Source of the DNA: Candidatus Gastranaerophilales bacterium
GTDB lineage: Bacteria; Cyanobacteriota; Vampirovibrionia; Gastranaerophilales; Gastranaerophilaceae
Assembly: GCA_947588755.1 (NCBI GenBank)
Contig: CANPZB010000006.1
Location: 1 to 52,256, forward strand
Direction: 5' to 3'
DNA: 52,256 bases
Below, in pieces: positions 1 to 52,256 of the stretch. The translations under genes were made by a program, and so were the position numbers. Within the stretch, counting starts at the first letter, position 1. The number at the start of each line of letters is the position of its first letter. The notes under the pieces were generated by a model. The model saw only the letters and a list, made by a program, of their open reading frames with translations, ran no database searches and was not told the origin of the DNA.

Positions 1-112
1 AACAAGTTCAGGATGACATGGGGTGTTCAGGGCATTTCGTGCAATTAAGATACTGAACCAATGCCACGAAATAAGATCCTGAAACGAGTTCAGCATGACA
101 TCACGGTTCAGG
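1..112. repeat. Dispersed CTGAA/TTCAG hairpin repeats, copies at left edge
   Basis: Two to three copies of the interspersed hairpin family that recurs near 27.8-29.6 kb and 34.6-34.9 kb. One is GATCCTGAAACGAGTTCAGC near 74, and a half copy sits at the very start. They lie downstream, on the minus strand, of the leader and promoter at 146-325. They would therefore be in the 5' part of a transcript whose prepilin-like gene is beyond the left edge. No protein gene is visible in bases 1-346 apart from the short leader ORF. Confidence 0.7.
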
Positions 113-145
113 ATGACAGAACGAGAACCCAATTTTTCGGGGCTT

Positions 146-178
146 AATAAAAAATCAAAAAATCGCCAAAACCTTTGG
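146..178 (-). terminator. Attenuator-like hairpin with T-runs, cassette copy 1
   Basis: On the minus strand the stem CCAAA-GGT-TTTGG is followed by two runs of six T. The stem is only 5 bp (perhaps extended by CGC/GCG across a bulge), so it would be a weak intrinsic terminator. It lies between the promoter at 298-325 and any downstream gene, which fits an attenuator. The same element recurs at 29757-29786 and 34969-34998. Termination is inferred, not shown. Confidence 0.45.
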
Positions 179-188
179 TATGAGCGGT

Positions 189-257
189 TTACCCCCCCCC
201 CGTTTGTGTGATTTTATACGTCACATGTAAGTTTTTCCCGCTCTTTTTCGTTACCAT
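189..257 (-). CDS. Leader ORF of prepilin cassette copy 1, interrupted at a G10 run
   Basis: A 22-codon ORF begins at an ATG about 41 nt after the -10 box and ends ITQTGGG-stop, where a run of ten G is followed directly by TAA. If the run were nine G, the frame would pass through and continue to KPLIPKVLAIF-stop, ending at 155. The same ending is found in the copies at 29763 and 34975. No strong Shine-Dalgarno is visible. The matching frame and C-terminus in the copy at 35009 argue that it is translated. It could instead be a non-coding leader in which the DNA is conserved for other reasons. Confidence 0.35.
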   Translation of the reverse strand: MVTKKSGKNLHVTYKITQTGGG

Positions 258-297
258 ATAATATTCTTATACCCTATTTTTTCGTTTTATAAACATG

Positions 298-325
298 ATT
301 ATATACTTTTCTTAACTTTTGTCAA
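298..325 (-). promoter_or_regulatory. Prepilin-cassette promoter, copy 1
   Basis: The minus strand reads TTGACA (325-320), a 16-nt spacer, then TATAAT (303-298). The block around the -35 (TCTTGACAAAA) and the 16-nt spacing are shared with the promoters at 29874, 33592 and 35123. It drives leftward transcription into the leader and off the window edge. Confidence 0.75.
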
Positions 326-346
326 GATAATCCTTTAAATCATTAT

Positions 347-1396
347 TCACTCAATATTCGACGAAAGACAAGCCTTTTCGTAATGTAAATGTTCATTTAA
401 GTTATTTATACGTGACATTACATCCTTAAACATTTCGATAGGCAAGCTTTGCTTACCGTCAGATAAAGCATTTTCGGGGTCATGGTGAACTTCTATCATA
501 ATACCGTCGGCTCCGACAATTAATCCCGCTTTTGCCATAGGCTCTATCAAATATCTTTGCCCCGTGCCATGACTCGGGTCTACAATTATCGGTAAATGAG
601 AATATTTTTTTATAACAGGTACCGAAGCTATATCCATTACATTACGTGTAAATGCACTGTCAAAACTTCTTATTCCGCGTTCGCATAATATTACATTCGG
701 GTTCCCGTTATACATAATATGTTCCGCCGCAAGTAAAAATTCTCTGACAGTACTTGCAAGTCCGCGTTTTAAAATAACAGGCTTACTTGATTTTCCGACC
801 GCATGCAAAAGCTTGAAGTTTTGAACATTCCTTGCACCGATTTGAAAAACATCTATATATTCATCCATTAATTCGATATCAGAAACGTCCATAACCTCGG
901 AAACAGTCAAAAGTCCCGTTTCTTCGGCAGCTTTTTTAAGATATTTTAAAGCTTTAAGACCATACCCGTCAAAATCGTAAGGTGAAGTTCTGGGTTTGAA
1001 AGCTCCGCCCCTTAAAAATTCACATCCGCATTCTTTTGCGGCATAAGCTACTTTCAACAAACCTTCGTAATCGTCTTCAACCGAACAAGGACCTGCTATC
1101 ACAACAGGTTTTGAACCGCCGCCGATTTTTACCCCGTTCGGAAATGATATTACTGTATCTTCCGCTTTTCTGTCCCGAGAAGCCAGTCTGAAAGGCTCTC
1201 TTATGATTTTAACTTCCTTTACTCCGTCAAAAGCTGCTATTCTTCCCGGAGTCAAAGTCGTTTTGTCACCTATAGCATCAATTACGGTATGGATTTCTCC
1301 CTGATTTAACCTGATATCAAATCCGTTATCTTTTAATAAATCTATTACTTTTTGTATTTGACCTCTGGCAGCGTTACGCTCCATTATTATAATCAT
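347..1396 (-). CDS. aroF: 3-deoxy-7-phosphoheptulonate synthase (DAHP synthase)
   Basis: Condenses phosphoenolpyruvate and erythrose 4-phosphate to DAHP, the first step of the shikimate pathway, in the cytoplasm. At 349 residues it has an N-terminal ferredoxin-like regulatory domain (about residues 1-90) and then the type I beta-barrel. Visible motifs are VIAGPCSVE, LRGGAFKPRTSPY, KRGL, VILCERGIRSF and IIVDPSHGTG, which contain the PEP- and metal-binding residues of the family. The start is supported by AGGAG seven bases before the ATG. The domain order matches the DAHP synthases allosterically inhibited by tyrosine or phenylalanine. The effector here cannot be told from sequence. Confidence 0.95.
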   Translation of the reverse strand: MIIIMERNAARGQIQKVIDLLKDNGFDIRLNQGEIHTVIDAIGDKTTLTPGRIAAFDGVKEVKIIREPFRLASRDRKAEDTVISFPNGVKIGGGSKPVVIAGPCSVEDDYEGLLKVAYAAKECGCEFLRGGAFKPRTSPYDFDGYGLKALKYLKKAAEETGLLTVSEVMDVSDIELMDEYIDVFQIGARNVQNFKLLHAVGKSSKPVILKRGLASTVREFLLAAEHIMYNGNPNVILCERGIRSFDSAFTRNVMDIASVPVIKKYSHLPIIVDPSHGTGQRYLIEPMAKAGLIVGADGIMIEVHHDPENALSDGKQSLPIEMFKDVMSRINNLNEHLHYEKACLSSNIE

Positions 1397-1466
1397 TACA
1401 AGTCTCCTGCGTTTTTATGTCACCGTATAATTTAATCTAACACAAAAATAAGTTTTAATAAATATT

Positions 1467-2063
1467 TTATCGACTTTTTATACTGTTCAAAAGTTCTTTG
1501 GCGGGATAGTATTCGGGTAAAATTTCCAAACAGCAATTTAGTGCATGCAAAGCGTTTTTCATATCGGATTTATCCAGATAAAAACCTGCGATTAAAAAAT
1601 GCAGTTCGGGGTCATTATAAAAATATTGCACCCCTCTGTCAAAAAAATATTTGGCTTGCTCTTTCAAATCGTTATTCCACAAAACTCTGCCCGTAAATTT
1701 GTATACTTCGGGATTTATGGGGGATAGATAATCGCAGTACCTGATTATTTTTTCCACATAATCACCTTTATAATATTTAATTAAAATATTCAAATCCGTT
1801 TCCAGAAAGTTTCTTATCATAAAATATGAAGGGTAATCCGAAGCCGTTCCTTCAATAAAGGAAATCATAATTAATGCCCATTTCGCTCTGACATCTTCCC
1901 GAGAAATTAAAGAAAAAAGTTCTTTTGCTTTTTCAAGATTATCTTCCAATAAAAATGTATATGCAGACTCAAGAATGTACCCTTTTTGGCTAAAAAATTG
2001 TTGACAGCCATTAATATCACCTGTCAACAACTTATTTTTAGCAATTTTATAATTTAAAATCAT
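1467..2063 (-). CDS. TPR-like helical repeat protein, cytoplasmic
   Basis: 198 residues with no signal peptide. The C-terminal half (about 120-190) has the alternating small/aromatic pattern of TPR helices, for example VYKFTGRVLWNNDLKEQAKYFFDRGV and a following PELHFLIAGFYLDKSDMKNAL. The gene starts 5 bp after the stop of the secreted TPR gene at 2069-3028, so the two are probably one transcript. Function is not recognisable. TPR folds usually mediate protein-protein contacts. Confidence 0.75.
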   Translation of the reverse strand: MILNYKIAKNKLLTGDINGCQQFFSQKGYILESAYTFLLEDNLEKAKELFSLISREDVRAKWALIMISFIEGTASDYPSYFMIRNFLETDLNILIKYYKGDYVEKIIRYCDYLSPINPEVYKFTGRVLWNNDLKEQAKYFFDRGVQYFYNDPELHFLIAGFYLDKSDMKNALHALNCCLEILPEYYPAKELLNSIKSR

Positions 2064-2068
2064 GTTAA

Positions 2069-3028
2069 TTAAAATCTGTTGTTATTATCATTACCAAAAT
2101 TCATATCAGGCATCATTGAATTGAGAATCATAGCCTGCATAAGTTTCGGGTCAATATTTTTACCGCTTTGAGCCTGTGCCATCATAAACGGAACCATATT
2201 CATTCCGTTGTTATTATTTCCCAGAAGCATGCTCATTTCGGCATATTGAGGATTCATATACATTTGTTGAACATCATAGGGTTGAACATTTATTGCCAAA
2301 CCCGCATTCTTCAATACATTTATTGCGTTGAGAATTTCTTGTTCATCAGGATTATTTGAAGCTATTTTTGTCAAGTCATCTATTTTTGATTTGCTGTTTT
2401 TGCTGTCAAATTTTCTTATTTTTTCAATATCTTTTCTTTCAAGAATTTCTTTTTTATTGATTGTATCCTGAAAGTTTTGTAGTTGTTTTTGTCTGACCTG
2501 ACTTTCGAGTTCCGGAGACAAGCCCGTACCGTACGGTGCATTGATAAACTTATCAAGTTCATCCATTTCTTCAACCGGTTTAGCTTCAGCCACAGGGTCA
2601 ACACATAACGGGCCGCCATTCAGGCAGTCACGACCTTTTGCCGCATAATCCGTTAAATATTTGTTCGGATGTAAGGCAATAACTTTTTCATAAGCTGCTA
2701 TAGCTTCCGATTTTGCCCCAACATGAGTATATGCCATGCCCATATAGTAATAAGCGGTTGCATTTGAAGGGTCTTTTTTAGTCAACGCAAAAAGCTCTTG
2801 CAAACAACCAGTATAGTTGTGATTTTTGTATTTTTGAATACCGCTTTTTAAATTCGGATTACTGATATATTTTGCCCCTTGTTCAATTTTTGTCTGCACA
2901 TCACTAACTTCCGAAGATGAATCAGTATTGTTTTGCAAATCCTGAGGATTTATCTGTTCCAAATCCGCTGCATTTGACATCAAGCCTAAAGCCAATAAAA
3001 TTATTGATATTAAAAGTTTATTTTTCAT
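2069..3028 (-). CDS. Secreted TPR-domain protein
   Basis: 319 residues. The N-terminus has a positively charged start, a hydrophobic stretch (about 5-18) and SNAAD, a good signal-peptidase I site near residue 21. Two TPR units are clear at about 65-125 (NATAYYYMGMAYTHVGAKSEAIAAYEK). The C-terminal 80 residues are rich in Met, Gln and Asn, with low complexity. The start has AAGGA upstream. It is the first gene of a two-gene unit with the TPR gene at 1467. The role is unknown; an envelope scaffold is one possibility. Confidence 0.8.
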   Translation of the reverse strand: MKNKLLISIILLALGLMSNAADLEQINPQDLQNNTDSSSEVSDVQTKIEQGAKYISNPNLKSGIQKYKNHNYTGCLQELFALTKKDPSNATAYYYMGMAYTHVGAKSEAIAAYEKVIALHPNKYLTDYAAKGRDCLNGGPLCVDPVAEAKPVEEMDELDKFINAPYGTGLSPELESQVRQKQLQNFQDTINKKEILERKDIEKIRKFDSKNSKSKIDDLTKIASNNPDEQEILNAINVLKNAGLAINVQPYDVQQMYMNPQYAEMSMLLGNNNNGMNMVPFMMAQAQSGKNIDPKLMQAMILNSMMPDMNFGNDNNNRF

Positions 3029-3135
3029 ACCCGTATCCTTCTTATAATAGTATTTAATAATAAAATTTTTGAAATCAATCTTACAAAGTTATTATACAAC
3101 ATTTTTAAATAAATTCATAATGTAAATATATGAAA

Positions 3136-3717
3136 TTAATCATCATGCTTCAAAAATACATGACGTTTTTTGTATATGATTATATAAAACAGTATAACAA
3201 GAACCGTAACCGTAAGAATAATCCATTCAATATACTGTTTAAAAGTTTCACCGAAATACATCAAAACAAGGCTTACTATAAAAAATCTTAAACCGCGTCC
3301 GAAAAAACTTGCCGTGATAAATTTCCAAAAATTCATACTCAAAATTCCGCTGGCTATTGTAAAAATTTTATAAGGAACAGGAGTAAAAGCCGAGAAAAAT
3401 ACGGCAAAAGAACCGTATTTGTTATACATTCTTTCGACGCTTTCGAACTGTTCTTTTTTATTTCTGAACAAAAAGTTAAACACCGGTCTGCCGCCCCAAA
3501 AACCTATGTAATACCCGATTACTCCGCCGAATGCCGAAGCTATGGTACATATTAATGCGTAATAAAGTGCCTTTTGAGGCTTAAGTAAATCCATTGTTAT
3601 TAACAAAAAATCAGGCGGAGGAACAAGGAAAAAACTTTCAACAAAAGAGTTCAATGCCAAACCTTGCACACCGTGATTTTGAAATAAATTATTCATCCAG
3701 ACTATTAAATTGTGCAT
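3136..3717 (-). CDS. VTT-domain (DedA/YqaA-type) inner membrane protein
   Basis: 193 residues with several membrane segments and the SNARE-associated/VTT pattern. Features are a re-entrant region near FLVPPPDFLLI, a GGVIGYYIGFWGG motif, and PVPYKIFTIASGILSMNFWKFITASFFGRGLRF. Family members act in membrane lipid handling, such as undecaprenyl phosphate or phospholipid flipping. YqaA-like members are the closest by length and the short N-terminus. GGGG lies upstream of the ATG. The substrate is not known. Confidence 0.85.
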   Translation of the reverse strand: MHNLIVWMNNLFQNHGVQGLALNSFVESFFLVPPPDFLLITMDLLKPQKALYYALICTIASAFGGVIGYYIGFWGGRPVFNFLFRNKKEQFESVERMYNKYGSFAVFFSAFTPVPYKIFTIASGILSMNFWKFITASFFGRGLRFFIVSLVLMYFGETFKQYIEWIILTVTVLVILFYIIIYKKRHVFLKHDD

Positions 3718-3784
3718 AAATATATCCCCACAAAATACCTGTTTAAATATAACATAAAAAAAAATTATTGTTAAAAAACTCAGA

Positions 3785-3982
3785 TTATTTTTTCTTTGAT
3801 TTTATTGCATTTTTTATGGCAAAGTAACCGGTAATAAGGTAAATCAGTATTACTTTGGGCAAATATTTTGATGAGGTATTTGAGTCGGTGCAGTATATCA
3901 ACACAAACGGAAATAAAATTATTATCAGAGTTGCCAGTGTTACTAATATTGTGTCAACTACTTTATTGTTATCTTTTTTCAA
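3785..3982 (-). CDS. Small two-helix membrane protein, start uncertain
   Basis: 65 residues with two hydrophobic helices (about 11-30 and 42-57) and a lysine-rich end. The only in-frame start here is TTG, without a Shine-Dalgarno. A strong AAGGAG-ATG lies 19 bases upstream (ATG at 4001) in a different frame. From it one reads MSEKNFFEKR-stop across a run of seven T. Removing one T would fuse the two into MSEKNFLKKDNNK and so on. The gene is either expressed by slippage, freshly frameshifted, or affected by a sequencing error in the homopolymer. Confidence 0.55.
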   Translation of the reverse strand: MKKDNNKVVDTILVTLATLIIILFPFVLIYCTDSNTSSKYLPKVILIYLITGYFAIKNAIKSKKK

Positions 3983-4036
3983 AAAAATTTTTCTCAGACA
4001 TTTAAAACTCCTTTTTTTTAAATCCTTAATATCTTA

Positions 4037-4621
4037 TTATGAAATATTGGTTGCGACAGCTTTATGAGCATTCATAGAGAATTTGCATCCGCAGTAATTT
4101 TGCCTGTATAAATTCATTTCTTTTGCAATAGCATTAGTTTTTAAAAACCCGTCTTTTTTCTTGAAATTTTCATCATTGAAAACAAGATTTAATTCTTGGG
4201 CAGCGGCTTTACCTGCAGAAGAAACTCTTATAAAATCCTTGTGCGGACTTACGGAAATCGTTGTCGTAAATTCCTCAATTCCTAATTCATGTGCTTTTTG
4301 TGCGGTTTTACTCAAACGTAATTTAAAACACACATCACATCTTTTACCTTTTTCCGGCTCGTTTTCAAGTCCTTTAACTTCATTAAAAAATTCATCTGGG
4401 TTATAATCTTCTAAAATCAACTCAACTCCCAAATTTTCGCATAAAGTTTTTTCCGCCTCAAGCCTTTTGTTATATTCTTCCTGCGGGAAAATATTCGGGT
4501 TATAAAAATACACAATAACCTCATATCCCGCATCTTTTAGCATTGATACGGGATATCCCGAGCAAATTGCACAGCATGAGTGCAATAAAATTCTTTTTTT
4601 GCTATTTTCTTTCTTCTGCAC
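4037..4621 (-). CDS. queH: Epoxyqueuosine reductase QueH
   Basis: 194 residues. Reduces epoxyqueuosine to queuosine in tRNA, the last step of Q biosynthesis, and is the cobalamin-independent alternative to QueG. Visible cysteine clusters are HSCCAIC near residues 14-20, RCDVCF in the middle, and YRQNYCGC near the C-terminus. These match the iron-sulfur and metal-binding cysteines of the family (formerly DUF208). The gene overlaps the end of the VKOR-DsbA gene by 20 bp, so the two are probably translated from one message. Confidence 0.93.
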   Translation of the reverse strand: MQKKENSKKRILLHSCCAICSGYPVSMLKDAGYEVIVYFYNPNIFPQEEYNKRLEAEKTLCENLGVELILEDYNPDEFFNEVKGLENEPEKGKRCDVCFKLRLSKTAQKAHELGIEEFTTTISVSPHKDFIRVSSAGKAAAQELNLVFNDENFKKKDGFLKTNAIAKEMNLYRQNYCGCKFSMNAHKAVATNIS

Positions 4622-5804
4622 CTTGTTTAATCAAAAGTTCTTTGTATTCACCGTATTTTTTAATACCCATGCTTGCTTCGCCGTTAATAACGGTAGCAGG
4701 TGTACCGTTTATTCCTTTTGAATAAGCTTCGCGGATATTATCTCTAATTTCCCGTGAAACTTCACTGCTTTGAGCATCTTCCCGTAATTTTGCGATATCA
4801 AGCCCGAGTTTTTCAGCTAATTTTAAAACTTCCTGTTCGTTTTTAGGCTTTTTATCAAACAAAGCCGTATTCATATCCCAAAATTTACCTTGTTTTTCAG
4901 CGGCAAGAGCATATCTTGCTTCCATACATGAACCCTCATGGAAAGGACTTTGCAAATATCCGTTGCATTCGGTGTCAAGCGGAAGGTTTTTATGTATTAT
5001 ACGAATTCCCCGCAATTCATGTGCCAGCTTATGTATCATAATATTATGAGCACGGCAAATCGGACACTGATAATCGGAATAAACATAAACGGTTATTTTT
5101 GCATCGCTGTCGCCCAGAATGTTTCCCGAAACTTTATATTTATTTGATTTTGCCTTTACAAATTCATTAAACTGAGATGAATTCTTCACTTGCGGAGTAA
5201 GCACATTAGAAACACTCGTATACACAAGCAGTGAAGCAAAAGCAAGCACTACTATAATAAAGGCAACTAAATATTTCTTTATTTTTACGGCAGCCCAAAA
5301 ATCCAAAAAGCTTTGTTTAAAAGATTTTATAAATCCGCCGTTTTTAAAATCCGCCGCAACCAGTGCTATAAAGAAATTTATTATGTAAGTGAATGCACAA
5401 AGTACACATAACTTATGAATGTCAAACAAACTTACACACAACAATATCATTGAAATGGTAAATGAAATTAATCCGAGTGATGCTATATAATCAAGAGGAT
5501 TTTTAAAGACCTCCATAAACTTAAACAGTTTGAAATTTTTTAACTTATCCGCAGTCAGCATGAGAAAAATAAACGAATAAAGAATCAGACCCCATACGGC
5601 AAGAGGTATACCGAAAAATTGTGATTCATTGGTCTTTGCGACACCGTCGCAATCGATAAATTCATTAACGGAACAGAAACTTGCCAGTGCATAAGGGTTA
5701 AAGTTCGCTTCATAGTATATAAAACAAAGTTTAATTGTCGTGATTAAGCCTATCAATGCCAATACAGCAATTGCAATTTTTTTTCTTTCCTGAGTCTTTT
5801 CCAT
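4602..5804 (-). CDS. VKOR-DsbA fusion, disulfide bond formation protein
   Basis: About 400 residues from an ATG at 5804 preceded by AGGAG; a longer ORF start at 5855 lacks this support. The N-terminal half is a vitamin K epoxide reductase-type membrane domain, with loop cysteines in FCSVNEFIDC and the redox pair CVLC. A linker helix leads to a DsbA/thioredoxin domain with active-site CPIC and a cis-Pro loop (GTPATVI). Such fusions oxidise exported proteins and pass electrons to quinone. They are typical of cyanobacteria and relatives. It shares an operon with queH. Confidence 0.93.
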   Translation of the reverse strand: MEKTQERKKIAIAVLALIGLITTIKLCFIYYEANFNPYALASFCSVNEFIDCDGVAKTNESQFFGIPLAVWGLILYSFIFLMLTADKLKNFKLFKFMEVFKNPLDYIASLGLISFTISMILLCVSLFDIHKLCVLCAFTYIINFFIALVAADFKNGGFIKSFKQSFLDFWAAVKIKKYLVAFIIVVLAFASLLVYTSVSNVLTPQVKNSSQFNEFVKAKSNKYKVSGNILGDSDAKITVYVYSDYQCPICRAHNIMIHKLAHELRGIRIIHKNLPLDTECNGYLQSPFHEGSCMEARYALAAEKQGKFWDMNTALFDKKPKNEQEVLKLAEKLGLDIAKLREDAQSSEVSREIRDNIREAYSKGINGTPATVINGEASMGIKKYGEYKELLIKQGAEERK

Positions 5805-5921
5805 AAATATTTCTCCTGTCAAACCCATTTTACACTTTATAAACTCATAAATCAATAGAAGAAAGTAGAAATAAAAATTTATTCCTTATGGGGATATTAT
5901 TTTGATTTTATTATAAAAATG

Positions 5922-5950
5922 TTGAATAAAATATATATTTATGCTAAATT
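5922..5950 (+). promoter_or_regulatory. Promoter of the GspE-N-like gene
   Basis: TTGAAT, a 17-nt spacer, then TAAATT, ending about 28 bases before the ATG at 5978. That ATG also has a GAGG ribosome site. Confidence 0.5.
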
Positions 5951-5977
5951 AAGAATAAGAGTTTTTAATGAGGTTAT

Positions 5978-6727
5978 ATGAAAAACAATATATATGAATT
6001 ATTTTTAAACAAAGTCCTAAATATGCCTCTTTGGATAAAGCAAGCTTTGTATTTGAAGTTGACGCAGGAAATGACTGATAATTGCTGTATTAACTCTCTT
6101 AATTCAAATCCTCAGGATGTTTTTTCCGCATACAAGCCCACTCTTACCTTCAAGGGGAAAACGGAGCTTTTGGAAAGAAAATGCGGACTTGATATAAATA
6201 TATATAATTTTCTGGAATGTTGTGCCAATAACTATTCCATACTTGAAATTTCCGTAAATACCTTCCTCTCAATGGAAGAAGTTGCCAAGCATTATGAACT
6301 TTGTTTGGAACAAAATTTTATAAAAGCTCCGGAATCCAAAGAAATTGCGGCAATGGCAGGATTTATAGCGGGCAAGTACCGTATAGGAGAATATTTTAAA
6401 CAAAAAGGTATGCTTGATGTTGACCAGCTTCAAAAAGCCATTATAAATTATAAAAGCACGCTTTCCAGTGATGAAAATATAAAGTTCGGCGATATTTTGG
6501 CACAGCTTAATTTTGTTAATCCCGAAGAAATGAAAGCTTTATTAATTTTGAAAGAAGAATCCAAAAAACGATTTATTCTTGATTACAATAATATTCCGAA
6601 ACCTGCACCTGTTTCCGCAGACGAAAAAGAAGGGTTACTCAAGGAAATATCTTCATTGAAAGAAGAAAATAAAAAACTTAAACAAAAACTGCTTCAACTT
6701 CTGGAAATGGTGAAAAGAAATGGATAA
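5978..6727 (+). CDS. Unknown protein with GspE N-terminal-like domain and coiled coil
   Basis: 249 residues. Residues about 125-205 (YRIGEYFKQKGMLDVDQLQ, then FGDILAQLNFVNPEEMKALL) resemble the paired helical repeats at the N-terminus of type II secretion / type IV pilus ATPases (MshEN-like), which bind nucleotides such as c-di-GMP in some proteins. No ATPase domain follows. The last 35 residues are a Lys/Glu/Leu coiled coil. GAGG precedes the ATG. Its end overlaps the asparaginase gene by 8 bp. A regulatory or scaffold role is an inference. Confidence 0.7.
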   Translation: MKNNIYELFLNKVLNMPLWIKQALYLKLTQEMTDNCCINSLNSNPQDVFSAYKPTLTFKGKTELLERKCGLDINIYNFLECCANNYSILEISVNTFLSMEEVAKHYELCLEQNFIKAPESKEIAAMAGFIAGKYRIGEYFKQKGMLDVDQLQKAIINYKSTLSSDENIKFGDILAQLNFVNPEEMKALLILKEESKKRFILDYNNIPKPAPVSADEKEGLLKEISSLKEENKKLKQKLLQLLEMVKRNG

Positions 6728-7679
6728 CACCAGACCTGAACTTTTGGTAAAATATGTCAGAAACGGATTAATCGAGCAATGGCACTATGGTTTTGTAATG
6801 CTTGCGGATAAAATAAAACCCTTTGATTTTAAAGGCGATGATAACAATTATCCGTTTTATTTAAGGTCCTGTGCCAAACCTTTGCAGGCATCATTAATAA
6901 TTGATTACGGGCTTGATAAATATTATGACATGACATCTGCCGAAATAGCTCTGTGCTGTTCTTCACATGCCGGTGAAGATATTCATACGGAAACGGCAAA
7001 AAATCTTTTAAAAAAAATCGGACTTGACAAAAAATATCTTAAATGCGGATTTCATAAACCGCTTTCGCAAACGGTACAGAAAAAACTTATCCTTGATAAT
7101 AAAAAAGAAAATATTTTTCATAACAACTGTTCCGGTAAACACATAATGATGCTTGCCGCTTGCAAAATAAAAAACTGGGATTTAACGGACTATGATAATC
7201 CCGTACACCCTTTGCAGCAAGAAATTAAAAAGAAAATATACGATTTGTGCAACATCGGAAAAAACTCGCCGCAATATCCGATGACAAAAGACGGTTGCGG
7301 AGTCCCGATTTATTCAATGCCTTTAAGAAATATGCTGAAAGGATATTTAAACCTTTTTTGCAATCCCGTATACGAAAAAATAACCTCCGCATTTATTGAT
7401 AACCCGTATATAATCGGCGGTGAAGGTCGTCTTGATACAAAAATTATGCAAAACTCAAAAAATTTGGTTGCAAAATCGGGAGCGGGCGGCTTGTGTATAG
7501 TTGTGAACATTGAAGAAGAAAAAGCCTTGGTCGTTAAAATTTGTGACAGTGATATGAAAGCCAGAGAAACCGTAATTCTGGATATTTTAAAAAATCTTCA
7601 CTGGGCTAATATAGAAAATCCCAAAGATATACTTACTCTCCACAATGAAAAAGTGGGAGAAATACTCACCTGTATTTAG
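6720..7679 (+). CDS. L-asparaginase II family protein
   Basis: 319 residues matching the asparaginase II family (AnsA-like, distinct from the L-asparaginase I/II of E. coli). Signatures are LRSCAKPLQA, ALCCSSHAGE, HNNCSGKHIMML, KDGCGVPIYSMPL and SGAGGLCIV. Members are thought to hydrolyse asparagine to aspartate and ammonia. The ATG lies inside the preceding gene (8-bp overlap), so translation is likely coupled. Its functional link to the upstream GspE-N-like protein is unclear. Confidence 0.87.
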   Translation: MDNTRPELLVKYVRNGLIEQWHYGFVMLADKIKPFDFKGDDNNYPFYLRSCAKPLQASLIIDYGLDKYYDMTSAEIALCCSSHAGEDIHTETAKNLLKKIGLDKKYLKCGFHKPLSQTVQKKLILDNKKENIFHNNCSGKHIMMLAACKIKNWDLTDYDNPVHPLQQEIKKKIYDLCNIGKNSPQYPMTKDGCGVPIYSMPLRNMLKGYLNLFCNPVYEKITSAFIDNPYIIGGEGRLDTKIMQNSKNLVAKSGAGGLCIVVNIEEEKALVVKICDSDMKARETVILDILKNLHWANIENPKDILTLHNEKVGEILTCI

Positions 7680-7682
7680 TAT

Positions 7683-8261
7683 CTAGTATTCAATACCTTT
7701 TCTGGCTGCAATTCCTGTATCCCAGTAATGCTTAACAGGCTTAATTTCCGATACAAGATGAGCCAATTCGGTTATTCTCGGGTTTGCATCACGACCTGTT
7801 AAAACAATTTCCATCTGTTCGGGTTTATTTTTTAAAACCTCGACAACTTCGTCAATATCTATAAGCCCCAATGATATTGCTATGTTTGCTTCATCCAGAA
7901 TAACCATGTTGTATTCGTTGTTTAAAATCGCTTTTTTTGCAACAAGCCAGCCTTTCTGAATAGCTTCTTTGTCCTTTTCATTAATATTATTACTGTAAAC
8001 AATTCTGTCCAGTCCCGCCTGAATTATTTTAAGATTGTTTTTAATCATCGGCGACAAATTTTGGAAGGAAATTAATTCTCCGTAATCGTTACCGCCTTTG
8101 GTAAACATAATCAAGAGAACTTTCCAATTTCTTCCCAAAGCTCTCATTGCAAGCCCCAATGAAGCGGTTGTCTTGCCTTTACCGTTTCCGGTATAAACCT
8201 GAATATATCCGTGTTCTGCCCAGTTCGGATTTATTAAATTGTTGTGTTCTTCATAATTCAT
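7683..8261 (-). CDS. cobO: Cob(I)alamin adenosyltransferase (CobA/CobO type)
   Basis: 192 residues from the ATG at 8261. Transfers the adenosyl group of ATP to cobalamin, making coenzyme B12. The P-loop is YTGNGKGKTTASLG near residue 25, followed by LDEANIAISLGLI and a C-terminal IKPVKHYWDTGIAARKGIEY, all typical of the family. A longer ORF begins at 8309 but would overlap the divergent cyclo-ligase. The chosen start has a -10-like TATACA (minus strand, 8273-8268) exactly 6 nt upstream and no Shine-Dalgarno, so the mRNA is probably leaderless. No cobalamin riboswitch is present. Confidence 0.9.
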   Translation of the reverse strand: MNYEEHNNLINPNWAEHGYIQVYTGNGKGKTTASLGLAMRALGRNWKVLLIMFTKGGNDYGELISFQNLSPMIKNNLKIIQAGLDRIVYSNNINEKDKEAIQKGWLVAKKAILNNEYNMVILDEANIAISLGLIDIDEVVEVLKNKPEQMEIVLTGRDANPRITELAHLVSEIKPVKHYWDTGIAARKGIEY

Positions 8262-8304
8262 ATTCTTTGTATATTGTTTTAATTTATTATATAATAAAAA
8301 AATG
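8259..8304. promoter_or_regulatory. Compact divergent promoters for cobO and the cyclo-ligase
   Basis: Only 40 bp separate the two start codons. The rightward promoter is TTGTAT (8267-8272), 17 nt, TATAAT (8290-8295), then six A before the ATG at 8302. The leftward -10 TATACA occupies 8273-8268, overlapping the rightward -35. It too is 6 nt from its ATG. RNA polymerase could not occupy both at once. Confidence 0.65.
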
Positions 8305-8814
8305 AACAATAAATCCGACTTCCGTATTAAAGCAAAAGAATTAAGAAAAAATTTGGATATTGAACAACTCAGCCTGTTACTTTGCGAAAAAATCAGACAA
8401 TGGGATTTTTATCAAAAATCAAAAAATATATTAATTTATTATCCGCTAAAATACGAAGTTAATTTGCTTTCATTATTAAATGACGAAAAAAATTTTTTTC
8501 TGCCAAAGGTTGTAGGCGAAAAATTATACATATGCCCGTACAAAGAAAATGATAAACTCCTAAAATCTTCTCTGAATATATACGAACCTTGCTCACTTCC
8601 CATACTTCCTTCAATTTTGGATTTAATTTTTGTTCCCGCACTTGCGACGGATAAGGAGAATTTCAGACTCGGCTACGGCGGAGGATATTACGACAGATTT
8701 TTGTCAATGTATTCAAATATAACTACTGTTTCAGCCGTTTCATCAAATCTTATCTTTGAAAAACTGCCTCATGAACCCCATGATATAAAAATTGACCATA
8801 TAATTTCAATTTGA
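8302..8814 (+). CDS. 5-formyltetrahydrofolate cyclo-ligase
   Basis: 170 residues. Converts 5-formyl-THF plus ATP to 5,10-methenyl-THF in folate one-carbon metabolism. It has the expected size and the C-terminal signature FRLGYGGGYYDRFL (about 128-141), with an N-terminal KAKELRKNL segment like other YgfA/Fau proteins. The ATG is 6 nt after a TATAAT box with no ribosome site, so a leaderless message is likely. It converges with the minus-strand gene at 8929, with a terminator between. Confidence 0.9.
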   Translation: MNNKSDFRIKAKELRKNLDIEQLSLLLCEKIRQWDFYQKSKNILIYYPLKYEVNLLSLLNDEKNFFLPKVVGEKLYICPYKENDKLLKSSLNIYEPCSLPILPSILDLIFVPALATDKENFRLGYGGGYYDRFLSMYSNITTVSAVSSNLIFEKLPHEPHDIKIDHIISI

Positions 8815-8842
8815 AAAAGGAGCCGGCATTGACCGACCCCTT
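8813..8842 (-). terminator. Intrinsic terminator after the 8929-9447 gene
   Basis: On the minus strand AAGGGGTCGG and CCGGCTCCTT form a 10-bp stem (two G-U pairs) around a 6-nt loop, followed by TTTTTC. Confidence 0.7.
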
Positions 8843-8928
8843 AATATTGGTTAGTTAAGGATAGGATATTGCAACCTTATTTTCAAAATTAAAAAATAAA
8901 GCATTTATCAGAAATTGTTAACAACCGG

Positions 8929-9447
8929 CTAAGCCGTATATTCAGGTTTCAAGTTTTTAATTGCGTTGTCTTCACCCTGTTTTACAGCTTCGTATTCTTG
9001 TTCAAGCATTTTTAACTGAGTTTCAAGAGTTGCTTTTTCTTTTTGGATTTGTTTTTCCTGTTCATTAAGCAACTTACTTTCTTGTCTGCCCATTGCTTCA
9101 CGCTGCTGGTTGTAAAGGTTTCTGAAAACCCATTGTTGATACTGTAATTGAGCATTCGGATCCATATTCTGCATTTGCATTTGCATCATCGGCATCATCA
9201 TACCGTAATTTTGTTGAGCTGCCATAATCGATGCATTGTGGGAATACGTCATAAACATCATTTGCCTTGCAAACATTGTCGGAGGTGTGTCCATCATATC
9301 ACTCATTGATATTGAACCGTCCGCAATATTTGCCGCATAACGCTGCAAATCTTCCAGCTTTCTGGTCAAATTCATCAAACGAAGATTTAAGTTATTCCTT
9401 TGATGAATAATGTCTAATTTCCGATATGCGAAAATTAATAGAGACAT
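8929..9447 (-). CDS. Unknown Met/Gln-rich coiled-coil protein
   Basis: 172 residues. Residues about 14-40 and 125-165 are heptad-like, charged helices. The middle (about 55-110) is unusually rich in Met, Gln and Asn (for example MMMPMMQMQMQNMD). AGGAG lies 7 bases before the ATG. No signal peptide is clear; the first residues are only mildly hydrophobic. I do not recognise a family. The composition of the middle resembles the tail of the TPR protein at 2069-3028. Confidence 0.7.
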   Translation of the reverse strand: MSLLIFAYRKLDIIHQRNNLNLRLMNLTRKLEDLQRYAANIADGSISMSDMMDTPPTMFARQMMFMTYSHNASIMAAQQNYGMMMPMMQMQMQNMDPNAQLQYQQWVFRNLYNQQREAMGRQESKLLNEQEKQIQKEKATLETQLKMLEQEYEAVKQGEDNAIKNLKPEYTA

Positions 9448-9502
9448 CTTTTTACTCCTACCAAAATTTAGTAACTAACCTTTTTTAACCTTACATGTAT
9501 AT

Positions 9503-9536
9503 AAAAACATGCAACTCGCAGGAATTGCATGTTTTT
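9503..9536. terminator. Bidirectional intrinsic terminator after clpP
   Basis: CATGCAA and TTGCATG pair around a 10-nt loop (9508-9531). There are five A on the left side and five T on the right, so it can end clpP transcripts on the minus strand and also works on the plus strand. Confidence 0.75.
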
Positions 9537-9571
9537 CGGCGTTTTGTTAAGTTTTGTTACACAAAAGAAAT

Positions 9572-10186
9572 TTACTTGTTTCCTTTTGTTACTATTTTAT
9601 CTATTAAACCGTAATCCAAAGCTTCCTGAGCCGTAAGGAAATGGTCACGTTCACAATCTTGTTTAACTTTTTCTATCGGCTGACCGGAATTGTCGGCAAT
9701 AATTTCAATAAGCATATCCTTCATTCTTAAAATTTCTTTTGCTTCAATTTCAATGTCGGTAGCCTGACCTTTAGCACCGCCCAGTGGTTGGTGAATCATT
9801 ATACGTGAATTTGGTAAAGCCATCCTTTTGCCTTTTGCCCCCGAACATAACAAAAATGCACCCATGGATGCCGCATCACCCAAACATATTGTTGCCACAT
9901 CGGATTTAATTAAATTCATTGTGTCATAAATTGCCATTCCCGCTGTGATTACACCGCCGGGGCTGTTTATATACAACATTATGTCTTTTTCGTTGTTTTC
10001 GCTGTCCAATAATAAAAGTTGTGCAACGATAGAATTTGCTACATCGTCATCAATTTCGGAGCCTAAAAACACTATTCTTTCTCTCAATAATCTTGAAAAA
10101 ATGTCAAAAGAGCGTTCGCCGCGTGATGAAGCTTCAATAACCGTAGGTACATAGCCCATTATTTTCATATAAGTTTGCTGATCCAT
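9572..10186 (-). CDS. clpP: ATP-dependent Clp protease proteolytic subunit
   Basis: 204 residues. Serine peptidase that forms the double-heptamer chamber fed by ClpX or ClpC. The catalytic triad is visible as Ser107 (GDAASMGA), His132 (MIHQPLGG) and Asp181 ([10 protein letters not shown]). INSPGG forms the oxyanion-side strand. AGGAG lies before the ATG, and a TATAAT box sits about 30 bases upstream on the minus strand. No clpX follows; the gene stands alone. Confidence 0.97.
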
Positions 10187-10276
10187 TTTTCTCTCCTATT
10201 ATCTTATTTTATTATATACCAAAAATAAATATTTGAAAATTACCTTAATTTAATATAATATTCATAAAGGTAAATT

Positions 10277-11245
10277 ATGACAAAAATATCAATTATAATA
10301 CCTGTTTATAATGTAAGCGAGTATATCGGTAATTGTCTTGACAGTATACTTTCGCAGTCTTTGCGTGATATTGAAGTTATTTGCGTAAATGACGGCTCCT
10401 CAGACAATTCAGCAGAAATTTTACATAAATACGAAAAATCCGACAACAGAATTATCGTAATTGATAAAGAAAATCAGGGGTCCGGTATGGCAAGGAATGC
10501 CGGACTTGCAATTGCAAAAGGCAAATATATACTTTTTGTCGACGGCGATGACTGGCTTGAAAATAATGCACTTGAAAAAATATTTAAAAAAGCGGAGGAA
10601 GCGGACACCGATATTTTAATATTCGGCGGGCTTTCGTATTATGAAAACATAGGCAAAAACGGCGGATACAGTGCATCTAAGCTCCCTAAAAAATATTTAA
10701 ACAGAATATTTTCCGCAAAAGATATTAAAAAAGATATATTCAAATTTCCGTCGACATGCTGGACAAAACTTTATAAAAAAGATTTTTTGACTGCGAATAA
10801 TATACTTTTTCAGGATATAAAAGCCGGACAAGACCAGCTTCCATTTTTTCATTCAATGATTTGTGCAAAACGCATTGCCCTGTATCCCGAAAATATTTAT
10901 TGTTACAGAAAAAACAGATGCGGTGCGGTAACAGCCGTCAAAAAGAAAAATAACTTCTCACCGATTTATGTTTTTTACGCCGTTGAGCAACTGTTAAATA
11001 ATAAAAAATTAACGGAAGAATACAAAGAAATCTTTATAAACAAATACTTTTCCAAAGCAACGTCATGGCTTGCAAAATTTGACAGTGAAGCGAAAGATGA
11101 ATATTTTGAAGAATACAAAAAACTTCACAGTCATATTATAAAAAATTATCCCGACGGCTGGTGGACAAAGTTTCATCCGCAAATTAACGACGGATATTAC
11201 AAATTGAAGCTAAAACAAATATTTGCAAAAATTTTCCGAATATAA
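10277..11245 (+). CDS. Family 2 glycosyltransferase
   Basis: 322 residues. The GT-A domain starts ISIIIPVYNVSEYIGNCLDSILSQ, contains VNDGSSDNS, and carries the metal-binding DGDD at residues 89-92 (DxD-like). The C-terminal third is a helical domain common to capsule, LPS and teichoic-type GT2 enzymes. No membrane segment is obvious, though the basic C-terminus (KLKLKQIFAKIFRI) could touch the membrane. A single gene with an AAAGG ribosome site, so sugar and acceptor cannot be predicted. Confidence 0.9.
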   Translation: MTKISIIIPVYNVSEYIGNCLDSILSQSLRDIEVICVNDGSSDNSAEILHKYEKSDNRIIVIDKENQGSGMARNAGLAIAKGKYILFVDGDDWLENNALEKIFKKAEEADTDILIFGGLSYYENIGKNGGYSASKLPKKYLNRIFSAKDIKKDIFKFPSTCWTKLYKKDFLTANNILFQDIKAGQDQLPFFHSMICAKRIALYPENIYCYRKNRCGAVTAVKKKNNFSPIYVFYAVEQLLNNKKLTEEYKEIFINKYFSKATSWLAKFDSEAKDEYFEEYKKLHSHIIKNYPDGWWTKFHPQINDGYYKLKLKQIFAKIFRI

Positions 11246-11269
11246 AACGGCAATTGTCTAAACAAACAA

Positions 11270-11971
11270 TTAATCGCTGAATAAGTCAAGAATTTGTAAA
11301 AACAGATTAATAATATCCAAATAAATGTTTACGGAATAATCCAGTGCGGTACACCAATTATTTAATTTAGCTATATTTTTGGCTTTATCCAGATTATTAA
11401 AATCATATAACAGGTAGCATATAAAAATTATAATCCCGACCGATGCAATTATTCTTCTGTGAAAACCTTTAATGGAAATAAATAATCTGGCTATGGATAT
11501 CAATATAAGTCCTAAAAGTGCGAAGAATAAAAATCTTCCCAAAAATGAAAAATCAAAGCCCGAATACATTCCGATTAAAGACGCTAAAAGTGTCGAAATA
11601 GCTGTTATTGCAGTAACTTTAATCCCGATATTTTCATCAATTGAAATTAAAACTATACCGATAGTAATTCCGTCTGTGAATGTAAATAATGACATTAAAA
11701 AGAAATTTAACGGAATAATATTACGGCAAAATAACAGAACAAAAAATGTAATAATATTTATTATAAATGCAGGCCAGAAAATCTTCATAAGCAATTGCTG
11801 ATCAACTGTTAAATCAATTTGCCCGACTTCATTTGTTGTTGCTTTTACGTATGATTTCCCTTTTTCATAGGCATGCCTAAAGAATTTAACAACGCCTACT
11901 GCACCCAGAAAACAAAATCCCAGAGATACAGACAAAATAAATAATGTTTTGGATAACAAAGTTTCAAACAT
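11270..11971 (-). CDS. Bax inhibitor-1/YccA family membrane protein
   Basis: 233 residues with about seven membrane helices. The C-terminal signature YSVNIYLDIINLFLQILDLF matches the last helix of the BI-1 family (usually A-LDIINLFL-LLR). Known members are pH-sensitive calcium leak channels or protease partners such as YccA with FtsH. The start has AGAGG upstream. Low-complexity hydrophobic sequence limits further comment. Confidence 0.82.
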   Translation of the reverse strand: MFETLLSKTLFILSVSLGFCFLGAVGVVKFFRHAYEKGKSYVKATTNEVGQIDLTVDQQLLMKIFWPAFIINIITFFVLLFCRNIIPLNFFLMSLFTFTDGITIGIVLISIDENIGIKVTAITAISTLLASLIGMYSGFDFSFLGRFLFFALLGLILISIARLFISIKGFHRRIIASVGIIIFICYLLYDFNNLDKAKNIAKLNNWCTALDYSVNIYLDIINLFLQILDLFSD

Positions 11972-12142
11972 ACTTCAACCTCTTTTAACCGTTTAAAATT
12001 CCATAAATTATAAATAAATCTTTGTATGAATTATAGTATAATTTTAAAATAAATGCAACATTCATTAAATGCTAATAACTTTACCTGAGCGGATAGTGTG
12101 GAATTCTAGTCGTACATCGAAGGTATGTCGAAAGATTTTCGG

Positions 12143-12179
12143 CTGAACCCTGACCGAACTTCGTTCGGTGGTGGTTCTG
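12143..12179. repeat. Long imperfect hairpin downstream of tRNA-Leu
   Basis: Nested complementary segments GAACC / ACCGAAC / GTTCGGT / GGTTC form a hairpin with a 3-nt loop and a symmetric internal loop. Two smaller stems lie beside it at about 12110-12142 (ACAT/ATGT and CGAAA/TTTCG). It is on the 3' side of tRNA-Leu (minus strand) and lacks a T-run, so it is not a standard terminator. It may be another dispersed repeat or a structured RNA. Confidence 0.5.
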
Positions 12180-12215
12180 CGTCCCCTATGTATAATTTTG
12201 ACACTTTGTATAAAT

Positions 12216-12296
12216 TGTCGTAGGGGGGACTTGAACCCCCACGGATTTCTCCACACGCCCCTCAAACGTGAACGTCTACCATTCCGCCACTACGAC
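12216..12296 (-). tRNA. tRNA-Leu (anticodon GAG)
   Basis: The minus strand folds as a class II tRNA. Acceptor stem GTCGTAG/CTACGAC; anticodon stem CACGT/GCGTG around TTGAGGG (anticodon GAG, CUY codons); a short variable arm GGA-GAAA-TCC; T-arm GGGGG/CCCCC with TTCAAGT. The discriminator is A and CCA is not encoded. The first 11 nt of the gene, plus four upstream bases, are repeated twice more upstream as part of a 125-bp tandem repeat. Confidence 0.95.
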
Positions 12297-12551
12297 AAGA
12301 TTGAAATTTTTTTATTAAGTTGTCAAAACTATTTAGTGTCTACGTGGCGGATGTTGGGTCGAGCCCAACCCTCTCATTAAACGATACTTAATCGTTTAAT
12401 TCGGCACAGTGCCACTACGACAAGATTGAAATTTTTTTATTAAGTTGTCAAAACTATTTAGTGTCTACGTGGCGGATGTTGGGTCGAGCCCAACCCTCTC
12501 ATTAAACGATACTTAATCGTTTAATTCGGCACAGTGCCACTACGACAAGAC
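12286..12551. repeat. 125-bp tandem repeat carrying the tRNA-Leu 5' end
   Basis: Three copies of a 15-bp sequence (GCCACTACGACAAGA, at 12286, 12411 and 12536) enclose two 110-bp spacers that read as identical. The 15 bp is the reverse complement of the tRNA-Leu start. Each spacer, read on the minus strand, holds GGCA-CTG-TGCC, a 10-bp stem ATTAAACGAT/ATCGTTTAAT, a stem GTTGGG/CCCAAC, and a TTGACA box. No gene is supported from 12298 to 12684; bases 12552-12684 show nothing recognisable. Confidence 0.9.
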
Positions 12552-12684
12552 TTACTATTAAATTTTCACGGTTCATGTAAACTGCTTCAATATAATATTA
12601 CCGGACTGCGACATCGCAATGTTCGCTCTTATCCAATATTACCAAAACAATTTTTTTTTGCAACATTATTTATTTTAAATGTAA

Positions 12685-13011
12685 TTATTCCCTTAACAAA
12701 GAATTTGTTATTATATAAATTATTTCAAGTTTTGAAGCATCATACATCAGTTTATTTATGTTTTTGTATATTTCATTTTTTAATTCTTCACCGGTTTTTA
12801 AATGATTTATAGCAAAAATTTCTTCTACGGTAGTATTTAAAGCCAACATAAGTTTATCCAAAGTTTCTGCCGTAACAAAATTTTCTCCGGATTCTATACT
12901 GCTCAATGCCCGTTGCGATATTTCCGCTTTTTCCGCCAAAACTTCCTGAGTAAAACCACGATTAATTCTCATTCTTTTTATTTTTTGTCCGAGTTCTTTT
13001 TTTACACCCAT
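12685..13011 (-). CDS. XRE-family DNA-binding regulator
   Basis: 108 residues. Residues about 6-62 are a Cro/C1-type helix-turn-helix (LGQKIKRMRINRGFTQEVLAEKAEISQRALSSIESGENFV). The remaining helical tail of about 45 residues may dimerise. No clear ribosome site precedes the ATG. It is divergent from the gene at 13227. The AT-rich space between them has repeated TTCTG(A/G)-like words that could be operators, but this is weak. Confidence 0.85.
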   Translation of the reverse strand: MGVKKELGQKIKRMRINRGFTQEVLAEKAEISQRALSSIESGENFVTAETLDKLMLALNTTVEEIFAINHLKTGEELKNEIYKNINKLMYDASKLEIIYIITNSLLRE

Positions 13012-13226
13012 AATTTTATATACTCTTAAATTCTTAAAATTAATAAATTAGCTATATAGGGTATTATATATTAATTTTTGTAAAGCTGTAATGTATTGTT
13101 AATTCTGGATTTTCAATAATTATACTTTTAAATTCTGAAAAATTTGCAATTTTGAAATCTGTTTTGTTTTTATATAAATAGCAAATTTGCAAACACGAGG
13201 TACATAAACTTTAAGGAGATTAAAAA

Positions 13227-13742
13227 ATGACAAGAATTAATGAAGTGGGTGCGGCACAACAAGCACTAAAAACAACTCAGGCAGGACAAGTACAAGAAAC
13301 CAAACTGAACAGTATCTATGATGCACAGCCAAAAACTCAAGATACAGAGCCAACAGATAAAAGTCATGCAGAAGAAATTGCGAATTTAAAACCTGAAACT
13401 ATGAGAGAATTTATGAAGCCCAAGGACAAGATGGACAAATTAGGAGACTCATTGGGGTATATATTAACAGCCGGTACATCTTCTTTAAATAAAATGATGG
13501 CTTACGCATTAGAAAGACATGATCAAAGCAAAGATATTGATGCCATACAGGAAGGATTAAGCGGTAAAACACTATATTGTAACAAAAGGGAATACAAAAA
13601 AGCAATAAAACAAAATCCCGAATTGGCAGAAACTTCAGTCCTTATCAGAAGTAAAAGATTTAAAGACTATGTCGCTAATAATGAAAACATATTGTTTGAC
13701 GTTACTTTTCAAGGTAAAGACTGGTATAATTATTTCCATTAA
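13227..13742 (+). CDS. Unknown soluble protein
   Basis: 171 residues. The first 60 are Gln/Thr/Lys-rich and probably disordered. The rest is mixed helix and ends FDVTFQGKDWYNYFH. AAGGAG lies 8 bases before the ATG, so translation is likely. No signal peptide, membrane helix or known motif was seen. It is followed by a strong terminator and stands as a single-gene unit opposite the XRE regulator, which may control it. Confidence 0.7.
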   Translation: MTRINEVGAAQQALKTTQAGQVQETKLNSIYDAQPKTQDTEPTDKSHAEEIANLKPETMREFMKPKDKMDKLGDSLGYILTAGTSSLNKMMAYALERHDQSKDIDAIQEGLSGKTLYCNKREYKKAIKQNPELAETSVLIRSKRFKDYVANNENILFDVTFQGKDWYNYFH

Positions 13743-13764
13743 TAATAAATTCATTTTAAATATT

Positions 13765-13800
13765 AAAACAAGGCTCCTTAAAAACGGAGTCTTGTTTTAT
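13765..13800 (+). terminator. Intrinsic terminator after the 13227 gene
   Basis: AACAAGGCTCC and GGAGTCTTGTT pair (one mismatch) around 8 nt, followed by TTTTAT. Confidence 0.8.
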
Positions 13801-13838
13801 TTATTTGAAATTACTTTTTTATATGCCATAATTAAATT

Positions 13839-16664
13839 ATGATAGACGAAATAAAGATAAAAGGGGCAAAGGAACATAACTTAAAGGATGTTTCAATAAA
13901 TTTACCCAAAAATCAATTAATTGTATTTACGGGGGTATCCGGTTCGGGAAAATCCTCTCTGGCTTTTGATACCATATTTGCGGAAGGACAAAGAAGATAT
14001 ATTGAAAGTCTTTCCACTTATGCAAGACAATTTTTGGGGCAAATGGACAAACCGAATGTCGAATATATTGACGGGCTTTCTCCCGCAATTTCCATTGACC
14101 AGAAGTCTACAAGCAATAATCCGCGTTCTACCGTAGGAACGGTTACGGAAATTTACGACTATTTAAGACTTCTGTATGCAAGAGTCGGAACACCATACTG
14201 TCCCGAGTGCGGTGAAGAAATTAAACCTCAAACCATTGACGAAATTGTTAACAGCATAATGAAACTTCCCGAAGGTACAAAAATTCAAATTCTTGCTCCG
14301 ATAGTCAGAGGGAAAAAAGGTGAATTTCAGTCTTTATTTGAAGAACTCAGACAAGAAGGTTTTGTAAGAATAAAAGCGGATGACAAAATATATAACCTTG
14401 ATGAAGATGAAATTGAACTTGAAAAAACAAAAAAACATGATATTCAGGTAGTTGTTGACAGGATTGTAGTAAAAGAAAATTCGCAGTCACGTATAGCGGA
14501 CAGCGTTCAAATCGCCTTGCAAAAAGCAAACGGCATTACGGTCGTGGATGTAATAGGCGACAAGGAAATTATATTCAGTGAAAAACTCGCTTGTCCGAAA
14601 TGTAATTTGAGTTTTGAAGAACTTGCACCGCGAATATTTTCTTTTAACGCACCTTACGGGGCTTGTGAAAGATGCGGGGGGATAGGCTATGATTTTGAAG
14701 TGTCGCCTGATTTAATCGTACCTGACAAAACAAAATCCCTTAATGAAGGTGCTATCTATCCATGGGATAAGTCCACCACAACATTTTATAAAGATGTTTT
14801 GACCGCCGTAATTGAGCATTTCGGCATTAATCCCGACATTCCGTTTGAAGATTTACCGCAAAAGCATCAGGATATAATACTTTACGGTCATCCTGATGTT
14901 ATAAAAATGCGTATAAGAGCATTCGGGACAAAAAGATACGAAACCAGATACCATTCTTACATGGGCGTAATTCCTTATATGATGAAAAAATATAATGAGT
15001 CCGAAGCAGATTACTGGCGTGAAGAATTGGAAAAATACATGGTCACTACTCCCTGCTCAGCTTGCAAAGGTGCAAGATTAAAACCGTTTCCGCTCGCCGT
15101 TAAAATTAAGGACAAGAACATCTATGAATTTACATTAATGTCTGTGGATGAAGAATTGGATTTTATATCCGATTTGTATCTTGAACTGAGCGAACACAAA
15201 TTGTTAATCGCAAAACAGATTTTAGATGAGATTAGAGCCAGATTAAAGTTTTTAAATGACGTCGGTTTAAGTTACCTGAATTTGGCACGAATGGCAGGAA
15301 CATTATCGGGCGGAGAAGCACAAAGAATAAGGCTTGCCACACAAATAGGCAGCGGTTTATCAGGTGTACTTTATGTTCTGGATGAACCTTCGATAGGGCT
15401 TCACCAACGTGATAATGACAGACTCATTAAAACATTGATAAAATTACGTAATCTGGGAAATACTCTTATTGTTGTTGAACACGACGAGGATACAATAAGA
15501 AATGCGGATTACATCGTTGATATAGGACCAAAAGCAGGAATAAACGGCGGTGAAATTATTGCCAAAGGAAATGTTCAGGATATCATTAATGCCAAAAAAT
15601 CGATAACGGGTAAATATCTCAGCGGAGAAAAATTTATACCGATTCCTGAAAAAATACGCGAAGGCAACGGTAAATTTCTTCACGTGAAAAATGCACATAT
15701 AAACAATTTAAAAAATATTGACGTTGATATTCCGCTTGGGAAAATCGTAGTTTTAACGGGTGTTTCTGGCTCGGGTAAATCCAGTCTTATGCAGGATTTA
15801 ATATACGAATATGCACTTCACAAACTAAGAAAAAACAGACCGAAACCGCAAGGGGTAGACGAAATTACCGGATTTGAAAATATAGATAAAATTATTGATA
15901 TAGACCAATCGCCCATAGGCAGAACTCCTCGTTCAAATCCGGCAACTTATACGGATTTATTCACTCATATACGTGATTTATATGCAAAAACCAACGAGGC
16001 AAAACTTCGCGGTTACAAACCGGGCAGATTTAGTTTTAACGTGAAAGGCGGCAGGTGCGAAGCTTGTAAGGGCGACGGACTTGTTAAAATTGAAATGAAT
16101 TTTCTTTCAGATGTATATATCAAATGCGACGTTTGCAAGGGCAAAAGATATAACAGAGAAACGCTGGAAGTCAAATACAAAGGGAAAACAATTTCCGATG
16201 TTTTGGATATGAGCGTAAAAGAAGCTCTCGAGTTTTTCGAAAATATTCCCGCGATAAAACACAAGCTTCAAACATTGAATGACGTCGGACTTGACTATAT
16301 TAAACTCGGACAGAGTGCAACAACACTTTCGGGCGGTGAAGCACAAAGAATTAAACTTGCTTCGGAATTAAATAAACGTGCAACGGGTAAAACTCTTTAT
16401 TTGCTGGACGAGCCATCCGTAGGTTTACACTGGTATGATTTGGATAAATTAAGCAAAATTCTTCATCAACTGGCAGATAACGGAAATACCATACTGATGA
16501 TAGAACATAATCTGGATTTGATAAAAATTGCCGATTACATAATTGACCTTGGACCCGAAGGAGGGAACTTCGGCGGAGAAATAATCGCTTGCGGTACTCC
16601 CAAAGAAATTGCCAAATGTAAAAAATCATTTACGGGACAATATTTAAAACCGTTATTTTCTTGA
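13839..16664 (+). CDS. uvrA: Excinuclease ABC subunit A
   Basis: 941 residues, the normal length. UvrA finds bulky DNA lesions and loads UvrB in nucleotide excision repair. Two ABC modules are visible: Walker A GVSGSGKSS near residues 32 and 640, and LSGGEAQRI near 490 and 830. Zinc-binding cysteines occur as CPEC...CPKC, CERCGG, CSACKG and CEACKGDG...CDVCKG. CATAAT lies 6 nt before the ATG with TTGAAA 16 nt further upstream, and there is no ribosome site, so this may be a leaderless gene. Confidence 0.98.
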   Translation: MIDEIKIKGAKEHNLKDVSINLPKNQLIVFTGVSGSGKSSLAFDTIFAEGQRRYIESLSTYARQFLGQMDKPNVEYIDGLSPAISIDQKSTSNNPRSTVGTVTEIYDYLRLLYARVGTPYCPECGEEIKPQTIDEIVNSIMKLPEGTKIQILAPIVRGKKGEFQSLFEELRQEGFVRIKADDKIYNLDEDEIELEKTKKHDIQVVVDRIVVKENSQSRIADSVQIALQKANGITVVDVIGDKEIIFSEKLACPKCNLSFEELAPRIFSFNAPYGACERCGGIGYDFEVSPDLIVPDKTKSLNEGAIYPWDKSTTTFYKDVLTAVIEHFGINPDIPFEDLPQKHQDIILYGHPDVIKMRIRAFGTKRYETRYHSYMGVIPYMMKKYNESEADYWREELEKYMVTTPCSACKGARLKPFPLAVKIKDKNIYEFTLMSVDEELDFISDLYLELSEHKLLIAKQILDEIRARLKFLNDVGLSYLNLARMAGTLSGGEAQRIRLATQIGSGLSGVLYVLDEPSIGLHQRDNDRLIKTLIKLRNLGNTLIVVEHDEDTIRNADYIVDIGPKAGINGGEIIAKGNVQDIINAKKSITGKYLSGEKFIPIPEKIREGNGKFLHVKNAHINNLKNIDVDIPLGKIVVLTGVSGSGKSSLMQDLIYEYALHKLRKNRPKPQGVDEITGFENIDKIIDIDQSPIGRTPRSNPATYTDLFTHIRDLYAKTNEAKLRGYKPGRFSFNVKGGRCEACKGDGLVKIEMNFLSDVYIKCDVCKGKRYNRETLEVKYKGKTISDVLDMSVKEALEFFENIPAIKHKLQTLNDVGLDYIKLGQSATTLSGGEAQRIKLASELNKRATGKTLYLLDEPSVGLHWYDLDKLSKILHQLADNGNTILMIEHNLDLIKIADYIIDLGPEGGNFGGEIIACGTPKEIAKCKKSFTGQYLKPLFS

Positions 16665-16689
16665 CCTCAAATAAAAAAAATATTATTAT
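16661..16689 (+). promoter_or_regulatory. Promoter of the first secreted paralogue
   Basis: TTGACC, 17 nt, TATTAT. The -35 box overlaps the uvrA stop codon. Confidence 0.5.
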
Positions 16690-16727
16690 TAATCTGTTAA
16701 GGCATGAAATTTAAAGGAATATATTTT

Positions 16728-17336
16728 ATGAAACGATTGACAATTATTTTATTTGGGATACTGCTAATGCTTTCAAATCCGGCTTTCGCTAAAACTTTTA
16801 CCGTTGAAGCTTGTTCGGATTTTTCAACCGATGACCCGCCGGAATATTTTACGGTAAAAGTTCTGAATGAAATTGTGTTTGACTCCAAATTGACTGTTCC
16901 GGCTAATGCGTTAATAAAGGGGAAAATTGAAAATATAAAAAATCCGAAACGATTAAAAAGAAATGCGGTTTTTACATTTCTGCCCGTAGAATATGAATAT
17001 AACGGAGTAACTAACACAATAGAAAAGGCTTACCCCGCTAAATATACCACAATTCTGAACAAAAAAGATTTGGCTAAATCAGCCGTTTTGGGTGTAGGAA
17101 ACCACTTTATAAAGGGACTTTCAATGGGTGTAAGTGCTATTGAAGGTGCCGTTCAAAATAAAGAAGGCAACAGGTTTAAATCTTCAGTAAACGAAGTCTA
17201 TAAAGATTCGCCTTTATCGTATGTCGAAAAAGGACAGCCCATAACAATAGAAAAAAATCAAATATTTTATCTTGATTTTAAAATCCCGAAAGCTTCGGAA
17301 GAACCTAATTACGAGTTTGAAGTGCAGGAGCAGTAA
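16728..17336 (+). CDS. Secreted protein, paralogue of the next gene
   Basis: About 202 residues from the ATG at 16728, which has AAAGGA upstream (an earlier ATG at 16704 does not). A signal peptide ends near NPAFA. The mature part starts with a region sharing DDPPEYFTVKVL with DNPPEFANIKIL of the following gene, then a beta-rich segment (LIKGKIENI...FTFLPVEYEYNGV). Known families are not recognised. A short Gly/Val stretch near 130-145 could be a membrane or lipid contact. It is transcribed from its own promoter. Confidence 0.8.
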   Translation: MKRLTIILFGILLMLSNPAFAKTFTVEACSDFSTDDPPEYFTVKVLNEIVFDSKLTVPANALIKGKIENIKNPKRLKRNAVFTFLPVEYEYNGVTNTIEKAYPAKYTTILNKKDLAKSAVLGVGNHFIKGLSMGVSAIEGAVQNKEGNRFKSSVNEVYKDSPLSYVEKGQPITIEKNQIFYLDFKIPKASEEPNYEFEVQEQ

Positions 17337-17351
17337 AAATCCTTGCTGAAA

Positions 17352-17380
17352 TTGACTCAATGAATAAATTATGATATTAT
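17352..17380 (+). promoter_or_regulatory. Promoter of the second secreted paralogue
   Basis: TTGACT, 17 nt, TATTAT, then GGAG before the ATG at 17408. Confidence 0.55.
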
Positions 17381-17407
17381 TTGCATAGAAAAATCGGAGA
17401 AAATTAT

Positions 17408-18019
17408 ATGAAAAAATTATTGCTGACAATGAGTTTGATGTTCGGATGTACATTAATTCCAGCTTATGCGGTCACTACACCCGTACAAAATTTGGAAGAT
17501 ATTTCACTGGATAACCCGCCCGAATTTGCAAACATTAAGATATTATCTAATGTTCAACCTGACGGTGAAACAATGCTCTATGCCGACTACGTTGTATTAG
17601 GCAAAATAGAAAAAAATCAAGACGGTACAATAAATTTTATACCTCTTGAATATAAAAATTTCCACAATGATGTTTATAAAGTTGACGATAAATTCACTGC
17701 GAAATTTATTGAAATTCCGGAAAAGGCAAAAAAATCAGGAGTTATTGAAAAAGAGACAACCATGACATTTGATTTTATTGCAAAAGAAGTTCCTCAAGTT
17801 GAGGAAAGTAATGTTAATATAGTAAGACCCGCAGGCGGACTTTCAAGAAAAGTTAATATGACAGGCCCCGTTTTACTTAACGATACAATTCCGCAGACAA
17901 TGAAGGAATTCCCCGGAATTAAACTTGATTCTTTTGATAACGGAAGTAATTTCAATCTTGAAGAACCTGTTATTTATTCCGATAAAAAAGACAGCAATAT
18001 TAACGGGCTTAAACAGTAA
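17408..18019 (+). CDS. Secreted protein, paralogue of the previous gene
   Basis: About 203 residues from the ATG at 17408 (GGAG 8 bases upstream). The signal peptide ends near PAYA. Residues 35-100 of the precursor align with the preceding gene: NPPEFANIKIL, VLGKIEKNQDGTINFIPLEYKN. The C-terminal third differs (Asn/Asp/Pro-rich), so the pair is an old duplication with diverged ends. Secretion to the envelope or outside is inferred from the signal peptide alone. Confidence 0.8.
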   Translation: MKKLLLTMSLMFGCTLIPAYAVTTPVQNLEDISLDNPPEFANIKILSNVQPDGETMLYADYVVLGKIEKNQDGTINFIPLEYKNFHNDVYKVDDKFTAKFIEIPEKAKKSGVIEKETTMTFDFIAKEVPQVEESNVNIVRPAGGLSRKVNMTGPVLLNDTIPQTMKEFPGIKLDSFDNGSNFNLEEPVIYSDKKDSNINGLKQ

Positions 18020-18044
18020 GATTTAAAAAAAAATAAATTGAAAA

Positions 18045-18078
18045 AACTGCAGTTAAACACCGACTGCAGTTTTAATTT
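18045..18078. terminator. Bidirectional terminator overlapping the stop of a small gene
   Basis: AAAACTGCAGT and ACTGCAGTTTT form an 11-bp stem around 9 nt, with T-rich sequence on both outer sides. It ends the rightward paralogue transcript. On the minus strand it contains the stop codon of the 48-codon gene. Confidence 0.8.
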
Positions 18079-18199
18079 TGCCGTTTCCTTCAAGGATTAT
18101 TTCAGTATCTTTACCGTTTTCCGATATAACAAGACGAGTTTTTCTTACATTATTTTCCATAAAAGAACTTACTTCTTTGATTTTTAAATCGTTCATCAT
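18053..18199 (-). CDS. Small 48-residue protein
   Basis: Begins MMNDLKIKEVSSFMENN, continues VRKTRLVISENGKDTEIILE and ends GNGKIKTAVGV. AAGGA sits 5 bases before the first ATG, and codon use resembles the neighbours. The predicted fold is a helix followed by two or three beta strands. The stop codon is inside the terminator hairpin, so the gene and its terminator overlap. Family unknown. It lies between convergent and divergent units and appears to be monocistronic. Confidence 0.65.
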   Translation of the reverse strand: MMNDLKIKEVSSFMENNVRKTRLVISENGKDTEIILEGNGKIKTAVGV

Positions 18200-18296
18200 T
18201 AATCCTTTCCTTATATATTATAAATATAACAGAATTTAATATATTTTCAACACTCTTAAGAATTAAAAAACAAAATAATTTTTTTTTGCGGGCTTT

Positions 18297-19202
18297 TTAA
18301 TTTTTGTGAACTTTTATTATGTTAAATTCTTCGTCCCACTCAAGATAACCGTCAGGCTCAATATTGTGATACTCATAAGGATTATCAATATATTGCATAT
18401 TAAACATACCTTTTTTATGCAAAAGTCTGATAATATCGGGCAAAAGCATTGTACTTCCCGCAAGAGTTCCTTCTTTTGACACTGCTTTTGTGCCGTCATA
18501 AAAGATTTTTTCACCCGCAAAAACCGTTTCTTTTAAACTGCTTTTAGTAACGGGCAAACAATCGCTTACCGGCAAAATTCTGTTTGACGGTTTTGTTTTA
18601 AATACAAGCCTTAAAGCATCATCAAAAACATGCACACCGTCTGCAATTATTTCTGTATAAATATTATCATCCAACAGTGCCGAAAGTGCCGTCGAGGAGT
18701 CTCTGTGTGTAATTCCCGACATGGCATTAAATAAATGCGTAACTCCGCTGCAATTTTTCAAATCACCGCCGATACAGTGTCCCGCTTGAACTTTTATACC
18801 CCTGTTTTTTAAATATTGTATTAAATTAACATCAAGTTCAGGGGCTAGAGTAACAATTTTTATAAAATCATCATCAAAAAGTTTAAAATTTTCTTCCCGC
18901 AAAGGTAAAAAAAGTTCGGAATTATGAATGCCTTTTTTAGCTGGATTGAGAAAAATCCCTTCCAGATGAATACCCAAAATCTTTGCCATATCAGGAGTTT
19001 GCCTTCCGGCAGCTTTTTTAATAACGGCAATTGCATTTTTTGTATTTTCGACGGTATCGGTTACAATAGTCGGAAAAATTCCGCCTATGCCGTATTTTAA
19101 AATTTCTTTTGAAAGATACAAAACATCGTCAACATCAGCGGTATTAAAGTCAATACCGAAACATCCGTGAAAGTGCTGTTCTATTAAAAGTTTTGATTTC
19201 AT
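18297..19202 (-). CDS. N-acetylglucosamine-6-phosphate deacetylase-like protein
   Basis: 301 residues, shorter than the usual 380. NagA hydrolyses GlcNAc-6-P to GlcN-6-P and acetate in amino-sugar recycling. Matching motifs are LGIHLEGIFLNPAKKGIHN (metal-binding Glu), QAGHCIGG, GVTHLFNAMSGITHRDSS, IIADGVHV and PVSDCLP in place of the usual catalytic TDA region. The N-terminal small beta domain is missing; the protein starts near the HFHGCFGIDF motif. It starts 24 bp downstream of murE, which fits wall recycling. Confidence 0.85.
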   Translation of the reverse strand: MKSKLLIEQHFHGCFGIDFNTADVDDVLYLSKEILKYGIGGIFPTIVTDTVENTKNAIAVIKKAAGRQTPDMAKILGIHLEGIFLNPAKKGIHNSELFLPLREENFKLFDDDFIKIVTLAPELDVNLIQYLKNRGIKVQAGHCIGGDLKNCSGVTHLFNAMSGITHRDSSTALSALLDDNIYTEIIADGVHVFDDALRLVFKTKPSNRILPVSDCLPVTKSSLKETVFAGEKIFYDGTKAVSKEGTLAGSTMLLPDIIRLLHKKGMFNMQYIDNPYEYHNIEPDGYLEWDEEFNIIKVHKN

Positions 19203-19226
19203 AAGATATTACCGAAAATAGCCTTC

Positions 19227-20705
19227 CTAAATTACACTGCCTTCAAAGATTTTTCTGGCTTCTTCCCTGTCATCAAAGTGTATGGTTTTGTCTTTGAGTA
19301 TTTGATAGTCCTCATGTCCTTTTCCGGCAATTATAACAACATCATTGTTGTTTGTAATTGTTTTTAATAACGCAATAGCGGCAGCCCTGTCAGGTTCTAC
19401 AATAACGCTATCCGTATTAACCGATTTCAAGCCCGCAATAATGTCGGTAATAATTGTCTGCGGGTCTTCGGAACGAGGATTGTCACTGGTTATAACAATT
19501 TTATCGGAAAGTTTTTCAGCTATAGCACCCATTTTCGGACGTTTTGTCGCATCTCTGTCACCTCCGCAGCCGAAAAGACAAATAAGTTTACCGTCTTTAG
19601 GAGTAATTTCTCTGGCGGATTTAAGCACATTTTCCAAACCGTCAGGAGTATGAGCATAGTCCACAATCACCAGAGGCTTTTTAACAACCGCTTCAAATCT
19701 TCCCGCAACACCTTTTACATTTTGCAAAGCTTTCAATGCAGTTTCGATATTAATATTCGAAGCAAGTGCCGTTGTCACTGCGGCAAGTACATTATAAACA
19801 CTGAACATACCGTTTAAATGTAAATTAACATTATATTCCTGCGTATTATTAATAACAAGCGTAAATTCTGCACCGTTTAGCGAAAAATGAATATTTTTTG
19901 CACAAACATCAGCATTATTTTTAACACCGTAAGTGTATTTGCGGACACCTTCCGCAACTTTGCCCAGAAATCTTTGAGCGTACTCGTCATCCGCATTTAT
20001 AACCGCAAAACAGCCTTCTTTTAAGCCTTTGAACAGAATAGATTTTGCTTCAAAATAATTATCCATTGTAATATGATAATCCAAATGGTCTTGAGTAAGA
20101 TTTGTAAGCACGGCACCGTTAAATCTGCATCCGCCCGTACGATTTTGCTCTAGAGCATGAGAACTTACTTCCATAACAACATTATCTATTTTTTCAACAT
20201 CTTTAATCATTCTCAAAGTAGCTTGTAATTCGGGTGCCTGAGGAGTTGTATGCTTAGCGTCGCGATATTCTCCGTCGGATGACAACTTGTATCCTAGTGT
20301 CCCTATTAATGCACATTTTTGAGAATTTTCTTCAAATATTTTCTGTATTAAGTGGGTTACTGTAGTTTTTCCGTTTGTACCCGTTATCCCTATTAAATTA
20401 ATACCTTTAGAAGGACTTGAATAAAATCTGTCAGCAATATCGGCGATTTTATGACGGGTTGAGGACACAATGATTTGCGGGACTTTAATTTCGTCTGATT
20501 TTCTTTCGGCAAGTACTGCTGCCGCACCGTTTTCAACAGCATTTGCGGCATAATCATGCCCGTCCGTATGTTCACCCGTAAGACAAACAAATATATCACC
20601 TTTTTTAGTCGTTTTTGAATTATAAGATATTCCTGTTATATCAATATTTTTAAAATTAATAAGGTCTTTAAAATCCAAATATTCAATAAGTTCTTCCAGT
20701 TTCAT
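19227..20705 (-). CDS. murE: UDP-MurNAc-tripeptide synthetase (meso-DAP adding)
   Basis: 492 residues. Adds meso-diaminopimelate to UDP-MurNAc-L-Ala-D-Glu in the cytoplasm. The ATP loop is GITGTNGKTT (106-115). EVSSHALEQNR, LTNLTQDHLDYH and VDYAHTPDGLENVL follow. The DNPR motif in SDNPRSEDP selects meso-DAP over lysine, so the wall is DAP-type. AAGGAG precedes the ATG. It lies 13 bp after the transpeptidase gene, the usual ftsI-murE order. Confidence 0.97.
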   Translation of the reverse strand: MKLEELIEYLDFKDLINFKNIDITGISYNSKTTKKGDIFVCLTGEHTDGHDYAANAVENGAAAVLAERKSDEIKVPQIIVSSTRHKIADIADRFYSSPSKGINLIGITGTNGKTTVTHLIQKIFEENSQKCALIGTLGYKLSSDGEYRDAKHTTPQAPELQATLRMIKDVEKIDNVVMEVSSHALEQNRTGGCRFNGAVLTNLTQDHLDYHITMDNYFEAKSILFKGLKEGCFAVINADDEYAQRFLGKVAEGVRKYTYGVKNNADVCAKNIHFSLNGAEFTLVINNTQEYNVNLHLNGMFSVYNVLAAVTTALASNINIETALKALQNVKGVAGRFEAVVKKPLVIVDYAHTPDGLENVLKSAREITPKDGKLICLFGCGGDRDATKRPKMGAIAEKLSDKIVITSDNPRSEDPQTIITDIIAGLKSVNTDSVIVEPDRAAAIALLKTITNNNDVVIIAGKGHEDYQILKDKTIHFDDREEARKIFEGSVI

Positions 20706-20718
20706 ATATATTTTCTCC

Positions 20719-22464
20719 TTAATTATTTTCTGTTGAAATTTTGTCGGGTTTCAAATTCATCATTCTGGCAACCTGAGTAGCAACCTCGTAGAATACCGGT
20801 CCTGCAACGGTGTTTCCCCAAACGGCACCGACTTTTGCACTGTCCACCATAACATAAATCAATATTTGCGGGTCTGATGCGGGCAAATAACCAATGGTAG
20901 AAGTATACATATAAGGTGAATACCCTGAAGCATTTTCATTCGGTTTACGTGAAGTACCAGTTTTCGCCGCAACATTATATTTATCCATTTTTATAACCGA
21001 ATGCCCGTGGTTTATCGCAGCAGCCAATAAACGTGTTATTGATTTTGCGGTTTCGGGTTTCACGACCTGCGTATAATGTATTTTATTATCGTATTCTTCC
21101 TGAGAGTATTTTATAATGTGCGGAGTAATTTTTACCCCGTTGTTTGCCAATGCCTGAACCGCAGATATCATTTGAATTGCCGTAACGGATGTCCCGTAAC
21201 CGTAAGCCATAGTTGAATGTATTCCGATATCCCAATGCGGCCAAAAAGGTAAAAGCCCCGTGGATTCACCCGGTAAATCAATACCTGTTTTTGCTCCGAA
21301 ACCGAATTTTTTCAATTCATCATAAAATTCTTTTGGTGACATTTTTCTTGCGACATTAATTGAACCTATATTGCTTGAGTGTTCAAACAGGTATTCCAGA
21401 GAAATTTCACCGGGATAGGGGCGAATATTATAATCGTAATTCTTTATTTCCCACTTGCCTATTGTAGTTTTACCGGTATCCAAAATTTTTGAATTTTCGT
21501 TTATTTTGCCCAAGTCCATTGCAGATGCGACAGTAATGGTTTTAAATGTTGAACCCGGCGGAAAAACATCGGTTAATGTCCAATTTTTCAACTGTTGTGC
21601 AGTAGCTTTTTTATAATTGTTGGGGTCAAATGTCGGATAAACGGCATAGGCAAGAATTTCACCGTTTTTGGGATTCATTACTATCACAGTACCGCGTTCT
21701 GCCTGTTTTTCTTTTACCATTTTTTCTATTTCTTTTTCACAAATGTGCTGAATTGCCGCATCAATAGTAAGGGTAATATTTTCCCCTTTGGGATTTGTGG
21801 TAGTTGCAACAGGATCGGTCATAAAATCATAAATTATTTTACCGTCACGTGTTTTTTGGAATTTTACGGTATTAACAACATGTTCTAATCTGTCTTTAGC
21901 CGTATATTCAACACCGTTTGCTATATCGGCATCAAAATTGTAATACCCCAAAACGTGTGCCGCCAGCGTACCTTGAGGATATTCACGGGTATTCTTCTTG
22001 CCCAAACTTATTTCTCTCAAATGTAATTTTGCAATTTGTTTTGCTTTATTCCTGTCAATATCTTTTTTAAGCGTAATAACGGGTCCCGGTTTTTTGAGTT
22101 TCTGAACAAGTTTATCTTGCGGGATATTTAAAATGGGGGAAAGAATTTTTGCGAGTTCTTCGGGCTTTGAATCGTAATCGGCGGGATGAGCGTATACATC
22201 GGAATAAACTTTATCGGTAGCGAGTTTTATACCGTTTCTGTCAAAAATATCCCCCCGCATTGAAAATATAATCCCGACACGCTGGCTTCTTGCCTTTGCA
22301 CGATAGTGACCGAAATCAAGCACCATAATAAAGAACAAATATACAAGAAGCGAAACCGAAAATATCGCAAAAAATATTTGAAGCAAAGCAAGCAATTTAT
22401 CGAATGCTCTCGCACGTTTTTCTTTTTCGGTTTCAAATTCCCTGTTGCGTAATCTTGTTCTCAA
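20719..22464 (-). CDS. ftsI: Penicillin-binding protein, FtsI-type transpeptidase
   Basis: 581 residues. One N-terminal membrane helix (about 24-48), a dimerisation domain, then the transpeptidase with active-site STFK (Ser305, Lys308), SSN (363-365) and KTGTS (501-505). Position upstream of murE supports the septal FtsI/PBP3 role. The predicted start is TTG with GGGGGA about 9 bases upstream and no in-frame ATG nearby, an uncommon start for an essential gene. Confidence 0.93.
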   Translation of the reverse strand: MRTRLRNREFETEKEKRARAFDKLLALLQIFFAIFSVSLLVYLFFIMVLDFGHYRAKARSQRVGIIFSMRGDIFDRNGIKLATDKVYSDVYAHPADYDSKPEELAKILSPILNIPQDKLVQKLKKPGPVITLKKDIDRNKAKQIAKLHLREISLGKKNTREYPQGTLAAHVLGYYNFDADIANGVEYTAKDRLEHVVNTVKFQKTRDGKIIYDFMTDPVATTTNPKGENITLTIDAAIQHICEKEIEKMVKEKQAERGTVIVMNPKNGEILAYAVYPTFDPNNYKKATAQQLKNWTLTDVFPPGSTFKTITVASAMDLGKINENSKILDTGKTTIGKWEIKNYDYNIRPYPGEISLEYLFEHSSNIGSINVARKMSPKEFYDELKKFGFGAKTGIDLPGESTGLLPFWPHWDIGIHSTMAYGYGTSVTAIQMISAVQALANNGVKITPHIIKYSQEEYDNKIHYTQVVKPETAKSITRLLAAAINHGHSVIKMDKYNVAAKTGTSRKPNENASGYSPYMYTSTIGYLPASDPQILIYVMVDSAKVGAVWGNTVAGPVFYEVATQVARMMNLKPDKISTENN

Positions 22465-22550
22465 AATACATATCCCCCGTACTTTTATATTTTAGCACAA
22501 TTGACGTTAAATAATATAAATATTAAATAAATTTAAGCTGTAATAAGCAA

Positions 22551-22579
22551 TTGTATTTGGCGAATTAATCTGCTATAAT
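22551..22579 (+). promoter_or_regulatory. Promoter of the amidase gene (leaderless arrangement)
   Basis: TTGTAT, 17 nt, TATAAT, ending 7 nt before the ATG at 22587. The predicted transcription start is within one or two bases of the start codon. Confidence 0.65.
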
Positions 22580-22586
22580 GACGTTT

Positions 22587-23945
22587 ATGAAAAAATTTTT
22601 ATTATTACTGACAGCAATTTTACTCGGAAATATAACTTTTGCCTTCGAAATTGTATACCCCAAGCAAAATAATACAATTATAAATGCACCGTCAACTTTT
22701 TTCATAGGTTCTTCTAAAACACCTTTAAAAATTAACGGGAATAATGTTCCCATACACCCGAGCGGAGGATTTGCCTATGTTGTTAACCTTAAACAGGGGA
22801 AAAATACATTTATTATAGAATCCGAAAAAGAAAAACAGGTTTTTAACATTGTAAAACCACAGTATAAAAATACATGCACACCTTCTTTCGAATTTATCCC
22901 TTACAAGAACAAGAAAAATTTACTTGTAAATATCGAAAATACACCTTTACGTTCAACACCTGTTGACGGCGGTATTAACAGAATTGCACACCTGCCTGAA
23001 AACTTTCCGCTAACTTCCGACGGAGAAAAACAAGGGTTTTATCGTATAATTCTGGGTGAAAAAATCGGATGGATTTCCAAAAATGCCGTCAAAATAAGCA
23101 GTGAAGATTACACTTTACCTGCGGAACTTAAAGGGTATGATTACATTGACAGTGATGAATATTTTACGTTTGTGTTTCACTTAAACAAACAAGTCCCTTA
23201 CGAAATTACGGAAGGCGAAGGTCTGCAGCTTAAAATATACAACGTAAAAGACAGACCCGAAAACACGTACATAATGGATTTTCCCGTAAAAGACGCACTT
23301 AGCGGGCGAAAACTTATCGGATACAGCGGGAAATACGACGGAAACAATTTTATATGGCAAATAAGAAAACCGATTATTACAAACAAACAAAAACCTTTAA
23401 AAGGCATAAAAATAGCAATCGACGCGGGACATGGCGGCAATGAAACAGGTGCCGTGGGCTGTCTCCGTGATAAGGAAAAAGACATAACCCTTTCTGTTGC
23501 CAAATATCTTGAAACTGAACTTAAAAAACGCGGAGCCGAAGTTATTATGAGTCGCAAAGGCGACGTTAACCCTAATTTGTATGAAAGAGTTAAAACCGCA
23601 AATGATAATAATGCCGTCGTTTTAATCAGTATTCACGCAAACGCTTTGCCTGACGGGTGCGATCCCAATAAAAACAGCGGGACTTCCGTTTATTATTATT
23701 ATAATCAGGCAAAACCTCTTGCCGAAATAATTTTGCAAACCATGACTTCTCAGCTTCACACAAACAACGATAAAGTCAGACAGGCAAGCTTTGCAGTGGT
23801 CAGAAACACCGAGGCTTTAAGTATTTTAATTGAAACGGCATATCTTATAAACCCGTCGGATAACGCAAAACTTATTAATGATGAATTCCGTAAATCATGT
23901 GCAAAATCTATAGCGGACGGGTTGGAAAAATATTTTAAAAATTAG
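22587..23945 (+). CDS. N-acetylmuramoyl-L-alanine amidase (AmiC type)
   Basis: 452 residues from the ATG at 22587; the upstream ATG at 22578 lies inside the -10 box. A signal peptide ends near TFAFE. A beta-rich N-terminal region (about 20-265) includes an SH3-like part (LLVNIENTPLRSTP...GWISKNAV). The amidase_3 domain follows: KIAIDAGHGGNETGAVG, SLSVAKYLET-type helix, SIHANALPD, and the catalytic SILIETAYLINPSDN. It cleaves the amide between MurNAc and the stem peptide, as in daughter-cell separation. It overlaps the SNF2 gene by 4 bp, tail to tail. Confidence 0.93.
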   Translation: MKKFLLLLTAILLGNITFAFEIVYPKQNNTIINAPSTFFIGSSKTPLKINGNNVPIHPSGGFAYVVNLKQGKNTFIIESEKEKQVFNIVKPQYKNTCTPSFEFIPYKNKKNLLVNIENTPLRSTPVDGGINRIAHLPENFPLTSDGEKQGFYRIILGEKIGWISKNAVKISSEDYTLPAELKGYDYIDSDEYFTFVFHLNKQVPYEITEGEGLQLKIYNVKDRPENTYIMDFPVKDALSGRKLIGYSGKYDGNNFIWQIRKPIITNKQKPLKGIKIAIDAGHGGNETGAVGCLRDKEKDITLSVAKYLETELKKRGAEVIMSRKGDVNPNLYERVKTANDNNAVVLISIHANALPDGCDPNKNSGTSVYYYYNQAKPLAEIILQTMTSQLHTNNDKVRQASFAVVRNTEALSILIETAYLINPSDNAKLINDEFRKSCAKSIADGLEKYFKN

Positions 23946-26900
23946 TCAACCGAGAATATTTCTCTGATATCGTCCATTGTTAAAGATTTGGTAATATTTC
24001 TGTCAACGGAAATTACGCTGTCAACAAGATTACGTTTTATAGTCTTAAGTTTTTGAATTTTTTCTTCAACCGTATTTTTGGTAATAAGTCTGTAAACAAA
24101 TACCTTTTTAGTTTGTCCTATACGGTAAGCACGGTCGGTTGCCTGATCTTCCACAGCGGGATTCCACCACGGGTCGTAATGTATTACATAGTCCGCACCG
24201 GTAAGATTTAATCCCGTTCCGCCCGCTTTTAAGCTGATTAAGAATATAGGTATACTGCTGCTTGAATTAAATCTTTCGACTGCAGCCTGCCTGTCTTTTG
24301 TTTTTCCGGTCAGATATTCGTATTCAATGCCTTCACGTTCAAGCCAAGCTTTTACTATATCGAGCATATCGACAAATTGGCTGAACAAAAGAACCCTGTG
24401 TCCTTCGGATATAATTTCTTCCAGCATAACTTTAAGTTTTTCAAATTTACCGGATGACATAATATTTTTGACGTTTTCTTTATCATAAAGCCGCGGATGA
24501 CAGCAAATTTGACGGAGTCTGAGCAGTGCGGAGAATATTGAAAGTCTGCTCTTTTCGAGTCCGTTCTGTTCAATGGATTTAAACAATTCTTCTTTTGTGC
24601 TGTCAAGAACCTGAAGATAGAAATCTCTCTGCTCATCGGTAAGTTCACAGTAAGCAATGTTTTCAACTTTATCAGGCAAGTCTTTTGCTACATCTCTTTT
24701 CATACGTCTTAATATAAAAGGATAAATTTGAAGTTTCAGCCGTTTTTCTACAGTTTTATCCCCTCTTTCCATAATAGGATTAACGTACCGGTAATTAAAC
24801 TCGGACATGTTAAACAAAAATCCGGGCATAAGAAAATCAAATACCGACCAGAGTTCTTCAAGCTTATTTTCAATCGGAGTACCCGACAACGCCAATTTAT
24901 GAACGGCATTCAACTTTTTCACCGCTTGAGCGGTCTGTGACAACGCATTTTTAATATTTTGTGATTCATCAAGAATAACATATCTGAAATTAATATCTTT
25001 AAGTTTTTCAATATCACGTCTTACAAGTGCATAACTGGTTATTACGACGTCATAGTCAGGAATATGTTTGAAAAACTGTTTTCTTTCCGTACCTGACAAT
25101 TTCAACGTGGTAAGTCCGGGGGCGAATTTTTGGATTTCGGCTTCCCAGTTAAACACAACGGTTGTGGGACAAATAACCAGTGTAGGCATAGGACCGTCGG
25201 TTTCCTTCGCCTTTTGCACAACGGAAAGTGCTTGTAAAGTCTTACCAAGCCCCATATCATCCGCCAGAATACCGTTCAAACCGTACTTATACATAAACCA
25301 GAGCCAGCCGAAACCTTTTGTCTGATATTCACGAAATTCCGCATGTACACCTTCAGGCATAACCAAATTTTCCGAAGTTGAAAATGTGGACATTTGTTTC
25401 CAAAAGTTTTCAAAATCTTCACTTAACACAAGTTCGACGTTCAAATTTTTCAATTCGTTAATCAGTCCCGCACGGTATGTTTTAACGATGAATTTATTAT
25501 CGTTATTTCTGTACACATCAAAAGAGTTGAATGCTCTCATCATTGCATAAATATCTTGAGCGGGATATTCCACAAATCCCAGACTTCTTATACGGCTGTA
25601 TTTTTCACCGCTTTGAATTGTTTCATAAATTTCTTCAAAACTAATTTGTTCTTCACCGACCTGACCGTATAAGAAAATTTCAAAGGAGTCCTGACTTTCC
25701 TGCGAAAACTCTATTTTTGCACACAATTTGAACGGTTCACCCATAAGTTTAAAGAAATTCATATCGTCTTTTTCAACAAATTTCCAACCTTCGCCCGCCT
25801 GTTTAATATAGTAATTATAAAAGTCAATGGCATTTTCTTTTTCCAAAGCGAGGTTATTTGTTTGCATGGGCATAAACTTACATGCCAGAAGCATTGCATA
25901 AGCTTCCTGTTCGTGTTTAATATTACGTTTTACCCAATAAACAAGGTCATCACCGTTCTTTTTAACGGTAATATAAGGTGCTTTTTCGGAAGTTTGTTTT
26001 GAAAAAGGAACAATAACACCGTCATAGTCAAATTCCAGAGAAGCCTTAAGAGACTGGTCATAATCAATTCCCATTGTAACGACATTTATCGGCGGGCGAT
26101 TTTCAAGCATAAGTTTGCTGATATTTTCGTCGACCTTAACGTCCATAACTTCCTGCAATTTGGGTAATTCTTCATAAATAAATTTTCCGCCCTCGGAATC
26201 TTTCAAGTCCGTAAACGAAGATTTGATAAGATTTTGCGGTAAAGAACTTATCGGCACATTTATCGGGAATATTATATTTTTATACCTGCCCCATTTTAAA
26301 TGTCTTGAGAAATATCTGACTTCTTCAAACGGGTAAACGTCGTCCTTGTCAGGTCTAATCCATTCCAGAGATAATTGGAGTGTACCCTGCTGTCCCGAAT
26401 TAACATTTAATACAAGTTTCCATTCATCCTGCGTAAATTTGAGTCTGTCTTTTGTTTTTTCATCAAGAACTTCATCTGCATGAGCCAGTAAAGTAAAAAC
26501 AGGTCCGAATTTGGTAATCGGAATATCATACCAGCCCGCTTTTTTGTCCTGCCTTGATATTGTTAAAAGCTGTTGAAATATAGCCAGTTCAACCTTTTGT
26601 GAATTATTAAGCTCGAACGATTTATCCTGTTTTTGTGCTTCTATCAAGGTTCTGAATATCGGTTCAATTTGTCTGACAACCTTTCCCGTTTCACGCGAGC
26701 GAACCAGTATTGAAAAAAAGTTTGCTTTCCGCTTGGAATTAAAATGAAAAATATAATTTCCTTGAGGTTCTTCCGTCAGAGCGGTATTTTCATCGGGGAA
26801 GTCGCTTTCTATGCCGTATTTTGTTTCGAGCCAGTCCTCATAAGCATGTTCATCAATGGCTTTTAGGGCAACTGCCACGGCATGTTTACACCATTCATCT

Positions 26901-27121
26901 TTCAAAGGGCAGTTGCAGCGGGCTTCAACTCTGTTTTTTTTAAAAATAAGGTCAGTATTATAATACTCCTGAAAATTCCCTTTTACTTTAGCCATGTAAA
27001 AGTTTTTTTCGGGATACGAATCAAACACCATATCTTTTTGATGGTATTCATAACCTCTACGCCAGCTTCCGGCATTAGCATTATCTTTTATAAACTTGTA
27101 ATTAAATTCAGCGGAACTCAT
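23942..27121 (-). CDS. SWIM zinc finger SNF2-family helicase
   Basis: 1059 residues. A SWIM zinc finger (CNCPLKDEWCKH, residues 69-80) lies at the N-terminus, then about 450 residues without clear motifs. The Swi2/Snf2 ATPase follows, with GILADDMGLGKTLQ near residue 620, DESQ as the Walker B box, SGTPIEN, LKAGGTGLNLTGADYVIHYDPWWNP and the RAYRIGQ motif VI. Such proteins act on DNA-protein or RNA polymerase complexes, like RapA or bacterial Snf2. GGA precedes the ATG. It is a single gene, and its role here is unknown. Confidence 0.92.
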   Translation of the reverse strand: MSSAEFNYKFIKDNANAGSWRRGYEYHQKDMVFDSYPEKNFYMAKVKGNFQEYYNTDLIFKKNRVEARCNCPLKDEWCKHAVAVALKAIDEHAYEDWLETKYGIESDFPDENTALTEEPQGNYIFHFNSKRKANFFSILVRSRETGKVVRQIEPIFRTLIEAQKQDKSFELNNSQKVELAIFQQLLTISRQDKKAGWYDIPITKFGPVFTLLAHADEVLDEKTKDRLKFTQDEWKLVLNVNSGQQGTLQLSLEWIRPDKDDVYPFEEVRYFSRHLKWGRYKNIIFPINVPISSLPQNLIKSSFTDLKDSEGGKFIYEELPKLQEVMDVKVDENISKLMLENRPPINVVTMGIDYDQSLKASLEFDYDGVIVPFSKQTSEKAPYITVKKNGDDLVYWVKRNIKHEQEAYAMLLACKFMPMQTNNLALEKENAIDFYNYYIKQAGEGWKFVEKDDMNFFKLMGEPFKLCAKIEFSQESQDSFEIFLYGQVGEEQISFEEIYETIQSGEKYSRIRSLGFVEYPAQDIYAMMRAFNSFDVYRNNDNKFIVKTYRAGLINELKNLNVELVLSEDFENFWKQMSTFSTSENLVMPEGVHAEFREYQTKGFGWLWFMYKYGLNGILADDMGLGKTLQALSVVQKAKETDGPMPTLVICPTTVVFNWEAEIQKFAPGLTTLKLSGTERKQFFKHIPDYDVVITSYALVRRDIEKLKDINFRYVILDESQNIKNALSQTAQAVKKLNAVHKLALSGTPIENKLEELWSVFDFLMPGFLFNMSEFNYRYVNPIMERGDKTVEKRLKLQIYPFILRRMKRDVAKDLPDKVENIAYCELTDEQRDFYLQVLDSTKEELFKSIEQNGLEKSRLSIFSALLRLRQICCHPRLYDKENVKNIMSSGKFEKLKVMLEEIISEGHRVLLFSQFVDMLDIVKAWLEREGIEYEYLTGKTKDRQAAVERFNSSSSIPIFLISLKAGGTGLNLTGADYVIHYDPWWNPAVEDQATDRAYRIGQTKKVFVYRLITKNTVEEKIQKLKTIKRNLVDSVISVDRNITKSLTMDDIREIFSVD

Positions 27122-27243
27122 TATCCTGTGAGTATCTCTTTCTTTCCCTAAGGGTATAAATTTGCGGATATAGATAAAAATCTATAAGCCCTTATTAACA
27201 ATAACATTGTTACATAAATCATAAAAAAAAACAAGTATTTATT

Positions 27244-27708
27244 TTATAAAATATTGTAATGCATAAAATACGCAAACGCAATCCCGAACAAAGCACCTGC
27301 AATAACTTCCAGCGGTGTATGTCCCAAAAGTTCTTTTAATTTCCCGCCGATAGCTTGCACATCGTGATTATAAAAATCATCCATCATTCTGTTTAAACAA
27401 GCGGCAGTTTTACCTGCGGCTCTCCTGACTCCTGCCGCGTCATACATAGTAATTAAAGCAAACCCGAGTGCGACGGCAAATATAACCGAGTCAAATCCCT
27501 CGATTAGTCCCACACTCGCAGCCAAACCCATAACGCCCGCGGAATGAGAACTTGGCATTCCTCCAGTGGTAGTAAAGATTTTAAAGTTTACTTTTTTGGA
27601 CTTAATTGTAAATATAGCAAATTTAATGACCTGAGCTGCAAAAGCGGCAATCAGACCTGACAAAAATGCTTCATAACCTGTATTATATATTTGGGCGAGA
27701 TTTTCCAA
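27244..27708 (-). CDS. Divergent PAP2 family membrane protein (YuiD/DUF212 type)
   Basis: 154 residues with four or so membrane helices. Conserved GGMPSSHSAGVMGLA and AAGVRRAAGKTA are the family's version of acid phosphatase motifs, followed by LGHTPLEVIAGALFG. Members are plant and bacterial homologues of phosphatidic acid phosphatases; the substrate is not established. It is the last ordinary gene before the repeat zone on its left-reading side, and the promoter side lies in the repeat zone. Confidence 0.9.
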   Translation of the reverse strand: MENLAQIYNTGYEAFLSGLIAAFAAQVIKFAIFTIKSKKVNFKIFTTTGGMPSSHSAGVMGLAASVGLIEGFDSVIFAVALGFALITMYDAAGVRRAAGKTAACLNRMMDDFYNHDVQAIGGKLKELLGHTPLEVIAGALFGIAFAYFMHYNIL

Positions 27709-27820
27709 TACTCTGTAATCCTTTTTTTAACTCTGAACTTATATTATTTTAGCAGAATTTATATTAATTGTAAAACAATTAATATTTTGTTGCATAAGTT
27801 CATTACCCCACATGCCCGCA

Positions 27821-28232
27821 ACATGTCATCCTGAACACTCTCCATGTCATCCTGAACTTGCGGATTTGCGGACGGACGGAGTGAAGGGGCGGGGGAAGTG
27901 ACACCTACACATGTCATCCTGAACTTGTTTCAGGATCTTATTTCATGCAAGGTTCATCCTTAACCACTCTCTCCATGTCATCCTGAACTTGTTTCAGGAT
28001 CTTATTTCGTCGCACTGGTTCAGTATCTTATACATACAGCATTGATACGGGCAGGTTTTAAGCCATGTTAGACTTGATATGGCTAAGATGCTGAAATAAA
28101 TTCAGCATGACATGGAGGGCATGACATGGAAAGGCATGACAGAATTTTCGTGTCCTTGTTATACATTTTTGTCAGAATAAAACTATAACATGTCATCCTG
28201 AACTTGTTTCAGGATGACACGGGGGGGGGCAG
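27821..28232. repeat. Cluster of dispersed hairpin repeats, intergenic
   Basis: The gene-free stretch 27709-28311 holds at least four complete hairpins: 27916-27936, 27980-28000, 28088-28108 and 28192-28218. The last is an 11-bp perfect stem GTCATCCTGAA/TTCAGGATGAC. Partial copies lie between. At 27850-27876 a copy is interrupted by CGGATTTGCGGACGG, the start of a second element seen in full at 34598-34708. A run of nine G follows at 28221-28229. No promoter or gene is visible here. Confidence 0.9.
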
Positions 28233-28245
28233 GTACGGTCTTTTT

Positions 28246-28290
28246 GGTGCTTTAGCACCCGATAAGGTCTTTTCACCTTTCACTTTTCAC
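28246..28290. repeat. Inverted-repeat arm, downstream of prepilin gene 1
   Basis: Contains GGTGCTTTAGCACC, CGATAAG and TTTTCACCTTTCACTTTTCAC. It is the reverse complement, with few differences, of 29096-29142 inside the prepilin gene; a 25-nt core centred on the GGTGC hairpin is identical. The two arms enclose about 805 bp carrying the whole mature prepilin coding part. Confidence 0.8.
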
Positions 28291-28311
28291 AATATTGTGT
28301 TTCTGACAGGC

Positions 28312-29331
28312 TTAGTCTGAGCATTTATGCTTTCCGTCCCAGCTTAAATCATCACAATGCAGGTAATCCATGTTGTCATTTAAAATTACCCAAGCGGAAC
28401 AGCCTCTGCCCTGATTATCAGGGCTATCACCGGTTTCTTTTTTATTGCAATATTTATCAAATGAAGGATATCCTTTTGAGTTTCCGCGTGGCATTATTCC
28501 GTTTTTTCCAAAGGTTAAATTAAATACGTCTACCCCGATTTTTTTAGATTTTCCTCCTGGAAGTATTATCCAGAAATCTCCACATACATCAGATTCGCAA
28601 TTTAAACGACTTACCCAGCCTGCCGCAAATATAGTACCGTCATTCATCCTATAATATATTTCATTATCATCAGCCTTCCAAGGTGACATATTGGTGACTA
28701 ATCTGCCGTCAAGCGAATATGTGGTGTTACTTACAACTGTTTCTTTGTCCAGTGGTTGAGATTTCATATATTTTGATAAAATTCTGCCGACATTTATTGT
28801 TCCTGTATAATCATATATCGGATTACCTTCATCATCATTTTTCTTTGTGTCTGTTATAGTTAAGCCCCAATTATCGGGTGTACCGTAATCTGCTACCGCT
28901 CTGACAAATGCCTGATTTAATACCGAATAGGCTTTTTTAAGCTGTGTAATACGTTGTCTTTCTTTGTATTTCGCCACCAAAGACGGTACGGTTAACGCTG
29001 CTACTACACCGATGATTCCGAGGGTGATAAGGACTTCTGCCAGAGTAAAGGCGGGTTTTTGTGAAAGGTGAGAAGTGAACGCACTGCGTTGTGAGAAGTG
29101 AGAAGTGAAAAGTGAGAGGTTCTTATCGGGTGCTAAAGCACCAAAATCACACCTAAACCACCCCATGTCATCCTGAACTTGTTTCAGCATCTGAGCCTTG
29201 TCGTGTCTTACAGTCTTTTCGACCCCGTCATTTTTAATCAAACTGTTATTCTTAACTCGTTTCAGGGTCTTACCATTTTCGGGTCCCACTGTCTTTTCCA
29301 AAATCTTCACGTTTTTAAAATCTTTTTTCAT
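28312..29331 (-). CDS. Type IV prepilin-like protein 1 with repeat-derived leader
   Basis: 339 residues. The prepilin N-methylation segment is KPA|FTLAEVLITLGIIGVVAALT, with predicted cleavage after residue 94 and Glu99 as +5. A hydrophobic helix follows and then a globular C-terminus ending NMDYLHCDDLSWDGKHKC, with several cysteines. The 94-residue leader is far longer than the usual 5-25. It is built from translated repeats: LKQVQDDM is the CTGAA hairpin, and TSHFSQRSAFTSHLSQ is a GTGAGAAGTG repeat. The ATG has AAAGGA upstream. It is preceded by the promoter at 29874-29901 and the leader ORF at 29763. Confidence 0.88.
   Translation of the reverse strand: MKKDFKNVKILEKTVGPENGKTLKRVKNNSLIKNDGVEKTVRHDKAQMLKQVQDDMGWFRCDFGALAPDKNLSLFTSHFSQRSAFTSHLSQKPAFTLAEVLITLGIIGVVAALTVPSLVAKYKERQRITQLKKAYSVLNQAFVRAVADYGTPDNWGLTITDTKKNDDEGNPIYDYTGTINVGRILSKYMKSQPLDKETVVSNTTYSLDGRLVTNMSPWKADDNEIYYRMNDGTIFAAGWVSRLNCESDVCGDFWIILPGGKSKKIGVDVFNLTFGKNGIMPRGNSKGYPSFDKYCNKKETGDSPDNQGRGCSAWVILNDNMDYLHCDDLSWDGKHKCSD
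29096..29195. repeat. Repeats inside the prepilin 1 coding sequence
   Basis: From left to right: GTGAGAAGTG-type direct repeats, the GGTGCTAAAGCACC hairpin (29129-29142, the other arm of the 28246 inverted repeat), and a complete CTGAA/TTCAG hairpin (about 29168-29188). All are read in frame as part of the prepilin leader. Another half copy is at about 29255-29275. Confidence 0.85.
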
Positions 29332-29385
29332 TTTTTGTTCCTTTCTTTTTTTATTAATTACTATTTATTGAAAACTATAACTATA

Positions 29386-29668
29386 CATGTCACCCTGAAT
29401 TCATTTCAGGGTCTTTCGTGCAATTAAGATACTGAACCAATGCCACGAAATAAGATCCTGAAACGTCTTGGATTTGCTCCAATGCGTGCAGGAGCTTGTT
29501 ATTCACCATAGTTGTGGACATTAACTTTGGTTTAGTTTCTTTTCTATTTAAAGACTTTATAAGGCTAAGACCCTGAAACGAGTTCAGGGTGACATGTAAA
29601 TGGTTTACCATGACATGGTTGTTCAGGATGACATGGAGGATGACAGGGGCGGGGTTCGCCATGACATG
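29386..29668. repeat. Dispersed hairpin repeats in the 5' region of prepilin 1
   Basis: Bases 29332-30082 hold no full gene except the leader ORF. Hairpins include CCCTGAATTCATTTCAGGG near 29391 and CCCTGAAACGAGTTCAGGG near 29573. A stretch CGTCTTGGATTTGCTCC near 29465 matches one end of the nested element at 34598-34708. A long ORF in this region is only the translation of these repeats. Confidence 0.85.
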
Positions 29669-29756
29669 GTTGTTCAGCATGACAGAATTTTTGTGTCTTA
29701 ACGCATTCGAAAACACAAAAAAACCATAGGCAGAACCCAAATTTTCGGGGCTTAAC

Positions 29757-29786
29757 AAAAAATCAAAAAATCGCCAAAACCTTTGG
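29757..29786 (-). terminator. Attenuator-like hairpin with T-runs, cassette copy 2
   Basis: Same CCAAAGGTTTTGG stem followed by two T-runs as at 146-178. The leader ORF stop TGA falls between the two T-runs. Confidence 0.45.
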
Positions 29787-29834
29787 TATGAGCGGTCCCC
29801 CCATTTGTCCGTTTTTATGCTCTGCGTCTGCCAT
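29763..29834 (-). CDS. Leader peptide of prepilin cassette 2 (intact frame)
   Basis: 23 codons: MADAEHKNGQMGG then PLIPKVLAIF-stop. GGGGG lies about 7 bases before the ATG. The last ten residues match the potential extensions of the leader ORFs at 189-257 and 35009-35080, and partly the right-edge ORF (PLYGCVLAVF). Here the G run is six long and no stop intervenes, so the ORF is open. It ends in the T-run of the attenuator-like hairpin. A cis-acting leader peptide or a tiny protein are both possible. Confidence 0.45.
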   Translation of the reverse strand: MADAEHKNGQMGGPLIPKVLAIF

Positions 29835-29873
29835 TTCATGACCCCCTATTATATTATTCCCATGTATGAGTTA

Positions 29874-29901
29874 ATTATAACCATTTTTTAAGTTTTGTCA
29901 A
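29874..29901 (-). promoter_or_regulatory. Prepilin-cassette promoter, copy 2
   Basis: Minus strand TTGACA (29901-29896), 16 nt, TATAAT (29879-29874), followed by AACTCATAC as in copy 4. It drives the leader and the prepilin gene at 28312-29331. Confidence 0.75.
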
Positions 29902-30082
29902 GATTTTTTAAAATCATTTATAAATTTCGCTTGCAAAAAATATATATTTATAATAACCTTTTCTTACAGTTCCAAACTGCCGAAAAAAGCTTAGTATTTT
30001 AAAGCAATGTTAATTCGGTAAGTGGTGTAATAGTTAAATAAGGATACTGCCTGTAACTGTGGGTAAGTCCGGAGGAAAACGA

Positions 30083-30478
30083 ATGAATACGGATCCTATA
30101 GCAGATATGCTTACCAGAATCAGAAATGCAAACATGGTTTCACACCAGACTGTTGAAATCCCATCTTCCAAATTAAAAGTTCAACTTGCTAAACTTTTAA
30201 AAGAAGAAGGGTTCATTACTGATTACAAAGAAAAACAAGAAGGCAAATTCAAAGTTTTGGAAATAACTTTGAAATACGATGCGAAAAACAAACCCGTTAT
30301 CTCTAAACTTGAAAGAATTTCAAAACCGGGTTTGAGAAACTACAGCAAAGCTAAAAATCTTCCCAAAGTACTGGGCGGTATGGGTATTGCTATTGTTTCA
30401 ACCAGCAAAGGTCTTTTAACTGACAGAAAAGCCCGCAAAGAAAACATAGGCGGCGAAGTTCTTTGCTATATTTACTAA
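30083..30478 (+). CDS. rpsH: 30S ribosomal protein S8
   Basis: 131 residues from [17 protein letters not shown], with GGAGG before the ATG at 30083 (a longer ORF start at 30059 is unlikely). It binds the 16S rRNA central domain. The C-terminal RRISKPG-like segment appears as [12 protein letters not shown], and the end [12 protein letters not shown] is typical. It heads a three-gene cluster with rplF and rplR. Upstream is an untranslated leader of over 100 nt that may hold a regulatory structure. Confidence 0.97.
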
Positions 30479-30547
30479 TTGTTAAGACGGGTTTAATTGG
30501 TAGAAAAGCCCGAAAAATGTACACATATACCATAAGGAGAAAAAATT

Positions 30548-31087
30548 ATGTCACGTATAGGTAAATTACCGGTAATAATTCCGCAAGGAGTTGAAGTAAA
30601 AATTGAAGGGCAAACCGTTACGGCAAAAGGCCCTAACGGAACCGAAACAGTTACGGTTCGTCCCGAAATATCCGTAAAAATGGAAGATAATCACATTATT
30701 TTAACAAAAATAGGTGATTCAAAAGAAACCGACGCACTTTACGGGTTATCAAGAACACTTGTTGCCAATGCGGTTCATGGTGTTAAAGACGGTTTTGAAA
30801 AAAAACTCGAAATCCAAGGGGTAGGCTATCGTGCCAACATGGAAGGCAAAAACCTTAATCTGGCACTCGGATATTCACATCCCGTTATAATCGAACCCCC
30901 CGCAGGTATTTCAATCAGTGTTGAAGCCAATACTAAAATAACCGTTAAAGGTTCTAACAAGCAAACCGTCGGCGATATTGCGGCTCTTATAAGAAGCAAA
31001 CGTCCGCCTGAAGTATACAAAGGAAAAGGTATACGATATGAAGGCGAATACATCAGACGTAAAGCCGGCAAAGCAGGTAAAAAATAA
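30548..31087 (+). CDS. rplF: 50S ribosomal protein L6
   Basis: 179 residues starting MSRIGKLPVIIPQGVEV, with two alpha/beta repeats and the conserved EIQGVGYRANMEGKNLNLALGYSHPV and RSKRPPEVYKGKGIRYEGEYI near the C-terminus. AAGGAG precedes the ATG. It is 69 nt after rpsH. Confidence 0.98.
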   Translation: MSRIGKLPVIIPQGVEVKIEGQTVTAKGPNGTETVTVRPEISVKMEDNHIILTKIGDSKETDALYGLSRTLVANAVHGVKDGFEKKLEIQGVGYRANMEGKNLNLALGYSHPVIIEPPAGISISVEANTKITVKGSNKQTVGDIAALIRSKRPPEVYKGKGIRYEGEYIRRKAGKAGKK

Positions 31088-31158
31088 GGTTTAACCTTAT
31101 AAAATTTACATGTGAAGGGTTAAAAGCCCGATAAAGCAGTAATGAAAGGATAAAAAAA

Positions 31159-31527
31159 ATGATTAAACAAGAAACAAGAAAACCCAGAATACAAAAAAGA
31201 CACAGAACAATAAGAACAAAACTCTCAGGAACGGCAGAATTTCCGAGATTAGCTGTTCACAGAAGTACAAAACACATTTATGCTCAGCTTATTGATGATG
31301 AAAAGCATGTTACTATTGCCGCTGCATCTTCCAATGACAAGGATTTAAAAGAAAAATTAAATCACGGCGGTAACATAGAAGCAGCAAAAGTTGTCGGCGA
31401 AGCAATTGCTCAAAAAGCTAAAAAAGCAGGTATTGAATGTGTTGTATTTGACCGCGGAGGTTTCTTATATCACGGACGTGTTGCAGCTTTGGCAGATGCT
31501 GCCAGAGAAGCGGGTCTGATGTTCTAA
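31159..31527 (+). CDS. rplR: 50S ribosomal protein L18
   Basis: 122 residues with the [34 protein letters not shown] segment and ending [27 protein letters not shown], the L18 hallmark that contacts 5S rRNA. It is followed at once by a strong terminator. The usual next genes rpsE, rpmD, rplO and secY are absent, so the spc operon is split here. Confidence 0.98.
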
Positions 31528-31542
31528 AAAACTTTTTTAGTA

Positions 31543-31576
31543 TAAAAAAATCCTCCTTATTAAAGGAGGATTTTTT
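31543..31576. terminator. Bidirectional intrinsic terminator after rplR
   Basis: AAAAAATCCTCCTT and AAGGAGGATTTTTT form a perfect stem around a short loop. It serves rplR on the plus strand and the barrel-like gene on the minus strand. Confidence 0.9.
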
Positions 31577-31593
31577 GTGCTAAATCACTTTTA

Positions 31594-32250
31594 CTAGAAT
31601 GTCCAACCTATCCCAACATTAGAGTTATATTTCTTGGAACCAAAGCTGTATCCGCCTTCGGCACCGTATGTAATTGAATGTTTGTCATTAATTTTTTGTG
31701 TAATATGAACATCAGCCCCGATATATGCACCATTCTTATTCAAATATTGGCTGCCGTAATCGGAATATCTTTCATAACCGCCCGAGAATGACCAACCTGC
31801 AGTTACACAATCACATTTGGGGCAGAGGTTGAAATCGTTACTCAATTTACCGCCTGCCTTTAAAGCTTGTTGAATAGCATAAGGTGCTTTTTTGTAATCT
31901 TTAGTATAATCAACTTCCGCACCGATGCCAAATCTTGAATAACCTTTTTTGTTTAAATCAATTCCCAAATATCCGTTAGCATTAACTGCGGGTTTGTTGC
32001 AGAAAGTGAAAATTACATCGCCTTCGCCGGAAGCTTTTACACCGAAATTATCATTTTTAAAACTTTTACTCGTTTCCAATTTCAAATCCGCCAAAGCACC
32101 CCAGCGATTGTTTAAATTTGCGGCACCTAATTTAACCGTTGTTTTTAACGGACTTTCTTTTTTTGCACGCGTTTTATCATTGTTGTACCCTGAATATTGT
32201 ACATCATGATAAGCTGCTTGATTTACAGTCAAATTTCCTTCGTTCCCCAT
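31594..32250 (-). CDS. Beta-barrel-like protein without signal peptide
   Basis: 218 residues. The C-terminal 150 alternate aromatic/hydrophobic and polar residues in strand-like blocks (for example GYSRFGIGAEVDYTKDY, GAYIGADVHITQKIND, HSITYGAEGGYSFGS). The protein ends VGIGWTF, with the terminal Phe typical of outer membrane barrels. A CPKC pair is near the middle. The N-terminus (MGNEGNLTVNQAAYHD) has no signal peptide. GGAG precedes the ATG. Export by another route, or a misjudged similarity, are both possible. Confidence 0.65.
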   Translation of the reverse strand: MGNEGNLTVNQAAYHDVQYSGYNNDKTRAKKESPLKTTVKLGAANLNNRWGALADLKLETSKSFKNDNFGVKASGEGDVIFTFCNKPAVNANGYLGIDLNKKGYSRFGIGAEVDYTKDYKKAPYAIQQALKAGGKLSNDFNLCPKCDCVTAGWSFSGGYERYSDYGSQYLNKNGAYIGADVHITQKINDKHSITYGAEGGYSFGSKKYNSNVGIGWTF

Positions 32251-32412
32251 AATTTTTCTCCTTTAATTTTCCCTAAAGTGTTTACTTATATTTTAATAAA
32301 GTTTTTTTCCTATAAAAAATTGCTTAATTAATTAAAAAATAATTAACATTTGTAACAATTTGAAAAATTTATATTATTATTAATATATAAAAGGACTATC
32401 TGACGGAGAATT

Positions 32413-33450
32413 ATGGAATATAAAGATTATTATGAAATATTAGGTGTTAAACGTAATGCAACCGAAGCGGAAATAAAATCCGCCTACAGAAAACTTGCGA
32501 GAAAATATCACCCTGATATTAACAAAACTAAAGAAGCCGAAAGTAAATTTAAAGATATTAACGAAGCTTACGAAGTTCTGGGCGATAAGGAAAAACGAAG
32601 CCGTTATGACAGTTTGGGTTCAAACTGGCAAGGCGGTCAAAGCTGGACACCACCACCGGGATTTGAACAATACGGGTTTGGAGGTTCTCAGGGCGGAAGT
32701 TATCAAAGTTTTAACTTTGGCGGTGACGATTTGGGAGGATTTTCCGATTTTTTCAGTTCATTATTCGGTGATATGATGGGTTCCGCTTCCGCAAGAAAAA
32801 GCCAAAGAATGAATTTTGGCGGGTTTGATTTCGGAACTCAGCAGACTTCAAGGCAAAAAAGACAACAGGCACCTCAAGAAAATCTTGATGTAACTAAAAC
32901 TCTCAATGTCACAGCAAAAGACATTTTTGACAGAAAACCGATTACGGTCAAATATAATAATATTGAAAAATGTAAACAATGTCCGCCGGGCGGAGGATTT
33001 TGCAGTGCCTGCGGCGGGACGGGGATTAAAACCGAGCAAAAAAGCATTAAAGTTAAACTTCCCCCTGACGTTACGGAAGGCAAAAAAGTCCGAATTAAAG
33101 GCGAAGGTCAAACAGACAGCTACGGCAGAAAAGGTGATTTGTATCTTATCGTTCATTTTCAAGATAACGAATATACCATAGACGGACATGATTTGACTAA
33201 AGAAATCGAAATTACTCCTCCCGAAGCTGTTCTGGGTACTAACAAGGAGATTAAAACTCTGCATGGAAATATAAATATAAAAGTTCCGCCAAAAACATCA
33301 TCAGGTCAAATTTTACGGCTTAAAAATCTTGGTTTGCCGAAAAAAGAAGGCGGTTACGGTAATTTGAACGCGAAAATTAAAATTGTTATCCCGAAAAATA
33401 TAACCGCCAAACAAATTGAACTTTACAAAAAAATCTCGGAATTAGCATAA
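32413..33450 (+). CDS. DnaJ-family co-chaperone with reduced zinc region
   Basis: 345 residues. The J domain (about 1-70) contains the HPD motif in KYHPDIN. A Gly/Phe-rich linker (about 75-145) leads to the substrate-binding domains. Where DnaJ has four CxxCxGxG repeats, this protein has only CKQC and CSACGGTG, enough for one zinc site. Both beta domains follow ([36 protein letters not shown]). It stimulates DnaK ATPase. The form is intermediate between DnaJ and CbpA. GGAG lies close to the ATG. Confidence 0.9.
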
Positions 33451-33506
33451 ACCTGTTATTTACAGCTTTGTAAGTTGGAGTTTAACTCCAACAACTGTTT
33501 TAATTA

Positions 33507-33578
33507 TTACGGCTCAGGCATAACTCGCTCCCACGGATAATCGTTTTTGATTTTCCAACCGCCATATTCTATTATTCC
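33507..33578 (-). pseudogene. C-terminal remnant of a prepilin gene
   Basis: The minus strand reads IIEYGGWKIKNDYPW and then ERVMPEP-stop, clearly related to the end of prepilin 2 (LIEDNGWKIPDDYPI). It is joined directly to a cassette promoter (33592-33619) and the first about 22 nt of its leader. The rest of the cassette (leader hairpin, leader peptide, most of the gene) is missing. This is best explained by an internal deletion. It lies between dnaJ and prepilin 2. Confidence 0.75.
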
Positions 33579-33591
33579 CACGTATGAGTTG

Positions 33592-33619
33592 ATTATAACG
33601 CTTTTTTAAGTTTTATCAA
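33592..33619 (-). promoter_or_regulatory. Prepilin-cassette promoter, copy 4 (collapsed cassette)
   Basis: Minus strand TTGATA (33619-33614), 16 nt, TATAAT (33597-33592), then AACTCATACGTGGGAATAAT as in copy 2. One base differs from the consensus -35. Confidence 0.7.
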
Positions 33620-33667
33620 GAAAAATCTATAATTTGCTAGTCAGTATTCTGCTTAAAAAATTTTTTA

Positions 33668-34780
33668 TTAAAATTTTATCGGGTAGTCATCAGGGATTTT
33701 CCAGCCATTATCTTCTATTAAAGCTGTACAAAAATTCCCTCCGTCTTTTCTGCAAAAAACACCAACATATTTATAAATGCTGTTTTCAAACAGCCCCTCT
33801 CTTGTACCGTCCCAACCTTGAGTAGTCGGGATAAAACCTTCTCTTGTTATCCCGTCGTTTGGTGGTAATTTTACCCGATCATAACCAGTTACATCAGGTA
33901 TATACATAAATGAAAATGTATTCTTCCCGTCAGCATAATAACTATACTTAGTATCAAGATATTTTCGAGCATCACCATGAACACTGTATATCCACACATA
34001 AACGCTAGTACCATTTACACAATACAACGTAGAACCATCCGGAAAATAAATTAAAGGATGTTTTCTGCCTGACGAAGTATCAATTTTAACAATTTTCATG
34101 TATGGTGCCCAATATTTTTGAATCCATTCTGTCTGATCTGAAACACCCCCGCCTTCACCACCTTCATAAGTCCAATCTTTTTTGGGACCAAAGTCTACTT
34201 CAGCTCTTTTTATAGCCTGATTCATTAAACTGAAAATTTTAACCAATTTAGTTTCAACTACACGTTTTCTGTAATTTTGAATTAACTGAGGCATTACCAA
34301 CATAGCCACAACGCCGATAATTCCGAGGGTGATTAGAACTTCCGCCAGAGTGAAACCGAATTTTCGGTAGGGTGCCGTGTGAGCGATAGCGAACCCAACC
34401 CGTGAGGTGGAGCGGGACGTTACTCCCGCGACAACCCGAATAATTCGGGAAGCGGCTCTACGTGAAAAGTGAGTTGGTGAAAGGTGAGAAGTGAACGCAC
34501 TGCGTTGTGAAAAGTGAGAAGTGAAAAGTGAAAAGACCTTATCGGGTGCTAAAGCACCAATAAGACACCTTAACCATCCCATGTCATGCTGAACTTGCGG
34601 ATTTGCGGACGGACGGAGTAATAACGAGTCCGGATAGCGAACAGATTGAGCATACTGTGGCGAAGCCACAAATGCGAAACTCTGTGAGCGTGGAGCAAAT
34701 CCAAGACGTTTCAGGATCTGAGCCTTGTCGGGTCCCACTGTCTTTTCCAAAATCTTCACGTTTTTAATTTCTTTTTTCAT
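33668..34780 (-). CDS. Type IV prepilin-like protein 2 with very long repeat-derived leader
   Basis: 370 residues. The prepilin segment FG|FTLAEVLITLGIIGVVAML is cleaved after residue 142 in the usual position, with Glu147 as +5. The C-terminal globular part ends ALIEDNGWKIPDDYPIKF. The N-terminus MKK(E)IKNVKILEKTVGP is shared with prepilin 1. The 142-residue leader contains at least four in-frame repeats: a CTGAA hairpin split by a 111-bp element, the GGTGC hairpin, GTGAGAAGTG repeats, and a CCCGAA-TTA-TTCGGG element. The mature domains of the two prepilins differ beyond the first helix. Confidence 0.85.
   Translation of the reverse strand: MKKEIKNVKILEKTVGPDKAQILKRLGFAPRSQSFAFVASPQYAQSVRYPDSLLLRPSANPQVQHDMGWLRCLIGALAPDKVFSLFTSHFSQRSAFTSHLSPTHFSRRAASRIIRVVAGVTSRSTSRVGFAIAHTAPYRKFGFTLAEVLITLGIIGVVAMLVMPQLIQNYRKRVVETKLVKIFSLMNQAIKRAEVDFGPKKDWTYEGGEGGGVSDQTEWIQKYWAPYMKIVKIDTSSGRKHPLIYFPDGSTLYCVNGTSVYVWIYSVHGDARKYLDTKYSYYADGKNTFSFMYIPDVTGYDRVKLPPNDGITREGFIPTTQGWDGTREGLFENSIYKYVGVFCRKDGGNFCTALIEDNGWKIPDDYPIKF
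34362..34462. repeat. Palindrome-rich element inside prepilin 2
   Basis: Contains GCGGGA-GTAACG-TCCCGC, CCCGAA-TTA-TTCGGG and a GGGTTGGGTTCGC segment like that in the tRNA-Leu repeat unit (GGGTTGGGCTCGA). It is absent from prepilin 1, so prepilin 2 has an extra in-frame block of about 34 residues just before the cleavage site. Confidence 0.75.
34581..34719. repeat. Nested repeat: 111-bp element inside a hairpin repeat
   Basis: The hairpin repeat ATGTCATGCTGAACTTG...TTTCAGGATCT is interrupted in its loop by 34598-34708. The insert has near-terminal inverted repeats GGATTTGC (34599-34606) and GCAAATCC (34695-34702) and an inner hairpin GTGGC-GAA-GCCAC. Partial copies of the same insert are at 27859 and 29465, the first also in a hairpin loop. 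It stays in frame in prepilin 2 (RLGFAPRSQSFAFVASPQYA and onwards). Confidence 0.85.
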
Positions 34781-34828
34781 TTTTAATTCCTTTTTTTATT
34801 TATTACTGTTTATTGAAAACTATAACTA

Positions 34829-34932
34829 TACATGTCATGTTGAATTCATTTCAGGGTCTTATATATAAGGTGCTGAACCGATGCCACGAAATAAGATGCT
34901 GAAACAAGTTCAGCATGACATGGTTTTTCAGG
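34829..34932. repeat. Dispersed hairpin repeats in the 5' region of prepilin 2
   Basis: Includes GATGCTGAAACAAGTTCAGC (about 34896-34916) and a diverged copy at about 34836-34856. The gene-free stretch 34781-35166 consists of these repeats, the attenuator-like hairpin, the leader ORF and the promoter. Confidence 0.85.
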
Positions 34933-34968
34933 ATGACAAAACGAAAACCCAAACTTTCGGGGCTTAAT

Positions 34969-34998
34969 AAAAAATCAAAAAACCGCCAAAACCTTTGG
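34969..34998 (-). terminator. Attenuator-like hairpin with T-runs, cassette copy 3
   Basis: CCAAAGGTTTTGG followed by GCGG and two T-runs on the minus strand, as in copies 1 and 2. Confidence 0.45.
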
Positions 34999-35008
34999 TA
35001 TGAGCGGT

Positions 35009-35080
35009 TTACCCCCCCCCCGATTGTGTGATATCACTCATCACATTTGCTTCTTTTATATTCATTGACTGTCTCAACAT
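35009..35080 (-). CDS. Leader ORF of prepilin cassette copy 3, interrupted at a G10 run
   Basis: 23 codons, MLRQSMNIKEANVMSD then ITQSGGG-stop. As in copy 1, ten G are followed by TAA. With nine G the frame would continue to KPLIPKVLAVF-stop at 34975. The bases before the G run (ATCACACAA) and the frame match copy 1, while the codons further upstream have diverged. AGG sits just before the ATG, and an inner ATG at 35065 is also possible. Confidence 0.35.
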   Translation of the reverse strand: MLRQSMNIKEANVMSDITQSGGG

Positions 35081-35122
35081 CCTATATTTATATATTCCCA
35101 ATTTTTGAATTTTATAAACATA

Positions 35123-35150
35123 ATTATAGGTATTTTTTAAGTTTTGTCAA
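35123..35150 (-). promoter_or_regulatory. Prepilin-cassette promoter, copy 3
   Basis: Minus strand TTGACA (35150-35145), 16 nt, TATAAT (35128-35123). It starts 17 bp after the stop of the gene at 35167. Confidence 0.75.
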
Positions 35151-35166
35151 GAAAACAGAATATTTA

Positions 35167-35481
35167 TTATCTCAATGTTTTTGCCGCATTTCTGATACTG
35201 TCGCGAACCATTTCGGCACCGTCAAAATATGCTTTTCTAACCAAACTGTCAAGTTTTATGGAATCTTGAATTTCTTTTGCGGCACCACACCAGTCAACAC
35301 AGCAGTTTTTTGAATTAGCTATCAACTGTTTATATTTATCGGGATTTTGCTGCAAGACATATTTCTTTGAATTATTGATAGCCGAAACATGTTCTCCGGC
35401 AGTTTTACTATGTGACAAGCCAAACCCCACGGCACCGCAAATTATACTGGCTGCTACAGGATAAATATAACTTTTGTTCAT
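35167..35481 (-). CDS. Small membrane-anchored protein, unknown
   Basis: 104 residues. The N-terminus (YIYPVAASIICGAVGFGLSHS) is one hydrophobic helix, possibly an uncleaved anchor. The rest is helical and carries CCVDWC near the middle. AAAGGA lies upstream of the ATG. It begins 36 bp after pth and is probably cotranscribed with it. I do not recognise a family. Confidence 0.7.
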   Translation of the reverse strand: MNKSYIYPVAASIICGAVGFGLSHSKTAGEHVSAINNSKKYVLQQNPDKYKQLIANSKNCCVDWCGAAKEIQDSIKLDSLVRKAYFDGAEMVRDSIRNAAKTLR

Positions 35482-35517
35482 AAATTTTCCTTTCGTTAAA
35501 AATATTATATTGCAAAA

Positions 35518-36075
35518 TCAATTAAATTGATTTTGGGTTTTGGAAATACCGTTTGTAAGATAATATTCAACGGCTTTCAGGGACAATTTTATTGTCTCTT
35601 TTAACTGTTCTAAATCATTTTGAGCGAAATTTTGCAGCACGAATTTTTCCGAAGGAATAGGCGGCTGCGGTCCGATACCTATTTTAAGTCTGTCGAAATT
35701 ATCCGAACCCAAATGATTAATTACGGATTTAATACCGTTATGCCCGCCGTCGGAACCGTTGGCACGAAATCTGATTTTACCCAAATCAAGTGACAAATCA
35801 TCGTATATTATAAGAATATTATTCAGGTCAACTTTGTAATAATCTTTAACCGCTCTGACGGCTTCGCCCGACAAGTTCATATAAGTAACGGGTTTAATAA
35901 CAAGAACATCTTCGTCATTATATCTGAATTTTGTCATCAAAGATTTTAGTTTATTTTCGGGTTTAAAAATAAGATTATAATCAGCTGCAAGCTTGTCAAC
36001 AACCATAAATCCCGCATTATGTCTTGTGAAAAGATAATTATCACCGATATTTCCGAGTCCTGCAATCAATTTCAT
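35518..36075 (-). CDS. pth: Peptidyl-tRNA hydrolase
   Basis: 185 residues. Releases tRNA from prematurely dropped peptidyl-tRNA. Conserved GLGNIGDNYLFTRHNAGFMVVD (catalytic His in the TRHN motif), KPVTYMNLSGEAV, IYDDLSLDLGKIR and GSDGGHNGIKSVINHLG are all present. AAGGA precedes the ATG. The usual PGxxYxxTRHN has Asn-Ile in place of Pro-Gly, a mild variant. Confidence 0.97.
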   Translation of the reverse strand: MKLIAGLGNIGDNYLFTRHNAGFMVVDKLAADYNLIFKPENKLKSLMTKFRYNDEDVLVIKPVTYMNLSGEAVRAVKDYYKVDLNNILIIYDDLSLDLGKIRFRANGSDGGHNGIKSVINHLGSDNFDRLKIGIGPQPPIPSEKFVLQNFAQNDLEQLKETIKLSLKAVEYYLTNGISKTQNQFN

Positions 36076-36205
36076 TTTTAATATCCTTTATATTTATTAT
36101 TTTAACGTAAATAAATATTACCGTAATGATTTACCATACTTTCGCTTAACAAAATGATAAAGTCGCATTATTTTGTAAATGAAAAGAACTGATGAGGATA
36201 TTATT

Positions 36206-36775
36206 ATGAATAGAGAGAATAAACAAATAATTCAGGAAAAAAGTTCTGAAAAATTAGCAAAATTTCTGGATAAAAATTCGCTTCATAAAAAGGATTTTGC
36301 TGAAATGATAGGAGTAACACTTTCTTATGTATACAACCTTATAGATAACACGATACCGTTTTCCACCCGCGGAACGACTCTCGAAAGAATTGCAACGGTA
36401 ATGGAAATTGAACCGGAAGAATTTGAAGAATATAAAATTCCGCAAGAACCCGTTCTGGTAGACGATTCAATACAAGTTTTTTATGATGCGATGAAAGAGA
36501 AGGGTTTATCCGTCGTAAATTTTTTAAAAGCATTTCCGCGAAAAAAACGTATAGACGTAGTTGATATGTTGAGAGGAAATTTACCTGTGCCGATAGATTT
36601 TAAAGAACTTACAATGATAGCTCAGGTGCTTGACTTAAGCAAGGATGAAATTTACAGTATGTGGGAAAAACGTATGAAACAGGTTTTAGAAACAAACGGC
36701 ATGAACATTTATTCAAATGCCGCATTAGTAAATTCCATGTTTGATTGTGCAAAAAAATATATAAATTTAAAATAA
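36206..36775 (+). CDS. Helix-turn-helix regulator, unknown target
   Basis: 189 residues from the ATG at 36206, which has GAGG 8 bases upstream; an ATG at 36179 would add nine residues and could be leaderless. Residues about 15-65 are an XRE-like helix-turn-helix (FLDKNSLHKKDFAEMIGVTLSYVYNLID). A second helical unit (VNFLKAFPRKKRIDVVDML...PIDFKELTMIAQVLDLSKDEI) looks like a diverged repeat of the same fold. It is divergent from pth and is followed by a terminator. Confidence 0.75.
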   Translation: MNRENKQIIQEKSSEKLAKFLDKNSLHKKDFAEMIGVTLSYVYNLIDNTIPFSTRGTTLERIATVMEIEPEEFEEYKIPQEPVLVDDSIQVFYDAMKEKGLSVVNFLKAFPRKKRIDVVDMLRGNLPVPIDFKELTMIAQVLDLSKDEIYSMWEKRMKQVLETNGMNIYSNAALVNSMFDCAKKYINLK

Positions 36776-36790
36776 CTTTTCATTAAGATA

Positions 36791-36829
36791 AAAAAATACG
36801 GCAGGAAGAAATTCTCGCTGTATTTTTTT
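36791..36829 (+). terminator. Intrinsic terminator after the 36206 regulator
   Basis: AAATACGGCAG and CTGTATTT pair with one mismatch around 13 nt, followed by a long T-run. Confidence 0.75.
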
Positions 36830-36841
36830 ATTAACAAACTG

Positions 36842-36870
36842 TTGACAATAAAAATTGTTCTTGTTAGATT
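36842..36870 (+). promoter_or_regulatory. Promoter of tRNA-Lys
   Basis: TTGACA, 17 nt, TAGATT, about 63 bp before the mature tRNA 5' end. Confidence 0.6.
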
Positions 36871-36933
36871 AAAAATACTGGCGGAACTGAATAGCCTTAG
36901 TCAATATTAAACACATCGATTATATATTGATTT

Positions 36934-37006
36934 GCGCTTGTAGCTCAGCAGGTAGAGCACTCCCCTTTTAAGGGATAGGTCGCGCGTTCGAATCGCGCCA
37001 AGCGCA
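36934..37006 (+). tRNA. tRNA-Lys (anticodon TTT)
   Basis: 73 nt. Acceptor GCGCTTG/CAAGCGC, D-arm GCTC...GAGC, anticodon stem CTCCC/GGGAT (G-T at one pair) around CTTTTAA, and T-arm GCGCG/CGCGC with TTCGAAT. Discriminator A; CCA is not encoded. Confidence 0.97.
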
Positions 37007-37042
37007 AAATAAAAAGAGGGACTTGTTCCCTCTTTTTATTTT
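37007..37042 (+). terminator. Intrinsic terminator after tRNA-Lys
   Basis: AAAATAAAAAGAGGGA and TCCCTCTTTTTATTTT form a long stem around a 5-nt loop, immediately 3' of the tRNA. Confidence 0.85.
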
Positions 37043-37125
37043 GGGTTCCGGTAAAGATGAGAACGCCGGTAATTTATTGTTTCGTTCGAGCAAATTTTCG
37101 GACGGATTACCGTTTAAAATATAAA

Positions 37126-37154
37126 TTGACAAAATACATCTAATGCATTATATT
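37126..37154 (+). promoter_or_regulatory. Promoter of the phosphatase gene (leaderless arrangement)
   Basis: Consensus TTGACA, 17 nt, TATATT, then 6 nt to the ATG at 37161. Confidence 0.7.
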
Positions 37155-37160
37155 CTGTTT

Positions 37161-37646
37161 ATGAAAGTATCTTTCAGGGGTATTCCTTTAAATTACAAAA
37201 AAATAGACAATACCGTATCACGTTCGGGACAACCTTTACGGGCAGACTTTCAATGGCTGAAAGATAACGGTGTTACCGATATAATAAATTTCAGGACAAT
37301 GTATGAACCTGACGTAGATTTTGACGAAAAAACAGTTACCGAAAATCTCGGAATGAAATATCACAATATTCCGTCCTATACAAATAATCCCGCTCCAAAC
37401 AACATAGAAAAATTTCTGGACATTGTTAACGAGGTTAAAAACAGAAACGGCAAAGTCCATATTCATTGCAAAGCGGGAGCCGACAGAACGGGAATGTATT
37501 CTTTTATATATAAAGAATTAAACAATATCGGCGATTTTACATCAAATAAAATTGAAATGCTTCAGATGGGTCACAACTTTGAACGCTATCCGTCGTTAAT
37601 ATCATGGATAAAACAATTTTTAATCAGTCGTACGATACGTAAATAA
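37161..37646 (+). CDS. CX5R tyrosine/dual-specificity phosphatase
   Basis: 161 residues from the ATG at 37161; a longer ORF start at 37143 would lie inside the promoter. The P-loop HCKAGADRTG (about 112-121) has the nucleophilic Cys and Arg, and a general-acid Asp may lie upstream in the YTNN/PEPD region. The N-terminus contains VSRSGQP, common in bacterial phosphatases of this class. It converges, 8 bp apart, with the large GT-B glycosyltransferase. Substrate unknown; protein, phosphoinositide or glucan phosphate are possible. Confidence 0.88.
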   Translation: MKVSFRGIPLNYKKIDNTVSRSGQPLRADFQWLKDNGVTDIINFRTMYEPDVDFDEKTVTENLGMKYHNIPSYTNNPAPNNIEKFLDIVNEVKNRNGKVHIHCKAGADRTGMYSFIYKELNNIGDFTSNKIEMLQMGHNFERYPSLISWIKQFLISRTIRK

Positions 37647-37654
37647 ATTCCCGA

Positions 37655-40432
37655 TTAGCCTGCTGTTTTATATTTATCTAACAAGTTTGACGAAGCATTC
37701 CCGTTTTTAATAACGCTGAACATATCTTTTGCGGGAATGTTTTTTGAATAGTCAGGCGGTACGGGTAAGGAATTTCCGAGTTTTGAGGATTTTTTCTTTC
37801 CGTACAAATAAACGACAGCACCTGCCGCTACCATGCCGGCACCCGCAAAAGCAAATGCTTTTAGCCATCTGTTCTGTGTTTTTGAAACTTTATTTCCTAA
37901 TACATTGGTCAATTCTTTTCTTACTTTTTCCTGATATGAACCGAATTTTTTAACCAAGCGATTTAAAGGTTTTTTATATCTGCCCTGCCAGCCTTTTTTA
38001 GTTTGGAAACCGTCCTCTTTATACAGTTGTAAAGTACTTCTGCCGTCGTTAATGGCATTATTATTATGCCAGTCCATTTCAGCTTTAACACCGTTATTAA
38101 TAATTGATTTGTAAAGTTCGAGGTCATCTCTGTAAACTTTATTCATATCAACAAAAATATCTTTTATTTCATCTGCCGTAAGGCTCATACGTTGTGCAGT
38201 TTTTTGTTCTTCCGTAATCTTACTGAAATCTTTGCCTTCAAATCCCAAATCAGCGACATTACGCATATAAGCATGTTTTGTTCTGAAACCGTTTGCCTTT
38301 GCACGATTTTCGGCAGCCGTAACAACAGCTTCGCCCGCTGCACCTTCGTTAGTTGAACCGGGAGGAGCACCTGCAAGCATACCTTCAAGCGGAGTTTGTC
38401 CCTGAGGTTCATAAAGCGAAGAAAATATGGTATACGTGCAAGCAGTCGTTAACCTGTTCGGAATAGGCCCGTTAACGTACATAACATTTCCTTTGTATTT
38501 TCCGCCAAATTCCGTTTCAATTTTGTACATAAAGTGTTTAAGTCTTTCAAAATGCGGTTGTCCTTCTTGCCATTGACCGGGGCCGCCGCCTGCCATAAGT
38601 TTTGTATGCAGTTTATAATCTTCGGGAACATTAGGATCTTTCAGCATATTATAATATGCTTCATACAGTATAGGATAACCTTTTTGTTCATCCGGACGTC
38701 CCCAGGACATTAAAAGAATATCTTTCTTGTCATATTTTGTAAATCCGCCTATAACATGAGAGCCCGAATCAATATCCGCTTCACTGTAGAATAATTTATT
38801 TAATTTATCTTTAAGCCCGCGGGTATTATGAGCGGTTAATCTGCTTGCTCTTTCCTCCGAGCAATCACCGACTAAATTCAAAAAGTTTTCCGTATTTTTT
38901 CTTTTATTACTAACAATTTTTTCAATATCATCGGTTTTGGGATTATAAGGGCTGTACCAGCTTAAATCACTTGAAAGACCGTTAGCTGCATTACCAAAAG
39001 GTTTTTTGGGGTCATCCAGTCCCCACCCGTCAATATTACAGCCGTTGGGTCTGCCTTTAATCTCAAGTCCTTTATCTTTTGCTTCCCTAAACTTGCCCGT
39101 TAAACCTGCTGCCAAATCATCATATTCGATAACGGCATTTGCAAACGTATGAGAAACATGATTTGCATCTATATTGAAAGGATTAAGCATTTTAGCTTTT
39201 ATAGGCGTTATTGAAAGGTTGTATCTGTGCAAATCATCTTCATAATTCCGTAAAAACGGTCTGATTATTTTATCAATAACCGCCCATTCTTCATCCGTAG
39301 GACGAGTACCGTGTCTGAATTTTGCATCAATTTCCGCCAGACGTTCAAATTGCGGCATACTTTTTAACGCATTCCAGTCTTGCGGTCTGGCTTTGTATCT
39401 TAACATATCAAACGGACTGTCAATAATTCCCTGATAATGAGGAGTCGGATTATGGTAAATATTCACGACTCTGTAGCCTTTATAAAAATTATCATCTTGA
39501 GTTCTGTCAATTACGGCTTCCGTTACGGAAAATCCCGTACGGCAGTGTGCAAGAATATTAGCGGGATTAAATTTGTCTTTACTTGCAAATTGCGGTAACG
39601 CATCGACGGACATATCACAAAAATCTCTGAAAAATAAACTTGTTAAAGGATTATCTTTCGACTGCATGTCATAAGCATAAATTCTCGGTGCTTTTGCAAG
39701 GTCGGGCGTATGTATTAAATATCTGACAACAGGGATTTCTTTTTCTTGAAGTTTTCCGTTAATATATCTTTTCAGCGTTTTAACCGATTCCCATTTAAAA
39801 AGTTCGTAAGGTATTTTTCTGAGACTTTTCAAATTATTTTCATCAATTCTTTCTATGCTGCCTTTAATACCCATTCTTTTAATAACACGGAATGCGGATT
39901 CTTTTTCGGCAGATAATTTACCGTTTATTTTAGTATAATCCGCAGGGTCATGAATTACATACAAAACTCTGTCTGCAGTTGTGTTATTTTCTTTTGCAAT
40001 AACATCCAAAGGTGTATCCAAAGGATATGCTTTAAAATATTTTTCCGGCATAGTTTTCGGAAGTTTATTCGGATCCATCTCTTTTGGGACACAAAGAACT
40101 TTTATCCCGCTTTTTTCGTTACCCGGCGAAACATAGGGTACAACACCTCTTGCATCATATCCGTCCAGCCCGAAAGCATTTGTTATTTGTTCGGCAATGG
40201 AACCCTGACCGCCCGCCTTGTAAATTCCCAGCCCGAAAATGTTATCTTCAACGGATACGGAATAAATTTGTTTCATATTTTTACCGCTTCCGCTAAAGCT
40301 TATAAGAACGGGGCTTAAATCCGCATCATAATTCCGTAAAGAAATTTTGGAAACATTAGAAGCATGTGCAGGTTTATTCAAATTATTTGCCCTGTGTACA
40401 AACTGGGCAGGATATATTTGAGATATATGCAT
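37655..40432 (-). CDS. Large GT-B glycosyltransferase, glycogen-synthase-like, C-terminal membrane anchor
   Basis: 925 residues, about twice a normal glycogen synthase. A glycogen-synthase-like first domain contains IFGLGIYKAGGQGSIAEQ and VSHTFANAVIEYDDL; the second has LLMSWGRPDEQKGYPILYEAY (about 574) and SSLYEPQGQTPLEGMLAGAPPGSTNEG (about 675-700), the donor-binding E-x7-E region. Extra segments fill the middle. A single hydrophobic helix (about 855-878, AFAGAGMVAAGAVVYLYG) near the C-terminus suggests a membrane-anchored enzyme. AGGAG lies 11 bases before the ATG. The donor is probably ADP- or UDP-glucose, by family. Confidence 0.82.
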   Translation of the reverse strand: MHISQIYPAQFVHRANNLNKPAHASNVSKISLRNYDADLSPVLISFSGSGKNMKQIYSVSVEDNIFGLGIYKAGGQGSIAEQITNAFGLDGYDARGVVPYVSPGNEKSGIKVLCVPKEMDPNKLPKTMPEKYFKAYPLDTPLDVIAKENNTTADRVLYVIHDPADYTKINGKLSAEKESAFRVIKRMGIKGSIERIDENNLKSLRKIPYELFKWESVKTLKRYINGKLQEKEIPVVRYLIHTPDLAKAPRIYAYDMQSKDNPLTSLFFRDFCDMSVDALPQFASKDKFNPANILAHCRTGFSVTEAVIDRTQDDNFYKGYRVVNIYHNPTPHYQGIIDSPFDMLRYKARPQDWNALKSMPQFERLAEIDAKFRHGTRPTDEEWAVIDKIIRPFLRNYEDDLHRYNLSITPIKAKMLNPFNIDANHVSHTFANAVIEYDDLAAGLTGKFREAKDKGLEIKGRPNGCNIDGWGLDDPKKPFGNAANGLSSDLSWYSPYNPKTDDIEKIVSNKRKNTENFLNLVGDCSEERASRLTAHNTRGLKDKLNKLFYSEADIDSGSHVIGGFTKYDKKDILLMSWGRPDEQKGYPILYEAYYNMLKDPNVPEDYKLHTKLMAGGGPGQWQEGQPHFERLKHFMYKIETEFGGKYKGNVMYVNGPIPNRLTTACTYTIFSSLYEPQGQTPLEGMLAGAPPGSTNEGAAGEAVVTAAENRAKANGFRTKHAYMRNVADLGFEGKDFSKITEEQKTAQRMSLTADEIKDIFVDMNKVYRDDLELYKSIINNGVKAEMDWHNNNAINDGRSTLQLYKEDGFQTKKGWQGRYKKPLNRLVKKFGSYQEKVRKELTNVLGNKVSKTQNRWLKAFAFAGAGMVAAGAVVYLYGKKKSSKLGNSLPVPPDYSKNIPAKDMFSVIKNGNASSNLLDKYKTAG

Positions 40433-40618
40433 ATTCTATTTGACTCCTTAGATTGCAGTCCATATTTTTCACGATTTGTTGGACACAATATACAATGGAT
40501 ATACTTTTTTTTCAAGTCTTTAATTAAGTAATATTACAAATTATTAAGTCATATTTTTATTAAAAACGGGTATTTTCCGTACTTTTTTAATAAAATAAAT
40601 TTAGTTAATGAGGGAATA

Positions 40619-41899
40619 ATGAACAGATTTTTCGGTATAATCGGCATAATAATTATTTTTGCATTGTCATATTTGATGTCTAATAACAGAAAAGCAATTA
40701 ACTATAAGACGGTTATCACCGGATTTTTGTTACAGGTATTTCTGGCAGTGTTCATTTTCCTTGTACCTTTGGGCAGAGCGATTTTCTTTAACGCCGGTCT
40801 TTTTATCCAGAAAATACTTGAATTTGCAAAAGCAGGCGGTGTGTTTGTTTTCGGGCCTCTGGCGGACGTGAATTCATTATCAAAAGTTTTCGGTGCGGGT
40901 GCACAGGTTTTTGCATTGCAGCTTGTTGCTTCGCTTATATTTATGATGATTTTGGTTAATATCCTCTATTATTACGGCATAATGCAAAGAATTGTACCGC
41001 TGTTCGGGAAAGCTATGAATAAACTTATGTCGGTAAGCGGTGCCGAAGCACTTTCCAATGTGGCAAGTGCATTTGTCGGGCAAATAGCCGCACAAATTAT
41101 GATAAGACCGTATCTTGCAAAGTTGACACGTTCGGAACTTTTGGCATCAATGGCAGGAAGCATGGCATGTATTTCGGGAGCAACAATGCCCATATATATT
41201 TCAATGGGTATCCCCGCACAATACCTTCTTGCAGCCTCGGTAATGGCAGCCCCCGGTGCTCTGGTTATTTCAAAAATAGTTTATCCCGAAACAGGAGTTC
41301 CCGAAACAAGCGAAGATATAAAAATAACCTACAGCAAACGCAGAAAACCTTATATAAACCTTTTTGACGCAATATCCGCAGGAGCATCGGAAGGAATGAA
41401 GGTCGCAATTAACGTAACTGCAATGATTTTGGCTCTTGTGGCTTTAGTGGCGTTTATAGACTGGATTTTAAGCGGAATAGGCATGTTTTTTGTACATAAC
41501 CTGCATATTAACTTTGCAAGCTTTGACTTAACACATTTGTCGTTAAAAATGATTTTAGGGAAAATATTTGCCGTATTTGCTTACTTTATGGGAGTTCCCT
41601 TGAATGAAGCCTCAACGGTAGGCAGTCTGATGGGAACAAAACTTGTACTTAACGAAATGGTCGCTTACTTTGATATGGTAAATTTACCTCAGCAGTTGTC
41701 CGAAAAAAGCTTTTTAATTGCATCTTTTGCTTTATGCAGTTTTGCCAACTTCGGTTCGGTGGCTATTCAACTCGGCGGTATAGGTGAACTTGCTCCCAAC
41801 CAGCGTAAAAATTTGGCGAGATTAGGTCTCAGAGCATTAATTTGCGGGACTTTAACCTGCTACATGTCAGCCGCAATTGCAGGGGTTCTGTTCAATTAA
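40619..41899 (+). CDS. Concentrative nucleoside transporter (NupC/CNT)
   Basis: 426 residues with about 10 membrane helices. Family features are FFNAG, the ALSNVASAFVGQIAAQIMIRPYL region, the repeat half GVPLNEASTVGSLMGTKLVLNEMVAY, and CSFANFGSVAIQLGGIGELAPNQR near the C-terminus. It imports nucleosides with Na+ or H+. GAGGG precedes the ATG. The unknown gene at 41957 follows after 57 bp. Confidence 0.95.
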   Translation: MNRFFGIIGIIIIFALSYLMSNNRKAINYKTVITGFLLQVFLAVFIFLVPLGRAIFFNAGLFIQKILEFAKAGGVFVFGPLADVNSLSKVFGAGAQVFALQLVASLIFMMILVNILYYYGIMQRIVPLFGKAMNKLMSVSGAEALSNVASAFVGQIAAQIMIRPYLAKLTRSELLASMAGSMACISGATMPIYISMGIPAQYLLAASVMAAPGALVISKIVYPETGVPETSEDIKITYSKRRKPYINLFDAISAGASEGMKVAINVTAMILALVALVAFIDWILSGIGMFFVHNLHINFASFDLTHLSLKMILGKIFAVFAYFMGVPLNEASTVGSLMGTKLVLNEMVAYFDMVNLPQQLSEKSFLIASFALCSFANFGSVAIQLGGIGELAPNQRKNLARLGLRALICGTLTCYMSAAIAGVLFN

Positions 41900-41956
41900 A
41901 ATTAATATAAATTAATATACGGGCAAAAAAATATATTCACATGCATTAACCTTTAT

Positions 41957-42613
41957 ATGGATAATCGTATTTCTTTTACCTCAAATATCCGATTTATAAA
42001 CCGCAAAAAATTTGTTGACACAGTCGGTGATGTTCTGAGTCAAACAGGAAAATTTCACTTATTTCGCACACAAAATATTATTGTTGACCCGAATAAAGAA
42101 AGTTATTCATATTTGCCGAAACTTATAACAAAAGCCGTAAGAACCTGCAGTGCAGGCGGTTTGGTGAACCCCGGAGAATCAAGTTGTATTTTCCATTTTT
42201 TTGATACCCCGATGGAAGCAAACATTGATGCGTTAAAAAACATTGTAAACTCGGTAAAACCCAAAAACGGACTTTTAATAGGCGGTAAAAGGGTTATGGA
42301 TTCACCGTATTCTCTCAAAAATTTTGAAAACATAGAAAAATTTCTAAAAGATAAAGTTCAAAATCTTTCAATATTCAAAGAACATAAATTTTTTCTGTCG
42401 CAATCAAGTTTTTACTATACGCGGGATACCGATACATATATGATTTTCAGCCACTATCTCGACAATCAAAATACCGAACAAGAAGTAACAACTTTAAACA
42501 AACTGCTTAAAATATTCGGCGAAATAAAAATAGCAAAAGGTGACAGACTGTTTATTGAAAACAAGGAAATACTGCCCAAAAATTGCCCTTCCATTTTTTG
42601 TAAAGATGTATAA
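41957..42613 (+). CDS. Unknown protein with N-terminal ISFTS motif
   Basis: 218 residues, mixed alpha/beta. The start MDNRISFTSNIRFINRKKF resembles the short xSFxG/S stretch in the phosphatase (MKVSFRGI) and in the large glycosyltransferase (LISFSGSG). No signal peptide, membrane helix or catalytic motif is recognised. There is no clear ribosome site, so it may be cotranslated with, or leaderless downstream of, the nucleoside transporter. Confidence 0.7.
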   Translation: MDNRISFTSNIRFINRKKFVDTVGDVLSQTGKFHLFRTQNIIVDPNKESYSYLPKLITKAVRTCSAGGLVNPGESSCIFHFFDTPMEANIDALKNIVNSVKPKNGLLIGGKRVMDSPYSLKNFENIEKFLKDKVQNLSIFKEHKFFLSQSSFYYTRDTDTYMIFSHYLDNQNTEQEVTTLNKLLKIFGEIKIAKGDRLFIENKEILPKNCPSIFCKDV

Positions 42614-42616
42614 GAA

Positions 42617-42790
42617 TTAAGCCCTACGCATTAAGTCGGATATTTTAATTTCAGACGGCGATATCTTTTTGGGTTTCAATTCCGCTTCTTTCTTTTCTTC
42701 GGGTTTAAATTGAGACAATCCGATTTTCAATGAATTTTGCTGTTCTTTCATTAAAAAAACTTCTTTTAAAAAAGATATTATTTCTTGCAT
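42617..42790 (-). CDS. Small 57-residue protein
   Basis: Begins MQEIISFLKEVFLMKEQQ from an ATG at 42790 with GGAG 5 bases upstream. A longer ORF start at 42868 lacks this. The N-terminal helix is amphipathic; the rest is Lys/Glu/Pro-rich and ends ISDLMRRA. It converges with the gene at 41957 with 3 bp between stops. Function unknown. Confidence 0.6.
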   Translation of the reverse strand: MQEIISFLKEVFLMKEQQNSLKIGLSQFKPEEKKEAELKPKKISPSEIKISDLMRRA

Positions 42791-42914
42791 AATTTCTCCA
42801 TATAATATTATATACATTAATTTCTTTTGTATATCCACTATTAAATCTATTTCGCGTTCAAAAAACATTGTAATTTATGGTATATTATTACTATAACCGC
42901 CCAAAAAGCAAAAT

Positions 42915-43637
42915 TTGAATAAATATATATCTACAACTATGAATAACAAATATACAAAAGATTTTAATACAGCTTTAAATATTTATAATAATGAATATTC
43001 CCACGAAGAATTGATTAAAATGCTGGAAACAGGCACCATTACCGAAAAACAAATTTCAATACTGAAACTTGACTGTATAAAATCACCCGATGATGCCGAT
43101 TTGTTATTAAAACACCTTGTCGGACAAGACGGCAAAATCAGAGAAGCCGCAGCATTCAGGCTTGAAGAATTTATGCAAAACCATGATTATGCAAAGCTCT
43201 TATGCAAACCGGTTTACCGTGATATTTATTTGAACGCCGTTATTGATATTAACGGAAATATTTGCAGAAATGTTATCAAGGCTCTATCATATTATAAAAA
43301 TAATAATGAATTTTTTACACCGTTTTGTAAAAAAATCGCCGAAAACATATTTGAACTTATAAAAGAAACGGAAAAATTTAACATTCAAGACGGTAAATAT
43401 AAAATCAACAAACAAATTTTCAAGCTATACTGGCTTCTTGAAGCCGTTTATGAATTTTATGAATATTTTGACATTAACACCTTAAAAAGTATATTATTAA
43501 AAACAAAAGACATTCACGAATATACCATAAGAGAAAAAACCGCCAAAATTTTGTCGATAAATTTTTCGGATAACGAACTAAGGTGTATACAACAAGAATT
43601 AAAGAATGACAAAAACTATTATGTAAGGAGATTTTAG
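42915..43637 (+). CDS. HEAT-like helical protein, unknown
   Basis: 240 residues (TTG start at 42915), or 232 from the ATG at 42939; neither has a Shine-Dalgarno. The sequence is nearly all helical, with HEAT-like repeats (ILKLDCIKSPDDADLLLKHLVGQDGKIREAAAFRLEEF; IREKTAKILSINFSDNELRCIQQELKND). Such folds bind partner proteins or nucleic acid. It lies just before the RHH gene but is separated by that gene's own promoter. Confidence 0.7.
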   Translation: MNKYISTTMNNKYTKDFNTALNIYNNEYSHEELIKMLETGTITEKQISILKLDCIKSPDDADLLLKHLVGQDGKIREAAAFRLEEFMQNHDYAKLLCKPVYRDIYLNAVIDINGNICRNVIKALSYYKNNNEFFTPFCKKIAENIFELIKETEKFNIQDGKYKINKQIFKLYWLLEAVYEFYEYFDINTLKSILLKTKDIHEYTIREKTAKILSINFSDNELRCIQQELKNDKNYYVRRF

Positions 43638-43696
43638 GGAGTATGTAAAAATTTGTTAAGGAATTAATACAAAATATATACGATTTACGCAATTTC

Positions 43697-43725
43697 TTCA
43701 CATGAAAATTTTTTATATATATACA
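43697..43725 (+). promoter_or_regulatory. Promoter of the RHH gene
   Basis: TTCACA, 17 nt, TATACA, followed 37 nt later by the ATG at 43763. Confidence 0.55.
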
Positions 43726-43762
43726 GAGGAAAATTGTCAGGGAAATTTAAAGGAGAAAAATT

Positions 43763-43951
43763 ATGGCAAGAGTTTTAATTTCAATGCCGGAAAGATTTTT
43801 AAATGAGATTGATGAAATTGCAGGCAACGAAAATCGTACAAGATCAGAATTAATCAGAGAAGCACTCAGAACTTACATGCACAGAAACGAACTGAGAAAT
43901 TCACAGAAAGCTTCACAAAATGCTCAAATTCTTGAAGCATTATTAGGTTAA
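43763..43951 (+). CDS. Ribbon-helix-helix (CopG-type) DNA-binding protein
   Basis: 62 residues. RVLISMPERFLNEIDEIA forms the strand and first helix, and NRTRSELIREALRTYM is the second helix, the usual CopG/Arc fold. The strand residues would contact DNA as a dimer. AAAGGAG precedes the ATG. The 54-residue gene starts 71 bp downstream on the same strand, so the two may be an operon; the RHH protein probably represses its own promoter. Confidence 0.88.
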   Translation: MARVLISMPERFLNEIDEIAGNENRTRSELIREALRTYMHRNELRNSQKASQNAQILEALLG

Positions 43952-44022
43952 AACCAATTTCAAAAAATATTAGGGAAAAAGAATTAACATCGGGAAGAAA
44001 AAATTAAAAAGGGGAAAAGAAA

Positions 44023-44187
44023 ATGAGTAACAAAGATTACTTAATGTCATCGCTTGACGAATATTTTGATATTTTAGACAAAGAAAATAAAAAACGCTCG
44101 GAAATGGTTGCAAAATCTTTAGTAAAATATCTTCAAAAATCAAAAGAATACGGTAAATATGCCTACATTAAGGCTACAATGAAATAA
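44023..44187 (+). CDS. Small 54-residue protein after the RHH gene
   Basis: Begins MSNKDYLMSSLDEYFDILD and ends KSKEYGKYAYIKATMK. It is mostly helical and Lys/Glu-rich. AAAAAGGGGA precedes the ATG by 6-7 bases. It follows the RHH gene and ends before a strong terminator. It could be a partner of the RHH protein. It has no RelE, PIN or other toxin motif that I can see. Confidence 0.65.
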   Translation: MSNKDYLMSSLDEYFDILDKENKKRSEMVAKSLVKYLQKSKEYGKYAYIKATMK

Positions 44188-44209
44188 CAGGGGAAAAATA
44201 AATAATAAA

Positions 44210-44238
44210 AAAAAGTCCTGATATAAATCAGGACTTTT
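44210..44238. terminator. Bidirectional terminator between the small gene and tuf
   Basis: AAAAAGTCCTGA and TCAGGACTTTTT pair around 5-6 nt. It ends the rightward RHH unit and the leftward tuf transcript. Confidence 0.9.
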
Positions 44239-44263
44239 TCTTTCAGATATTTGCACCGTGTTA

Positions 44264-45472
44264 TTAACCTAAAATTTTGTCAACAACACCTGCACCAACG
44301 GTATGACCGCCTTCACGGATAGCAAATCTCATACCTTCTTCGATAGCAACCGGAGCGATAAGTTCAACTTCCATAACGACGTTATCACCGGGCATTACCA
44401 TTTGTCCGTCAAATTTGATAGAACCGGTAACGTCAGTTGTTCTGATATAGAATTGAGGTCTGTATCCGGGGAAGAAAGGAGTATGACGACCGCCTTCTTC
44501 TTTGGTCAATACATAAACGTTAGCAGTAAATTTAGTGTGAGGTTTAATTGTACCCGGTTTAGCAAGTACCTGACCGCGTTGAATATCAGTTTTATCGATA
44601 CCTCTTAACAAAGCACCGATGTTGTCACCTGCTTGACCCTGGTCAAGAGATTTTCTGAACATTTCAACACCCGTAACGGTAGTTTTCTTAGTTTCGCCTA
44701 AACCGACCAATTCAACTTCGTCGCCTACTTTAACAACACCACGTTCTACACGGCCCGTAGCAACGGTACCACGACCTGTGATAGAGAATACGTCTTCAAC
44801 AGGCATCAAGAACGGTTTGTCTAAGTCACGTTCCGGAGTCGGGAAGTAAGAATCGATAGCATCCATCAATTCCCAAATTTTGTCAACCCATTTGTCTTCG
44901 CCGCGTTGAATTTTCGGATTAGCTTGAACTGCTTCCAAAGCTTTCAATGCGGAACCGTGGATGAACGGAATGTTGTCGCCGTCGAATTCATAAGAAGTCA
45001 ATAATTCTCTAACTTCCATTTCAACCAATTCTAACAATTCAGGGTCATCAACCATATCACATTTGTTTAAAAATACAACAAGGTTAGGAACACCAACTTG
45101 ACGAGCAAGCAAGATGTGTTCACGAGTTTGAGGCATTGCACCGTCGGTAGCGGCAACTACAAGAATTGCACCGTCCATTTGAGCAGCACCCGTAATCATG
45201 TTTTTAACATAATCAGCGTGGCCCGGGCAGTCAACGTGTGCATAGTGTCTTGCAGCTGTTTCGTATTCTACGTGAGCCGTAGAAATTGTAATACCTCTTG
45301 CTCTTTCTTCGGGAGCAGCATCGATTTCATCGAATTTTTTAGCTTGAGCTCCGCCTGCAGCAGCCATAACACCTGTAATAGCAGCTGTTAATGTTGTTTT
45401 ACCGTGGTCAACGTGGCCTACTGTACCTACGTTAACGTGCGGTTTCGTACGTTCATACTTTTCACGTGCCAT
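44264..45472 (-). CDS. tuf: Elongation factor Tu
   Basis: 402 residues. Delivers aminoacyl-tRNA to the ribosome as the GTP form. [16 protein letters not shown] (P-loop), [13 protein letters not shown] (switch I), [12 protein letters not shown] and NKCD are intact, and the three EF-Tu domains are complete. AAGGAG lies before the ATG. It stands alone, not beside fusA or rpsG. Slightly higher GC and codon regularity fit a highly expressed gene. Confidence 0.99.
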
Positions 45473-45537
45473 GAGATTAGTCTCCTTTTTTTCTACTTAT
45501 ACTACATACATATTTGGTATTTTACGCCATATATTAT

Positions 45538-45565
45538 ATAATATTTGCTCAATTTTTTTTGTCAA
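45538..45565 (-). promoter_or_regulatory. Promoter of tuf
   Basis: Minus strand TTGACA (45565-45560), 16 nt, TATTAT (45543-45538). This gives an untranslated leader of about 60 nt. Confidence 0.65.
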
Positions 45566-45572
45566 CAGACAT

Positions 45573-45602
45573 CAAAAAACGGGACTTTTTTTAAAGTCCC
45601 GT
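45573..45602 (-). terminator. Intrinsic terminator after the 45638 gene
   Basis: ACGGGACTTT and AAAGTCCCGT pair around a 3-nt loop, followed by six T on the minus strand. Confidence 0.85.
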
Positions 45603-45637
45603 AAAAGTTAATTATTTATAACAAACATAATTGTTTA

Positions 45638-46381
45638 TTAAACTTTTTGTTCAACGGCATTTTCGGGCTTAACAGCCTTGCTGCACAAATACGCACTCAA
45701 ACCGAGGACACCTGCACCAATTGCACCATAGATTCCGGCTGCTTTTAACTGCATATTTTTGGCAGCATCTTTTATTGCTTTACCGACACCTTCTTCACAG
45801 TTTACAAATGTTTTTTTAGTGCTGTCCCAAAAAGCACCTAAAGATACTTTAATTACATTGCATGATTTTGGAAAGGCATGTTCTTTGAAAGCTGTTCGGA
45901 CTTCATCGATTGATTTGCCCTTATATTTATCATCAAATAATTTATAGAAACCTGCCTTGAATTCTTCAAGACTGTTTGAATTGTTCACTATTTCTACGAA
46001 TTCATCCTTTTGGGAACCAGATATTCCTGCTTTGTCAATGGAACTTATTATATTTTTAAACAGTCCGAAATCTCCTATGCTTCTGGCATAATTTCTAAAC
46101 ATAAATTCTCTGAAGTCTTCCATTGTTTTAATATTAGCATCGAAATTATTGATATCTTTAGTCATTGCTTTAATCATGCCTGAAATTTTGTCTTCTGCAG
46201 GTATTTTTTCCAGAGCTTTAAAAGCATTCTTTACAAAAGTATCCGTAAGTTCACCGTTTTTCAAAAACGGTCTTGAATAATAACCTGCCAATGCTCCCGC
46301 ACCGCCTCCGATTAATGCCGAACCGGCTGTATATAATCCTGCATTTGAGTTGGTCGAATTGTTTATACCTTCTACTGACAT
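45638..46381 (-). CDS. Unknown protein with two hydrophobic ends
   Basis: 247 residues. A Gly/Ala-rich hydrophobic stretch near residues 16-35 (TAGSALIGGGAGALAGYY) and another near 212-232 (AAGIYGAIGAGVLGLSAYL) flank a helical middle of about 170 residues containing single cysteines. The glycine-rich helices resemble membrane-inserting or small-channel segments. Function unknown. It is a monocistronic gene with its own terminator. Confidence 0.72.
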   Translation of the reverse strand: MSVEGINNSTNSNAGLYTAGSALIGGGAGALAGYYSRPFLKNGELTDTFVKNAFKALEKIPAEDKISGMIKAMTKDINNFDANIKTMEDFREFMFRNYARSIGDFGLFKNIISSIDKAGISGSQKDEFVEIVNNSNSLEEFKAGFYKLFDDKYKGKSIDEVRTAFKEHAFPKSCNVIKVSLGAFWDSTKKTFVNCEEGVGKAIKDAAKNMQLKAAGIYGAIGAGVLGLSAYLCSKAVKPENAVEQKV

Positions 46382-46634
46382 AATATTCCCTTTCGTTTAA
46401 ATTAATAATCTACACACAATTTATTTAAGTACAAATGGGAAAATATTTGCTAAAAATTTTTCGATTTTACAGTGATATATTATGCTTTAAACATTATAGA
46501 CACAGTTTCAGCAATTGTAAAATTTTGTTAAGATGTTGTTATGCGTTAATTTTTCGATAACTTTTTTATAAAATATGCTTTGTTATTTTTGTTATTTCAC
46601 ATAAAAAATTTTGAAAATATGATATAATTTGTTT

Positions 46635-48278
46635 ATGGAAAGTATTAAAATTACCGCACCCGTAAAAAAACCGCAGGATATTGAAGTCTTCGCCCAAAGT
46701 ACAAAATGCAGGGATTATTATGTTTATTATAAAAAGTTTTTGAATAACAATTTTGATTATGCAAAAGAATTTGTTGACATTGCCCGAAAAAATAATTGCA
46801 GAATTTACATTAACTTTAAACATGACATTACGGAAGAAAATCTTGCCGAGATAAAAAAGTTTTTGAAGTTTTTAAAAGGTATTGATGTTGACGGAATTTT
46901 TATAAACAGTTTTGCAATACTTGAAGCAATAAAAGTCTTTAATCTTCCGTTTAAAGTAATTGCGGATTCATATTTTGATATTCATAACCTATCGGGAATA
47001 GATTTCGTAAACAATTTCCACAAAATCGATGAAATTATAATAACCGAAGAAATATACCTTAAAAACATCGCTAAAATTAAAAAATACACCCGTCTGCCGC
47101 TTGCAATTGACAGCGATAATCTGCCATGGTGTGCGGAAGAAATCAAAAAGCTTAAAGCAATTGACAGAGTGGTTATTAAAGGGAAATTTAACACTTCCGA
47201 AGATATTCTAGAAGGAATTGAACTTGTTGAAAAAATTCTTGAAAAACCAAAATTGTTTAAACATCAAAAATTACCTTTCAAACACGTCAGAAAAAGTATT
47301 TATCAGACAAATCATTTTCTGGGTGAAGTTGTAAGTGCCGAAGGTAAAGATTTTAAATTCAGTAAAAATATAAAAAATTTTGAATGGGATATCAAAAATC
47401 CCAAAATTAAAACCGATATTGATTACACAAAAAAAGACAAATACCATATAAATTTAAGGCTGTCCCAGCTTGCACAAATAAAAGAACTTGAAAAATACAT
47501 TAAAAAAACCGGTATTAATCCCGTATACTCGATTGAATACGGCGAAATCCTTGCCACATGCGATTTGGCGGCAAGCAGTTTTCACGATATTATAATTAAA
47601 GTGAAAAAGTTTTGTACAAAATACGGTATAAAATTTCAACTTTCCACCCCGAGAATATTAATTGAAAGGGATTTTGACAGAGTTTACGAATATGTTAAAC
47701 AAATTCTGCTTACAAATCCCGCACCAAATTCACTTATTATAAATAACATAGGGTATTTCTGGGCTGCTATAAACGACCCTGAAATAAACCATATTCCCAT
47801 AGAAATCGGGCAGGGAATAAATCTTTTAAACAGCCTTTCCATAAAATGTTTAAACAACCTTTCAAACATAAATGCCGTTGATTTCACATCATTTCCGGAT
47901 ATGGAAAGTGCAATTAAAACCATTAAAAAAATTAAACACGAAATACCCGTAAAAAAATACACAATAGCGGGAAATATAAGAGTACCGAGTCTCGGACTTT
48001 GTCCTCTTAATAATGACAGTGCCATTATATCCAGACTTTCCTGTCAGGCACCCTGTCATAGAGGCGGATATGCTTTGTATGACCCGTCTTTGGAAAAAAC
48101 ATTTCCGTTTACCTGTGACGGTTTTTGCAGAATGCACATGTTTGAAGACATTATTCTTGAACAATTTGATAAAATAGAACAACTTGCAAATGCGGGAGTT
48201 AATGAATTTATTTTTGATTTTAGTGCCTTGAATGCCAAGTTTCTACCCGTCTTACTGAACAAGTTCTTTGAAAACTGA
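46635..48278 (+). CDS. Peptidase U32-family-like protein (two-barrel form)
   Basis: 547 residues from the ATG at 46635; the ORF begins at 46629 but that lies beside the -10 box TATAAT (46623-46628), exactly 6 nt before this ATG. The two halves look like related TIM-barrel units (N-terminal YVYYKKFLNNNFDYAKEFVDIARKNN...DGIFINSF; C-terminal NSLIINNIGYFWAA). The C-terminus carries a cysteine set, GLCPLNN, LSCQAPCHRGGYALYD and CDGFC, like the 4Fe-4S site of U32 hydroxylases such as UbiU/UbiV. The true reaction is not known. Confidence 0.75.
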   Translation: MESIKITAPVKKPQDIEVFAQSTKCRDYYVYYKKFLNNNFDYAKEFVDIARKNNCRIYINFKHDITEENLAEIKKFLKFLKGIDVDGIFINSFAILEAIKVFNLPFKVIADSYFDIHNLSGIDFVNNFHKIDEIIITEEIYLKNIAKIKKYTRLPLAIDSDNLPWCAEEIKKLKAIDRVVIKGKFNTSEDILEGIELVEKILEKPKLFKHQKLPFKHVRKSIYQTNHFLGEVVSAEGKDFKFSKNIKNFEWDIKNPKIKTDIDYTKKDKYHINLRLSQLAQIKELEKYIKKTGINPVYSIEYGEILATCDLAASSFHDIIIKVKKFCTKYGIKFQLSTPRILIERDFDRVYEYVKQILLTNPAPNSLIINNIGYFWAAINDPEINHIPIEIGQGINLLNSLSIKCLNNLSNINAVDFTSFPDMESAIKTIKKIKHEIPVKKYTIAGNIRVPSLGLCPLNNDSAIISRLSCQAPCHRGGYALYDPSLEKTFPFTCDGFCRMHMFEDIILEQFDKIEQLANAGVNEFIFDFSALNAKFLPVLLNKFFEN

Positions 48279-48283
48279 TATTA

Positions 48284-49138
48284 TCAAAAAATTCTGTATA
48301 CAATAATAGAATTTGTTCCCTGAGACGAAATAAATAACACATTGTCATGGACATGTAATCCGTAGGGTTTTTCCACATTTGAAAGCAGAACGGATATATC
48401 ACCCGCCGCACCGACTTTAAGAATATTATTTGAATTATAGTTTGAAATATAAATATTTCCCTGAGAATCGCTGACCATATCAATAGGCCCGTTAAGTCTT
48501 TCATCTTTCAAAAACACTACTTTTTTGCCGTCAGGAGTAATTTTATAAACAATATTTTCCGAAAAACTTGCGGCATAAATGTTACCCCTGTTATCAGTTG
48601 TAATTCCGGTGGGACTGCTTACGTCATTATATGCCCCTACGCTTTTAAAGCTTATATTATTTGGTGACTCCTGATAAGAAGCAGAATAATTATCGGCAGC
48701 GGAAGTATTTAAAGTTGATAATAACTGTTGGGCTTTAGCATATAAATTACTTTGCTCTGGTATTAACGATATAAATGAAACCGCATTTTGATTATTACCT
48801 GTTTTAATACTCAATTCTGCCGCTTTGTAAACGGATTCATAATCTTCGGGATCTCTGACAATAATTTGTTTAAAAACAGTCAAAGCAGCGTCATATTGCT
48901 GTAAATATTCCAGAATTGAACCGAGATTATAATATGCATTTATATAGTTAGGGTCTATATCTATGGCTTTTCTGAATGACGCCATAGCCTTATCATACTG
49001 ACCTGATTTGTAATAATCCAGTCCCGTATTATATTCCAGCTTTGCATTAACAAGAGGTACATAAGGCTTTTGAGCGGCACAGACACTGCTGCAAATCGCC
49101 AGATATAAAATTATTAAAGCCGACAGTATTTTTTTCAT
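48284..49138 (-). CDS. Secreted TPR plus NHL/SMP-type beta-propeller protein
   Basis: 284 residues. A signal peptide ends near SVCAAQ. Two or three TPR units (about 30-140: LEYNTGLDYYKSGQYDKAMASFRKAIDIDPNYINAYYNLGSILEYL) are followed by repeated blade-like strands: ITTDNRGNIYAASFSENIVYKITPDG, MVSDSQGNIYISNYNSNNILKVGAAG, and a truncated last block. It has only about 2-3 blades, fewer than a full propeller, so it may pair with a partner. It converges with the U32 gene (5 bp). Confidence 0.78.
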   Translation of the reverse strand: MKKILSALIILYLAICSSVCAAQKPYVPLVNAKLEYNTGLDYYKSGQYDKAMASFRKAIDIDPNYINAYYNLGSILEYLQQYDAALTVFKQIIVRDPEDYESVYKAAELSIKTGNNQNAVSFISLIPEQSNLYAKAQQLLSTLNTSAADNYSASYQESPNNISFKSVGAYNDVSSPTGITTDNRGNIYAASFSENIVYKITPDGKKVVFLKDERLNGPIDMVSDSQGNIYISNYNSNNILKVGAAGDISVLLSNVEKPYGLHVHDNVLFISSQGTNSIIVYRIF

Positions 49139-49150
49139 AAATATACCTCA

Positions 49151-51040
49151 TTATTTCTTTGAAATTTCGTCCAAATCATTAATAAGTTTTTCATTTTTAG
49201 CCGCAAAGTCTTTACCTCTTGCGATAATAGCCAATTTCAATATTTCCGCAAGATTTATCGGTGTCAAATCCTTAAAATTATCGGGTAATCTGAGACTCCA
49301 ATTTTCATCGCCCGAAGTTCCCGGTCTGTTGTATACATCATAAATATTGAAATAATCCGTGAAAAATATTTGAATATTTTCGGCAGCGGAAGCAAAAAGT
49401 TCAACCAGCTTTGTTTGAGCCAGAAAACACGCATCATCGGTAAGTCTTACAATAATATCATCCTTGTTAACTTCATCTTTAAATAAGTCCTCAACAAGAT
49501 TTTTGGCATGTAAATATCCGATATGAGTGTGTATATTTGCATCAGCCCACATTTTTACGGGTTCATTATCGTGAGTACCGACCATAGCCCATGTTTTTTT
49601 GTTTATATTGCAACATCTGTAAGGGTCATCCTGCTTATCAGGTTCCGTAAACTGCGTAAGTTTCATGCCCTGTAACCCGTATTCTTTCATAACTGCCGCA
49701 ACAGGGTTGGTTAATGTTCCCAAATCTTCACAAACTATTGCATCTTTATCAAGCCCTTCTTCTTTAGCGGCTTCAATAACGATTTTTTCAATAAGTCTGC
49801 CGTAGTTCTTTATTTGTTGTTTTGTAAGCGATTTAACTCTTTTTTCTTTGTCAGCCGTAACCGAATTGTCCAGATCTTCAATTTTTGCAATCGCATACTT
49901 AGACAATTCCGGATGTTCGGGGGATGAGTATAATCTGCCCGCACCTTCTTCAATTTTAGGATTTTTCCCCGATTTATATACCCATGGGTCAATTAAGCCG
50001 ACAATATGGTCAATACGAACACCGCCGGGGTTTTCTTTAAACATTTTTCTGTAAAGATTTTTCAATAACTTTCCGCCTTCATCAAGCGAACCGTCAGCAT
50101 TGTACATCCTTTCGGGGTCTAAAACAGGAAATCCCCATGCCTGACCGTCTTTGGAAAAATAATCAGGCGGACAACCAAGCATCCAACCTTCCAGAAATAA
50201 TGACTGATATGCCCAGATATCTCTGTCGGAAAACGCAACCTGTCTGTCTGCTATCATTTTTACATCGTATTTTTTTGCGTATTTTCCCGTTTCTTTACCT
50301 TGTTTATAAAGCACAAACTGGATAAATTTATAACAGTCAATTTCATCGGAATATTTATTTTCAATTTCGTGAATACGTTGTGCAAAGTTGATTTTTTCTT
50401 CGTAAGACTTTGGATTAAAGAGGTTTTTATCTGTTTCGCTGTTCCACAACGGCCAATAATCATTGCCGTGTTCAACGGAAAGTGCTTCATACAAACTGTC
50501 TTTATCAAGCCAAAAATCGTTTTCCGACTTAAACTTTTCAAAATCCTTTATCATTTTTTCGTCGGCATTGTTTTTAAAATTATTCCATGCTTCACGCAAT
50601 GCTTCGTTCTGTTTTTTGTAAATATATGAATATGCAGTTTTGTTAATACCTTTATTCGGGTTATTTTCAACAATTTCATTGTAAGTATTTTCGGATAAAA
50701 TTTTACCCCAACTTTTTTCCGTGAGTTCTTTTAAATTAACAAACAACGGGTTTTGAGAAAAAATTGTTCCCGTATAAGGCGAGGAGTCACAACTTTTTGT
50801 TTTGCCTGCCGGCCCGAGCTGAATTGCGTCAAATAATCCCGAAATATAACGGATAAATTCTTTTCCGCCGTCACTGTTTATGCTTCCGAAACCTGTATTT
50901 TGTCCTTGTGCAGAAGGAAAACTTCCGTTATGCATAATAAATGCAAGATTTTTTTTGCCGAGAACTTTTAAGGCTTTCTTTAAAGTCTTTTTTGCTTTTT
51001 CGTCTAATTCATTTGAAGTTTTCTCTAAAGTACAAACCAT
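49151..51040 (-). CDS. malQ: 4-alpha-glucanotransferase (GH77)
   Basis: 629 residues from the ATG at 51040 with GAGGAG about 9 bases upstream. It moves alpha-1,4-glucan segments between chains during glycogen or maltodextrin metabolism. Signatures are the nucleophile region GGVRIDHIVGL, VCEDLGTL with the acid/base Glu, and VGTHDNEPVKMW with the transition-state Asp. The N-terminus (FIMHNGSFPSAQGQNTGFGS) resembles the substrate loop. It is 12 bp downstream of the TPR-propeller gene's start. The glycogen-synthase-like gene and an ABC sugar permease are nearby. Confidence 0.93.
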   Translation of the reverse strand: MVCTLEKTSNELDEKAKKTLKKALKVLGKKNLAFIMHNGSFPSAQGQNTGFGSINSDGGKEFIRYISGLFDAIQLGPAGKTKSCDSSPYTGTIFSQNPLFVNLKELTEKSWGKILSENTYNEIVENNPNKGINKTAYSYIYKKQNEALREAWNNFKNNADEKMIKDFEKFKSENDFWLDKDSLYEALSVEHGNDYWPLWNSETDKNLFNPKSYEEKINFAQRIHEIENKYSDEIDCYKFIQFVLYKQGKETGKYAKKYDVKMIADRQVAFSDRDIWAYQSLFLEGWMLGCPPDYFSKDGQAWGFPVLDPERMYNADGSLDEGGKLLKNLYRKMFKENPGGVRIDHIVGLIDPWVYKSGKNPKIEEGAGRLYSSPEHPELSKYAIAKIEDLDNSVTADKEKRVKSLTKQQIKNYGRLIEKIVIEAAKEEGLDKDAIVCEDLGTLTNPVAAVMKEYGLQGMKLTQFTEPDKQDDPYRCCNINKKTWAMVGTHDNEPVKMWADANIHTHIGYLHAKNLVEDLFKDEVNKDDIIVRLTDDACFLAQTKLVELFASAAENIQIFFTDYFNIYDVYNRPGTSGDENWSLRLPDNFKDLTPINLAEILKLAIIARGKDFAAKNEKLINDLDEISKK

Positions 51041-51138
51041 AATTATACACTCCTCTGACACTATAAATAACTGACAAACGGATAATAACACAATAAAAAA
51101 AATATTTCAACCGCACGGCAAGAATACAACTGGTATAA

Positions 51139-51963
51139 TTATTCTTTCACACCGCCTTGAAGAATGTCAGATATAAAGTATTTTTTCCCCGCAAGAAAAA
51201 CCCCTATGACAGGAACCGTACAAATTACGGAACACGCAAGCAGTTCGCCCCACATTGTAATTTCCCTGAAACTTCCCTTGTAAATAGCCAACCCCACAGG
51301 CAAAGTCCGCATTGATTCGGAATTTGTAACAATTAACGGCCACATAAAACTGTTCCAATTGGTTACAAAAGTAAATATAGCCAGTGTCATAACGGCAGGC
51401 AGAGCCAGAGGAAAAGCTATTTTTACAAATACCTGAAAAATATTACATCCGTCGATTTTTGCACTTTCTTCCAAATCCTTAGGCAAACCCAAAAAATACT
51501 GACGCATTAAAAATATTCCAAACCCGCCAAACATTGCAGGCAGTATTAATGCCTGGTACGTGTCAACCATGTGCAATTCACGCATAAGAAAAAATAAAGG
51601 AATGATATTAACCTGAGGAGGAATTAACATTGTTATTAAAATCAAAAGGAATAAACCGTCTCTGTATTTGAAATTCATTCTCGCAAATGCATAACCCGCA
51701 AAGGACGAAATAATTACCTGACCGAAAGTAGCGATTGAAGCGACAATCAGACTGTTCAAAAAATATACGCTTAACGGAATATCATTAAAAACATTTATAT
51801 AGTTTTGAAAAGTCAAATGAGTTCTCACAATTTTTCCCGCGTCGGAAAATATTTCCTCATTTGGCACAAAAGATAAATTCAACATAACCAAAAAAGGATA
51901 GAGCATACTTAATGCAATAAGTATCAAAGCAAGATAACCCAAAAAAATTTGCAGCTTCCTCAT
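51139..51963 (-). CDS. ABC sugar transporter permease (MalG type)
   Basis: 274 residues, six membrane helices. The EAA loop is LPKDLEESAKIDGCNIFQVFVKIAFPLALPA (about 160-190), which contacts the ATPase. The N-terminus and overall order match carbohydrate uptake (CUT1) permeases such as MalG/UgpE. Its partner permease and binding protein would be beyond the right edge. It starts upstream of malQ on the same strand, 98 bp apart. The substrate is probably an oligosaccharide or glycerol-phosphate, but is not certain. Confidence 0.9.
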   Translation of the reverse strand: MRKLQIFLGYLALILIALSMLYPFLVMLNLSFVPNEEIFSDAGKIVRTHLTFQNYINVFNDIPLSVYFLNSLIVASIATFGQVIISSFAGYAFARMNFKYRDGLFLLILITMLIPPQVNIIPLFFLMRELHMVDTYQALILPAMFGGFGIFLMRQYFLGLPKDLEESAKIDGCNIFQVFVKIAFPLALPAVMTLAIFTFVTNWNSFMWPLIVTNSESMRTLPVGLAIYKGSFREITMWGELLACSVICTVPVIGVFLAGKKYFISDILQGGVKE

Positions 51964-52007
51964 AAATTATATCTTATCACGAATATTAATTAAACAAAGA
52001 CAAACAC

Positions 52008-52035
52008 TTGAAATCTTCAAAATATATGTTATAAT
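52008..52035 (+). promoter_or_regulatory. Promoter and leader start at right edge
   Basis: TTGAAA, 16 nt, TATAAT. Downstream is the hairpin CGGTGC-GAA-GCACCG and then CCGAAAATTTGGG, a word also found in the three prepilin cassette leaders. This may be another member of that leader family in the opposite direction. Confidence 0.5.
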
Positions 52036-52114
52036 GTTAACGTAAGGTTGAAATATTCAATCGGGAAGTACTCCGGTGCGAAGCACCGAAAATTTGGGAG
52101 TTAATGAAAAAATT

Positions 52115-52256
52115 ATGAATAAATCGAATTTTGAAGTTTTAGCATTCACCCCCCCCGAGTCTGTAAACCCGCTCTATGGCTGCGTTTTAGCCGTTTTTTG
52201 TTTTTGGGGTAATTTTAAAGGGATAAATTTTTGTCCCTCGTTTTGTCGTGCGAATT
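52115..52256 (+). CDS. Partial ORF at right edge, leader-peptide-like
   Basis: Open from the ATG at 52115 to the window end, starting MNKSNFEVLAFTPPES and continuing VNPLYGCVLAVF. The segment PLYGCVLAVF matches PLIPKVLA(I/V)F of the prepilin leader peptides in frame, and its DNA has an eight-C run, a GGCT/AGCC stem and a T-run in similar positions. It has extra codons beyond the T-run (CFWGNFKGIN). A four-codon ORF (MKKL) at 52104 ends inside its ATG. Low certainty because the gene is cut. Confidence 0.3.
   Translation, partial: MNKSNFEVLAFTPPESVNPLYGCVLAVFCFWGNFKGINFCPSFCRAN

Follow-up and report, generated by a model that had tools for sequence, protein, structure and literature searches.

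Diversity of the type IV pilin at Neisseria pilE comes from recombination out of silent copies, and in attenuation of the trp type the position of the ribosome within a leader decides termination, with tRNA charging as the condition sensed. The loci described here share type IV pilin diversity with pilE, but each copy has its own promoter and its own switch; they resemble trp attenuation in that ribosome position would be decisive, but the signal would be the length of a DNA tract. Closer parallels exist in which a slippable repeat sets the frame. At pil1 and pil3 of S. gallolyticus, the repeat lies in a leader whose short frame ends well before a stem-loop terminator and whose long frame reaches it, with the pilus genes downstream and the majority OFF (PMC3894217); a similar layout is seen here, most clearly in genus G010. 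For pil1, the low state goes with a leader that ends 28 nt or more ahead of the terminator, and the high state with one ending beside or inside it (PMC3894217). Poly-G and poly-C loci are numerous in N. meningitidis (about 115 predicted phase-variable loci) and C. jejuni (about 29 tracts); as in the present family, about 8-14 G or C lie early in a frame and one frame in three is ON (PMC5084427, PMC4965091). The differences lie in what is switched and how. The S. gallolyticus repeat is GCAGA and serves one or two sortase-pilus operons, whereas the tracts here are mono-G or mono-C and precede dozens of type IV-like prepilin genes; the Neisseria and Campylobacter loci are a mixture of surface and modification genes, whereas most loci examined here serve prepilins alone.

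The window, by which we mean the whole stretch of 52,256 nucleotides that was analysed, carries at its left end, on the minus strand, a unit that we call copy 1. Its promoter (TTGACA-N16-TATAAT, 298..325) is sigma-70-like and matches the consensus at 12 of 12 positions. The leader ORF (189..257) is of type B, a class whose start codon is uncertain, and contains a G10 tract at 192..201 (C10 on the plus strand). An earlier note on this DNA had described a leader that runs into ten Gs and then directly into TAA; minus-strand translation of 257-189 gives exactly this, MVTKKSGKNLHVTYKITQTGGG followed by a TAA at 191-189 that adjoins the tract, so that the copy is OFF as assembled. Beyond it lie a conserved hairpin, GCTCATACCAAAGGTTTTGGCG (164..185), present in 40 copies in the genome and followed by T6-G-T6 (163-150) in a terminator-like arrangement, and a REP-like spacer (1..163). 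The G10 frame ends at once and the G9 frame about 11 codons later, and the G11 or G8 frame (L002) is open up to the contig end. The prepilin gene of copy 1 is expected past that end and thus outside the window. Judged from its sequence, copy 1 probably represents promoter, leader and G tract of one member of an extensive set of contingency loci, in which every unit would control a prepilin gene.

Two further minus-strand copies retain their downstream genes, both of which carry a prepilin N-terminus with the cleavage/methylation motif. Copy 3 has a promoter that again matches TTGACA-N16-TATAAT at 12 of 12 positions (35123..35150) and a type B leader, MNIKEANVMSDITQSGGG and stop (35009..35065), with G10 at 35021-35012. 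Its ending, ITQSGGG, agrees with the earlier observation that copies 1 and 3 share a coding frame, and it too is assembled OFF. The prepilin gene that follows (33668..34780) includes a DUF6613 domain and scores above cut-off for both TIGR02532 and PF07963. Its ATG lies 231 nt past the G tract, and the G11-frame ORF stops at +158 (L004): copy 3 has a separate leader ORF with a slippable tract, and a pilin-type gene that starts on its own. Copy 2 (L003) has the same promoter form (29874..29901) and a type A leader, MADAEHKNGQMGGPLIPKVLAIF and stop (29763..29834), with only G6 at 29802-29797; four Gs and the TAA have been lost, and the frame enters GPLIPKVLAIF before its stop. The sequence suggests that copy 2, its tract cut to G6, is probably locked in a short frame. 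The prepilin-like gene 3' of it (28312..29331) has its own start and scores above cut-off for TIGR02532, with PF07963 below cut-off (E 4e-4). At the right end, on the plus strand, a C-type leader of the same system (52115..52256; ATG at 52115, C8 at 52149-52156) is assembled in an ON-type frame, C8 being equivalent to C11; this frame is open to the contig end, which cuts the leader. G runs of at least 8 occur nine times in the window against 0.46 expected from shuffles, and the GCTCATACCAAAGGTTTTGGCG block three times against none expected. Among Rfam families, only a tRNA was matched in the window, and no known leader RNA.

The window's copies belong to a family that extends through the 1.83 Mb genome, which is a draft in 89 contigs. 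The hairpin block was found 40 times when up to three mismatches were allowed, against 0 for a reversed control pattern; such counts rest on searches, and the number is at least 40. The tract is G10 in 25 of these copies and G9 in ten, interrupted or shortened in four (L003, L023, L032 and L033) and cut by a contig end in one. Type A leaders have a Shine-Dalgarno sequence (SD), AGGGGG, and begin MADVEIKNGQ or a variant of it, and type B leaders, those of window copies 1 and 3, are without a clear one. A similar promoter precedes the leader copies that have upstream sequence, and a scan found a prepilin gene downstream of nearly all copies with enough downstream sequence, L031 being the main exception. 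A profile search gave 104 matches to the PF07963 prepilin motif in the genome, and most of its prepilins have their own conserved start, MK(K/E)(E/K)IKN, with a ribosome-binding site, apart from the leader frame. The family upholds what had been read from the window, a translatable leader ahead of prepilin genes whose frame is set by a G tract of the slipped-strand type. Paralogous tracts are 9 or 10 long in this genome and 8-14 elsewhere, differences that would fit slippage, although they compare paralogues and genera and not one population; the fairly uniform lengths within the genome could mean that slippage is slow or that the assembly gives a consensus. MutS is present, which speaks against lost mismatch repair as a driver.

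We followed the leader frame out of the tract copy by copy. At G10 the stop comes at +0. At G9 it comes at +34 in most copies, after the ending GKPLIPKVLAIF, as expected from the earlier proposal that one G fewer would fuse the leader to a conserved KPLIPKVLAIF ending; the proposal fails in five copies (L028, L029, L035, L037 and L039), in which this frame already ends at +16, within the hairpin. The G11 frame, equal to that of G8, is open for 158-488 nt over the spacer wherever it could be traced and usually ends 38-125 nt short of the prepilin ATG. In 20 spacers we counted 40 stops in the G11 frame, 92 in G9 and 172 in G10, with about 133 expected after shuffling, and 20, 74 and 154 without the outlier L009, which gives half of the 40 in G11; these counts are not independent, as the copies are related and REP-like spacers are stop-poor in some frames, and alone they are no proof.

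Two loci in which leader and prepilin can be fused settle the productive direction as G11/G8. L216 has a G10 tract and a type B leader, as do its sisters, copies 1 and 3. It stops at once at G10 and after EPSIP at G9; at G11 it reads VNRPYHNFWRFFDF and runs on directly into the prepilin sequence KRRAAFTLAEVLITLGIIGVV, so that the leader is fused into FTLAEVLITLGIIG. L207, which has another leader, is OFF at G9, with a stop after 15 codons, and reads uninterrupted into FTLAEMMVVM at G8. The loss of one G, which the earlier note had taken as the switch, therefore leads into a second short frame. A third class of leader in the genome, with C tracts, stops after 17 codons at C10 and is open for 122-161 codons at C11. 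The fusion layout is missing in most copies of this genome, window copy 3 included, and none of the intact G-tract copies of the window's leader type is assembled in the G11/G8 frame. Either nearly all of them are OFF, or the ON state has been misjudged; this uniform OFF state could mean that the switch is perhaps rarely used.

Sequence searches found the exact leader sequence in none of 99 relatives or the viral contigs, and a wider search of genome contigs returned four unrelated, chance-like matches. Since the sequence was found only in its own genome, we sought conservation in the architecture. The pattern of an SD, an ATG, 15-40 nt and G8 or more is present in 36 of the family's 117 genomes, against hardly any control matches, and across 194 genomes of the class it is almost confined to that family; genome G040 has the most sites of any one genome, up to 87. 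Of 30 such loci followed in six other genera, five run into contig ends. Among the 25 that are untruncated, 24 have exactly one tract frame that links the SD-ATG with a long prepilin-type ORF, and two short frames. L180, L190, L191, L194 and L204 are assembled ON and most others OFF, and in genome G012 a C tract has the same role, with loci in both states. Leaders in the other genera are unrelated in sequence to those of the window genome and share the same SD-ATG-tract-prepilin logic, and unlike S. gallolyticus many of these genera use direct fusion in place of a terminator. Within the family, genera differ in their PF07963 motif counts, which lie between 6 and 112 in the relatives. Phase variation as the kind of event, which the earlier note had proposed with the wrong direction, is made much likelier by this cross-genus comparison of sequences.

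Where leader and prepilin are uncoupled, the arrangement of hairpins suggests how one might act on the other. In genus G010, leader (consensus MQKxxIxRIS-GGG) and prepilin are separate, and between them lies a terminator-type hairpin that begins about 71 nt past the tract. As assembled, most copies stop at +8, and 27 of 28 stop at least 28 nt ahead of the hairpin. With one G fewer the stop falls at +15 in most copies; with one G more it falls at most 15 nt from the hairpin or past it, again in 27 of 28. In L151 and L165 the frames are permuted, and each still has one open frame. These positions agree with the criterion established experimentally for S. gallolyticus pil1 in 27 of 28 copies. In the window genome, the spacers contain 23 sense-strand terminator-like hairpins against 2.1 in shuffles. 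The first hairpin lies only 6 nt past the tract, with further terminator-like hairpins downstream, so that even a stop at G10 would leave the ribosome near it, and the case for attenuation is weaker than in G010. The Rho RNA-binding domain (Rho_RNA_bind) was absent in 20 of 20 genomes, the window genome included, and we dropped Rho-dependent polarity as an OFF mechanism on that ground. Given this absence and the enrichment of terminator-like hairpins, intrinsic termination appears from sequence to be the likeliest route in the uncoupled copies.

We therefore favour, with reasonable though not full confidence, a model in which these are slipped-strand contingency loci for a large prepilin repertoire. 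A strong constitutive promoter would yield a transcript with a short leader ORF, about 10-22 codons long, that leads into a G or C tract. If the tract slips in vivo, ribosomes would exit it in another frame: two frames stop within a few codons (OFF), and the third, G11 or G8 in the window genome, would let ribosomes continue along the mRNA (ON). At a few loci here, as in many related genera, the ON frame is that of the prepilin itself, so that the gene would be made or not made, which is classical translational phase variation. Most copies here, and those of G010, have an ON frame that crosses the spacer and stops ahead of a prepilin with its own start. In these uncoupled copies, translating ribosomes would block the intrinsic-terminator-like hairpins, such that the prepilin would be transcribed only with the leader in frame, and OFF would mean that no prepilin is made. 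Variation of pili at the surface would follow, and the sequences make it probable that large sets of surface fibres are switched randomly between on and off in these bacteria. With somewhat less assurance, we lean towards a broader picture: a probably gut-dwelling family holds tens of prepilin genes genome-wide, each switched by a homopolymer, some of its lineages have turned the fusion into a leader-ORF attenuator, and in each cell one or a few of the mostly silent prepilins may be sampled at a time.

It is possible, though unlikely, that in this species the tract is a remnant of phase variation, the prepilins having gained their own starts and the leader being transcribed but controlling nothing. 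The independent start and ribosome-binding site of most prepilins would fit such decay, as would the OFF assembly of every intact copy of the window's leader type and the four damaged tracts. However, promoter, leader and tract have been kept in about 40 copies, the G11 frame stays open over spacers of differing length, and the same genome holds at least two true fusion loci, together with C-tract leaders that share the layout of one open frame.

We consider it very unlikely that the unit chiefly serves recombination or acts as a mobile repeat, its shared promoter and leader DNA being the means by which prepilin cassettes are spread or reshuffled, with the tract incidental. What points in that direction is that the copies are nearly identical, that the spacers are REP-like and that contigs break at the units, but shared repeat DNA does not explain why unrelated leaders follow the same logic in other genera. 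Another reading gives the KPLIPKVLAIF-ending peptide a regulatory or signalling role, with G9 as the ON state: the ending is found in most copies at G9, ten copies are assembled at G9 and the stop sits in the U-tract behind the first hairpin, where a ribosome could block that hairpin. The peptide ending is nonetheless the translation of conserved hairpin DNA, five copies stop within the hairpin and fusion loci such as L216 end early at G9, and we regard this role as highly improbable. It is extremely unlikely that assembly errors account for the tract lengths and the bias towards OFF, since a one-G error, to which long G runs in a draft assembly are prone, would shift ON and OFF calls but not the existence of the tract or the three-frame layout across genera.

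Returning to the contingency-locus model, phase-variable pilins have not been described for Melainabacteria or Gastranaerophilales in the open-access literature that we searched, as judged from titles, abstracts and term counts. A phase-variable leader peptide in front of pilus genes, which the earlier note thought new, has its precedent in S. gallolyticus (PMC3894217); the combination and scale appear to be new, a single family whose genomes carry tens of prepilin units, with the fusion and attenuator designs side by side. If the model is correct, this repertoire of uncultured bacteria would be among the largest single-class phase-variable ones described, each cell could show a different pilin set, and the retention of about 100 prepilin genes in a 1.8 Mb genome would be explained. 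It would also mean that an attenuation switch of the S. gallolyticus type arose independently, as an alternative to fusion within one family.

Several smaller features were observed along the way. RNAalifold suggested that the G tract pairs with a short C-rich element downstream, CCUCCG in G010; by eye, the corresponding element in the window genome is GCCCCG, and the model does not need this pairing. In the G010 loci L145-L174, a near-invariant ACCTCCGA lies about 45 nt past the G tract and is a possible pairing partner for the tract or for the SD of either leader or prepilin. In genome G000, contigs often end within a leader or a REP-like spacer, and many prepilin matches lie near contig ends; with breaks at these places, assemblies of this kind probably show too few prepilin genes or join them wrongly. 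On the plus strand of the window, the stretch 51980-52256 comprises the C-type leader together with its promoter, TTGAAA...TATAAT. Just 3' of the copy 3 prepilin, at 33619-33592 on the minus strand, is a promoter-like TTGATA-N16-TATAAT that resembles the leader promoters and has no G tract near it. Finally, both minus-strand prepilins of the window (28312-29331 and 33668-34780) have a very long stretch of about 90-140 residues ahead of FTLAEV, and these long N-terminal parts consist partly of translated REP-like repeats, for example KAQMLKQVQDDMG.
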